DNA from: an uncultured Verrucomicrobiales bacterium | Lineage (GTDB): Bacteria; Verrucomicrobiota; Verrucomicrobiia; Limisphaerales; Palsa-1400 | Reading direction: 5' to 3' | Length of the DNA stretch: 42,827 nucleotides | Assembly (NCBI GenBank): GCA_903927905.1 | Contig: CAIYOY010000037.1 | Coordinates: 1 to 42,827 of the forward strand | Shown: one piece after another, positions 1 to 42,827 of the stretch | How the letters are laid out: each line of letters opens with the position of its first letter | How positions within the stretch are numbered: position 1 is the first letter of the stretch | Notes under the pieces: generated by a model | Told to the model about the DNA's origin: nothing | Seen by the model: only the letters and a program-made list of their open reading frames with translations | Database searches by the model: none | Program-made: the position numbers and the translations under genes

Positions 1-142
1 AACCCGTCGTTTTACTCCATGTCCCCGTGTTCTAACTTTTTTCCGCTTTTGACCGCACACTCTTTTCCGCTTTTGAAAACTACACGACATTCCGCAATTC
101 CAGGGTTGAACTATGCGACAAACCGGGCCACTTTCTTAACCT

Positions 143-1699
143 ATGGAAATGCTTGAACAGTTGGATGAGTTGTTGACTTGCCGGCTGGATAACCGCCGCA
201 AAGCCGTTGACCCCTGCACCATCGTCATCTTCGGCGCCAGCGGCGATCTCACCGCGCGAAAACTTATCCCCGCCCTCTTTCATCTCTTTTGCGAGAAATC
301 GCTGCCCGACCCATGCCGGATCATCGGCTTCGCCCGCCGGCCGAAACCCGACGCCGATTGGCGCAAGGAACTGCTGGAAGATCTGAAGAAATATTCCAAG
401 AACCTCGATCTGACCAAGTGGGACGCTTTTGCAGCCAGCGTGTTTTATTGCGAAGGAGAATTCGGCGATCCGGCGGCTTACGCCAAGTTGCAAAAACAAT
501 TGCAAGGGTTCGGCAACGAGAAGCTGGCGAAGAATCTGGTGTTTTATCTGGCCATTTCCCCGAGTCAATTCGCCGGGGTGTCGGAGCAACTTTCCAAGTC
601 CGGCCTGTTGCAAAAAGAGGACAAGAACGGTTTCTGGCAGCGCGTGGTGGTGGAGAAACCCTTCGGACACGATCTGGAATCAGCCCGGCAACTCAATCAA
701 GAACTGACGCAGTTCGCCCATGAAAAACAGATTTATCGCATTGACCATTATCTCGGCAAAGAAACTGTGCAGAACATTTTGATGTTCCGCTTTGCCAACT
801 CGATTTTCGAGCAGCTCTGGAACCGGCGATCCGTGGAGCAGGTGCAGATCACGGTCGGCGAGAACCTCGGTGTCGGCGGTCGCGGAGGATATTATGAGGA
901 AGCCGGGGCCTTGCGCGACATGGTGCAGAACCACATTCTCCAGGTGCTCGCGCTGGTGACGATGGAACCGCCCGTCACGCTGGAAGCCGAAGCGATGCGC
1001 GATGAAAAGGTGAAGCTGCTGAAATCCGTCCGGCAGGTTGACCCGAGTCAAGTGAAGTTGATGGCGGTGCGCGGGCAATATAAAGAGGGCGTGATTGACG
1101 GCCAAAATGTGCCGGCTTACCGCCAGGAAGAAAAAGTAAAACCGGATTCGAACACCGAAACTTACGTCGGTTTGCGGCTGGCGATTGATAATTGGCGTTG
1201 GGCCGGAGTGCCGTTTTATGTTCGCACGGGCAAACGATTGCCCCAAAGTGCCAGCGAGGTCCGCATCCAATTCCGCCCGACCCCGCGCGTTTTATTCGCC
1301 GCGCAATGCGGCCCGAATCTGGATTCCAACGCCATCACCCTGCGTCTCCAGCCGAACGAAGGAATTTTCCTGCGGTTCAACGGCAAAGTGCCTGGCTCCA
1401 GCACTGAAATCCGGCCGGTGCGGATGCACTTCGATTACGACGCCGAGTTCGGCGCTTACACGCCCGAAGCCTATCAACGGTTGTTGCTCGAAGTGATCGC
1501 GGGAGATTCCACACTGTTCATCCGCCGCGACGAAGTCGAGACCGCCTGGAGCATCGTGGACCCGATACGTCAGGCCTGGGCCAAAGAACCGCTCAAGCCC
1601 GAAGATTTCTACGCCGCCGGAACCTGGGGGCCAGCGACCGCTGATCAGCTCATGTGCAGCGACAGTCATAAATGGCGCAAACCGCACCCGACGACGTAA
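143..1699 (+). CDS. zwf: glucose-6-phosphate 1-dehydrogenase
   Basis: 518 aa ORF; N-terminal IVIFGASGDLTARKLIPALF nucleotide-binding motif, RIDHYLGKETVQN active-site motif, followed by pgl. Confidence 0.97.
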   Translation: MEMLEQLDELLTCRLDNRRKAVDPCTIVIFGASGDLTARKLIPALFHLFCEKSLPDPCRIIGFARRPKPDADWRKELLEDLKKYSKNLDLTKWDAFAASVFYCEGEFGDPAAYAKLQKQLQGFGNEKLAKNLVFYLAISPSQFAGVSEQLSKSGLLQKEDKNGFWQRVVVEKPFGHDLESARQLNQELTQFAHEKQIYRIDHYLGKETVQNILMFRFANSIFEQLWNRRSVEQVQITVGENLGVGGRGGYYEEAGALRDMVQNHILQVLALVTMEPPVTLEAEAMRDEKVKLLKSVRQVDPSQVKLMAVRGQYKEGVIDGQNVPAYRQEEKVKPDSNTETYVGLRLAIDNWRWAGVPFYVRTGKRLPQSASEVRIQFRPTPRVLFAAQCGPNLDSNAITLRLQPNEGIFLRFNGKVPGSSTEIRPVRMHFDYDAEFGAYTPEAYQRLLLEVIAGDSTLFIRRDEVETAWSIVDPIRQAWAKEPLKPEDFYAAGTWGPATADQLMCSDSHKWRKPHPTT

Positions 1700-1740
1700 T
1701 CGTCTTAATCGTAGCAGTCGAGGTAACGAGACTCTAATCC

Positions 1741-2433
1741 ATGAGTTTTGAAATTAAAAAATTTTCCAACGATGTCGAACTGGCCGAAGCCGCCGCAAAG
1801 GAGTGGGCCGCATTGGCGACGAAGTCCGCGCGGCATTTAGTCGCCTTGTCCGGCGGACGCATCGCCAAAGCTTTCTACGCCTCCGCCGTGAAGTGCGGAA
1901 AATTTTCCAACGTGGATTTCTTTTGGGCGGATGAACGGTGCGTGTCCCCCGATAATACCGAGAGCAATTTTTTTTTGGCGAATGAAGGCTTGTTCAAACC
2001 GCTCAAGATCGAGGCGACGCGCATCCATCGGTTGCGCGGCGAATTGGAACCAAGTTCGGCAGTGAAGGCGGCAAACGACGAGATTGAAAGGATAACACAA
2101 AAGAACATCCGGGGATTTCCGATTTTGGATCTGGTGGTGCTGGGGCTCGGCGAGGACGGGCATGTGGCGTCGCTGTTTCCAAATGCTTCGCAGGAAGTGA
2201 TCAATTGTCGCGCCCCATTTTTGTCAGTGGCGAATTCGCCGAAGCCGCCGCCGGAACGTTTGAGTCTCAGTTTTGGCGCCATCGCTGCGGCGAAAGAAGT
2301 TTGGGTTTTGGCGGCGGGTGCAGGGAAGGAAACGGCCTTGCGAGAATCGTTGAAACCAGAGGGAAAGACATCGTTGGCGAGAGTGCTGCGGATGCGGGAT
2401 ACGACGAAGATTTTTACCGATATTCAAATTTAA
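1741..2433 (+). CDS. pgl: 6-phosphogluconolactonase
   Basis: 230 aa ORF; LSGGRIAKAFY, FFWADERCV..DNTESNF and LGLGEDGHVASLFP motifs; directly downstream of zwf. Confidence 0.95.
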   Translation: MSFEIKKFSNDVELAEAAAKEWAALATKSARHLVALSGGRIAKAFYASAVKCGKFSNVDFFWADERCVSPDNTESNFFLANEGLFKPLKIEATRIHRLRGELEPSSAVKAANDEIERITQKNIRGFPILDLVVLGLGEDGHVASLFPNASQEVINCRAPFLSVANSPKPPPERLSLSFGAIAAAKEVWVLAAGAGKETALRESLKPEGKTSLARVLRMRDTTKIFTDIQI

Positions 2434-2440
2434 ACAAAAT

Positions 2441-2477
2441 GCCCGCTCCGGGAGATCCGGAGCGGGCTTTTGTTTTT
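2441..2477. terminator. bidirectional intrinsic terminator between convergent genes
   Basis: GCCCGCTCCGG-GAGAT-CCGGAGCGGGC perfect 11-bp stem followed by TTTTGTTTTT; A-rich on the other side, so usable by the convergent minus-strand gene. Confidence 0.9.
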
Positions 2478-2485
2478 CCCTCCTT

Positions 2486-4288
2486 TTAATTTTTGGCAAC
2501 GGTGGCGGTGCCGGGGTTCTGCTGTTTAAGCATCACACCCAGCAATCCATCCACCAATCCGCCGTTCGCGCCCTGGCCGGTGACGGAGACATCGGGCACG
2601 ATGCGCACGCCGCGTTCGCCCACAATCTGCATCAACTGCATCAACGTGTAGCCCTGCGCGCCCAGCGATTCCACACCCGCGCGATAGGCTTCCGCTTTCG
2701 CATTACCGATACTGCGGATCGCTTCCGATTCACCCAGCGCTTTCAGGCGCGTCGCTTCCGAGTCGCCCGTCGCCGATTTGATGTGCGCATTGGCCTGCAA
2801 CTCGGCGATGTTCACGCCTTGTTCCGCGCCGACCACTTGTTGCTGGATGTCGGCCAGCGATGTTTGCCGCACCAACTGCTGGCGCTGGATCTGCGCCGCT
2901 TCCTGCACTTCGTAGGTCTTGCGCTGTTCTTCGGCGATCTTGCGATCGGTCTGCGTGGCCATAAGTTGCATCGGCGGATTAATGTCGCCGATGAGCGTGT
3001 CAATGGCCTGCACGTCATACGCGCCGATGGCGACGCGGATATGTTCCGCCGCTTCGACTTGCCGCTGACTGCGCGCGCCAAGGAAGTCAAGCACAGTGTA
3101 ATCCTGCGCGGAATTGCGGAAATAATTTCCGACAATCGGTTGCAAGACGTGGTCCACCAGGTTTTGCATCGAACCGACGCGCGAGATCACCTTCGGCGCA
3201 TCCAGCGCGCCGACGTGGATGATCTGCGACACGTCCAGGTTAAACGCAAACCCATCCCTCGACCGCACGGTGATGGACGACAATTTCGCATCGTAATTAT
3301 GCGATTCCGTCCGCGTCGCCCAGTTCAACACTATATTCGTCGTGGGCACCAACTCCACCTTCATGATGCGGGTGTTGATCGGGTGTTTGCCCGGATACAA
3401 CGGCGATACCCACACGCCTTTGTGGCCGACGTTGACGAGGTCGCCATGTTTGAAGTCAAGGCCGCTGACATCTTCGTGCGCTTTACCGACGAACGAAATC
3501 ACGACGCCGACGTAGCCGATGGGGATATGGACCATCGGCACCTGTTCCACCTGGACAAACCAGGGGTTCAGATTCCACGAGCCGGACAGCAGGATCTGTT
3601 CTTGCAAACCGCGCCGCCCGCCGCCATCCACGAACGCCTGTGCGTTCTGGAAATTGTCATGGACGGCAATGACCGGCCCGGCAATTTCCCCGGCTTCGAT
3701 CGGCGTGCCATCGAGTGTCGTGGCAATTCCGACTTGGTCCGATTCGATTTGCATGATGCGCAAGGAATCGGGCGACATGCCATGCGTGGCGGCATCAGCC
3801 GAAGTGATCACGGTGAACAGCGCGGTGTTGATGCGGTAAGTGCCAGCGGTCAGGATGCCAAGTTGGCGTCCTTTCTCGCCGCCGTTGAGCAGGAACTGGC
3901 GCGCGTCCTGAAAATTGTCGCACGGGACAATTTTGGCGAGGATGCGTTCCGACGGGATGGACGCGCCGGCAGCCGCGACGACCAGGGCGATTTCACCCTG
4001 GGCGACGAGGGTCATCGGCACTTTGTAGATGCGATGCTGCCAGCTCCACAAACCAAAGTGGATGCCCGGCGCGAGGGTGTCTGCTTGATAGCCCGCTTCA
4101 CCATCGAGGGCGATCAATTGGCCGGGCGCAAGATTGCGCGAGGCGAATTTCTTGACGACGATCCCGACTTGGGATTCACGAATGACGACAATGCCCATCA
4201 AGCTAGGACCAAGAATCAACAGGGCCAGGGCCAGGGCGATCCAAACAATTTCTGAGGTGGATAACATGCCGAACATAATTGCGTTCAT
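2486..4288 (-). CDS. SPFH/band 7 (flotillin-like) membrane protein
   Basis: N-terminal TM segment (IVWIALALALLILGPSLMGIVVIRESQVGIVVKKF), SPFH-like body, Ala/Glu/Gln-rich C-terminal coiled coil (EEQRKTYEVQEAAQIQRQQL...AEAYRAGVESLG). Start set to MNAIMFGM at 4288 with a CGGAG upstream; the longer ORF to 4510 runs through a structured leader. Confidence 0.88.
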   Translation of the reverse strand: MNAIMFGMLSTSEIVWIALALALLILGPSLMGIVVIRESQVGIVVKKFASRNLAPGQLIALDGEAGYQADTLAPGIHFGLWSWQHRIYKVPMTLVAQGEIALVVAAAGASIPSERILAKIVPCDNFQDARQFLLNGGEKGRQLGILTAGTYRINTALFTVITSADAATHGMSPDSLRIMQIESDQVGIATTLDGTPIEAGEIAGPVIAVHDNFQNAQAFVDGGGRRGLQEQILLSGSWNLNPWFVQVEQVPMVHIPIGYVGVVISFVGKAHEDVSGLDFKHGDLVNVGHKGVWVSPLYPGKHPINTRIMKVELVPTTNIVLNWATRTESHNYDAKLSSITVRSRDGFAFNLDVSQIIHVGALDAPKVISRVGSMQNLVDHVLQPIVGNYFRNSAQDYTVLDFLGARSQRQVEAAEHIRVAIGAYDVQAIDTLIGDINPPMQLMATQTDRKIAEEQRKTYEVQEAAQIQRQQLVRQTSLADIQQQVVGAEQGVNIAELQANAHIKSATGDSEATRLKALGESEAIRSIGNAKAEAYRAGVESLGAQGYTLMQLMQIVGERGVRIVPDVSVTGQGANGGLVDGLLGVMLKQQNPGTATVAKN

Positions 4289-4354
4289 AATAATCTCCGA
4301 TGTTCTTCGCCCGCGCCAAGGCGCGACAAAGAAAGGTTTACAACGGGGTGATCG

Positions 4355-4374
4355 CGAAAAATCCGCACACGCGG
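4355..4374 (-). terminator. terminator-like hairpin in the leader of the SPFH gene (candidate riboswitch expression platform)
   Basis: minus strand ATCCGC-GTGT-GCGGAT followed by TTTTT, between the aptamer-like region and the start codon at 4288. Confidence 0.7.
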
Positions 4375-4400
4375 ATCTTGAGAAGATCGCCCTTCCAAGT

Positions 4401-4540
4401 GCCGACGAGGTTAGCTGACGGGCTGGGTCTTGAAAGTGACCCTGACAACGGTTCACCGCTGTCATGCGCCCCATCCCCGAATTCATTTCGAGGAACTGGT
4501 TCCCCCGCATCCGACTCCAGGAAGGAAGCCGGATTTAGGC
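4401..4540 (-). ncRNA. c-di-AMP (ydaO/yuaA-type) riboswitch aptamer
   Basis: minus-strand RNA GCCUAAAUCCGGCUUC...GGAGUCGGAUGCGGGGGAACCAGUUCC...GGGGAUGGGGCGCAUGACAGC...GUUGUCAGGGUC..AAGACCCAGCCCGUCAGCUAACCUCGUCGGC has the conserved blocks of the ydaO class (AAUCCG, GGGGGAACC, GGGG-GxxAU, CCCGUCAGCUAACCUCG..GGC) in the right order, with closing GCC/GGC. Confidence 0.85.
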
Positions 4541-4700
4541 TGCTATGGGAACACTACACCGGAAGGAACGGTTGTCAAATGCGTGGCGGAAGTGGTTGTG
4601 CCAGAACCCTTTTATAAAGGAAGACAACCCTTTGAAACGCCACAGGACTGTCACCAAAATGTCGTTTGCGTTTTTGTCAAGTTGAGCGAAGGTAGAAGAT

Positions 4701-5549
4701 ATGTTTAATGTCCAATTTCCTCCTGGCGTAAACGTAACCGGGCAACAACTGGCTTTAGCCGGAAGGCTCACTGACGACTTGTTGCTTGATTCGTTCCATC
4801 CTAAACCAACCCCATCGTTGGAATGTCACGTTGCTTCCACCATTGACGATTTCCTGGCCATTCAGGATTTGCGACGATTGGTTTTTTATGCCGATGTCGA
4901 AGGTGAATTGGAGGATGAGATGCCCGCCTATTTATATGAGGAAAACCGTTTCGACGAACATTGTGACCATCTGGTCATCCGCGACCAGTCGAAGGGAAAA
5001 ATCGTGGCTTCGTGTCGGTTGCAATCGGGCTTGAGAACATTGGAAGGGATGGAATTTTCCGCCGCGCAGGAATTTGATCTGGAACCTTTGGATCGTCATT
5101 GCAAGGAAACGACGGAGTTCAGCCTGATGTGCCTGCATCCGGAATATGATTCCGACACGTTGCTGGAACTTTTGTATCAGGGCATGTTGGATTACGCCCG
5201 GCACAATAAGGGACGATATTTGTTGGGTTGCGTCCCGCTGGAATCTCACGATGCGGCCGTCGGCACGGCGGTATTTGCCGCCTTGGGGCGTCACCATCTT
5301 GCATCCTTGGAATGGCAAACCAGTCCGTGGCTGGCCTGGGCTTGCCCGTTGTGTTCGATGTCGGCGACTGCAGCCGAATATCCCCAACAGTTGCGTCATC
5401 ATCTTGCTCGCGGCGCTAAAATCTGCGCGCCCCCGGCGATTGATCGCCGGTTCAACACCGTCAGTTTTCTGGTGATGCACGATCTGGAAATGCGCCCCGT
5501 TCAATCCACCGCCACGGTGATCTCACGACCGGTCTTGGCGGACTCGTAA
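4701..5549 (+). CDS. GNAT-like N-acyltransferase of the OlsB/PEP-CTERM N-acyl amino acid synthase type
   Basis: 282 aa; pattern LRRLVFYADVEGE...ENRFDEHCDHLVIRD..KGKIVASCRLQ...EFSLMCLHPEYDSDTLLELLYQGMLDYARHNKGRYLLGCVPLE resembles ornithine-acyl-ACP acyltransferase-like proteins. Confidence 0.7.
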   Translation: MFNVQFPPGVNVTGQQLALAGRLTDDLLLDSFHPKPTPSLECHVASTIDDFLAIQDLRRLVFYADVEGELEDEMPAYLYEENRFDEHCDHLVIRDQSKGKIVASCRLQSGLRTLEGMEFSAAQEFDLEPLDRHCKETTEFSLMCLHPEYDSDTLLELLYQGMLDYARHNKGRYLLGCVPLESHDAAVGTAVFAALGRHHLASLEWQTSPWLAWACPLCSMSATAAEYPQQLRHHLARGAKICAPPAIDRRFNTVSFLVMHDLEMRPVQSTATVISRPVLADS

Positions 5550-6526
5550 CAGGCGGCCAGAACGATTTGACTGTGCAGCCCGCCTTGGGCCGATTCATTG
5601 GTATTGCGAGTGTCAAGTATGGCTTGGCTGAAATCTTCGATCTCCGCCAGATATGTGTTAACGGCTGGCGCAGAAATTGTTCCACCTGCTACGATGGCTC
5701 GCTCATTATTAATATAATGGATGCCAATCACTTTGCCCTTATCTCCCTGCCCGATCGTTTCCTCGGCCAAAATTCCCCCCAGTGACCCATAAATCTCGAG
5801 GCGGTTTTTGCTGGCGCAATCAGCAATGCAGAAAAAGGTGTCCACGGTAGCCAGCGCGCCATTTTCAAACCGCACAAGAACCACGCCACTGTCTTCGGTC
5901 TCGTATTTTTGGACGGTGTGATTGGTCATGCAACTGACGCTTTTCACCGGGCCGAAAAACATTTCCAATAGATCAATACAATGACCGGCCAGATCCATCA
6001 GCGCGCCGCCGCCGCTCTCGGCTAGTTGTTGCCGCCATGCGCCGGGCATGGGCGGATACCAAAATGATAGTTGAGCGCGCGCAAAAACCGGCTGGCCGAT
6101 TTTTCCTTCGCGCACCAATTTCAACATCTCCTGATGCTGGCTGTGGTAACGCATCATGAACGCGGTGCCGAGGTTGATCTTCGCTTTGCGGCAGATGTCA
6201 AGCATACGCCGCGCGTCTGCTGGATTCAGCGCCAGCGGTTTTTCACAAAAGACATGCACTCCGGCAGCAGCGGCCTGGCGGGTTTGTTCGAGATGAACAT
6301 GCGGCGGGGTGGCGATATAAACGGCGTCAATCCCTTGCAGCAAATCTTCCACACTTTTGGCTGCGCGGGCATTGAATTGTTTTGCCACGGCGTCATTCTC
6401 CGCGCTGTTCCGGCAATAAACGGCCGTCAGTTCCGCGTTGGACGCGGGGATGATCCCCTCGGGAATCGTGCGCCGTTTGGCGATGCCGCTTGCGCCGATC
6501 ACACCCCATTTTATTTTGCGTTTCAT
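5501..6526 (-). CDS. Gfo/Idh/MocA family oxidoreductase
   Basis: MKRKIKWGVIGASGIAKRRTIPEG Rossmann motif, AVYIATPPHVHLEQTRQAAAAGVHVFCEKPLALN; start at 6526 gives an ATGA overlap with the upstream gene. Confidence 0.93.
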   Translation of the reverse strand: MKRKIKWGVIGASGIAKRRTIPEGIIPASNAELTAVYCRNSAENDAVAKQFNARAAKSVEDLLQGIDAVYIATPPHVHLEQTRQAAAAGVHVFCEKPLALNPADARRMLDICRKAKINLGTAFMMRYHSQHQEMLKLVREGKIGQPVFARAQLSFWYPPMPGAWRQQLAESGGGALMDLAGHCIDLLEMFFGPVKSVSCMTNHTVQKYETEDSGVVLVRFENGALATVDTFFCIADCASKNRLEIYGSLGGILAEETIGQGDKGKVIGIHYINNERAIVAGGTISAPAVNTYLAEIEDFSQAILDTRNTNESAQGGLHSQIVLAACYESAKTGREITVAVD

Positions 6527-7797
6527 TTGGCAAAATGTTTGATCACTTTGATCAGACCGGCGGAGATTTGTTCCATGTCCGAAACGGTGTAGGTCGGGAA
6601 CGCAAAACAAGTGAAGGTGTGCGTTTCGTGCCAGCGGGCGTTGGGCACATCCACGTTGGTGTAATCCACACTCGATGCCGTGGCATATTCCTTCGATTTG
6701 AACGGGAAACCGGAGCGGCCGAACGCATTTTTTTCCGTGAACGCTTTCTCCGTGTGACATTGCGGCCAGAACACTTTCCAGCAGGGAACGCCCTCGGCGG
6801 CGGCGGCTACAACAAACTCTTTGATGTCGCATTTCATCTCTTCGATGTTCAGCGAGAAAGCGCAGACGAACCAGCCGTTGCGCCGCTCTTCCGTGTCAAT
6901 CGGACAGAATTTGATCTGCGGCAGGGGCCGGAGCGCGTCCACCAGGATCTTGGCGTTGCGGCGGCGGGCGGGCATGTTCCAATTATCCATCCGCTCCAAT
7001 TCCGCCAGGCCGATGGCCGATTGCATTTCGGTCATGCGATAATTCCAGCCGACGACGTTGTGGATGTAGGGAAGTTTTTGTTCGAGTTCCAAAAGATTCA
7101 AGCGCTGCTTCACATCGTAACCGTGATCGCGAAAGCTCCGCGCGAGCCAGGCAAGATCTTCGTTGTCGGTCGTGACCATGCCGCCTTCGCCGCCGGTGGT
7201 GAAAGTTTTGTTCTGGCAAAAGCTGCATCCGGCCATGTCGCTCAACGTGCCGGTTTTCTTGCCTTTATATTCGCCGCCGAAGGCTTCGGCATTGTCCTCG
7301 ATGACGAACAATTTGTGCTTCTTGGCGAATGCGCGGACCTTGTCCATGTCCGCGACGTTGCCGTAGAGATGCACCGGCATGATGGCCTTGGTGCGGTCAG
7401 TGACCAATTTCTCAGCGGATTCAATGCTGATGCAATGATCGTCCAGATTCACATCCGCAAAACGGGGAACCGCGCCGGCCTGCACGATGGAAAAACTCGA
7501 AGCGATGAAGGTGTAGCTCGGCACGATCACTTCGTCGCCCGGCCCGATGCCGAGGACTGCCAATGATACATGCAACGCCGCCGTGCCGGTGGCCACGCTG
7601 ACGGCGTATTTGCTGCCCTGCCATTCAGCGAATTTTTTCTCGAAGTCCATGCCTTTTTTTCCGGTCCAGTAATTGACCTTGCCGGAGCGCATCACTTCCT
7701 CGACGGCTTTGATGGCCTTCTCATCGAAGTGGGGCCAGGATTGAAGTTTGTTGGTAACGGCCTTTGGGCCGCCTTGGATTGCGAGTTTGTCATTCAT
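6523..7797 (-). CDS. DegT/DnrJ/EryC1/StrS family aminotransferase
   Basis: GSKYAVSVATGTAALHVSLAVLGIGPGDEVIVPSYTFIASSFSIVQAGAVPRFADV; PVHLYGNVADMDKV; SFCQNKTFTTGGEGGMVTTD PLP-Lys motif. Start assigned to MNDKLAIQ. Confidence 0.94.
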   Translation of the reverse strand: MNDKLAIQGGPKAVTNKLQSWPHFDEKAIKAVEEVMRSGKVNYWTGKKGMDFEKKFAEWQGSKYAVSVATGTAALHVSLAVLGIGPGDEVIVPSYTFIASSFSIVQAGAVPRFADVNLDDHCISIESAEKLVTDRTKAIMPVHLYGNVADMDKVRAFAKKHKLFVIEDNAEAFGGEYKGKKTGTLSDMAGCSFCQNKTFTTGGEGGMVTTDNEDLAWLARSFRDHGYDVKQRLNLLELEQKLPYIHNVVGWNYRMTEMQSAIGLAELERMDNWNMPARRRNAKILVDALRPLPQIKFCPIDTEERRNGWFVCAFSLNIEEMKCDIKEFVVAAAAEGVPCWKVFWPQCHTEKAFTEKNAFGRSGFPFKSKEYATASSVDYTNVDVPNARWHETHTFTCFAFPTYTVSDMEQISAGLIKVIKHFAK

Positions 7798-7869
7798 AAG
7801 ATTAAAATTGTTGTCGGAATCATTTAACCGCAAAGCACGCATGGAACGCAAATTTTTTCATGGGCGAAC

Positions 7870-7929
7870 CTTGTTTTGCCTTGTTTTACCTTTATTTGGC
7901 TTGTTCTGCCTTGATTTACCTTTACGAGG
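7870..7929. repeat. degenerate 10-bp-period tandem repeat (6 units, also readable as 2 x 30 bp)
   Basis: cttgttttgc cttgttttac ctttatttgg cttgttctgc cttgatttac ctttacgagg. Confidence 0.75.
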
Positions 7930-7936
7930 GATGGGG

Positions 7937-8140
7937 AATTTTTAACCACGGATGACACGGATAACACGGATAGGGGAAAGAAGGCTTTGCCCGCGAAAAA
8001 TGCGAAAAAACGCGAAATGGAACGGGCGACTGACCCAACGGGAACACGATGGTTTGGCGTGGTCACGGTATATGGCTGTTCTTTATTCATCAGGAGGAGT
8101 TTGGCAGAAAACAGCATGCTTGTCGTGTACACCATGGACA
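7937..8140 (+). repeat. dispersed intergenic repeat, copy A (about 200 bp)
   Basis: aatttttaaccacggatgacac...gcccgcgaaaaatgcgaaaaaacgcgaaa...gtatatggctgttctttattcatcaggaggagtttggcagaaaacagcatgcttgtcgt..acaccatg matches 32534-32733 along its length, same orientation. Confidence 0.9.
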
Positions 8141-8196
8141 CGGTTCACCGAACCATCTTCCCGGTCAGGTGGAATGCAATCTGTGCTTCGCCTAAA

Positions 8197-9020
8197 CACC
8201 TTTAATCAACAACATCCGTTTTGGAATTTTCTGTGGGAAATAACTGAACCCAAAGTGGTGAATGATGTAATTCCTGCCTTGGAAAAGCGTAAAGAAGTTA
8301 TCAAAAGAAGACTCGAACGAGTTCGCCCTCCAGAGTTGGTCGGCTTAGAAGAGGCGGCAAAACCCGTAATAGAAAAACGATTGGAAAGAGATTTAAGGGA
8401 CATCGAAAGCTCACTGGACAAACTTAAAAAATACACAAAAAAAGACTTCATTTCTGAGCTTGAGCGACAAATTGCATCAGCCATGTATGTTTGTCGGAAC
8501 TTTCTCCCAATTGGCGTTGTTAGAGACGAAAAATATGACCAAAAAGGGGCGTTTAATAATTTGGAAGAATTCAATACTATTAGTTATGAACTGACAGCAC
8601 TTGCCGGGCTCGTTGTTTTCGCGGCCAGCAGTCTCCGAGCAGTTTTTGAAAGCATAATTTATATCGGGCCTCTTCGAGATTATCCTGAACGTCATTACAT
8701 TTTTAGCGGTAATTTGGCCAAACATGTTGGCAAGTCGGGAAAAATGGTTCCAGATGTTTTGTTTAAAAGCGATGATCTTGTAAAGCAGGTGAACCTTCAA
8801 CTCGAATCATTTGGACTTGGGTAGCCAACATCTTATTTTAAGGCTTCAAAGGCTGGTTCGCCAGGGCAAGCTATCTCCGCAAGATGTTTCGGTTATTTAT
8901 GTCGACCGTCAAAACGGCGGTTCCAATTGCGTCGAGCTTCGTCTGGATAAAAGTGGTGATTTTATCGACAAATGGCCGCAAGGTTTTTTTGAGGAAGGAT
9001 ACAACGAGGTGTTTTCTTAG
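8197..9020 (+). pseudogene. decayed AAA ATPase of the DUF3696/OLD-like type
   Basis: ESIIYIGPLRDYPERHYIFSGNLAKHVGKSGKMVPDVLF...VNLQLESFGLG (frame 2), then with a frame change SQHLILRLQRLVRQGKLSPQDVSVIYVDRQNGGSNCVELRLDKSGDFIDKWPQGFFEEGYNEVF (frame 3), the typical C-terminus. Walker A N-terminus and the Walker B segment are absent. Confidence 0.75.
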
Positions 9021-9021
9021 T

Positions 9022-10035
9022 ATGCTTCTTCAAACTTCAATATCACCCAAATTGCTGGAAGAGGTGCCTGCTGACGTATTCGCACAAAAACTTTTTTGCA
9101 ATCTTTGGTTAGGATTGCTTTTTGATTTGGCAGAAAGTTGCGTTTTGATTTTACCAACAAACCATTCTAGCAGTCGTGATTATATGTTGGCTGTTTCTAA
9201 TTGGCCGACAAAATATCAAAAGCGGGCGCAAGAATTGGTTGCTATTTTACACCAACGCCATCGGTTCATTCCCTCCCCAAACCCATATTCCTCAACTGCA
9301 ACTTGTGCGTCTAATGATTGCCAATCGTTTGTTGACGTAAGTTTGGCGAATTTAGAAACCTTTCATTTTTCTACAGAGAGATGTTCGGGATGCCCCAACA
9401 TTTCTACTTTATCTTATCCCTCAATTGAAGCACTAGAATATTTTATTTCTGATTTTTCTCGTCGCAGGCGAATGGACATTTCACGAGTGCTAGCCGATGG
9501 CGAATGGACACGTTCTGATTTTGAAGCCAAGATTTTGAAACCGGTGTTCGCCACGGCAAAACACGTTAAGATTTATGATAGATACATTGGGAGAACATCT
9601 CTGGGCGCCAATTATAAACAAACAATTGAGTGGATTGTAAGTGTTTTCCAAAGTGTTGGCGGAGGTACAAGAGGGGGGGTGTTTGAGATTTATAGTGGTA
9701 TAAAAAACACGCCAAACGCTAGCATGAGACGCCGCATTAAAACAGAAATGCAGACTTTTGCTACGCAACTACAAGCTGCGACAGGGGTAGCTGTGCAAAT
9801 AATTTTAAAAAGTGAATCGAGTTCTGCACAATGTCCTCATGGACGGTACCTTGTGACCGATCAAGTTTCTGTATTAATCGATCGCGGGTTTGATCTTTTG
9901 TGGGATGATGCAAAAATGTTCGGTGTTGGCCTTAATCCAACTGTTGATCCAAGGCCCATTCGAGATGTAGCTGTTATTATGTGCAACTCTTGTCATAGCG
10001 TTGACGCACAAACTAGATCGTTGCCAGCTTTTTGA
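9022..10035 (+). CDS. uncharacterised protein coupled to the ATPase remnant; possible PLD-like/MIT_C-like C-terminal domain
   Basis: ATG one base after the stop of the upstream ORF (TAGTATG); 337 aa from MLLQTSISPKLLEE; motifs HVKIYDRYIGRT...GVFEIYSG...HGRYLVTDQVSVLIDRGFDLLW. Family assignment tentative. Confidence 0.6.
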   Translation: MLLQTSISPKLLEEVPADVFAQKLFCNLWLGLLFDLAESCVLILPTNHSSSRDYMLAVSNWPTKYQKRAQELVAILHQRHRFIPSPNPYSSTATCASNDCQSFVDVSLANLETFHFSTERCSGCPNISTLSYPSIEALEYFISDFSRRRRMDISRVLADGEWTRSDFEAKILKPVFATAKHVKIYDRYIGRTSLGANYKQTIEWIVSVFQSVGGGTRGGVFEIYSGIKNTPNASMRRRIKTEMQTFATQLQAATGVAVQIILKSESSSAQCPHGRYLVTDQVSVLIDRGFDLLWDDAKMFGVGLNPTVDPRPIRDVAVIMCNSCHSVDAQTRSLPAF

Positions 10036-10045
10036 GTAAACAACT

Positions 10046-10100
10046 CGTGTTCCCCCGGCTTCTTCACCGGCATCGTGTGCATCGGATGGCTGTGGAGAAA
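10046..10100 (-). pseudogene. diverged remnant of an lpd 3' end
   Basis: minus strand reads LHSHPMHTMPVKKPGE, versus VFYGHPTHTMPTKKREE at the end of the intact lpd; about 80% nucleotide identity over about 44 bp by hand alignment. Confidence 0.6.
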
Positions 10101-10290
10101 GTTGAGAGTTTTTTTGGTTGATCGTCAAAAGCACTTCCTCCTTCGCTCTGATGCTACGGCGAGACAGGTGGCGAATAGCAGATAGCCGATAGAAAAAAAG
10201 ACACGACACCTCTCCTCAATGGTTAGTACGGCTGGTTTCTGCACCGCTCGCGGTGCTCTCTCCCCATCAGATGCGGAGAGGAAGGGGGCG

Positions 10291-11715
10291 TCACTCCTCC
10301 CGCTTCTTCGTCGGCATTGTATGAGTCGGATGGCCGTAGAAGACTTCGGCGGCTTCCATCAGGGTTTCGGAAAGGGTCGGGTGCGGGTGGACGGATTCGG
10401 CGAGGTCGCGGGCGGTGGCGCCCATTTCGATGGCCACTACTGCTTCGGCGATCAGTTCGCCGGCGCCGTGGCCAACGATGCCGACGCCGAGGATGCGCTC
10501 GGTTTCGGGGCAGATAATTAATTTGGTGAGGCCGTCGGTGCGGTCGTAGGTCAGGGCGCGACCGGAGGCGCCCCAGGGGAATTTGGCGACTTCGACGGTG
10601 ATGTTTTTGGCTTTGGCTTCGGCTTCGGTCAGGCCGGCCCAGGCGACTTCGGGATCGGTGAAGACGACGGCGGGGATGATCACGCCGCTGGTGGTGCTGT
10701 TTTCGCCGACGATGGTTTCGACGGCGACACGGGCTTCTTTGGAAGCTTTGTGCGCGAGGAGAACGCCGCCCGCAATGTCGCCGATGGCCATGATGGCGGG
10801 GTCGGCGGTTTCTTGTTTGTCGTTTACTTTGATGAAGCCTTTTTCGTCCTGCTCGACTTTGGTGTTTTCAAGGCCGAGATCCTGGCAGCGGGGGACGCGG
10901 CCGACGGAGACGAGGACGCGATCGAAAAATTCTTCTTTATCCACTTTGTCCGGGCCCTGGGTGACGACGCGGATTTTTTTGCCCTTGGTGGACATTTGCG
11001 TGACCTTGGTTTTGAAACGAAGTTCTTTGAAATGTTTTTCGGCGTATTTCAAAACCGGGCGGGCGAGATCAGGATCGGCCCCGGCGAGGATGGTGTCCAT
11101 GAATTCCACGACGGTGACTTTGCTGCCGAGGTTGGAATAGACGGTGCCGAGTTCCATGCCGATGTAGCCGCCGCCGATGACGAGGAGGTCTTCGGGAATC
11201 TCTTCGACTTCGAGGGCTTCGGTGGAAGTCATGACGCGCGGGTTGCCGAGGTCGAAGGCCTTGGGCAAGGCCGCGCTGGAGCCGACGGCAACGATGGCTT
11301 TTTCGAAATTGACGAATTGCTGACCTTCGGCGGTTTCGACGCGGAGGGTTTGCGAGCCTTCAAAATAGCCGCGACCGGTCAGGACCTGGATGCCGCGTTT
11401 TTTGGCGAGGAAAGCGACGCCGCCGGAAAGTTTTTCGACGATGCTGTTTTTCCAGGCGCGAAGTTTGTCGAGTTCGACCTTGGGTTCGCCGAAGGAGATG
11501 CCGCGATGGGCGCCTTCTTTGGCCTGAACCAACATGCCGGTGGCATAAAGGAGGGCCTTGGAAGGGATGCAGCCGCGATTGAGGCAGACGCCGCCGAGTT
11601 TTTTGTCCTGCTCGATGAGGAGAACTTTTTTGCCGAGGTCGGCGGCGTAAAAGGCAGCGGCATATCCGCCGGGGCCGGCACCGAGAACAACGATTTCTGT
11701 TTTAATTGGGTCCAT
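10291..11715 (-). CDS. lpd: dihydrolipoyl dehydrogenase (E3)
   Basis: GGVCLNRGCIPSKALLY redox-active motif, GAGPGGYAAAFYAADLGKKV, VIGGGYIGMELGTVYSNLG, C-terminal SVHPHPTLSETLMEAAE. Confidence 0.97.
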   Translation of the reverse strand: MDPIKTEIVVLGAGPGGYAAAFYAADLGKKVLLIEQDKKLGGVCLNRGCIPSKALLYATGMLVQAKEGAHRGISFGEPKVELDKLRAWKNSIVEKLSGGVAFLAKKRGIQVLTGRGYFEGSQTLRVETAEGQQFVNFEKAIVAVGSSAALPKAFDLGNPRVMTSTEALEVEEIPEDLLVIGGGYIGMELGTVYSNLGSKVTVVEFMDTILAGADPDLARPVLKYAEKHFKELRFKTKVTQMSTKGKKIRVVTQGPDKVDKEEFFDRVLVSVGRVPRCQDLGLENTKVEQDEKGFIKVNDKQETADPAIMAIGDIAGGVLLAHKASKEARVAVETIVGENSTTSGVIIPAVVFTDPEVAWAGLTEAEAKAKNITVEVAKFPWGASGRALTYDRTDGLTKLIICPETERILGVGIVGHGAGELIAEAVVAIEMGATARDLAESVHPHPTLSETLMEAAEVFYGHPTHTMPTKKREE

Positions 11716-11831
11716 TGCGTATGTCTTTCTAAAAAATCAGCTTGAACCATCTTAAGAACGGCAGGGCAGACTTGCAACAATTCTTCCAAGGATTGACTTT
11801 TTTAAAGAAGGTCTTCACCCGCTCGCAATCT

Positions 11832-13157
11832 TTAAAAATTCCGAATGGAGCCGTTGGGCATGATGGTGTTGTTGAAAACAGCTCCTGAGAAATTGGCCCC
11901 GTTGGTCGTGGCATTACGCAGATTGGCTCCCGTAAAGTCGGCTGACGTAAAGACTGCTTGAGTAAGGTCGGCATTGGTCAATACGGCCCCGAAGAAATCA
12001 CAACCGCTACAATTGGCTTTTTTCAGGCTGGCCCCGCCAAAGTTGGCCGTTTCAAAAACCGAGGACGAACAAACCGTGTTGCTGAGATTCGCACCGGACA
12101 AATTTGCCCCGAGCAAAAGAATTGAACTCAAGTCCGACCCATGGAGGTCACGACCCGCTCCGAAATTTTGATTAAGAATCTGCCAAACCAGCCGCGACTT
12201 GGAATCTATGACCGTGGAACCATCCAGCAGCGCATTACGAAAATCAACAAACCGCAGGTTGGCATTGCTGAAATTTGCGCCGCGCAGATCGGCGGTCCGC
12301 AAATCGCTGGCGCTAAAATCAGAGCCACTCAATTTGGCCCCGGAGAATCCAGCCCCGATCAAAGATGCGAAACTTAGGTCGGTGTTGGTTAGGACGGCAT
12401 TGGTCGCCCCCTGATTCACGATTTGCCATATCAGCCTGGGCTTTGGATCAATCAACGTGTCCGAATCAAGTTTCATCCCTTTGTAAATCGCAAAATCGAG
12501 GCTCGCCCCGGTCAAAATCGCGGAGCTAAAATCCGCCCCGGACAAATCGGCATTAGACAGGTCGGCGTCCTCGAAGTTTCCGAAACTCGCGTCCGCACCG
12601 CTCAAGTCGGCCCCCGCAAACACAGCTTGAAAAGCAAGAGCGTCGAAAAAACTGGCTTGAGTCACGGTGGCATCGGAAAAATCGGCCTGCCGCAAATCGG
12701 CTCCGCCAAAATCGGCCCCGGACAAATCGGCCTGAATAAAGCTGCTGCCCAAGAGATTTGCCCCAAAAAAATCAGCCCCGGCCAATTGACCAAAGGCCAG
12801 TTGAATCTGGTCCATTTGGGCATACTCCAGATTGATTATAGACTGCACGCGATAAAAGCTGCGGTTTGAATTGGAATCTGAAAAGACCACCAATTGGTTC
12901 AACGTCGGGGCGAATAATTCACCAACCGGCGTCCACGTCAACAAATCAGCGCTGCGTTCAACCTGGAACGTGGGCACGATCAAAAAATCTCCAAGCGGAG
13001 TGGCGGCCTGTGCTTTCCAAGCAAGGGCAATTTGATTCCGGTTGGTGGGTATCAGGCCAAGGGTAAAGGCACGCTGGGCCTGGGCGGTAAAATGGCCGCA
13101 AACCACGACGGTGGCAGCCAGAAGCAAAACTAAATTGTTATAGGGGCGGGATTTCAT
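11832..13157 (-). CDS. secreted pentapeptide-repeat protein
   Basis: signal peptide MKSRPYNNLVLLLAATVVVCGHFTAQAQ; many A(D/N)LSxA-type pentapeptides; two interspersed (D)xxTxIDxKxRLxWQIxNQ segments. Confidence 0.9.
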   Translation of the reverse strand: MKSRPYNNLVLLLAATVVVCGHFTAQAQRAFTLGLIPTNRNQIALAWKAQAATPLGDFLIVPTFQVERSADLLTWTPVGELFAPTLNQLVVFSDSNSNRSFYRVQSIINLEYAQMDQIQLAFGQLAGADFFGANLLGSSFIQADLSGADFGGADLRQADFSDATVTQASFFDALAFQAVFAGADLSGADASFGNFEDADLSNADLSGADFSSAILTGASLDFAIYKGMKLDSDTLIDPKPRLIWQIVNQGATNAVLTNTDLSFASLIGAGFSGAKLSGSDFSASDLRTADLRGANFSNANLRFVDFRNALLDGSTVIDSKSRLVWQILNQNFGAGRDLHGSDLSSILLLGANLSGANLSNTVCSSSVFETANFGGASLKKANCSGCDFFGAVLTNADLTQAVFTSADFTGANLRNATTNGANFSGAVFNNTIMPNGSIRNF

Positions 13158-16100
13158 GGCAGTGCTCGCACGCGATAAAACCGGCTACCGTTAGTCACGG
13201 CTGGATCAATCAGCAGGCTGAGGGTGTTAGTCGCCGTGATAACTGCGGGCCAATCAATCCAGGCCGGATCATTCAGATTGTTTTTATATTGCACGCGATA
13301 AATCAGCCCCGGAATGGAATTCCAGCCGATCAACATTCCACCGCTGTTGAAGGAGGCGCTGGCCCCCAGATCGGCCGCTGTAATGGTGAAGGTCTTTTGA
13401 TCACTCTTGTTGGGAGTTCCATGGTCGGTTACGACAACCGTGACCGTGTTGGTAAGGACTCCGGGCGGTCCGGTTGGAATCCAGTTGAACAGCCCGCTGA
13501 CCGGATCGATCGCAGCCCCAGGCGGCGAGTTGCCGGCCAGGCTAAAGGTTAAAATCTGAGCTGGGATATCGTCATCCACTGCGGTGAAATTCAAGGTCAA
13601 TAAATGTCCTTTAAGAGCAGCGACGGAAATTGGGACCACTCCCAACCTGGGTGGAGTGTTGGTGGCCAGGGAGAGAGGGTTGGCTGGATCAGAGCCGAAA
13701 TCAAGTTCATCGCGATCCAGATAACCATCAGCATCCCGGTCAATTCCAAGGCGTCTACCGGAGCCGCCCGGCACAATGGTATAAGTTTGCTCCGCGCCAT
13801 CCGCTGCCAGTGATCGCAACGAACTTGCCGTTTCTGACTCTGACTGGCGGTCGGAAAGAAATTTTCCCGTCGTTCGGTCATAAAACCATCCGCGTGGAAT
13901 CCCGGCCTTGAAGCCTTTGACCACCAGGTCCACCCCGCTGGCACTGGAATTAGCCAATGAAATCATGCTGTCAATTAATGGCACAGTGGCCGGATTTTTG
14001 ATGGTGATCTGGCGCCCCACTGCAGCCGGCGTGTCCAGGCTCGCCACTCCCGGAGCATGATTGGGATCCGTGACCGTTCCTCCGGTCAGGGCCGAACCAG
14101 AGCCCGAAAGCGACAGCACAAAGGACACCAGATCGGCGGTGGCTTGATCATCGGTCACGCCGAACCCATCCTGGATGAAGCGAACCAGGGAATCCACGCT
14201 GCCATCATGGCTGAACCCGAACCCAGCCCGGCTATTGGTGTGCATCAGATCCAGGCCGAATTTATCCGCCATGTTGCGCAACTGCGGAACTTTGAATGGC
14301 AATTGAGCGGAACGCTCCAGTTCAATCGAAGCGATATGATGCGCGGAATTGGTCGCGAGCGGCACGCTTACCCATTGCGATCCGATGAATTGCCGGTCGC
14401 TCCCCAAACCCGTGGGGATGGTATGGCAAGTGGTGCAGACATTGGCCAGTTGTGGAATGGAAGCATTCGGCAGGCGAAATAAATTCTGGCCGGACTGGGG
14501 ATTTCCGTTGCTCAATTGGGTTCCAGCCGGGGAAGCTCCCCGACCGAGGGCAAAGAAGCCCGGGAGAGGAAGATTGGTCGTCAAAGAATTATCAAATTGT
14601 CGGAAAGGGTTTGGCGGGAAGCGGACGGTCGCCAAAAAACTCTTGAACTCGGCCATTTCGTTGGTCGCCAGTCCGCTTGTCGCCGCCTGCAAATTAGTGA
14701 ACGTGCTGTCGAATTGCTCAATGCTGTCGCGGTCGCCGCGCCAGTGAAAGGGTTCGTGGCCGATGATATCTTGCAAGGTCTGGGTGGTCATAGGGCCCTT
14801 CATCGGATGAAAATTATTCGTTGAGGCCGGAGAAAAAACAAAATTGATGTTGGTGATCACCTTGGCCACATCGGTGGGATCACCCAAGTCCCACGCCAAC
14901 CGGTCAAAACGGGTATCCACATGGCACGAGGCACAAGCGAGTTGACCCAGGCCGGAAGTCTGATGGGTGTTATAAAGATGCCGGCGCCCGGCGTTTATCA
15001 CCGGCGGGGTAGGATCAAAAAACGGATGTGTATCCACCACTTTTTCCGCCGTGAGGTCAACGCTGGTAACACTGCCTTCAAACCGGTTGTAGATATACAA
15101 CCGATTGCGGGCCTCGTCCAAGGCCAGTCCCGTCGGGCCTCGCCCAAGATCAATCGAGGGATTTAAACCCACGCGATTTCCATTCGCGTCAATTATCACC
15201 AGATTATCAGACCCCAATCCGGTGACATAACCACGCGTGCCCGCCGAATTCCAGACGATTCCGCGAGGATCCCCAATAGATTTGTTGCGTTCGGCCATCG
15301 AAACCTGGCGCGTCTGATAGGTCAGATGCGGATTCAAGTCTGAAACCACGCTGGTCAAATCCGACGGGTTTACTTGCGCGAGGTTTACCCGAATAAAGAT
15401 CCCTTGCAAGACGGGTTGGAACCGGAGGTTATTGAGAGCATCCGTGCCAATCACGCTGACCGTTCCTGAAGCCGGGTTGACCGCGAGCGCCATGCAGATG
15501 TTCATCAAGCCGGTGGCATAATGGATGGACAGGTTTGCTGTGTCAACTACTGCCAAATCATGATCCGGCAGATCCCATCCTGGAATGCGCCCGGTAAAAG
15601 CAGCATTGGTCCCCCGAATATATTCGGTCCAATCCCCCGAATTGTCGTCCATCCAGCGGTTGGCGCTGTTTTTTTTCACGATTAGTCCCACCCGTGGCGG
15701 TGGATTGGTAATGACCGGATTGATCAGCGGAATAAAATTGGTCCCTGCGTTAGGCGGTGGATTCAGCCCAAGAGACGGTGCATTGGGGAAATTGACCGGA
15801 CTCGGACGGGGCAGCCCCTGCGAAATACCCGGGCCAATAATCGTGGAGGCGTTGCCGGATTCAAATATGGCCACATAAACTTTCGACCCATCTGGGCTGA
15901 CATCCATCGCCCGCGGGCGATTTCCGTCTATGGCCAGATTTGTGGTCAGGAGCAGGCTGGCCGGATCAAAAACCTGAACCAGATTTGGTTGACCGCAGGA
16001 AATGTAAGCCCGTGGCGGCGAGCTGGCAAAGACCACGTCGGAAGGCTCGTTTGAAGTGGTTAGCGTATTGAACACCCGCTGGCTCGGCACATCAATGATG

Positions 16101-16408
16101 CTGACCGAATCTGAAATATAATTGACAACCCATGCTTCCGAAGCGGTGCGAAAACGCACGGTCACCGGATCAAGCCCGACCGGAATGCTGCCTTTGGCCA
16201 CTGGAATTCCCGAAGTGACATCAAACAGTTCCAGTCGATTATCGGGCAGATTACAAACGGCCAGAGTGTTGCCATCCGGACTCAAGGCCACCGGATGCAC
16301 CGGGATCGTTTCCCAATTAAAAAAATTGGTGGTATTAATTTGACCGTGCCCGTTGCCCGGCCAAAAAATAAGCGCCACCGCCGCGATGATGAAAAGTTTT
16401 TTTCTCAC
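13154..16408 (-). CDS. secreted di-heme cytochrome with YncE-like beta-propeller and Ig/cadherin-like domain
   Basis: signal peptide; propeller-like repeats (HPVALSPDGNTLAVCNLPDNRLELFDV..., RPRAMDVSPDGSKVYVAIFESG); CASCH and CTTCH heme motifs; C-terminal ALKGHLLTLNFTAVDDDIPAQ..; ATGA overlap with downstream gene. Confidence 0.85.
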   Translation of the reverse strand: MRKKLFIIAAVALIFWPGNGHGQINTTNFFNWETIPVHPVALSPDGNTLAVCNLPDNRLELFDVTSGIPVAKGSIPVGLDPVTVRFRTASEAWVVNYISDSVSIIDVPSQRVFNTLTTSNEPSDVVFASSPPRAYISCGQPNLVQVFDPASLLLTTNLAIDGNRPRAMDVSPDGSKVYVAIFESGNASTIIGPGISQGLPRPSPVNFPNAPSLGLNPPPNAGTNFIPLINPVITNPPPRVGLIVKKNSANRWMDDNSGDWTEYIRGTNAAFTGRIPGWDLPDHDLAVVDTANLSIHYATGLMNICMALAVNPASGTVSVIGTDALNNLRFQPVLQGIFIRVNLAQVNPSDLTSVVSDLNPHLTYQTRQVSMAERNKSIGDPRGIVWNSAGTRGYVTGLGSDNLVIIDANGNRVGLNPSIDLGRGPTGLALDEARNRLYIYNRFEGSVTSVDLTAEKVVDTHPFFDPTPPVINAGRRHLYNTHQTSGLGQLACASCHVDTRFDRLAWDLGDPTDVAKVITNINFVFSPASTNNFHPMKGPMTTQTLQDIIGHEPFHWRGDRDSIEQFDSTFTNLQAATSGLATNEMAEFKSFLATVRFPPNPFRQFDNSLTTNLPLPGFFALGRGASPAGTQLSNGNPQSGQNLFRLPNASIPQLANVCTTCHTIPTGLGSDRQFIGSQWVSVPLATNSAHHIASIELERSAQLPFKVPQLRNMADKFGLDLMHTNSRAGFGFSHDGSVDSLVRFIQDGFGVTDDQATADLVSFVLSLSGSGSALTGGTVTDPNHAPGVASLDTPAAVGRQITIKNPATVPLIDSMISLANSSASGVDLVVKGFKAGIPRGWFYDRTTGKFLSDRQSESETASSLRSLAADGAEQTYTIVPGGSGRRLGIDRDADGYLDRDELDFGSDPANPLSLATNTPPRLGVVPISVAALKGHLLTLNFTAVDDDIPAQILTFSLAGNSPPGAAIDPVSGLFNWIPTGPPGVLTNTVTVVVTDHGTPNKSDQKTFTITAADLGASASFNSGGMLIGWNSIPGLIYRVQYKNNLNDPAWIDWPAVITATNTLSLLIDPAVTNGSRFYRVRALP

Positions 16409-16693
16409 GCCGGAAGCGGTGATAGCTAATACCGTGCCGTACGCGTATCAACCATTCACTGATCAAATGATTTGTTTGTAATGACCAACGGATTTCATGA
16501 TTTTTACTTTGCCGGCGGAAGATATTGACTCATTCCTTGGACTGGGAAACACGCGGCCATACTGCCTTAACTAAGAGCTAATCAACCTGGCAATGCGTGG
16601 ACGCCACTCGTGTCATATAAGATTCACGCAGGTCATCAAACGAAGTTGTCAAACCGTTTTACCTTGCCAGCCAAAGGCTTCGGACGACCCGAT

Positions 16694-16715
16694 GGTGTGC
16701 GGTGATACGCACACC
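16694..16715 (-). terminator. stem-loop just downstream of the E2 stop codon
   Basis: GGTGTGCG-6 nt-CGCACACC perfect 8-bp stem 9 bp past the E2 stop; no clear U-tract. Confidence 0.4.
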
Positions 16716-16724
16716 CCCTTCCCG

Positions 16725-18011
16725 CTAAATCTTTACCGACGCTTCATCGAACTTTTCGAAGCCGGCGACGAGTTCGAGCATGAAGCGGACGGCGGAGCCG
16801 CCGTCAATCACACGGTGGTCGTAGGACAAGGCCAGCGGAAGCATGAGGCGGGGTTCGATTTTGCCGTCGCGCACGACGGGTTTCATCAGGCCGCGGCCGA
16901 TGCCGAGGATGGCGACTTCGGGGCGGTTGATGATGGGCGTGAAATGCGCGCCGCCAATGCCGCCTTGGTTGGAAATGGTGAAGGTGCCGCCTTGCAGTTC
17001 GTCCATGGAGACTTTGCGGTCGCGCGTTTTTAACGCGAGGTCGTTCAGTTCTTTGGAGAGGGTGACGATGTCTTTTTTGTCGGCGTCACGCAGGACGGGG
17101 ACGATGAGGCCCTGATCGGTGTCCACGGCCATGCCGATGTTGAAATATTCTTTCCAGATGACTTCGTTGTTCGTTTCATCGAGGCTGGTGTTGAAGACGG
17201 GGTGTTTCTTCAAGGCGTCGGCGACGATGCGCAGGGCGAAGGAAGTGAGCGTAAGGCGCGCACCTTTTTTGTCGTAGGCTTCGGCGTATTTTTTACGCAG
17301 CTCGGTGACGAGGGTGATGTCGGCTTCGTCGAATTGGGTGACGCGCGGGACGGCGGCCCAGCTTTCGGACATGCGCTGGCTGATGACTTTCCGGAGCGGA
17401 GTCATCGGCTTTTTGGCGATCTGGCCCCATTTGGAAAAGTCTATTTGCGGAGCGGGGGCTGCCGAGCGGATGCTCGGCGCTCCGGGGGCGGCGGCAGGAC
17501 GGGCGGCCTGTTGTTGCAAGCGAGCGATGTAGGCGCGGACATCGGCCATGATGATCCGTCCGCCGTTTTCGCTGCCGCGAATTTTTCTCAGGTTGATGCC
17601 GAGTTCACGCGTCAAACGGCGGATGGTGGGAGAGGACGCGGGTTCGGGGCCGTCTTCGGCTGGTTCTTCGATGGCTTCAACGGGTTCTTCTTCCACGGGC
17701 GCAGCGGCACGAGGGGCAGCAGCTTTGGCCGGGGCCGGTTTTGCGGCGGGCGCGGGTTTAGCCGCAGCAGGAGCGCCGACGCTTTCGCCGATGGAAATAA
17801 TGGGCGCACCAACGGAAATTTTATCACCGACGGAAACCAAAATTTTGGTGACTTTGCCGGAGGCGGAAGCGGGGACGGGGGCGACGGCTTTGCCGGTTTC
17901 GAGTTCGATGACGCCCTGGCCTTTGTTGATTTGATCGCCTTCTTTGACGAGGATGCCGACGACCGTGCCGGAATCCACACCTTCACCCAACGGAGGTAAT
18001 TTAAGATCCAT
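16725..18011 (-). CDS. aceF: pyruvate dehydrogenase E2, dihydrolipoamide acetyltransferase
   Basis: N-terminal lipoyl domain with GVIELETGKAVAPVPA, Ala/Pro linker, peripheral-subunit-binding region, catalytic SYDHRVIDGGSAVRFM. Confidence 0.94.
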   Translation of the reverse strand: MDLKLPPLGEGVDSGTVVGILVKEGDQINKGQGVIELETGKAVAPVPASASGKVTKILVSVGDKISVGAPIISIGESVGAPAAAKPAPAAKPAPAKAAAPRAAAPVEEEPVEAIEEPAEDGPEPASSPTIRRLTRELGINLRKIRGSENGGRIIMADVRAYIARLQQQAARPAAAPGAPSIRSAAPAPQIDFSKWGQIAKKPMTPLRKVISQRMSESWAAVPRVTQFDEADITLVTELRKKYAEAYDKKGARLTLTSFALRIVADALKKHPVFNTSLDETNNEVIWKEYFNIGMAVDTDQGLIVPVLRDADKKDIVTLSKELNDLALKTRDRKVSMDELQGGTFTISNQGGIGGAHFTPIINRPEVAILGIGRGLMKPVVRDGKIEPRLMLPLALSYDHRVIDGGSAVRFMLELVAGFEKFDEASVKI

Positions 18012-18019
18012 AAAATTGA

Positions 18020-20758
18020 TTAAATGGTGACGAGCTGCGGAGACGTTTTCTCCGGGTTAACGTTCAAGTCCTTGATGGCCTGGGCGACGACATTGCGTTC
18101 GATCAGGCCGCGTTGCGCAAGCGCGGAAAGAGTGGCGATGACGGTACATTCGGCGTCGATTTCAAAAAACCGGCGGAGATTGCCGCGCGTTTCACTGCGA
18201 CCAAAGCCGTCAGTGCCCAAAGTGGTCAAACCGCCGGGCACCCATTTCGCGATCTGGTCCGGCACAATTTTCATGTAATCGGACACGGCGATGAACGGGC
18301 CCTTTTCGTTTTCCAAAAGCTGTTGGACGTAACATTTCTTCGGCGTTTCCTCGGGGTGCAGCATGTTCCAGCGTTCGGTGAGAATGCCGTCGTTGCGCAG
18401 ATTTTTGTAACTGGTCGCGCTCCAGACATCGGCGGAGACGTCGTATTTCTCCGCGAGAATTTCCTGAGCGCGCAAGGCCGAGCGGATGATGCTGCCACTG
18501 CCGAAAATCTGCGCCTTGTGCTTCTTGCCTTCGGGGCCGGTGTTAAATTTATAAAGTCCCTTGAGAATCCCATCTTCCACGCCTTCGGGCATCGGTGGCA
18601 TCAGATAATTTTCGTTGTAGAGACAGAGATAATAGAAAATTTCCTCGCCGTTCTCGAACATCCGCTTCATGCCGTCGCAAACGATGGCGGTGACTTCGTA
18701 ACCGAAGGCGGGGTCGTAACAATAAAGATTCGGGACGGTGCTGGCCATCAGGGGGCTGTGGCCGTCTTGATGTTGCAAACCTTCGCCGTTCAGCGTGGTG
18801 CGTCCGGAAGTGGCGCCGAGGAGAAAACCTTTTGTGCGGCTGTCAGCAGCGAGCCAGATTTGATCGCCGACCCGTTGGAAGCCGAACATCGAATAATAGA
18901 TATAAAACGGAATCAGATTCACGCCGTGATTCGCATAAGCCGTGCCCGCCGCCACGAACGACGACATCGAACCCGCCTCGGTGATGCCTTCTTCCAAAAT
19001 CTGCCCATCTTTCGCTTCGTGATAAAAGGTCAGGCCCTTGTTGTCCACCGGTTCATAAAGCTGTCCCTTGGACGAATAAATCCCCACTTCGCTGAACAAC
19101 GGATCAATCCCGAAGGTGCGCGCTTCATCCGGCACGATCGGCACCACATTCCGCCCCATCGTTTTATTCCGGATCAACGCTGTCAACAAACGGACAAACG
19201 TCATGGTGGTCGAAGCCTCGGCGCCGGTTCCATTCACATAAGCGGGAAACTCCGCCAATTTCGGCGTCTGGAGTGCAGGGGCTTTGACCGAACGTTTCGG
19301 CACAAACCCGCCGAGTTTTTTGCGGCGTTCCAAAAGATATTTGATTTCCGGTGAATCTTTCGCCGGGCGATGGAACGGGGTCTCGGCAATGTCATCATCG
19401 CTGATGCCGATGTCGAAACGTTCGCGGAACTCACGCAGTTCCTTTTCGTTCATCTTCTTCTGCTGATGCGAGATATTGCGGCCTTCGCCGGCTTCGCCGA
19501 GTCCGTAGCCCTTGACCGTCTTGGCCAGAATGACCGTCGGGCCGCCTTTGTGCTCCATCGCGGCCTTGTAGGCGGCATAAACTTTTTTCGGATCGTGCCC
19601 GCCGCGAACCAGTTTGGTCAGATCGCTGTCGCTCAGGTGATTCACCAACTGCAGCAACTCGGGATATTTGCCGAAGAAATGTTTCCGGATGTAACTGCCG
19701 TGTTCGACGATGTATTTCTGGTAATCCCCGTCCACCGCTTCTTCCATGCGCTTGACCAACAGGCCGGTGGTGTCTTTCGCGAGCAATTCGTCCCAGGCGG
19801 AACCCCAAATCACTTTGATCACATTCCAGCCAGCACCACGGAAAACGCCTTCGAGTTCTTGAATGATTTTGCCGTTGCCGCGCACCGGGCCGTCCAACCG
19901 CTGTAAATTACAATTTACCACCCAAACCACATTATCCAAATTCTCCCGAGCCGCCATGGCCAGGGAGCCGAGCGTTTCCACTTCATCGGATTCGCCATCG
20001 CCGATGAAAGCCCAGATCTTGGGTTCATGTTCTGATTTGAGGAAACCGCGCGCCTTCATGTAGCGGACAAACCGTGCATGATAAATCGACATGATCGGCC
20101 CCAACCCCATCGAGACGGTCGGAAACTGCCAGAATTCTGGCATCAAATAAGGATGCGGGTACGAAGACAAACCGCCGCCATCGGCGAGTTCGCGGCGAAA
20201 ATTGTGCAGATGCCCTTCGTCCAAACGATATTCGAGAAAGGCGCGGGCGTAATTGCCGGGAGTCGTATGGCCTTGAAAATAAATCAGATCCGCCGGACGA
20301 TCACCATCGCCGCCGCGGAAAAAATGGTTGTAGGCCACTTCATATAAAGTAGCCATGGAAGCATAACTCGAAATATGTCCACCGACGCCGGTATCGCCGC
20401 GCTGACCGTTGACGACCATGGCCATGGCGTTCCAACGGGCCAAGCTTTTGATGCGGCGTTCCAATTCGCGATTTCCCGGATAAGCCGGCTGTTCGCCGAC
20501 GGGAATGGTATTAACGTAAGGCGTGCCGACCGGGCGTGGTCCGCCGCCGCTTAGTTGCAGGCGTTGCAGGAGAGATTCGAGCGTGGCCTTGGCCTTTTGC
20601 GTCCCTTGATTGCGCACCATGTAATCCAGCATGTCATCCATGCCGTTATTCGGGCCGTTATTCGGGCCGCTGGGCGTGGAGGAAGAATAATCTTCCGCCA
20701 CCCGACCGGGCGGTTTCGTGCTTGTTTTTGTATTTAGTGCTTCCATCTGACTCTGCAT
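18020..20758 (-). CDS. aceE: pyruvate dehydrogenase E1, homodimeric type
   Basis: 912 aa; GVGGHISSYASMATLYEVAYNHFF, FIGDGESDEVETLGSLAMAARENLDNVVWVVNCNLQRLDGPVRGN thiamine-diphosphate motif; adjacent to E2. Confidence 0.96.
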   Translation of the reverse strand: MQSQMEALNTKTSTKPPGRVAEDYSSSTPSGPNNGPNNGMDDMLDYMVRNQGTQKAKATLESLLQRLQLSGGGPRPVGTPYVNTIPVGEQPAYPGNRELERRIKSLARWNAMAMVVNGQRGDTGVGGHISSYASMATLYEVAYNHFFRGGDGDRPADLIYFQGHTTPGNYARAFLEYRLDEGHLHNFRRELADGGGLSSYPHPYLMPEFWQFPTVSMGLGPIMSIYHARFVRYMKARGFLKSEHEPKIWAFIGDGESDEVETLGSLAMAARENLDNVVWVVNCNLQRLDGPVRGNGKIIQELEGVFRGAGWNVIKVIWGSAWDELLAKDTTGLLVKRMEEAVDGDYQKYIVEHGSYIRKHFFGKYPELLQLVNHLSDSDLTKLVRGGHDPKKVYAAYKAAMEHKGGPTVILAKTVKGYGLGEAGEGRNISHQQKKMNEKELREFRERFDIGISDDDIAETPFHRPAKDSPEIKYLLERRKKLGGFVPKRSVKAPALQTPKLAEFPAYVNGTGAEASTTMTFVRLLTALIRNKTMGRNVVPIVPDEARTFGIDPLFSEVGIYSSKGQLYEPVDNKGLTFYHEAKDGQILEEGITEAGSMSSFVAAGTAYANHGVNLIPFYIYYSMFGFQRVGDQIWLAADSRTKGFLLGATSGRTTLNGEGLQHQDGHSPLMASTVPNLYCYDPAFGYEVTAIVCDGMKRMFENGEEIFYYLCLYNENYLMPPMPEGVEDGILKGLYKFNTGPEGKKHKAQIFGSGSIIRSALRAQEILAEKYDVSADVWSATSYKNLRNDGILTERWNMLHPEETPKKCYVQQLLENEKGPFIAVSDYMKIVPDQIAKWVPGGLTTLGTDGFGRSETRGNLRRFFEIDAECTVIATLSALAQRGLIERNVVAQAIKDLNVNPEKTSPQLVTI

Positions 20759-20832
20759 TGCGGCCTATTTTGATGAAGACCGCCGCTTTTGTAAAGCTGC
20801 GCGCATCATACATAACAATATTGCACAAACAA

Positions 20833-21546
20833 ATGAAATGTCTGGATTTGACCCTGCCCACTCCCGCCGCCAATTTGGCGCTGGATGAGGCGCTTCTGGA
20901 TGCGTGCGAGGAGGATGCGGGGCTGGAGGTGCTGCGGTTTTGGGAGCCAAAGGAATATTTTGTGGTGGTCGGCTATGCCAATGAGGTCAAAAAAGAGGCG
21001 AATGTCGGAGCTTGCACGAAAGATAATGTTCCCATTTTGCGGCGATGCACGGGTGGCGGAACGGTTTTGCAGGGGGCGGGTTGTTTGAATTATACCCTGA
21101 TTTTACAGATCGCCGGAAATCCGGCTCTGCAAAATATTACCGGGACAAATCGTTTCATCATGGAACGCCAGCGCAGAGCACTCGCGCCGTTGCTCAGTGC
21201 GCCCATCCGGGTTCAGGGGCACACGGATTTGACGATGCGCGATCTGAAATTTTCCGACAATGCCCAGCGGCGAAAACGGAACGCGCTGATTTTTCACGGG
21301 ACGCTCCTGTTGGATTTTAATCTTTCACAGATCGAAAAATATCTCGCCATGCCTTCGCGCGAGCCGGATTACCGGCAGAATCGGCGGCACACGGATTTTT
21401 TGATGAATTTAAATATTCCCATCGCCGGAGTTAAATCTGCGCTTACGTCAGGCTGGCTGGCCGGGGAGGTTTTAGATCAAGCACCGGATTTTCAAAAACT
21501 GCTCACGGAGAAATATGAACAGACCGAGTGGAATCTGAAATTTTAA
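20833..21546 (+). CDS. lipoate-protein ligase A / lipoyl-octanoyl transferase family protein
   Basis: MKCLDLTLPTPAANLALDEALLDACEE...VLRRCTGGGTVLQGAGCLNYTLIL-type motif (RRCTGGGTVLQ); divergent from aceE with about 74 bp between them. Confidence 0.85.
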   Translation: MKCLDLTLPTPAANLALDEALLDACEEDAGLEVLRFWEPKEYFVVVGYANEVKKEANVGACTKDNVPILRRCTGGGTVLQGAGCLNYTLILQIAGNPALQNITGTNRFIMERQRRALAPLLSAPIRVQGHTDLTMRDLKFSDNAQRRKRNALIFHGTLLLDFNLSQIEKYLAMPSREPDYRQNRRHTDFLMNLNIPIAGVKSALTSGWLAGEVLDQAPDFQKLLTEKYEQTEWNLKF

Positions 21547-21555
21547 TGGCCGGAT

Positions 21556-22358
21556 TTACTTGGAATAATAGGCGAGAAGTTTTCCCAGATTTTCTTCGTT
21601 CAAATAGCCGGGCATTCCTTCAAAACGCACGTAGCCGTGCGGGTCAATGAGCATGGCGTGCGGGATGCCTTTGACTTCGATTTGACGCATCATTCGGGCG
21701 CCGGGATCAATCGCGACGGAATAATCTATATGCGGGCTGGCCAAGGCACGCACTTTATCTTCCTGTTCGTCACTCAAGCCGACAAAGGTTACTTGGTCTT
21801 TATATTTGGCGTACAGTCCGTTGAGGTGGGGAATAGCCGCCTTGCAAGGGCCGCACCAGGTCGCCCAAAAATCAATCAGGATAAATTTGCCATCCGTGTT
21901 GGGCTGCGGCGTCAGCCACTTGTCCACGACAAAATTCGGCGCTTTCTGATGCAGAAAAGATTTGGCGTAGAGTTTTGGAACCACAATGTCCACAGGCCCG
22001 GCGGTCGGCGATGCTGACCGAACTGGAGTTGCGTTGGCGGTCGGAGGGTTGGCGGCGGGCGCGACTCGATTTTATTGAGATACGCGGCGGTGCCGGCGGC
22101 GCGCTGCTGTTCGGCGGTCTGGGCGGTATCGGCGTTGAAATGAAAATGCTGTTGCATCTCCGGGTCAAGGTCTTTCAATTTCGCGTTGCCGATGCCGTGG
22201 GCGTAAAAAAAATGGATGTCCGTGGGGGTGACGGTGGTGACGGTGACGTTGCTATAAACCTGGCTGCCGACTTTGAGCGTGGGGAGTTTTTCATCGGCGC
22301 AGTGCGCGGCCAACACCAAGGCAGACAGAGCAAGGGCGGTAATAAATTTGGTTGACAT
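21556..22358 (-). pseudogene. secreted TlpA/thioredoxin-like protein, interrupted by an apparent frameshift
   Basis: N-terminal part MSTKFITALALSALVLAAHCADEKLPTLKVGSQVYSNVTV... in one frame; C-terminal FILIDFWATWCGPCKAAIPHLNGLY in another; frames meet near 22060-22077 in the linker. Confidence 0.75.
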
Positions 22359-22413
22359 AATCCTCAGTATTCGCACTTTAATTTTTTTCTGAAAGGAATT
22401 TGTTCGCGAGTCC

Positions 22414-23523
22414 TCATTTCAGATTTTTAGGATTCAATGGCTGCAAATCTTTTGGCAAAAACAATCCGTCTTTGCGGATCAATTCGCCATCAAACCATAC
22501 TTCGCCACCACCCCATTCCGGACGTTGAATCAGCACCATGTCCCAATGCACCGCCGAGCGGTTGCCGTTGTCGCATATCTCATAAGCCTGACCGGGCGTG
22601 AAATGCAGCGAACCGGCGATTTTTTCATCGAACAAAATATCGCACATCGGATTCAGGATGTAAGGATTGAAGCCGAGAGAAAATTCGCCGATGTAACGGG
22701 CTCCAGGATCGGTGTCCAGGATTTCATTCAAGCGCTTGGTGTTGTTGGACGTGGCCTTGATGATTTTGCCGTCTTTAAATTCGAGACGCACGTTTTCAAA
22801 TTTGGTGCCGGAATAGAGCGTCGGCGTGTTGTACTGAATCACGCCTTGGACGGAATTTTTGATCGGACAACTGAACACTTCGCCGTCGGGGATGTTCCGG
22901 TCGCCCCGGCACAGTTGGGCCCCGATACCCTTGATGCTGAAACGCAAATCGGTGCCGGGACTCTTGAGATGCACCTCGCCCGTTTTTTTCATGCGCGTTT
23001 GCAGCGGAAGCATGGCCTTGGCCATCTTCGGATAATCCATCGTGCAAACATCAAAATAAAGATTCTCGAAGGCCTCCGTGCTCATGTTGGCCGCCTGAGC
23101 CATGCTGGGAGAAGGCCAGCGCAACACGCACCATTTCGTTTTATTGACACGATAATTCAGGACCGGGCGAATGGCCCTGGAATACAGCGACATCAAATTG
23201 CTCGGCACATCGGAATTTTCGCTGGTATTGTCCGCACCGCGCACGGCGATGTAAGCCTGCATCTTTTTCATGCGGGCCAGTTCAATCCCGCTGACCAGCT
23301 TGGCATGTGGCGCGTTGGTTTCGCGGACGACTTCCCGGCTGACGCGGGTATGACGGGTCTCGACAATTGGAATCGCACCCACGCTCCGGACCGAGCGCAT
23401 GAGCTCGATGGTGAATTCATCCGGCACGTCAATCATATCCAGCAGGATGCGCTCACCCTTTTTGAGTTTGGTGGAATATTTTACCAGCAAATCCGCGAGT
23501 TTCTTGTAACGAGTGTCTGTCAT
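22414..23523 (-). CDS. M29-family aminopeptidase
   Basis: 369 aa; [10 protein letters not shown]...[25 protein letters not shown]...[11 protein letters not shown]...[11 protein letters not shown]...SAVHWDMVL. Confidence 0.85.
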
Positions 23524-23529
23524 ATCATT

Positions 23530-24177
23530 CTATTGTAGCATGGTCTCTTTGCGCCGCAAAATCCGTTCCCGTTTTTTGATTTCAGTCCGCAATAAATCTT
23601 CCGCCGACCAGCCGTTATCTTGAGCTTCTTGGGCCAGGGCAAATAATTGTCCGGCGATGGCCCGTTTGGTCAGCGATGATTTCGCCGAATCCAGCAATTT
23701 TGCCTTGCGCGCCTTCTTGACCAGTTTCTCCGCGCGCATCAGTGCGGGCAAATGTTTCGGGATGCCGTCCAGCGCGGATTTGCGCGCGTGCCGGGTGCCG
23801 TGTTTTTCGGCTTTCTTGATTTGCTCCCAATTGGCCCAGACTTCATTAATGTCTTTGACCTTGGTTTTGCCGAAAACGTGCGGGTGGCGGCGAATTAATT
23901 TCTCCACCAAGTGGCGCGTCATCTTTTCAAAATCAAAAACGCCGCGCTCCTTCGCCAGTTGGCAGTGAAACACCACATGCAGCAGCAAGTCGCCGATTTC
24001 TTCCGCCATTTCCTTGTCGTCCTTTGCTTCGATGGCGTCCACCAATTCATACACTTCCTCCACCGCCATCAACCGGATGCTCATGTGGTCCTGCTCGCGG
24101 TCCCATGGGCAACCGGTGGGCGAGCGCAATTTCGCCATGACGCGAAGCAAATCGTTGATGGCCGGCTTCTTTTTCAC
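23530..24177 (-). CDS. mazG: nucleoside triphosphate pyrophosphohydrolase MazG
   Basis: LRSPTGCPWDREQDHMSIRLMAVEEVYELVDAIEAKDDKEMAEEIGDLLLHVVFHCQLA. Confidence 0.94.
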   Translation of the reverse strand: MKKKPAINDLLRVMAKLRSPTGCPWDREQDHMSIRLMAVEEVYELVDAIEAKDDKEMAEEIGDLLLHVVFHCQLAKERGVFDFEKMTRHLVEKLIRRHPHVFGKTKVKDINEVWANWEQIKKAEKHGTRHARKSALDGIPKHLPALMRAEKLVKKARKAKLLDSAKSSLTKRAIAGQLFALAQEAQDNGWSAEDLLRTEIKKRERILRRKETMLQ

Positions 24178-25247
24178 AAGATCACGAGATTATCCCGATG
24201 CACCACCACGTCGGTGGCTTGATGCGCCACCAACCTCGCCGAATCCGCATCGCAAATGCCGCGCGCAAATTCCGTCCCGTCCTGGTCGCACAAACGCACG
24301 ACCTCTCCAGCAGCAAAGCTCCCTTCGCATCGCACAATGCCCGGCGGCAAAAGGCTTTTACCCTTTTCTCGCAGAGCTTTCTTGGCCCCATCATCCAGAT
24401 ACAGCGTGCCTTTCGGATGATGAAAAAATGCGATCCAGCGTTTCCGCCCGGTCAGCTTGGTCGCTTGCGGAACAAAAATCGTTCCCTCGTTGCTGCCCGC
24501 CAGAATATCGGCCAACACCGATTTCTTTTTTCCAGACGCAATGACCAGCGGAATACCGGAACGGATGACTATTTTTGCCGCCTGAAGTTTTGAAGCCATC
24601 CCGCCGACAGCCGTTTCGCTTTCGGTGCCGCTGGCCATTTTTTCCACGGTGCCGTCCAGATTTTCCACGGCGGAAAGAATCTTAGCGTCCTGTTTCCCGT
24701 AATTTTCCATCAAGCCATCCACCGTCGTCAAAATCACCAGCAAATCCGCCGGCAGCAAACACGCCACCAGGGCAGAGAGTTTGTCATTATCGCCAAAGCG
24801 CAATTCAGTAAAGGAGATGGCATCGTTTTCATTGATGATCGGCACCACGCCATGCCGCAGGAGCGTGACCAAAGTATTGCGCGCGTTCAGGTGGCGTTCG
24901 TGATGTTCCAAATCGTCATGCGTCAACAACACCTGCGCGACCTGGAAACCTGCTTCCCCAAAAAGCTTTTCATACATCGTCATCAGTCGCGATTGCCCGA
25001 CCGCCGCGCAGGCTTGCAGTTCGGAAAGAATGGCCGGGCGTTTTTTATAACCGAGCGCGCCCATACCCGCGCCCACCGCGCCCGAACTCACGATGACGAC
25101 CTCTTTGCCGCTGGCGCGAATGGCCGCCACTTGCGCCACTAATTGGCCCATTTGCGCCAAATCAGGCTGCTTCTGGCTGTCTGTCAGGACGCCAGTGCCC
25201 AGTTTGACGACCACGCGACTGGCTTTGGTCAATGGTTCACGATGCAT
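24174..25247 (-). CDS. proB: glutamate 5-kinase
   Basis: SRVVVKLGTGVLTD, VIVSSGAVGAGMGALGYKKRP, INENDAISFTELRFGDNDKLSALVA; C-terminal PUA-like region; start taken at MHREPLTK. Confidence 0.95.
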   Translation of the reverse strand: MHREPLTKASRVVVKLGTGVLTDSQKQPDLAQMGQLVAQVAAIRASGKEVVIVSSGAVGAGMGALGYKKRPAILSELQACAAVGQSRLMTMYEKLFGEAGFQVAQVLLTHDDLEHHERHLNARNTLVTLLRHGVVPIINENDAISFTELRFGDNDKLSALVACLLPADLLVILTTVDGLMENYGKQDAKILSAVENLDGTVEKMASGTESETAVGGMASKLQAAKIVIRSGIPLVIASGKKKSVLADILAGSNEGTIFVPQATKLTGRKRWIAFFHHPKGTLYLDDGAKKALREKGKSLLPPGIVRCEGSFAAGEVVRLCDQDGTEFARGICDADSARLVAHQATDVVVHRDNLVIL

Positions 25248-25284
25248 ATATCCGGGCGCAAAGATGGATGGAAATGCCCAAAGT

Positions 25285-25371
25285 TCCAAGCTTCAAACTC
25301 CAAACTTAAAATGCGAGGCCTCGCTTGAGCAATTTTGGAATTTGAATTTTCTTTGGAGCTTGAAGCTTGGA
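25285..25371. repeat. imperfect inverted repeat with 20-bp arms and nested 12-bp palindrome
   Basis: tccaagcttcaaactccaaa ... gcgaggcctcgc ... tttggagcttgaagcttgga (1 mismatch in the arms), 29 bp upstream of the M42 peptidase start. Confidence 0.8.
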
Positions 25372-25400
25372 TTTTGAAGTTTTTCCAGTAACTTGGCTTC

Positions 25401-26471
25401 ATGCGTGATGAATCTTTGCAGTTTTTGAAACAGTTGGTCAACACTCCCAGCCCGAGCGGCCGGGAATTTCGCGGCCAGCGCGTCTGGCTCGATTACGTCA
25501 AACAGTTTGCGGACGACACATTTTCCGATGCCTATGGAAATTGCGTGGCCGTCCTGAACAAAGGCGGTTCACCGCGCCTGATGCTGGCCGCCCATGCCGA
25601 TGAGATCGGCATGTCTGTCAATTATATCACCGATGAGGGCTTTATTTACGTCCGCAAAGTCGGCGGCATTGATCCCGCCATCACCAAGGCCCAGCGCGCC
25701 GTCATTCACAGCAAAAACGGCCCGGTCAAGGGCGTCTTTGGCAATGTCGCCCCGCACCTGATGAAATTTGAAGGCGAACGCAAAATGCCCAAGATGGAAG
25801 ACCTGTTCCTCGACATCGGCGTCAGCAGTAAGAAAGAGGCGGAAAAATTGATCCGCATCGGCGATGCCATCACTTTGAGCGATGAATTTGACACGCTGCG
25901 CGGCGATCTGGCAGTGGCTCGCGCCTTTGATAATCGCATCGGCACTTTTGCCGTGGCCGAAGCGGCCCGGCTGCTCAAAGAAAGCAAAACGAAATTCAGT
26001 CCCGAGATCCTGGTTGTGTCAAACATCATGGAAGAAGTCGGCTTGTTCGGCGCGCGGCAAATCGCCTATTCGCTCAAACCTGATGTGGCCCTCGTCGTGG
26101 ATGTGACCCATGCCACCGATTATCCCACGGTCAGCAAACAACAGCATGGAGATATCAAGGTCGGCCAGGGCCCCGCCCTGACTCATGGCGGCTGCAATCA
26201 CTCCGAGGTCGTGGCGCGTCTGGAAAAAGTGGCCCACGCCAAGAAAATTGCGCTGCAACACGAAGCGACCTCCAGCACCAGCGGCACCGACACCGATGTG
26301 ATTTTCTGGACGCGCGGCGGCATCCCGTGCGCCTTGATCAGCCTGCCCAATCGTTACATGCACTCACCAGTGGAAGTAGTCAGCTTGAAGGACCTCGAGC
26401 AAATTCCCCAATTGATGGTGGCCTTCGCGCAATCGCTGAAAGCGGGCGAAGAATTCAAGGTGCCGATTTAA
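25401..26471 (+). CDS. M42-family metallopeptidase (aminopeptidase/endoglucanase-type)
   Basis: LMLAAHADEIGMSVNYITDEGFIYVRKVGGID; RAFDNRIGTFAVAEAARLL; SNIMEEVGLFGARQIAYSLKPDVALVVDVTHATDYP. Confidence 0.93.
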   Translation: MRDESLQFLKQLVNTPSPSGREFRGQRVWLDYVKQFADDTFSDAYGNCVAVLNKGGSPRLMLAAHADEIGMSVNYITDEGFIYVRKVGGIDPAITKAQRAVIHSKNGPVKGVFGNVAPHLMKFEGERKMPKMEDLFLDIGVSSKKEAEKLIRIGDAITLSDEFDTLRGDLAVARAFDNRIGTFAVAEAARLLKESKTKFSPEILVVSNIMEEVGLFGARQIAYSLKPDVALVVDVTHATDYPTVSKQQHGDIKVGQGPALTHGGCNHSEVVARLEKVAHAKKIALQHEATSSTSGTDTDVIFWTRGGIPCALISLPNRYMHSPVEVVSLKDLEQIPQLMVAFAQSLKAGEEFKVPI

Positions 26472-29139
26472 CCGGCGCTGCGGTCTCCGGCGGTTTACTG
26501 GCGTTGGCATTGGCCGTGTCCATTTTCTTTTTCATCGCCGGCCCCAGTGAAGGCACGACTTCGGCCACGCGTTGATAAATCAATTTTGCTTCAGGCCATT
26601 GTCCTGCGGCTTCACGGAGACGGGCCGCTTTCTCGCCGGCTTCTTTGACCCAAAAAGGATCGCACGGCCTTCGGACTTCCAGCACCTGGGCATAATGGGC
26701 CAGGGCTTCATCGGTCCGGCCCCGCCGCTCGGCCACAAGCCCCAAACCAACTTGCGCTTGACTCCAGGTGGCTACTTCTACATCTGGCAGAAGCAAAACG
26801 GCTTCGTAAGCTTGGCTCGCATTGGTGTAGGCGGAAGGTGGCAGTTTGAGCGTATCAGCCCAGGTAAAATAGTAATCGCCCATTCGCCCCAGAGCCTGAG
26901 CGGCCAGTGTATTGGTGGATGCGCCGTTGGTGATGCGGCGCAAGGAGTTGATGGCTTCGACCAGATAACTGGTATTGGTCGGCTCGCCCAGAAATTGCAT
27001 GAAAATGGTATCGCCGAGCGCGAAATAACTTTCTGCCATGAGGGCGGGCGGAACATTGGTGTCGCTGACCAATTTGGTGAATCGTTCCCGGGCGGCGGCA
27101 TAATCATTTGGCCCTTGCCGCGCATACGCCGCGCGACCCGCCATCAACCGCGCTTGGAAGGGCAATTCCCCGGCGGTCGGATATTTCCCAAAAACCTCCT
27201 GATACGCGATGTCGGCCTGCTGATAATCTTCGTGGTAGAAATAATAGTCCCCGATCCAGTTTTGCGCCAGGGATGCAAGGTTGGTCATGTCGGGAAACCG
27301 GGCAACAAAATTGGTGAAAAGTATCAGCGCGTTGGTTTCCGCGCCGCTTTTCCAAGTGGCCAGAGCGCGCGCATATTCCACCTGCGGCAAAAGCGGATGC
27401 TGCGCGTGATTAGTCACCCATCGGTCATAAACCGCCAAGGCGCTTTTCCAATCCCGCGCCATCGCATAAGTTCGCGCCTGGGCAAATTCCACTTCCGGTG
27501 CCAGCGGCGTGCGGGGAAATTTTTGGATCAGATCGCTGAATGTTTGGCGCGCTTTCTCCAGATCACCCTGATGTCCGGCGGCCTCGCCGATGACCAACAT
27601 GCTGCGATCGCTGAAATAACTGTCGGGGTACCAGGCAATGATGCGGCCCATCGCTTCAGCGGCGGCTTGCTGGTCGCCGCGCGCCAGATTCGCCTGCTCG
27701 GCCTGAAACAGCGCTTGGTCAAACAGGGCCAGATTTTTCAGCAACCCATTTTTCAAATCCTCCCGCTGACCGTATAGATGCCAGATGAGATTATAATTGG
27801 TCGCGGCCCCGGCGTAATCCCCTTCATAAAATAACGCATCCGCCAGTTTGAATCGCGCCACCGCCTGGTCTTCGGATTCGGGCAACCGCTTGATCGCCTC
27901 CATGAAATTGGTTTTGGCCCCGGCATATTTTTTCTCCTGCCACGCGCACCAGCCTAGATCGAGCCGGGCCCGCCCCTGCAACGGACTTTGGGGAAAATCC
28001 TGGATGACCCGGTCCAGATTGCTGACCGCCAATTGCGAATAATTCGTCGCATCGCTGATGGGCGGAGTGATATTGCCGACTTTCAAGTAAAGTTCGCCCA
28101 GAGTCAAATAGGCCAGATCGAGCGAGGAGCCGCCGGGATTTTGCCCGATAAAATTTTCCAACTGCTGGATGGCATCCGGGATGAGGCTGTGTTGCAGCCT
28201 CAATTCCATGGTGCGCGCCAGGGCCTCGCGCTGCACTTCCACTGGAAAATCCTTTGCCAGATCATTCGTGTAGGATTGGATGGCATTTTCCCATTGGCCG
28301 AGTTTTTCGAAGGCTTCACCCTGCAGAAAACGGCTGTTGGCTGATTCCGGAGAACCCGGTGCGAGGGTCATTAAATTGGTGGTATTGGCCAGGGCCTCGT
28401 TGCTTTTCCCGCCCGCCAATTGCAATCGTGTCAACAAATACAGCCGACGCCATTTGTCCGCTGCCGACATCAACTCCGTGGCCATGCCGCCGACCACTTG
28501 TTCTCCGGCAGCATATTGCTTTTGTTCATACAAGGCCTTGCCCAAAAGCAACCAACCGGGCATGGCCAGAGGATTTTTTGGGTCTTCCTTCACGGCTGAT
28601 TGAAAGCTGCCATTCGTGCCGCCCAACAATGCCACCACTTTCGCCCAATTGGTCAACTGGGCGTAGGCCGCCGCTTCATTCTCCGCCGCGTTCAGGCGAA
28701 ACGACGACTTCGGAAAACTTTTGTTCAAAGCGGCATAACTGTCGGCCGCCGCTTTGAATTCACCTTTTTTGAAAAGCGCTTCGCCCAGCCAAAACTGAAA
28801 TTCCGGCGTCACCGATTCGGAGTCATCCGGTTTTTCCTTTTGCAATAATTCAATCGCGCCCGCGATATTGGTCTGGTTCAGCCGCGCCCGCGCCTGAAAA
28901 AGAATCGCGCTCGAACGCATGGACGAATTGGTGTAAGTCGCGGCAAAATCGGCAAAAGCTTTTTCTGCGGTTCCGTAGAAGTGATCATTAAAAAGCCTGG
29001 CCCCAGCGGCAAACGCGTTGGTCTCGCCATTGCCTTGGGCCGACAAGGTCTGAGTTCCCACCCAGGCCAATAAAAAGAACGCCGCCAGCCAGCGCTGGAG
29101 CAGGACTTGTTTAATTGGCTTCGCGTTCAACATCTTCAT
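26455..29139 (-). CDS. TPR-repeat protein with signal peptide
   Basis: 894 aa; many tetratricopeptide-like helices (ANSRFLQGEAFEKLGQWENAIQSYTNDL..., PLQGRARLDLGWCAWQEKKYAGAKTNFMEAI...). Confidence 0.88.
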   Translation of the reverse strand: MKMLNAKPIKQVLLQRWLAAFFLLAWVGTQTLSAQGNGETNAFAAGARLFNDHFYGTAEKAFADFAATYTNSSMRSSAILFQARARLNQTNIAGAIELLQKEKPDDSESVTPEFQFWLGEALFKKGEFKAAADSYAALNKSFPKSSFRLNAAENEAAAYAQLTNWAKVVALLGGTNGSFQSAVKEDPKNPLAMPGWLLLGKALYEQKQYAAGEQVVGGMATELMSAADKWRRLYLLTRLQLAGGKSNEALANTTNLMTLAPGSPESANSRFLQGEAFEKLGQWENAIQSYTNDLAKDFPVEVQREALARTMELRLQHSLIPDAIQQLENFIGQNPGGSSLDLAYLTLGELYLKVGNITPPISDATNYSQLAVSNLDRVIQDFPQSPLQGRARLDLGWCAWQEKKYAGAKTNFMEAIKRLPESEDQAVARFKLADALFYEGDYAGAATNYNLIWHLYGQREDLKNGLLKNLALFDQALFQAEQANLARGDQQAAAEAMGRIIAWYPDSYFSDRSMLVIGEAAGHQGDLEKARQTFSDLIQKFPRTPLAPEVEFAQARTYAMARDWKSALAVYDRWVTNHAQHPLLPQVEYARALATWKSGAETNALILFTNFVARFPDMTNLASLAQNWIGDYYFYHEDYQQADIAYQEVFGKYPTAGELPFQARLMAGRAAYARQGPNDYAAARERFTKLVSDTNVPPALMAESYFALGDTIFMQFLGEPTNTSYLVEAINSLRRITNGASTNTLAAQALGRMGDYYFTWADTLKLPPSAYTNASQAYEAVLLLPDVEVATWSQAQVGLGLVAERRGRTDEALAHYAQVLEVRRPCDPFWVKEAGEKAARLREAAGQWPEAKLIYQRVAEVVPSLGPAMKKKMDTANANASKPPETAAPVKSAP

Positions 29140-32060
29140 TATCTGACAGGCCCGGACAAGATACGATTCAAAAATTGCCCGGTGAAACTCTCCGGCGTTT
29201 TGGCGATTTTTTCCGGCGGGCCCTCGGCCAGGATGCGTCCACCGCCCTCGCCACCCTCGGGGCCGAGGTCAATCACCCAGTCGGCGGTTTTGATCACATC
29301 CAAATTGTGCTCAATGATCAACAGCGTGTTTCCTTGATTGCGCAGTTTGAAAAGAACATCCAGCAGCTTGGCCACGTCATGAAAATGTAATCCGGTCGTC
29401 GGCTCATCCAAAATATAAAACGTGCGTCCCGTCGCCCGCCGACTCAATTCCGCCGCGAGTTTGATGCGTTGCGCCTCGCCGCCGCTCAATGTCGTGGCGG
29501 ATTGCCCCACCTTCACGTAGCCCAGCCCCACTTCCGCCAGTGTCAGCAACGGATCGTAAATTTTCGGCAGCGCGCGGAAAAACGTGACCGCTTCATCCAC
29601 TGTCATGTCCAGCACATCGGCGATGTTCATGCCCTTGTAATTGATTTCCAGCGTCTCGCGATTATAACGCTTCCCATTGCACGCCTCGCACGTCACATAG
29701 ACCGGCGGCAAAAAGTGCATCTCAATTTTGATCAAGCCATCGCCCTGGCATTTCTCGCATCGCCCGCCTTTGACATTGAAACTAAACCGGCCCGCTTCGT
29801 AGCCGCGAATTTTCGCCGCCGGCAATTTGGCGAACAGATCGCGGATCTGATTGAACATCCCCGTGTAAGTCGCCGGATTGCTGCGCGGCGTCCGGCCGAT
29901 TGGCGTCTGATCAATGACGATCACTTTGTCCAAATCCTCGAAGCCGCGAATTTCCTTGTGCGCGCCGGGTTGTTCCTTTGAGCCATAAAATTTCCGAAAC
30001 AAAGCGCGACGCAAAATATCATCCACCAAAGTACTTTTACCCGAACCGCTCACCCCGGTAACGCAGGTCAACGTCCCCAGCGGAATCCGTGCATCTACAT
30101 TCTTGAGATTATTTTCGCTCGCGCCGATAACTTCCAGCCAGCCGCGTTCCGACGTCGGTTTGATCCGGTTTTTCGGCACGGCGATTTTCAATTCGCCTTT
30201 CAAATACTGACCCGTTAACGACCGTGGCACCGCCATGATTTCATCCACCGTTCCGGCCGCAACCAATTCCCCGCCATGCACGCCCGCGCCGGGGCCGAGA
30301 TCTAGGACGTAATCCGCCTGACGAATCGTGTCCTCGTCATGCTCCACGACTAAAACGGTGTTGCCCAAGTCTCGCAAACCTTCCAACGATTTCAACAAAC
30401 GCTCGTTGTCACGTTGATGCAGCCCGATGCTTGGTTCATCCAAAATATAAAGCACCCCGACCAGGCCCGCGCCGATCTGCGTGGCGAGCCGGATGCGTTG
30501 CGCTTCACCGCCGCTGAGCGTTCCGCTTTCGCGATTCAGGGTCAGATACCCCAGCCCGACGTTTTTTAAGAATCCAAGCCGCGAACGGATTTCTTTGATC
30601 ACTTCATGGGCGATCTTCTGCTGAAAATCCGTCAGCTTGAGTGTCGCAAAAAAAGCATCGGCTTTTTCGATGGATAACGCACAGACATCCATGATGGATA
30701 ATCCTGGAATGACCGGTGGCTTTGAACTTTGAACTTTGAACGTTAAACTTTCCGCTCCCCCCACCGTCACCGCCAGCACCTCCGGTTTGAGCCGGCGACC
30801 CATACACGCATCGCACGGCTGTGGATTCATGTAGCCCTTCAACCGATTCTTCGTGAACTCGCTCTCGCTCTCGATATAAAGCCGCTCCAGATTGGGAACG
30901 ATGCCTTCAAACGGACGCTTGATCTTGCTCGCCTTCCCCGCGCGCCAAAAAGTGAATTCAATTTCGTCCTCTCCCGTCCCACGCAGCAGTTTCTTTCTAA
31001 AATCTTCCGGCAAATCCTTCCAGGGAGCTTCCAGGCTTTGGCCGTAATGCGAGGTCAGCGCTTTCAACAGGCTCTTGTAATAAACGATCATCCGTTTATT
31101 GCCGCGCCGCCACGGTTGCACCGCGCCCTTCTCCAACGATTTGTCCACATCCGGCACCACCAGCGCTTCGTCAAAAACCATCTTCTGCCCGAGACCATGA
31201 CACACCGGACACGCGCCCGAGGGGGAATTGAACGAAAAATGTTTCGGCGTCAGCGTCTCAAAACTCAAACCGGTCGAAGGACTGTAATTCCGATTGGAAT
31301 GTAGCGTCTCCGTCCATTCCGTCGCGGCATCGGGCGGTTGATGCAAAACCAACACGCGGCCCTCGCCCCATTTCAACGCCGTCTCCATCGAATCACTCAG
31401 ACGCACGCGGATTTTCTCATCCACCACCAATCGGTCCACCACCGCTTCGATGGTGTGGCGTTGTTTGGGATCGAGCTTCACCCGCACATTATTGCCCAGT
31501 TCCACCAGTTCCCCATCCACCCGCGCCCGCACGAAACCTTCGCGGCCCAACCGTTCGATCACATCCCGGAACTCGCCCTTCTGGCTGGAAATCACCGGAG
31601 CCAGCAACATCACCCGCGTCTTGGCCGGCAAGGCCAGCACCTTATCAACAATGTCACTGGTCGTCTGCTGTGTGATCGGCTCGCCGCTGATCGGGCAATG
31701 CGCCTGGCCGATGTTCGCGTACATCAACCGCAAATAATCAAAAACCTCCGTCGTCGTCGCAATGATGGAGCGCGGATTGGTGCCGGACCCGCGTTGTTCA
31801 ATGGCGATGGAGGGCGACAGTCCCTCGATGAAATCCACCTCTGGCTTCTCCATCTGATCCAGAAACTGCCGGGCATACGCGGAGAGCGACTCCACATATT
31901 TCCGCTGCCCCTCGGCATAGATGGTATCGAACGCCAGCGACGATTTCCCCGACCCGCTCAACCCCGTGATCACGACGAGTTTGTCGCGCGGGATCGAGAG
32001 CGTCAGGTTCTTCAAATTATGCTGGCGCGCGCCGCCGATCTTGATGAATTCCTTCGACAT
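29139..32060 (-). CDS. uvrA: excinuclease ABC subunit A
   Basis: [96 protein letters not shown]. Confidence 0.97.
30696..30755. repeat. repeat-like in-frame insertion inside uvrA, including (TTTGAAC)x3
   Basis: tttgaactttgaactttgaac (30721-30741) inside the segment encoding [20 protein letters not shown], between VTVGG and [16 protein letters not shown]. Confidence 0.55.
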
Positions 32061-32533
32061 ATCTCAAACAGGTGGGGCGAGAGTCCCCGCGAGCCGTCCC
32101 TTCCAACTCTCAAATTTCCCCAACACACAATCTGCCAAGCCTACACCGAATCTGGTGAATCATGAAGGGTAAAAATTGGGAATATTTTCCAGTGGCGCAT
32201 CTCGTCACAGTCCACTTGCGAAGGAGGATGGCTCGTCCGGTTTGCGGTTAAAAATCCCCGCTCCAAAACCCTGCCGGGCCTCGATTCAATCTGCAAACAA
32301 CGACGCCAAACTGGAGCTAACAACATCTAACGACAGTCAACGCGGCCTAACCGCACCCATTTCAAAAAATTCCGGCTTCAATACTTCCTGATTCCTCCTT
32401 TCTTTCTCCGTGTCTCTGTGGTTCAAACTGCATCGGTTTCAGGAAAACCTTTGCGTCGCGTTCGCTTTTTTGCGGCTACTTCAAATGCCTCCCATCTGCG
32501 TGCATTCGTGCCCATCTGTGGTTTCAGGCCGGG

Positions 32534-32733
32534 AAATTTTTAACCGCGGATGACACTGATTTCGCGGATTGAGGAAAGAAATTTTTGCCCGCGAAAAACG
32601 CAAAAAAACGCGAAAGGGGAACCGGCGCACTGGAAGCGCAGAGGTTTGCAGTGGTCGTGGTATATGACTGTTCTTTATTCATCAGGGTGAGTTTGGCAGA
32701 AAACGGCAGGCTTGTCGTACACACCATGAACAC
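32534..32733 (+). repeat. dispersed intergenic repeat, copy B (about 200 bp)
   Basis: aaatttttaaccgcggatgacac...gcccgcgaaaaacgcaaaaaaacgcgaaa...gtatatgactgttctttattcatcagggtgagtttggcagaaaacggcaggcttgtcgt..acaccatg; counterpart of 7937-8140. Confidence 0.9.
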
Positions 32734-32784
32734 CATTCCCATATTTCCCACCATCCTCTTAAATTCGATCTACCCGCGCCCTGC

Positions 32785-34128
32785 TCACAAATATTCCGTC
32801 ATCCCATCATACCCGTGCGAGACGGGGATGGGATGGCCGAGGCGTTCGAGCAACTGGCGCGTGAGGTTCAATTTGCCTTCCAGGAAATGATCGTCGTGCA
32901 ACGGGTCGTGGTGGGTGATGATCCAGCGCGGCGCTTTCGCCAGGCAAACCAACAGGGCGGCGTTGGACAAGCCGCTGTGGCCCCAGCCGATGCGCTTGGG
33001 ATATTCTTCATTGGTGAATTGCGCCTCGTGAAAGAGCAGATCAATGTCCGAGAGAAATTCCACCATCTTCAAATGCGGCGCGACCAATTCGTTCTCGCGC
33101 GTGATGTCATCCGGCGGCCCGGTGTAGCCTTTGAGGAATTCGTTGTCCGGGACCCAGGCGATTTTCACTTCGCCGAGATCAATCTTGTAACCGACGGTGG
33201 CGCCGGGGTGATTGGAAAATTCCCAGGTGATTTTAATGCCATCAATGACGATCGGTTCCTGGCCGATCTGGACGAAGTTGAGCTTCGCTTTCATGTCCTC
33301 AATTTGGACGGGAAAATAATCGCGATCCAATTGGCCTGAGAAAACGGATTTGAGGTCTTTGCCGAAACCGCGCGCCCCATAGACGGTGATTTCAAATCCC
33401 GGAATATAGGCCGGGACAAAAAATGGAAAGCCTTGGATATGATCCCAGTGCGTGTGGGTGATGAAGAGATGGATTTTGCGCGCGCCGGATTTGGCCAACT
33501 GTTGCCCCAAGTCGCGGATGCCGGAACCGGCGTCGAAGATCAAAACGGTGTCCCCGCGAACAATGCTCAAGCACGAAGTCTGCCCGCCGTGCCGCAGATA
33601 GGCCGCGCCCGGAGTGGGCGTGGAACCGCGCGAACCCCACAGGGTCAGGCAGGCGTTCTTGGTCAGCAGGATCGGGCGGAAAGTTTTTTCGGTGAAACCG
33701 GTGGAGTCGCGCGTGACCACCGGGTGCTTGGCGTTTTTTCGTTTGCCGAAAAACTCGTTGACCTTGGCCACCAGGTCGGACGGATCGAGTGGTTTGACCA
33801 GGAAATCGTACGCGCCCATCTCCGCCATTTTGATCTGTTCGGTGCCAAAATCCTTGGCCGAACAAACGATGACGCCGACATCTTTGGTTTGCGGGTTGGC
33901 CCGGAGTCTTTCAATGACTTCGACGCCGTGTTTTTTCGGCATCATGATGTCGAGGAGAATCAGGTCGGGGCGAAAAGATTTGGCTTTCTTGAGACATTCC
34001 TCGCCGTCCTCGGCCACTTGCACCTCATAACCGGCTTGTTTGAGGGCGGCGCTGTGTTTGAGGGCGATGACCTGAATGTCCTCGGCGATCAGGATGCGGC
34101 CTTTGGCGGATGTTTTTGTCGCAGCCAT
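32785..34128 (-). CDS. response regulator receiver fused to a metallo-beta-lactamase-fold domain
   Basis: REC: GRILIAEDIQVIALKHSAALKQAGYEVQVAEDGEECLKKAKSFRPDLILLDIMMPKKHG...VGVIVCSAKD..FLVKPLDPSDL; MBL: WGSRGSTPTPG..HGGQTSCLSI..LIFDAGSGIRDLG..FITHTHWDHIQGFPFF. Confidence 0.92.
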   Translation of the reverse strand: MAATKTSAKGRILIAEDIQVIALKHSAALKQAGYEVQVAEDGEECLKKAKSFRPDLILLDIMMPKKHGVEVIERLRANPQTKDVGVIVCSAKDFGTEQIKMAEMGAYDFLVKPLDPSDLVAKVNEFFGKRKNAKHPVVTRDSTGFTEKTFRPILLTKNACLTLWGSRGSTPTPGAAYLRHGGQTSCLSIVRGDTVLIFDAGSGIRDLGQQLAKSGARKIHLFITHTHWDHIQGFPFFVPAYIPGFEITVYGARGFGKDLKSVFSGQLDRDYFPVQIEDMKAKLNFVQIGQEPIVIDGIKITWEFSNHPGATVGYKIDLGEVKIAWVPDNEFLKGYTGPPDDITRENELVAPHLKMVEFLSDIDLLFHEAQFTNEEYPKRIGWGHSGLSNAALLVCLAKAPRWIITHHDPLHDDHFLEGKLNLTRQLLERLGHPIPVSHGYDGMTEYL

Positions 34129-34132
34129 AAAA

Positions 34133-34504
34133 TCAGGAAGTGTGCGCAGTTAAATAATGTTTGAGTTCGGTTTTCAAATGGTCGGTTTCGGCAATCAATT
34201 CGAGAATCAAACTGTCGAGGCCGGCGAAATCTTTGGCCTGGCCGCGTTGCTCGATGAGCCGGGCGAGGCTTTGCGCATGAGCGGCGCGCATTTCGCCGAA
34301 CAAGCCTTTGAGGGCATGACCGGCTTCATAAACCACATGGCCATCCCGTTTTTCCAGGCCTTGATGGAGCATGGAAATGAGCCGGGGACTGTCGGTTTCG
34401 GAAAAAAGACGGACAATATCGCGCAGCAGATGGACATCGCGGCCGACGCTTTTGAACAAAGCCGCCTCGTCAAAGGTGGTTGACTGATTCTCGGTCAAAT
34501 TCAT
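34133..34504 (-). CDS. HPt (histidine phosphotransfer) domain protein
   Basis: 123 aa from MNLTENQSTTFDEAALFKSVGRD; VYEAGHALKGLFGEMRA (HxxKG motif); 4 bp upstream of the REC-MBL gene. Confidence 0.82.
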   Translation of the reverse strand: MNLTENQSTTFDEAALFKSVGRDVHLLRDIVRLFSETDSPRLISMLHQGLEKRDGHVVYEAGHALKGLFGEMRAAHAQSLARLIEQRGQAKDFAGLDSLILELIAETDHLKTELKHYLTAHTS

Positions 34505-34521
34505 CGGGAAATTAAAAGTGG

Positions 34522-34594
34522 GGTGGCCAACGGGACTCGAACCCGCAACAACAAGCTCCACAAGCTTGGACTCTACCATTGAGCTATGGCCACC
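34522..34594 (-). tRNA. tRNA-His (anticodon GTG)
   Basis: GGTGGCCATAGCTCAATGGTAGAGTCCAAGCTTGTGGAGCTTGTTGTTGCGGGTTCGAGTCCCGTTGGCCACC; cloverleaf with CAAGC-TTGTGGA-GCTTG anticodon arm, G-1 present, CCA not encoded. Confidence 0.95.
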
Positions 34595-34674
34595 AACCAG
34601 GGACAAGAGTAGGTTTGGCGGGGGCAAAGGTCAAGCTTGTGGAAAGAGGAGGGTGTGATCAAAAGTGATGGTTA

Positions 34675-34779
34675 GGAGCGCGGGATTTATCCCGCTTCAA
34701 GATGGCCAGCCAAGTGGCGGTTTCCTGGGAGTGATGCGCTCTCCGATTTCACGCTGAAGCGGCTTAAAAGCCGCGCTCC
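34675..34779. repeat. nested palindromic intergenic element (REP/MITE-like)
   Basis: left arm GGAGCGCGGGATTTATCCCGCTTCA and right arm TGAAGCGGCTTAAAAGCCGCGCTCC are inverted copies; each arm is itself a hairpin. Confidence 0.8.
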
Positions 34780-34827
34780 CACTGGAAAATGCGTGCGCGG
34801 GTTGGTTTTTTAGGCTAAACCGTTCCG

Positions 34828-35367
34828 GTGCAAGCTGCGCGCAATATTCACAATCTGACCCTGGTCGGCTTCATGGGGACCGGGAAATCTTCCGTGGGCC
34901 GGATCATCGCCGATCAATTGCACTATCGTTTTGTGGACACGGATGAATTGATCGAAGCCCAACAGGACACGACGATTGCGGAAATTTTTGGCAAACAGGG
35001 TGAGGCCGTGTTTCGGCAATGCGAGGCCAAGGCAGTCCAAGAGTTGGCCGCGCAAACCGGTCTGATTATTTCCACCGGCGGCGGCGTGGTCATCAACCCG
35101 GACAATTTGGCGAGCCTCAAAACCCATTCGCTCGTGGCCTGTTTATGGGCCACGCCGGAGACGATTTGGGAACGGGTGAAGGAGCAGACGCACCGGCCTT
35201 TGCTGCAAACCGCCGATCCGCTGGGAAAAATTCGTGAATTGCTGGCGCAACGGGCGCCGTTTTATCGGCAGGCCGATGTATTGATCAATACCGGTCTGCG
35301 GTCACCGCGCGAAGTGGCGCAGCAGGTGTTGCATCAATTCCAACTGGCCCGCGCCCGGCGTTCATGA
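34828..35367 (+). CDS. aroK: shikimate kinase
   Basis: NLTLVGFMGTGKSSVGRIIADQLHYRFVDTDELIE, STGGGVVINPDN; GTG start proposed. Confidence 0.93.
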   Translation: MQAARNIHNLTLVGFMGTGKSSVGRIIADQLHYRFVDTDELIEAQQDTTIAEIFGKQGEAVFRQCEAKAVQELAAQTGLIISTGGGVVINPDNLASLKTHSLVACLWATPETIWERVKEQTHRPLLQTADPLGKIRELLAQRAPFYRQADVLINTGLRSPREVAQQVLHQFQLARARRS

Positions 35368-36395
35368 AAAAGCAGATCCAGGAGCGCGCGCTGGAGCTGG
35401 GCTTTGACGCCTGCCATTTCACCACCGCGCAACCGCCGGATCACGCCGAGCATTTTCAACGCTGGCTGGCGGCGGAACATCACGGCGAAATGGGATGGTT
35501 GTCGCGCAATGCGCACAAACGGGTGGAGCCGAACCAAGTCCTGGCCGAGGCCAAAAGTATCATCACGCTGGCGGTCAGTTATGAAACCAAAACACCGGAA
35601 CCAGTCAAAGCCGCCGGGGTCATCGCCCGTTACGCGCGTTATGCTGATTACCACGACATTCTAGCCGAACCGCTGAAGTTGTTGACAGAATTCGTCAACC
35701 GTTTGGGCGGGCAAACGAAATCGTTATGGTACGTGGATACCGGCCCGTTGCTGGAGCGGGACCTGGCGCAGCGGGCGGGCTTGGGTTTTGTCGGCAAACA
35801 CACCAATCTGATCAGCCGCAAGTTCGGCAACTGGATATTTTTATCCGAAATCATCACCACGCTGGAACTGGAACCGGATGCGCCCGAGAAAAACCGGTGC
35901 GGTTCCTGCACCCGCTGCATCACGGCCTGTCCGACTGAAGCCATCACGGCCCCGTTCCAACTGGACGCCCGCAAGTGCATTTCTTATCTGACGATTGAAT
36001 TGAAAGGTTCGATCCCGGAGGAATTCCGCGCGGCCATCGGTAACCGGATTTACGGGTGCGACGATTGCCTGGCGGCTTGTCCCTGGAACCGTTTCGCGCA
36101 GGAAGGAAAATTGATGAAGCCGCATTATCGCGAAGGCTTGGCGGCCCCGGATCTTTTGGAATTGCTGGCACTGGACGAGGCCGGATTCAAAGAGAGATTT
36201 GCTGGCAGTCCCATCCTGCGAACCAAGCGTCGCGGCCTATTGCGAAATGTGTGTGTGGCGCTGGGGAATGTCGGAGATGAAAAGACCTTGCCAGCCTTGG
36301 AGAAAGCAGCGAGTGATGCCGAACCTCTGATTGCCGAACACTCTACCTGGGCCATCGGGCAAATCAACAGCAGAACAGCGAAGGGGTCAGTGTAA
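35364..36395 (+). CDS. queG: epoxyqueuosine reductase
   Basis: CGSCTRCITACPTEAI..CISYLTIELKGSIPEEFRAAIGNRIYGCDDCLAACPWNRFA; C-terminal HEAT-like repeat; ATGA overlap with aroK. Confidence 0.95.
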   Translation: MKKQIQERALELGFDACHFTTAQPPDHAEHFQRWLAAEHHGEMGWLSRNAHKRVEPNQVLAEAKSIITLAVSYETKTPEPVKAAGVIARYARYADYHDILAEPLKLLTEFVNRLGGQTKSLWYVDTGPLLERDLAQRAGLGFVGKHTNLISRKFGNWIFLSEIITTLELEPDAPEKNRCGSCTRCITACPTEAITAPFQLDARKCISYLTIELKGSIPEEFRAAIGNRIYGCDDCLAACPWNRFAQEGKLMKPHYREGLAAPDLLELLALDEAGFKERFAGSPILRTKRRGLLRNVCVALGNVGDEKTLPALEKAASDAEPLIAEHSTWAIGQINSRTAKGSV

Positions 36396-36437
36396 TTGTG
36401 ATCCGGCAAAACACGCGCGAGACGGCGCGAAATTATT

Positions 36438-38354
36438 TTACCGTTTCGGCGACGGTTTTTTGATTCGTCTCAATGGTCCCGGATTTTGCAATATAACGTT
36501 CGTTCGTGAACTTCCGTCGGATGCGGAAACGATGTAGTCAGGCGGGAAAACAGGGGCAAAGGCTTCTTCGTCAGTGAATGAGGGATTAGTGTCGATGCGC
36601 TTAAAAACCACCCGCTGCTTTTCAAACGATGAATCAGCCTTTATTTTCGTTGTGGTCCACACCGTCGGAAATCCGTTGCTGTCATATTTCTCCCGCTTTA
36701 CCACCGTTGCAGTATGCTGGGTAAGATTGGTCATCAACTCCTGCAAGCAAACGGCCTTGCCCGAAATCTGTCCAACCCACATTTCACCTCGGAATGTAGG
36801 AGGTTTGTAATCGGTTTTGATGCCGGGCGGCAGGGTAAAACTCCATTTTAAGGTAAAGTGGGTGACCGCTTTTCCATCCAGTTTTTCATCGGTCGCTTCC
36901 AGCCTCCAACTCCGATCGGTCTGGGCATGGAGCTGCTGGACTTTTGCCGGATCAGTTTTCAATCCGCTATAATCAAACAGGCCCCGCTTTGGAATATTTG
37001 TGTCCGACCGGCTGACCGAGGCAACAAATAAACTCGCCACCTCCTGGTTCATTTTTAGTGCCTGCCAAAAATTGAATCGCGTAAATTGTTCTTTTTTCTG
37101 TTTGTAAAGCATCAGGTCGTGAAGTTCACGGTTTATCCTATAACTGCCATAGGGAGAAAATGGGGAATCGGGAATGTTGACCCAGGTATGGTAATATTCA
37201 TTCGGGTGGGCTTTCATAAACCTTTCTTCACCCATGCCTTCGTCGTTCATGTCCCAACGGTAATAATTTCCCGAACACCATTCCTGCACATGCTGAATCC
37301 TTTTACCGGACTGGGCTTTCACAATGGTATTCGATTGTGCCACCTCCCAATCAGCTTTTTGCCGGGGTTTCAGGTGGGCATTATTGTCCAGCATGACACG
37401 TTTAATTTCTGTCAGGGTGGTTTTGACCTGCTCAGTGGTGTAGGGGGGTGTGGTCAATTCGATGTCCGCCTCAAATCGGCAACGATCGGGTTTGCCTGCC
37501 GTCGCCAGGTCGAAAAGTTGTTGAATCTCCAGCAACGAGGCGGGCCTTGAAGGACCCATTTCACGCCCGTGCAAATTTGAAATAACCGCCAAAGAGGTCG
37601 CCGCCCCAATGATGCCAAGGACGCTGATCACAGAAAGTTTCGCTTTCGCCCAAGTCATGGTCTTGAGCGTTCCTTTCACCATGGCCAAGGTTGACCCGCT
37701 GGCCGCTGCCCCTTTGGCAGCGGCCACGACCATCACGGATTTGGCCAGCGCCACCGGCGCGGCCTGGCTTGAATTGGCCGAAACCGCGCTGGCGATAAGC
37801 GTCGTGGAAAACGCCGCGCCGTGCTTTGTGAAAAAGCCCCGCAGCTTCTCCAAGCTGCGGGCCACCCTTTTTTGCGCGGCGCGTTCCTCCAGCCCCAGCG
37901 CCTTTCCCACCTCCTGCAAACTTTTATTCTCGAAATACCGCAGGATAATCGCGTCACGATCCTGCTCGCGCAGTCGCGCCATCGCTTCGTCCAGCAAGGG
38001 CGATAAATGTTCCCACGTTGCTTCGGAATTGTTCGGATCATTGCTGGCTTCCATTTGCGCCTCCTGTTCTCGCAGTTGACGGCGCCGCTGGCTTTTCAGT
38101 GCGTCAGCGGCGGCATATCGAGTCGCGCGATAAAGCCAGCCCGCCAGGATGGTTTTGGGACGCAACGACCCGGCTTTGCGGGCCAGAATGATAAACACCG
38201 CCTGGGTGATTTCCTCGGCCAGATGCGGATCGCGCACCTGTCGCAAAGCGGCTGCATGCACCAGGTTGACATGACGCGAAACCAACCCGGCAAAAGCTTG
38301 CTCGGATTGGCTGGCAGCGTATTCCCGCACCAACGCCATGTCGTCATTCATCAT
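36438..38354 (-). CDS. ECF-type sigma-70 factor fused to a TM segment and a large uncharacterised C-terminal domain
   Basis: N-term [60 protein letters not shown] (sigma2) and [45 protein letters not shown] (sigma4); [24 protein letters not shown]; about 370 aa extension. Confidence 0.88.
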
Positions 38355-38579
38355 TTACCAGATATACGGACACCAAAATCTGAATGAGACAAATTTTATT
38401 TTCGGAATGGAGGCGATTCCTGGTTTTTAAGACTTCCATACCGGCGGTTGGCTTTGGCCGCTTATTAGGTAATTGGTTTTTGGTGTTTCCCTGGATGTTG
38501 GCGTTTGGAATTTGGAGCTTTTGTTGCTTGCCAGACGGGCGGGTCTTGGCCTACTTTACCCCACCCTGCGGGGATATTA

Positions 38580-38654
38580 GCGCGGTTAGCTCAGTGGTAG
38601 AGCATCACCTTGACACGGTGGGGGTCGTAGGTTCAATCCCTACACCGCGCACCA
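38580..38654 (+). tRNA. tRNA-Val (anticodon GAC)
   Basis: gcgcggttagctcagtggtagagcatcaccttgacacggtgggggtcgtaggttcaatccctacaccgcgcacca; anticodon loop TTGACAC; CCA encoded. Confidence 0.95.
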
Positions 38655-38706
38655 TTTTCGTGCCGCAAATTGCGGTTTTACAGGGAGGAGGTTTGGCCTT
38701 AGTGTA

Positions 38707-39414
38707 ATGCAATCTGTTATGAAGAATGTTGCGTCCATTTCAAATCGTACCCGGCTGGCTTTCACGTTGATTGAGCTGCTGGTGGTCATTGCCATCATCG
38801 GCATTTTGGCGTCCCTGCTGCTCCCGGCCATCGGGAATGCGAAAAAGGCCACTTTGGTCAAGGCCGCCAAAATGGACGAATCCGGGTTGCTCAGCGCGAT
38901 CAACCAGTATTATGCCGATTACAGCCGCCTGCCTGCCCCGACCAACGCCCTGTATGTGGCCGGACCGCCGAAAGTTGATTTTACTTTTGGTACGGTTTAC
39001 AAGGTGGGAGGGTCGGTTATTTCTCAAATTAACCCCTATACCGTGACGAACTATCTGGATTACGAAAATTACAACTCCGATGTCATGACCATCTTGGCGG
39101 GCACGAATTACACCTATAACCCCAACAAAACCGTTTATTTCAATGGCAAAGTGGCCAAAACGACCAACGATCCCGGTCTTGGGCCGGACAATGTATTCCG
39201 CGATCCGTGGGGCGATCCATATATCATCACGCTGGATTTGAATTATGATAACAAATGCCGGGATGGGTTTTATTGGCTTTTGAATACGAATAACCCGGTT
39301 TCGGATATTCCTGGTAACGCGATTGTCTGGTCTTTTGGGCCGGACAAAGGGATTGATTCAACCGCTCCCCCAAATCTCAGCTCCAATAAAGACAACGTTT
39401 TGAGTTGGAAATAA
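38707..39414 (+). CDS. type II secretion/type IV pilin-like prepilin
   Basis: N-methylation motif AFTLIELLVVIAIIGILASLLLPAIGNAKK; remainder pseudopilin-like (DPWGDPYIITLDLNYDNKC). Confidence 0.88.
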   Translation: MQSVMKNVASISNRTRLAFTLIELLVVIAIIGILASLLLPAIGNAKKATLVKAAKMDESGLLSAINQYYADYSRLPAPTNALYVAGPPKVDFTFGTVYKVGGSVISQINPYTVTNYLDYENYNSDVMTILAGTNYTYNPNKTVYFNGKVAKTTNDPGLGPDNVFRDPWGDPYIITLDLNYDNKCRDGFYWLLNTNNPVSDIPGNAIVWSFGPDKGIDSTAPPNLSSNKDNVLSWK

Positions 39415-39433
39415 CTCGAGCGCCGCAGTCTGT

Positions 39434-40324
39434 TTATTGCGCGAGCCGGAGGTTTTCCAGAATTTGCGAGGTGGAACGAACTTTGTTCAAGGTGTAAAAA
39501 TGCAACCCTGGAACGCCGCCACGTAATAGCTCCTCACACTGACGCGTGGCATATTCGATGCCGAAATCCGCGCAGGCTTCGTCGTTGTCGGTGTATTTAT
39601 CCAGTTCTTCCAGCAAAGGCTTGGGCAATTCCGCGCCGCAGAGGGCGGTGAAGCGCTTGATCTGCGTGGCGCTCATGACTGGGATGATGCCGGGGCAGAT
39701 CGGCACTTTCACACCCTTCTTGACCAGATAATCGCGAAAGCGGAAATAATCCTCGTTGCTGAAAAAAAGCTGGGTCAAAACGAAATCCGCGCCGCAATCA
39801 ATTTTGGCCTTCAACCGATCCCAATCCACTTCGCGCCCTTCCTTGCAGGCGATGTGGCCTTCGGGAAAACCTGCGGTGCCGATGGAGAAGCCGCCGATTT
39901 CCTTGATGAATTGGACAAGTTGATAGGAATATTCAAAACCGCCTTTAGTCCCCACAAAATCGCCGGTACCGCCCGGCGGATCACCGCGCAGGGCCAGGAT
40001 GTTTTTGATGCCGAGCGTTTTGGCCTGTTGCAAAACGGCGCGGAGTTCTTCGGCGGTCGCATTGACGCAAGTGAGATGAGACATGGCAGTCAGGCCATGT
40101 TCGCGCTGGATGCGATCCACGATCATGAGCGTTTTGTCGCGCGTGCTGCCGCCGGCACCATAGGTGACCGAGCAATAATCAGGCTTTAATTGGATGAGCG
40201 CCGGAATGGTTTTTTGCAGGAGGGTGCGGTCGCCCTCCTCGGTCCGGGGCGGAAAAAATTCAAACGAAACGACGGGTTGGCCCGCCGCCGCTTTGCGCGC
40301 ATGAATGTCGCGGATAAACTGCAT
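39434..40324 (-). CDS. metF: methylenetetrahydrofolate reductase
   Basis: VVSFEFFPPRTEEGDRTL, CSVTYGAGGSTRDKT, LALRGDPPGG, GADFVLTQLFFSNEDYFRFRDYL; start set to MQFIRDIHARK. Confidence 0.95.
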   Translation of the reverse strand: MQFIRDIHARKAAAGQPVVSFEFFPPRTEEGDRTLLQKTIPALIQLKPDYCSVTYGAGGSTRDKTLMIVDRIQREHGLTAMSHLTCVNATAEELRAVLQQAKTLGIKNILALRGDPPGGTGDFVGTKGGFEYSYQLVQFIKEIGGFSIGTAGFPEGHIACKEGREVDWDRLKAKIDCGADFVLTQLFFSNEDYFRFRDYLVKKGVKVPICPGIIPVMSATQIKRFTALCGAELPKPLLEELDKYTDNDEACADFGIEYATRQCEELLRGGVPGLHFYTLNKVRSTSQILENLRLAQ

Positions 40325-40411
40325 GGCGTGGATTATGCGGGATTTCGGCGGCGATTCAATGGGGAAAGATAAAGGACTTCCAATTTTCACAAAAATGGTT
40401 ATCTTATTTCC

Positions 40412-40654
40412 ATGAAAGCAGCGCAGCAACCGATGCCCGTTGATTTGGAAAAGTTGAAGCCCATTTTGCACGATAAAATCGAGCGCATGGACGGCCAGCA
40501 TCTTTCTCTGCTTAATCGGGTGTTATTGCAAATCGAGGCGGAAGAATTGGCGGAACGGTTGAGCGCAGGTTTTGATCAAGATTATGAAAAGGGTGTGATG
40601 CAGAGGATTCCCGAACTGGTGAAGCGATTTCGCGCCAAACATCGTTACACATGA
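40412..40654 (+). CDS. putative antitoxin of a PIN toxin-antitoxin pair
   Basis: 80 aa small ORF overlapping the PIN gene by 4 bp (ATGA); no recognised DNA-binding motif. Confidence 0.6.
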   Translation: MKAAQQPMPVDLEKLKPILHDKIERMDGQHLSLLNRVLLQIEAEELAERLSAGFDQDYEKGVMQRIPELVKRFRAKHRYT

Positions 40655-41076
40655 CGGTTTGCTTGGATACCAACGTCTTTCTTCAGATGTTTGGGCGGAA
40701 GCAGCCGTTTTATCCAATTTTTCGCGAGCTGCTGGATGGGCGGCTCATACTCGCAATTTCCACGGAAATTCTTTTGGAATATGAGGAAATCACTCTCAAC
40801 CTTTCCGGGGCTGAACGTTGGCGCGATGTTTTGGCATTTTTAGACCTCGCCACTCAACTTCACGGTAACATCCGCCAGATCGAACCCCATTATCGCTTCG
40901 GTGTGATGGTGACTGATCCAGATGATAACAAATTCTGCGATTGTGCCATTGCAGCGGAAGCTGATTTTATCGTGACGGAAGACGCTCATTTTGACGTGTT
41001 GAAATCAGTTGGCTACAAACCTCGCCCCCTCACGCCCAATGAGTTTATCCGGCTGTATTTGTCCACCAAGCCATAG
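40651..41076 (+). CDS. PIN-domain putative toxin (COG1569-like)
   Basis: VCLDTNVFLQMF..., ISTEILLEYEEI, DPDDNKFCDCAIAAEADFIVTEDAHFDVL acidic PIN motifs. Confidence 0.85.
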   Translation: MTVCLDTNVFLQMFGRKQPFYPIFRELLDGRLILAISTEILLEYEEITLNLSGAERWRDVLAFLDLATQLHGNIRQIEPHYRFGVMVTDPDDNKFCDCAIAAEADFIVTEDAHFDVLKSVGYKPRPLTPNEFIRLYLSTKP

Positions 41077-41159
41077 TTGTCGGCCAGCTGATTTCCGGAA
41101 ATTGGTGCTCTTCTTCTCGGCTCGACTTTCGCCTCATCCCCGACAACCATGCTAGCCCT

Positions 41160-41966
41160 ATGTTGTGGCCCTCGGATTATCACATGCACACGCCGCTTTG
41201 CCGTCACGCCAGTGGCGAGCCGACGGATTATGCGGCCCGGGCGCTGGCGGTGGGCTTGACGGAAATCGGGTTCACCGACCATTCACCCATGCGGCGGGAT
41301 GATTTCGATAATTGGCGGATGCGCTTCGATCAACTCGGCGAATATGTGGAAAAAGTCCGCCAGGCGCAAAAGGAACATCCCGCGTTGCAAATCAAACTTT
41401 CACTGGAAGTGGATTATCTGCCCGGGCACGAGGATTGGATCCGCGAACTGGCCGGGCTGCATCCTTGGGATTATTTTATCGGGTCGGTGCATTACGTTTC
41501 GGATTCGTGGGCGGTGGACAATCCGGAAATGATTTCCAAATGGAAAGAGCGCGATGCGTTTGAAGTGTGGTCGGTTTATTTTGAACGCCTGACCAAAGCG
41601 GCGGAAACGGGCTTGTTTGAAATCATCGGTCATGCCGATCTGCCGAAGAAATTTAAGATTTATCCGAAGCAGGATTGCACGAAACTGTTCACATCGTTTT
41701 TGGATGCGGTGAAGAAAAAGGATGTGGCGATCGAACTGAATACGGCGGGGTTGCGGAAGGATTGCCAAGAGATTTATCCGAGCGCCGCCTTTCTCGCGCT
41801 GGCTGCGGAACGGAAAATCCCCATCACCTTTGGGTCAGATGCGCATGCCATCACTGAAGTCGGGATGAATTTTGCCGAAGCGGTGGCCCAGGCGCGCGCC
41901 GCCGGTTACACCCATTTCCGGCGGTTTGAGAAACGCAAAATCTCTGAAGCCCGCATCGGAGGTTGA
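41160..41966 (+). CDS. PHP-domain histidinol-phosphatase family protein
   Basis: DYHMHTPLCRHASGEPTDYAARALAVGLTEIGFTDHSP; LEVDYLPGHE; GSVHYVSDSWAVDNP; IELNTAGLRK; ITFGSDAHA. Confidence 0.88.
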   Translation: MLWPSDYHMHTPLCRHASGEPTDYAARALAVGLTEIGFTDHSPMRRDDFDNWRMRFDQLGEYVEKVRQAQKEHPALQIKLSLEVDYLPGHEDWIRELAGLHPWDYFIGSVHYVSDSWAVDNPEMISKWKERDAFEVWSVYFERLTKAAETGLFEIIGHADLPKKFKIYPKQDCTKLFTSFLDAVKKKDVAIELNTAGLRKDCQEIYPSAAFLALAAERKIPITFGSDAHAITEVGMNFAEAVAQARAAGYTHFRRFEKRKISEARIGG

Positions 41967-41968
41967 CC

Positions 41969-42556
41969 ATGACGACGGCCAATAAAATCACCATCCTGCG
42001 CAGTCTCATGGTGCCGTTTTTTATCGTGCAGATGATTTACTACGTCACCTCGGGCGACGAACGGCATTGGTTGGCGGCACTTTTTTCCTTTGCCATTGCG
42101 GCGATTTCGGACGGTTTGGACGGTTACATTGCGCGGCGTTACAATCAACGCAGCGAGCTGGGCGCGGTCCTCGATCCACTCGCCGACAAGCTGCTGCTCG
42201 TTTCTGGGGTGGTGATTTTAAGTTTCAATAATGCGCCGTATCTGCTGCGGATACCCTCTTGGCTCACCGCCATCATCATCAGCCGCGACGTGTTGCTGGT
42301 GATTGGTTTGGGCGTCCTTTATTTCACCCTGGGAAAAGTCTCCGTCCGGCCGCGCATGACCGGGAAAATTACCACCGTTTTGCAAATGGCCACCGTCTTG
42401 TGGATTTTATTCCGTTGGCCCGCCAGCGTGCTGCCGTATTTGGCCTATGCCACTGGCGTATTCACCGTCATATCCGGCGTGCAATATATTTTATTCGATG
42501 GCGTCTATCGGCTTAATGCGCATCCGAGCGCATCGCCTTCGCCGCCGAAGTTGTAG
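41969..42556 (+). CDS. pgsA: CDP-alcohol phosphatidyltransferase (PgsA-like)
   Basis: NKITILRSLMVPFF; DGLDGYIARRYNQRSELGAVLDPLADKLLL matches the DGx2ARx8Gx3Dx3D motif; ATG at 41969 preceded by GGAGG. Confidence 0.88.
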   Translation: MTTANKITILRSLMVPFFIVQMIYYVTSGDERHWLAALFSFAIAAISDGLDGYIARRYNQRSELGAVLDPLADKLLLVSGVVILSFNNAPYLLRIPSWLTAIIISRDVLLVIGLGVLYFTLGKVSVRPRMTGKITTVLQMATVLWILFRWPASVLPYLAYATGVFTVISGVQYILFDGVYRLNAHPSASPSPPKL

Positions 42557-42577
42557 CGGCAGGCGTCCCGCCTGCAG
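42557..42577. repeat. short palindrome downstream of pgsA
   Basis: GCAGGCG-TCC-CGCCTGC, perfect 7-bp stem, followed by gtagagggtggcatcttgcacccc. Confidence 0.6.
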
Positions 42578-42717
42578 TAGAGGGTGGCATCTTGCACCCC
42601 GGACAAAGCGTAATATTTTCCTGCGGTCTAATAAATAACCAACGATGCTTGACTGATAATGGTTTTTCCGCCGGGCGAGACGCACCGGCTCTACATCAGG
42701 CAAGAGGCATGGTGCAA

Positions 42718-42758
42718 GGACATGGGTGAGGGTTCAATGCATGGACATAGGTGAGGGT
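42718..42758. repeat. 25-bp-spaced direct repeat of GGACAT(G/A)GGTGAGGGT
   Basis: 16-mers at 42718-42733 and 42743-42758 with one mismatch, near the window edge. Confidence 0.7.
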
Positions 42759-42827
42759 CTTGGAGTTAGCATGAGGGGTTTTTGCCTTCATGCCTTGGCA
42801 AACTCGTTCTCTGTTGGAAGCGCGTCA

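What the first reader, a model, noticed from the sequence alone, without database searches (positions are those of the whole stretch)
4289..4560. c-di-AMP (ydaO-type) riboswitch controlling an SPFH/flotillin-like gene
Seen in sequence: the minus-strand leader carries the ordered ydaO/yuaA blocks (AAAUCCGG, GCGGGGGAACC, GGGGCGCAU, a paired GACAGCGG..CCGUUGUC, CCCGUCAGCUAACCUCGUCGGC), then a hairpin ATCCGC-GTGT-GCGGAT-TTTTT before the ATG at 4288. Established: ydaO-class RNAs bind c-di-AMP and mostly act as OFF switches on cell-wall, osmolyte and K+ genes. Inference: here c-di-AMP would control an SPFH membrane-scaffold protein, suggesting a role in envelope or osmotic homeostasis. The ORF track start at 4510 is probably wrong because it translates the riboswitch.
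Basis: partly seen in the sequence, partly recalled or inferred. Interest (0 to 1): 0.8.

Follow-up and report, generated by a model that had tools for sequence, protein, structure and literature searches.

The report
c-di-AMP riboswitch controlling vault-like SPFH protein
A known kind of RNA sensor for the bacterial signal c-di-AMP, which normally turns potassium importers off, here sits in front of a gene for a large membrane-anchored cage-type (SPFH, vault-like) protein, and this pairing is conserved across the Verrucomicrobiota, which points to an unreported structural partner of potassium and turgor control.

Summary
Observation confirmed. Rfam RF00379 (c-di-AMP, ydaO/yuaA) matches window 4551-4385(-) full length: 60.9 bits, cut-off 38, E 8e-12. 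The genome has a CdaA-type cyclase. In SPFH orthologues the aptamer stems covary (26 of 39 pairs with compensatory changes).

The pairing is not local. RF00379 lies upstream of 34 of 34 close Verrucomicrobiota orthologues, and of 0 of 26 Cyanobacteria/Chloroflexota/other orthologues. Across 236 genomes of the class, 65 sites control K+ importers (KimA-like APC, Kup, KdpA, TrkH; about 42) or SPFH proteins (19, in three protein groups). In two Opitutae the SPFH gene is directly followed by a KimA gene.

The protein is a membrane-anchored SPFH protein. Its predicted beta-repeats match major vault protein repeats, its SPFH core prohibitin/erlin/stomatin cages.

A conserved block that can pair with aptamer core or Shine-Dalgarno suggests a translational OFF switch (moderate family-level, weak window-level support). 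True start: ATG 4288.

Best reading: low c-di-AMP (K+ shortage, osmotic upshift) turns on a vault-like membrane cage together with K+ uptake. A cage enclosing importers is inference. No held paper links c-di-AMP to SPFH proteins.

The parts
4385..4551 (-). c-di-AMP (ydaO/yuaA, RF00379) riboswitch aptamer, full length; invariant core GCGGGGGAACC at 4508-4498
   Evidence: cmscan 60.9 bits, E 8e-12; covariation in 26 of 39 pairs among orthologous leaders
The U run 4361-4357 is found in the window only
   Evidence: fold of the window platform; ortholog leaders keep the stem but lack the U-tract; compensatory changes in the stem
4343..4354 (-). conserved switching block (CGAUCACCCCGU; family consensus GGUCUCCCC), complementary to the aptamer core and, less perfectly here, to the Shine-Dalgarno
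   Evidence: alignment A2; duplex test against core, SD and tail; partition-function comparison
4304..4332 (-). hairpin between the switching block and the Shine-Dalgarno
   Evidence: fold of the window platform; a hairpin at the same place in relatives
4295..4298 (-). Shine-Dalgarno GGAG in the conserved context CAUCGGAG
   Evidence: conserved immediately upstream of the aligned starts in orthologues
2486..4288 (-). membrane-anchored vault-like SPFH protein, 600 aa, ATG start 4288 (not 4510)
   Evidence: Band_7 E 1.9e-25; orthologues; AlphaFold model pLDDT 80
4196..4285 (-). N-terminal hydrophobic helix, residues 2-31 (membrane anchor)
   Evidence: sequence and model helix 2-31
3341..4189 (-). 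predicted beta-repeat region, residues 34-316, similar to the MVP R1-R7 repeats; pseudo-repeat 'DNFQdaqaFlxgGgxRGxQxxiLxxGxYrINpxlFxV' seen twice
   Evidence: Foldseek against MVP, including the N-terminal R1-R7 crystal structures 3gf5 and 3gnf; alignment A1
2978..3337 (-). SPFH domain, residues 318-437
   Evidence: Pfam PF01145 residues 255-467; Foldseek prohibitin/erlin/stomatin at about 3 A
2615..2971 (-). long coiled-coil helix, residues 440-558, followed by a short C-terminal hydrophobic helix (residues 579-590)
   Evidence: AlphaFold model
2441..2467 (.). strong U-tract terminator hairpin between the convergent SPFH and pgl genes; makes the SPFH transcript monocistronic here
   Evidence: 12-pair stem with TTTTGTTTTT; pgl ends at 2433

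Best explanation
The region is a c-di-AMP (ydaO-class) riboswitch that represses a membrane-anchored, vault-like SPFH protein as part of the potassium/turgor regulon of a Verrucomicrobiota bacterium. Shown here: the aptamer, its covariation, its conserved linkage to SPFH genes, the K+-importer regulon sharing the aptamer, and SPFH-KimA operons. Established for the class: c-di-AMP binding switches expression OFF, and c-di-AMP falls when K+ is scarce. Inferred, moderate support: the switch acts mainly on translation. Without ligand the block at 4354-4343 pairs with the aptamer core and the SD is open; with c-di-AMP the core is locked, the block is free to pair with the SD, and ribosome entry is blocked. 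Inferred, weaker: when c-di-AMP falls (K+ limitation, osmotic upshift), the cell makes the SPFH protein together with K+ importers, and it assembles a domed membrane cage that encloses or stabilises K+ transporters or the membrane around them, as stomatin encloses aquaporin-1 and HflK/C encloses FtsH.
For: RF00379 60.9 bits. Aptamer covariation in 26 of 39 pairs. CdaA-type cyclase in the genome. RF00379 upstream on the same strand in 34 of 34 close Verrucomicrobiota orthologues and 0 of 26 other-phylum orthologues; on the protein tree the label needs 4 changes against 32 for shuffles. A second, about 37%-identical SPFH clade (G199, G227, G115, G023) and a third Band_7 family (L108, L117, L120, L123) also sit behind RF00379. 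The other class targets are Kup, KdpA, TrkH and KimA-like permeases. SPFH-KimA gene order in L159 and L172, KimA identified by PDB 6s3k at E 8e-63. Platform: block-core pairing stronger than shuffled in 16 of 20 leaders; SD more open in the full-length fold than in the platform alone in 17 of 22, window 0.58 against 0.27. Structure: MVP and SPFH-cage matches. Stomatin encloses aquaporin-1 and urea transporter (PMC12407830). c-di-AMP OFF control of kdp, with c-di-AMP falling at low K+, is experimental in B. thuringiensis (PMC6488665).
Against: No ligand binding, expression or phenotype data. SD occlusion in the platform alone is not stronger than in shuffles for the window itself (0.62 of shuffles as low) and only modestly so for the family (8 of 22 at 0.1 or less). 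The window alone carries a U5 run after the hairpin, so termination cannot be excluded here. One 72%-identical orthologue (G228:C49) has lost the riboswitch. SPFH orthologues in Cyanobacteria and Chloroflexota work without it, so c-di-AMP control is not intrinsic to the protein. In the window's own genome, 81% complete, no Kup, TrkH or KimA was found and its KdpA has no riboswitch, so a riboswitch-controlled importer partner is not seen there. Oligomerisation and cargo are not tested.
Confidence: 0.75

Rival explanations
1. The riboswitch acts by transcription termination: c-di-AMP lets the hairpin 4379-4358 plus its U run terminate the SPFH transcript early.
For: The window has a 9-bp stem followed by or overlapping UUUUU. 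Termination is the demonstrated mechanism in B. thuringiensis kdp (PMC6488665). A clear U-tract terminator lies after the SPFH gene at 2441-2467.
Against: The homologous hairpin lacks a U-tract in the other leaders aligned. Four of the five U's pair in the stem. Conservation continues beyond the hairpin to a block complementary to the core and to the SD.
Confidence: 0.27
2. The SPFH protein is a general membrane-stress scaffold or chaperone that is merely swept into the c-di-AMP regulon, without direct contact with K+ transporters.
For: Orthologues in Nostoc and Chloroflexota lack the riboswitch. Flotillins stabilise unfolded proteins (PMC11222466, found). The own genome has nine Band_7 domains. 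Most SPFH genes in the class are not beside an importer gene.
Against: Three SPFH groups recruited to a regulon that is otherwise almost only K+ importers, and SPFH-KimA gene pairs, suggest a more specific link.
Confidence: 0.4
3. The RF00379 match is a degenerate or inactive relic.
For: A few positions differ from the Rfam consensus (GGGGCGCAU against GGGGUGAAU).
Against: The same variant recurs in other class members. The aptamer covaries and is kept in 34 of 34 close orthologues. The genome has a CdaA-type cyclase.
Confidence: 0.03

Closest known systems
ydaO/yuaA c-di-AMP riboswitch (Rfam RF00379), e.g. B. subtilis kimA and ktrAB, B. thuringiensis kdp
   Same: Full-length aptamer at 60.9 bits; same regulon logic, with K+ importers as the main targets in this class.
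   Different: Controls an SPFH gene; no conserved terminator, probable translational platform.
Bacterial SPFH proteins (QmcA, HflK/C, FloT/FloA flotillins)
   Same: Band_7/SPFH domain, N-terminal membrane helix, long coiled coil; QmcA is the best PDB sequence match, E 2e-5.
   Different: Twice as long as QmcA; an N-terminal beta-repeat region beyond the part that aligns with QmcA or HflK/C; no NfeD partner gene next to it in the window.
Major vault protein (MVP)
   Same: Best Foldseek matches of the full model, E 6e-13 over about 650 columns; without the coiled coil it still matches MVP including the R1-R7 repeat crystals 3gf5 and 3gnf.
   Different: Membrane-anchored; fewer repeats; no MVP match by sequence in Pfam or PDB. 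Works-like resemblance only; not filed as MVP.
Human stomatin cage around aquaporin-1 and UT-B (PMC12407830)
   Same: SPFH fold; link to osmotic transporters.
   Different: Eukaryotic, no beta repeats; the link to K+ importers here is genomic only.

Membership tests
RF00379 c-di-AMP riboswitch | Covariance-model score above the curated gathering cut-off over the full aptamer | tested here: met
   60.9 bits against 38, model 1-134/134
RF00379 c-di-AMP riboswitch | Stems supported by covariation in orthologous leaders | tested here: met
   26 of 39 pairs with both-side changes kept
RF00379 c-di-AMP riboswitch | Host makes c-di-AMP | tested here: met
   One DAC domain, E 4e-39, in a CdaA-like ORF beside a YbbR-like ORF; gene presence only
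RF00379 c-di-AMP riboswitch | Upstream of and on the same strand as a regulated gene, typically K+, osmolyte or wall genes | tested here: met
   Position; SPFH here, K+ importers elsewhere in the class
RF00379 c-di-AMP riboswitch | Binds c-di-AMP and switches expression OFF | not testable with these tools
   Needs in-line probing and reporters
Transcription-terminating riboswitch platform | Conserved hairpin followed by a U-tract | tested here: not met
   Hairpin conserved; U-tract after it in the window only
Translational (SD-occluding) platform | Conserved anti-SD block with a competing partner in the aptamer | tested here: inconclusive
   Family-level support; weak against shuffles, absent for the window alone
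SPFH / Band 7 superfamily | SPFH domain above the Pfam cut-off | tested here: met
   PF01145 90.4 bits against 23.6
SPFH / Band 7 superfamily | Membrane anchor plus coiled coil | tested here: met
   Helix 2-31 and helix 440-558 in the model
SPFH / Band 7 superfamily | Assembles a ring or dome oligomer | not testable with these tools
   No oligomer prediction or experiment
Flotillin (subfamily) | Closest similarity to flotillins rather than other SPFH proteins | tested here: not met
   Best sequence match QmcA; flotillin structures rank below MVP, prohibitin, erlin and stomatin
Major vault protein | Recognised by vault sequence models | tested here: not met
   Only Band_7 in Pfam; no MVP in PDB sequence searches
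Major vault protein | N-terminal tandem MVP-type beta repeats before an SPFH-like shoulder | tested here: met
   Foldseek to MVP and to R1-R7 crystals, E 1.6e-4 to 6e-13, at low TM-scores

The most novel reading that the evidence does not exclude
Verrucomicrobiota have built a membrane-anchored vault-like cage into the c-di-AMP/K+ circuit: when c-di-AMP falls, the cell assembles SPFH domes with MVP-type repeat walls over newly made KimA, Kup or Kdp importers and thereby controls their stability or activity. This would be the first second-messenger-controlled SPFH microcompartment and a bacterial, functional counterpart of vaults.
Probability: 0.25. Interest if true: 0.88.

Novelty: new member of a known kind. 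Interest (0 to 1): 0.62.

Why it matters
c-di-AMP riboswitches are textbook regulators of K+ importers, osmolyte transporters and wall enzymes. A phylum-wide, repeatedly acquired link to SPFH scaffold proteins points to an unreported structural partner of K+/turgor control. The function of bacterial SPFH proteins is a long-open question; here a known signal and sometimes a specific cargo candidate (KimA, same operon) make it testable in cultivated Verrucomicrobium strains. The vault-like repeat architecture may also bear on the unknown function and origin of MVP.

Tried and rejected
Terminator reading: rejected as the conserved mechanism, kept as a rival for the window. Chance or relic aptamer: rejected. 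Promoter and terminator consensus scans gave no more sites than shuffles and did not help place the start. A recurrent operon partner in all orthologues: none; only SPFH-KimA in three Verrucomicrobiota loci (clear in L159 and L172, N-terminal frame unclear in L148), F1-ATPase upstream in Nostoc (probably incidental), and a Ser/Thr kinase downstream in 26 cyanobacteria. Riboswitch at SPFH genes outside Verrucomicrobiota: none in 26 loci. Literature: no held paper links ydaO or c-di-AMP with SPFH, flotillin or stomatin as regulated genes; the two key catalogues (Block 2010, Nelson 2013) are not held, so an earlier table entry cannot be excluded. Kup, TrkH and KimA in the own genome: not found, inconclusive at 81% completeness.

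Full report
The whole-genome search finds no second copy. The genome, an 81%-complete assembly, carries a CdaA-type diadenylate cyclase beside a YbbR-like ORF, so the ligand is plausible.

The regulated gene starts at ATG 4288. The longer frame from 4510 translates the aptamer and is an accident: the Shine-Dalgarno CAUCGGAG before 4288 is conserved in orthologous leaders while the aptamer lies upstream. The 600-residue product has a Band_7/SPFH domain. It ends at 2486, and a strong U-tract hairpin at 2441-2467 separates it from the convergent pgl gene, so it is monocistronic here.

The host belongs to the Verrucomicrobiota, judged by the nearest named relatives of the SPFH protein. Orthologues of 66-83% identity also occur in Nostoc and other cyanobacteria, Chloroflexota and a few others. 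RF00379 lies upstream on the same strand in all 34 Verrucomicrobiota loci examined (one of them, L167, is titled Bacteroidetes in its record but groups with Verrucomicrobiota here) and in none of 26 loci labelled as other phyla. On a tree of 98 proteins the riboswitch label needs 4 changes against 32 for shuffled labels; it covers the whole Verrucomicrobiota clade with one loss (L077, G228) and appears again in a distant SPFH clade (no riboswitch at L077).

The regulon gives the best clue to function. In 236 genomes of the class, 54 have RF00379. I examined 65 sites. Downstream are KimA-like APC permeases (about 21), Kup (16, two of them behind a small PH-like membrane protein), KdpA (3), TrkH (2) and SPFH proteins (19); four are unassigned. 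Pfam confirms Kup, KdpA, TrkH and Band_7 for representatives. The SPFH targets fall into three groups: the window's type (11), a 37%-identical type (4), and a separate Band_7 lipoprotein-like family (4). So SPFH proteins were probably drawn into the K+ regulon more than once. In two Opitutae (L159, L172) the order is riboswitch, SPFH, KimA on one strand, and the permease is KimA by PDB sequence match 6s3k, E 8e-63. In L148 a KimA-like frame follows too, but its N-terminus is unclear. In the window's own genome Kup, TrkH and KimA were not found, and KdpA is present without a riboswitch; with 81% completeness this is inconclusive.

How the switch acts. Conservation continues into a block, consensus GGUCUCCCC (window CGAUCACCCCGU, 4354-4343). 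This block pairs with the invariant aptamer core GCGGGGGAACC more strongly than with shuffled cores in 16 of 20 leaders, and also with the Shine-Dalgarno. Without ligand, the folded full-length leader pairs the block with the core in the window. In 17 of 22 leaders the Shine-Dalgarno is more open in the full-length fold than in the platform folded alone, which stands for the state with the aptamer locked by ligand (Wilcoxon p 0.0007, not corrected for relatedness); for the window 0.58 against 0.27. Against shuffled platforms the occlusion is only modestly better than chance in the family (8 of 22 at 0.1 or less) and not for the window. I therefore favour a translational OFF switch at about 0.55-0.6, with termination as the main rival. 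The same platform elements recur in KdpA, KimA, TrkH and second-family SPFH leaders.

What the protein is. AlphaFold predicts an N-terminal membrane helix (2-31), about four beta repeats (34-316), the SPFH domain (318-437), a long helix (440-558) and a short hydrophobic C-terminal helix (mean pLDDT 80). Foldseek ranks major vault protein first (E 6e-13, about 650 columns), then prohibitin, erlin, stomatin, QmcA, HflK/C and flotillin cages. A second model of residues 32-440, without the coiled coil (pLDDT 86), still matches MVP, including the crystals of MVP repeats R1-R7 alone (3gf5, 3gnf), while its SPFH half superposes on prohibitin and erlin at about 3 A. TM-scores are low, as expected for repeats in a different curvature, and no vault model matches by sequence. 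I call it vault-like and do not file it as MVP or as flotillin.

Mechanism proposed. Established: c-di-AMP riboswitches of this class switch off K+ uptake genes, and c-di-AMP falls at low K+ (B. thuringiensis kdp, PMC6488665). Shown here: the same aptamer controls SPFH genes across the phylum together with K+ importers (by position and conservation, not by experiment). Inferred: when c-di-AMP drops, the SPFH cage is made with the importers and stabilises, gathers or encloses them or the surrounding membrane. Stomatin cages enclosing aquaporin-1 and a urea transporter in erythrocytes are a precedent for the physical idea (PMC12407830). A general membrane-chaperone role remains possible.

Novelty. 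The riboswitch is an ordinary member of RF00379. Its target is new as far as the held literature shows: searches combining ydaO or c-di-AMP riboswitches with SPFH, flotillin or stomatin returned nothing relevant. Two catalogues that might list such genes are not held. The likely translational platform and the vault-like architecture are additional, less certain points of interest.

Noticed in passing
L108, L117, L120, L123 (first ORF after RF00379): A second, unrelated Band_7 family (about 450 aa, lipoprotein-like N-terminus) also sits behind the c-di-AMP riboswitch; the species seen with it lacked a close match to the window's SPFH type.
   Followed up: partly
L152, L153, L154, L155, L176, L208, L209, between riboswitch and SPFH gene: In some lineages the riboswitch is followed by a small CxxC zinc-ribbon ORF (about 66-92 aa, CPECG...CADCG type) and only then by the SPFH gene.
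   Followed up: partly
L127, L131 (and an ORF in the L213 leader): A small membrane protein resembling a bacterial PH-domain protein (no Pfam hit) lies between the riboswitch and Kup; a possibly related ORF lies between riboswitch and SPFH in L213.
   Followed up: partly
L134 (G039:C61, 1849-4338, minus strand): An 830-aa relative appears to carry extra copies of the beta repeat before the SPFH domain, as if the repeat number varied between lineages.
   Followed up: no
G000:C34, C110, C146, C20 (L221-L224): The genome holds nine Band_7 domains in five places, several in tandem: rich in SPFH proteins.
   Followed up: no
cyanobacterial loci such as L170, L173, L177: The cyanobacterial SPFH orthologues are often followed by a zinc-ribbon Ser/Thr kinase gene (26 loci).
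   Followed up: no
window 4701-5549 (+): The divergent neighbour is a GNAT protein distantly similar to OlsB-type ornithine acyltransferases, well below the curated cut-off.
   Followed up: no

What the first reader, a model, noticed from the sequence alone, without database searches (positions are those of the whole stretch)
8811..10035. Uncharacterised gene tightly coupled to an OLD/DUF3696-type ATPase: candidate two-gene defence-like system
The downstream ORF begins one base after the ATPase stop (TAGTATG), suggesting translational coupling and a functional pair. The protein has no family I recognise with confidence. Its C-terminal half (HVKIYDRYIGRT...GVFEIYSG...HGRYLVTDQVSVLIDRGFDLLW) resembles PLD-like/MIT_C-type folds by motif spacing, and its N-terminal half has several paired cysteines (CASNDC, CSGC). 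ATPase plus small effector-like partner is the organisation of several known anti-phage systems (for example OLD-nuclease and AriA/AriB types), but I cannot match this one to a named system. The partner ORF is intact while the ATPase is decayed.
Basis: partly seen in the sequence, partly recalled or inferred. Interest (0 to 1): 0.72.

Follow-up and report, generated by a model that had tools for sequence, protein, structure and literature searches.

The report
Relic of an ATPase–PLD-like defence pair
The gene is the intact second half of a horizontally acquired two-gene module whose ATPase half is destroyed here; related pairs sit in phage-defence neighbourhoods of several bacterial phyla, so this copy is probably a non-working relic of a poorly known variant of a known kind of defence system.

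Summary
The 337-aa ORF (9022-10035) starts 1 base after the stop of a DUF3696 ATPase remnant that has lost Walker A, Walker B and its middle. The pair lies in an AT-rich patch (40-44% GC; flanks 50-63%). Searching with the ORF alone found 10 relatives (16-24% identity) in Verrucomicrobiota, Desulfobacterota and a Bacteroidetes genome. All 10 follow a DUF3696-type ATPase or its remnant; where the junction could be measured (9) the gap is -1 to +5 bp. Four lie in type I R-M operons, one of these beside a type II CBASS-like locus; others sit after a PIWI-like gene, near Csx1/CARF and Fic, or before an Hhe-like helicase. The C-terminal half is one PLD-like (MIT_C-type) domain: best solved-structure match MITD1, then phospholipases D; D186, H273, R275, G289 and D291 are invariant in 13 sequences. 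The ATPase is NsnB-like. The partner weakly matches one PADLOC NsnC model (Menshen), only over the PLD-like domain, and NsnA (DUF262) is absent from the loci tested, so this is a Menshen-related pair, not proven Menshen. Here it is a relic. Verdict: new variant of a known kind; function inferred, not shown.

The parts
8570..8794 (+). Remnant of the DUF3696 ATPase, middle part (frame of ORF 7952-8824; '...YIGPLRDYPERH...')
   Evidence: tblastn of L012, L017, L018 and L010 ATPases, E 9e-7 to 3e-4
8799..9020 (+). Remnant of the DUF3696 ATPase, C-terminal part in another frame ('SQHLILRLQRLV...WPQGFFEEGYNEVFS', stop TAG 9018-9020); Walker A, Walker B and the middle are gone
   Evidence: PF12476 1e-6; 53% identity over 64 aa to the L013 ATPase, E=5e-19; motif scan negative in six frames
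9006..9009 (+). GAGG, possible weak Shine-Dalgarno sequence inside the ATPase end, 12 nt before the ATG
   Evidence: sequence; GAG/GGAG-like stretches lie at a similar place in several relatives; inference
9022..10035 (+). Intact partner gene, 337 aa (P0001)
   Evidence: relatives
9529..9921 (+). PLD-like (MIT_C-type) domain of the partner, aa 170-300
   Evidence: PADLOC NsnC PDLC03880; Foldseek MITD1 4a5z_B E=1.2e-4, prob 1.00
9577..9579 (+). Codon of invariant D186
   Evidence: alignment A9, 13 sequences
9838..9861 (+). HGRYLVTD (aa 273-280): H-x-R-x4-D, resembling a PLD HxK motif with K replaced by R; H273 and R275 invariant, the D is not
   Evidence: alignment A9
9886..9894 (+). Codons of G289 to D291; G289 and D291 invariant
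   Evidence: alignment A9
7950..10050 (.). AT-rich patch holding the pair (GC 0.40-0.47 against 0.50-0.63 around it), probably acquired horizontally
   Evidence: composition profile; no match in the 5 other genomes of the family

Best explanation
The locus is the decayed remnant of a horizontally acquired two-gene module: an OLD/ABC-type ATPase with a DUF3696 C-terminus (NsnB-like), translationally coupled to a PLD-like protein (N-terminal alpha/beta region plus one MIT_C-type PLD-like domain). In the intact module I infer that the ATPase dimer is the nucleotide-driven sensor/switch and the partner is the output, acting through its conserved D...HxR site on a phosphodiester (nucleic acid, nucleotide or lipid head group), and that the module backs up other defences, most often type I restriction-modification, in the manner of PrrC. 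Shown: the coupling, the ATPase family, the PLD-like fold, the invariant residues, the neighbourhoods, and the loss of the ATP-binding motifs here. Inferred: that it acts against phages, which gene senses and which acts, and the substrate. In this genome the ATPase is dead, so the remaining gene is probably silent or idle.
For: All 10 relatives found by searching with the partner alone have a DUF3696-type ATPase or its remnant directly upstream. DUF3696 occurs in only 8 of 116 related genomes, so chance adjacency is excluded. Junction gaps are -1 to +5 bp in the 9 measurable relatives, +1 in the window, and -4 and +10 in two further PLD-like partners found through the ATPase. Those two DUF3696 loci (L034, L035) have partners with HDRHLIS / HPRFLLT motifs. 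Defence context: type I R-M in L012, L017, L018, L049; type II CBASS-like proteins in L049; Hhe-like helicase and CARF-RtcR in L050; Csx1/CARF and Fic in L015; pAgo-like gene in L013. ATPases match NsnB, PDC-M55A, HEC-03B. PLD-like fold by Foldseek for two separately modelled members and MIT_C hits in 6 of 13 members (best 9e-4, below the Pfam cut-off). AT-rich island; ATPase motifs missing.
Against: No experiment. Structure models are modest (mean pLDDT 56 and 65; N-terminal half poor). MIT_C matches stay under Pfam's cut-off. The motif is HxR, not HxK, and MITD1's domain is not known to me as an enzyme, so catalysis is unproven. ATPase and partner do not co-diverge detectably (Spearman 0.24; 705 of 5000 permutations reach it) and the partner changes much faster (L017/L049: ATPases 73%, partners 38% identical), which could mean that the partner is the sensor or has been swapped. 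R-M association is 4 of 10 relatives, two of the four from one phylum.
Confidence: 0.75

Rival explanations
1. The PLD-like protein is the sensor/specificity component and the DUF3696 ATPase (with host factors or R-M) is the acting part.
For: The partner diverges far faster than the ATPase (L017/L049 ATPases 73% vs partners 38%; L034/L035 41% vs 18%), as components that meet phage proteins often do. An intact partner is left after ATPase decay in the window and in L010, so it is tolerated alone.
Against: No recognisable catalytic effector domain was found on the ATPase beyond AAA_21/AAA_15 and DUF3696; the partner keeps invariant D, H, R, G, D in a fold shared with many hydrolases.
Confidence: 0.25
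2. It is a true Menshen (NsnABC) locus that has lost NsnA, or whose NsnA lies elsewhere in the genome.
For: NsnB-like ATPase and an NsnC hit over the PLD-like domain (2.5e-6). A DUF262 gene exists elsewhere in this genome (C113).
Against: DUF262 is not on the contig of the pair in any genome searched (G982 and G934 not included). The same NsnC model also hits an ORF6N-like protein inside a type I R-M locus with no such ATPase in the 9 kb read, so the hit is to a shared domain. L017, L018, L034, L035 and L050 partners have no NsnC hit.
Confidence: 0.15
3. The remaining ORF has been co-opted and still has a function without the ATPase (for example an orphan phosphodiesterase or a regulator).
For: The ORF is full length and intact although the ATPase is heavily decayed; L010 shows the same pattern.
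Against: No relative was found without an ATPase or its remnant upstream; no close orthologue exists on which to test selection; L014 shows that the partner also decays, having lost its N-terminal part.
Confidence: 0.12

Closest known systems
Menshen (NsnA/NsnB/NsnC; Millman et al. 2022, discussed in PMC10952713)
   Same: NsnB-like DUF3696 ATPase; partner matches an NsnC model over the PLD-like domain
   Different: No NsnA (DUF262) gene at the tested loci; the partner hit covers about half the NsnC model, and several relatives do not hit it at all. Li et al. 2025 (10.1093/nar/gkaf357) on Menshen domain polymorphism could not be read here and may already cover this variant.
PADLOC candidates PDC-M55 and HEC-03
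   Same: The ATPase remnant and the intact relatives match PDC-M55A and HEC-03B about as well as NsnB
   Different: No partner model of either candidate was hit by the PLD-like protein
PARIS (AriA/AriB), Gabija (GajA), OLD
   Same: OLD/ABC-type ATPase core, weaker matches
   Different: No TOPRIM nuclease was found; the partner is PLD-like, not AriB or GajB
MITD1 C-terminal domain (MIT_C, PF16565) and phospholipase D
   Same: Fold of the C-terminal half and an H-x-R/K style motif
   Different: No MIT domain; one PLD-like domain seen rather than two; HxR in place of HxK; N-terminal region unassigned
PrrC-type guards inside type I R-M loci (from memory)
   Same: An ATPase-bearing module embedded in an hsd operon
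   Different: PrrC is one protein with an anticodon nuclease domain; here two genes and a PLD-like partner

Membership tests
Menshen | NsnB: OLD/AAA ATPase with DUF3696 C-terminus | tested here: met
   Remnant in the window; intact L017 ATPase NsnB 9.7e-47, L034 ATPase 3.4e-43
Menshen | NsnA: DUF262 gene in the locus | tested here: not met
   PF03235 hits lie on other contigs than the pair in every genome searched; none recognised in the loci read
Menshen | NsnC: third gene | tested here: inconclusive
   PDLC03880 at 2.5e-6, aa 170-300 only; 4 of 7 members hit at E<=1, others none; the model also hits an ORF6N-like protein
Menshen | Anti-phage activity | not testable with these tools
   needs a phage challenge
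PLD superfamily / MIT_C | PLD-like fold | tested here: met
   Foldseek top hits MITD1 and phospholipase D; models of modest confidence
PLD superfamily / MIT_C | Pfam MIT_C above its gathering score | tested here: not met
   best 19.6 bits against cut-off 25; 6 of 13 members at E<=1
PLD superfamily / MIT_C | Catalytic HxKx4D motif | tested here: not met
   HxR in all 13 sequences, D not invariant
PARIS / OLD nuclease pair | TOPRIM nuclease in the ATPase or its partner | tested here: not met
   no TOPRIM hit in P0001-P0003 or in the PLD-like relatives; an OLD-TOPRIM gene in L018 is a separate neighbour

The most novel reading that the evidence does not exclude
The DUF3696 ATPase plus PLD-like pair is an exchangeable alarm-and-output cassette that has been plugged behind different primary sensors (type I restriction-modification in three phyla, a PIWI-like protein once), acting as a guard that fires when the first defence is engaged or blocked.
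Probability: 0.25. Interest if true: 0.65.

Novelty: new variant of a known kind. Interest (0 to 1): 0.42.

Why it matters
It links a family of PLD-like proteins with no assigned role to NsnB-like defence ATPases and shows repeated placement of the pair inside type I R-M operons, which makes a guard hypothesis directly testable with intact pairs from other bacteria. The window copy is mainly of interest as a case where the ATPase decayed and the partner stayed open.

Tried and rejected
Searches of genome contigs with P0001 alone, plasmids with P0001 and the L017 partner and viral contigs with A5 found nothing; L034's partner found only two Methylocella plasmid records. Sequence search of solved structures gave only chance matches for the partner. 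Zinc-finger reading of the cysteines rejected: not conserved. Mirror-tree test not significant. Empty-site comparison failed: family genomes match only the pdh/lpd side. A recurring PIWI-ATPase-partner operon was not found (only the original genome). Literature searches for NsnB/NsnC, DUF3696 and COG4938 gave little; gkaf357 is not held.

Full report
Observation. The ORF at 9022-10035 is open for 337 codons, starts one base after the TAG (9018-9020) of the preceding frame, and that frame carries a DUF3696 C-terminus above the Pfam cut-off. Intact relatives of the ATPase match the window only over residues about 265-320 (8570-8794) and about 476-552 (8799-9017), in different frames; Walker A and Walker B motifs are absent from all six frames of 7400-9100. 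The finding is therefore correct that the partner is intact and the ATPase decayed. GC falls to 40-44% across 8000-10000 against 50-63% on both sides, and the gene is absent from the other five genomes of the family, which suggests horizontal acquisition.

Relatives. Searches with the partner only gave G056 (L010), G269 (L011=L016), G582 (L012=L019), G610 (L013), G480 (L014) and G549 (L015) in the phylum, a Desulfobacteraceae and a Bacteroidetes genome (L017, L018), and G982 and G934 in the phylum of L017 (L049, L050): ten relatives, 16-24% identical to P0001. Every one has the DUF3696-type ATPase or its remnant directly upstream; in L010 and L014 the ATPase is itself broken, and the L014 partner has lost its N-terminal part. 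Junction gaps were computed for the other nine (-1 to +5 bp), for the window (+1), and for L034 (+10) and L035 (-4), two further PLD-like partners found through the ATPase. DUF3696 is rare (8 of 116 related genomes), so the association is not chance. Other DUF3696 loci have other partners: an NsnC of another model (L029), or a PIN-like gene followed by a ligase-like gene (L030, L032) (the PIN and ligase labels are my reading of the sequences).

Neighbourhood. Type I R-M genes lie upstream in L012, L017, L018 and L049 (Pfam N6_Mtase, HsdM_N and Methylase_S; EcoEI_R_C and HSDR_N in L017; L049 specificity subunit by PADLOC). In L018 an OLD ATPase-TOPRIM gene stands between HsdS and the pair. L049 also holds a CD-NTase, E1-E2 and patatin set, that is, a type II CBASS-like locus. 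L050 has an Hhe-like helicase downstream and a CARF-RtcR gene upstream; L015 has Csx1/CARF and Fic genes; L013 has a pAgo-like gene 6 bp before the ATPase, seen once. L010 and L011 have no clear defence neighbours in the stretch read.

Fold. The best Foldseek match of the P0001 model in the PDB is MITD1 (4a5z_B, E=1.2e-4, probability 1.00), followed by phospholipases D; the better model of the L017 partner gives phospholipases D at E=4e-4 to 1e-3. Model confidence is modest (mean pLDDT 56 and 65), better in the C-terminal half of L017. Pfam MIT_C is hit by 6 of 13 members below its cut-off. In 13 aligned sequences D186, H273, R275, G289 and D291 are invariant. The motif is HxR rather than the HxK of PLD enzymes, so I do not claim catalysis.

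System. The ATPases match NsnB, PDC-M55A and HEC-03B. The partner matches one NsnC model over its PLD-like domain, but that model also hits an ORF6N-like protein between hsdM and an hsdS-like fragment (ORF6N is my reading), so it marks a domain, not membership. DUF262 (NsnA) is never on the contig of the pair in the genomes searched. I therefore place it next to Menshen, not in it. The paper on Menshen domain polymorphism (gkaf357) could not be read, and may already describe this partner.

How it works (inferred). ATPase dimer as nucleotide-driven switch, PLD-like partner as output, with type I R-M or another system as the watched or helping component. The faster divergence of the partner leaves open that it is the sensor instead. 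The survival of an intact partner without a working ATPase in the window and L010 suggests that the partner alone is not harmful.

Verdict. Real, conserved, defence-associated pair; relic in this genome; new variant of a known kind; interest 0.42.

Noticed in passing
L013:2557-4191 (+): A 544-aa pAgo/PIWI-like gene ends 6 bp before the DUF3696 ATPase and PLD-like pair, as if one operon; no second case in 360 genomes.
   Followed up: partly
L018:3270-5099 (+): An OLD-type ATPase with TOPRIM domain lies between HsdS and the DUF3696 pair, so two ATPase modules follow one type I R-M locus.
   Followed up: no
L030:4086-6703 and L032:1-2539: DUF3696 ATPase followed by a PIN-like gene ('VDTN') and a ligase-like gene in two genomes: another partner type (domain labels by eye).
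   Followed up: no
L057:473-1351 (-): An ORF6N-like protein with a C-terminal HDRF PLD-like domain lies between hsdM and an hsdS-like fragment; it is hit by the same NsnC model.
   Followed up: no
window 11716-16724: About 5 kb (pentapeptide-repeat-like protein and a large YVTN/cytochrome-like protein) separate lpd from the next pyruvate dehydrogenase-type gene, which is adjacent to lpd in four family genomes.
   Followed up: partly
control genome Sulfolobus acidocaldarius (no locus): The NsnC model PDLC03880 also rings in Sulfolobus acidocaldarius among the control genomes.
   Followed up: no
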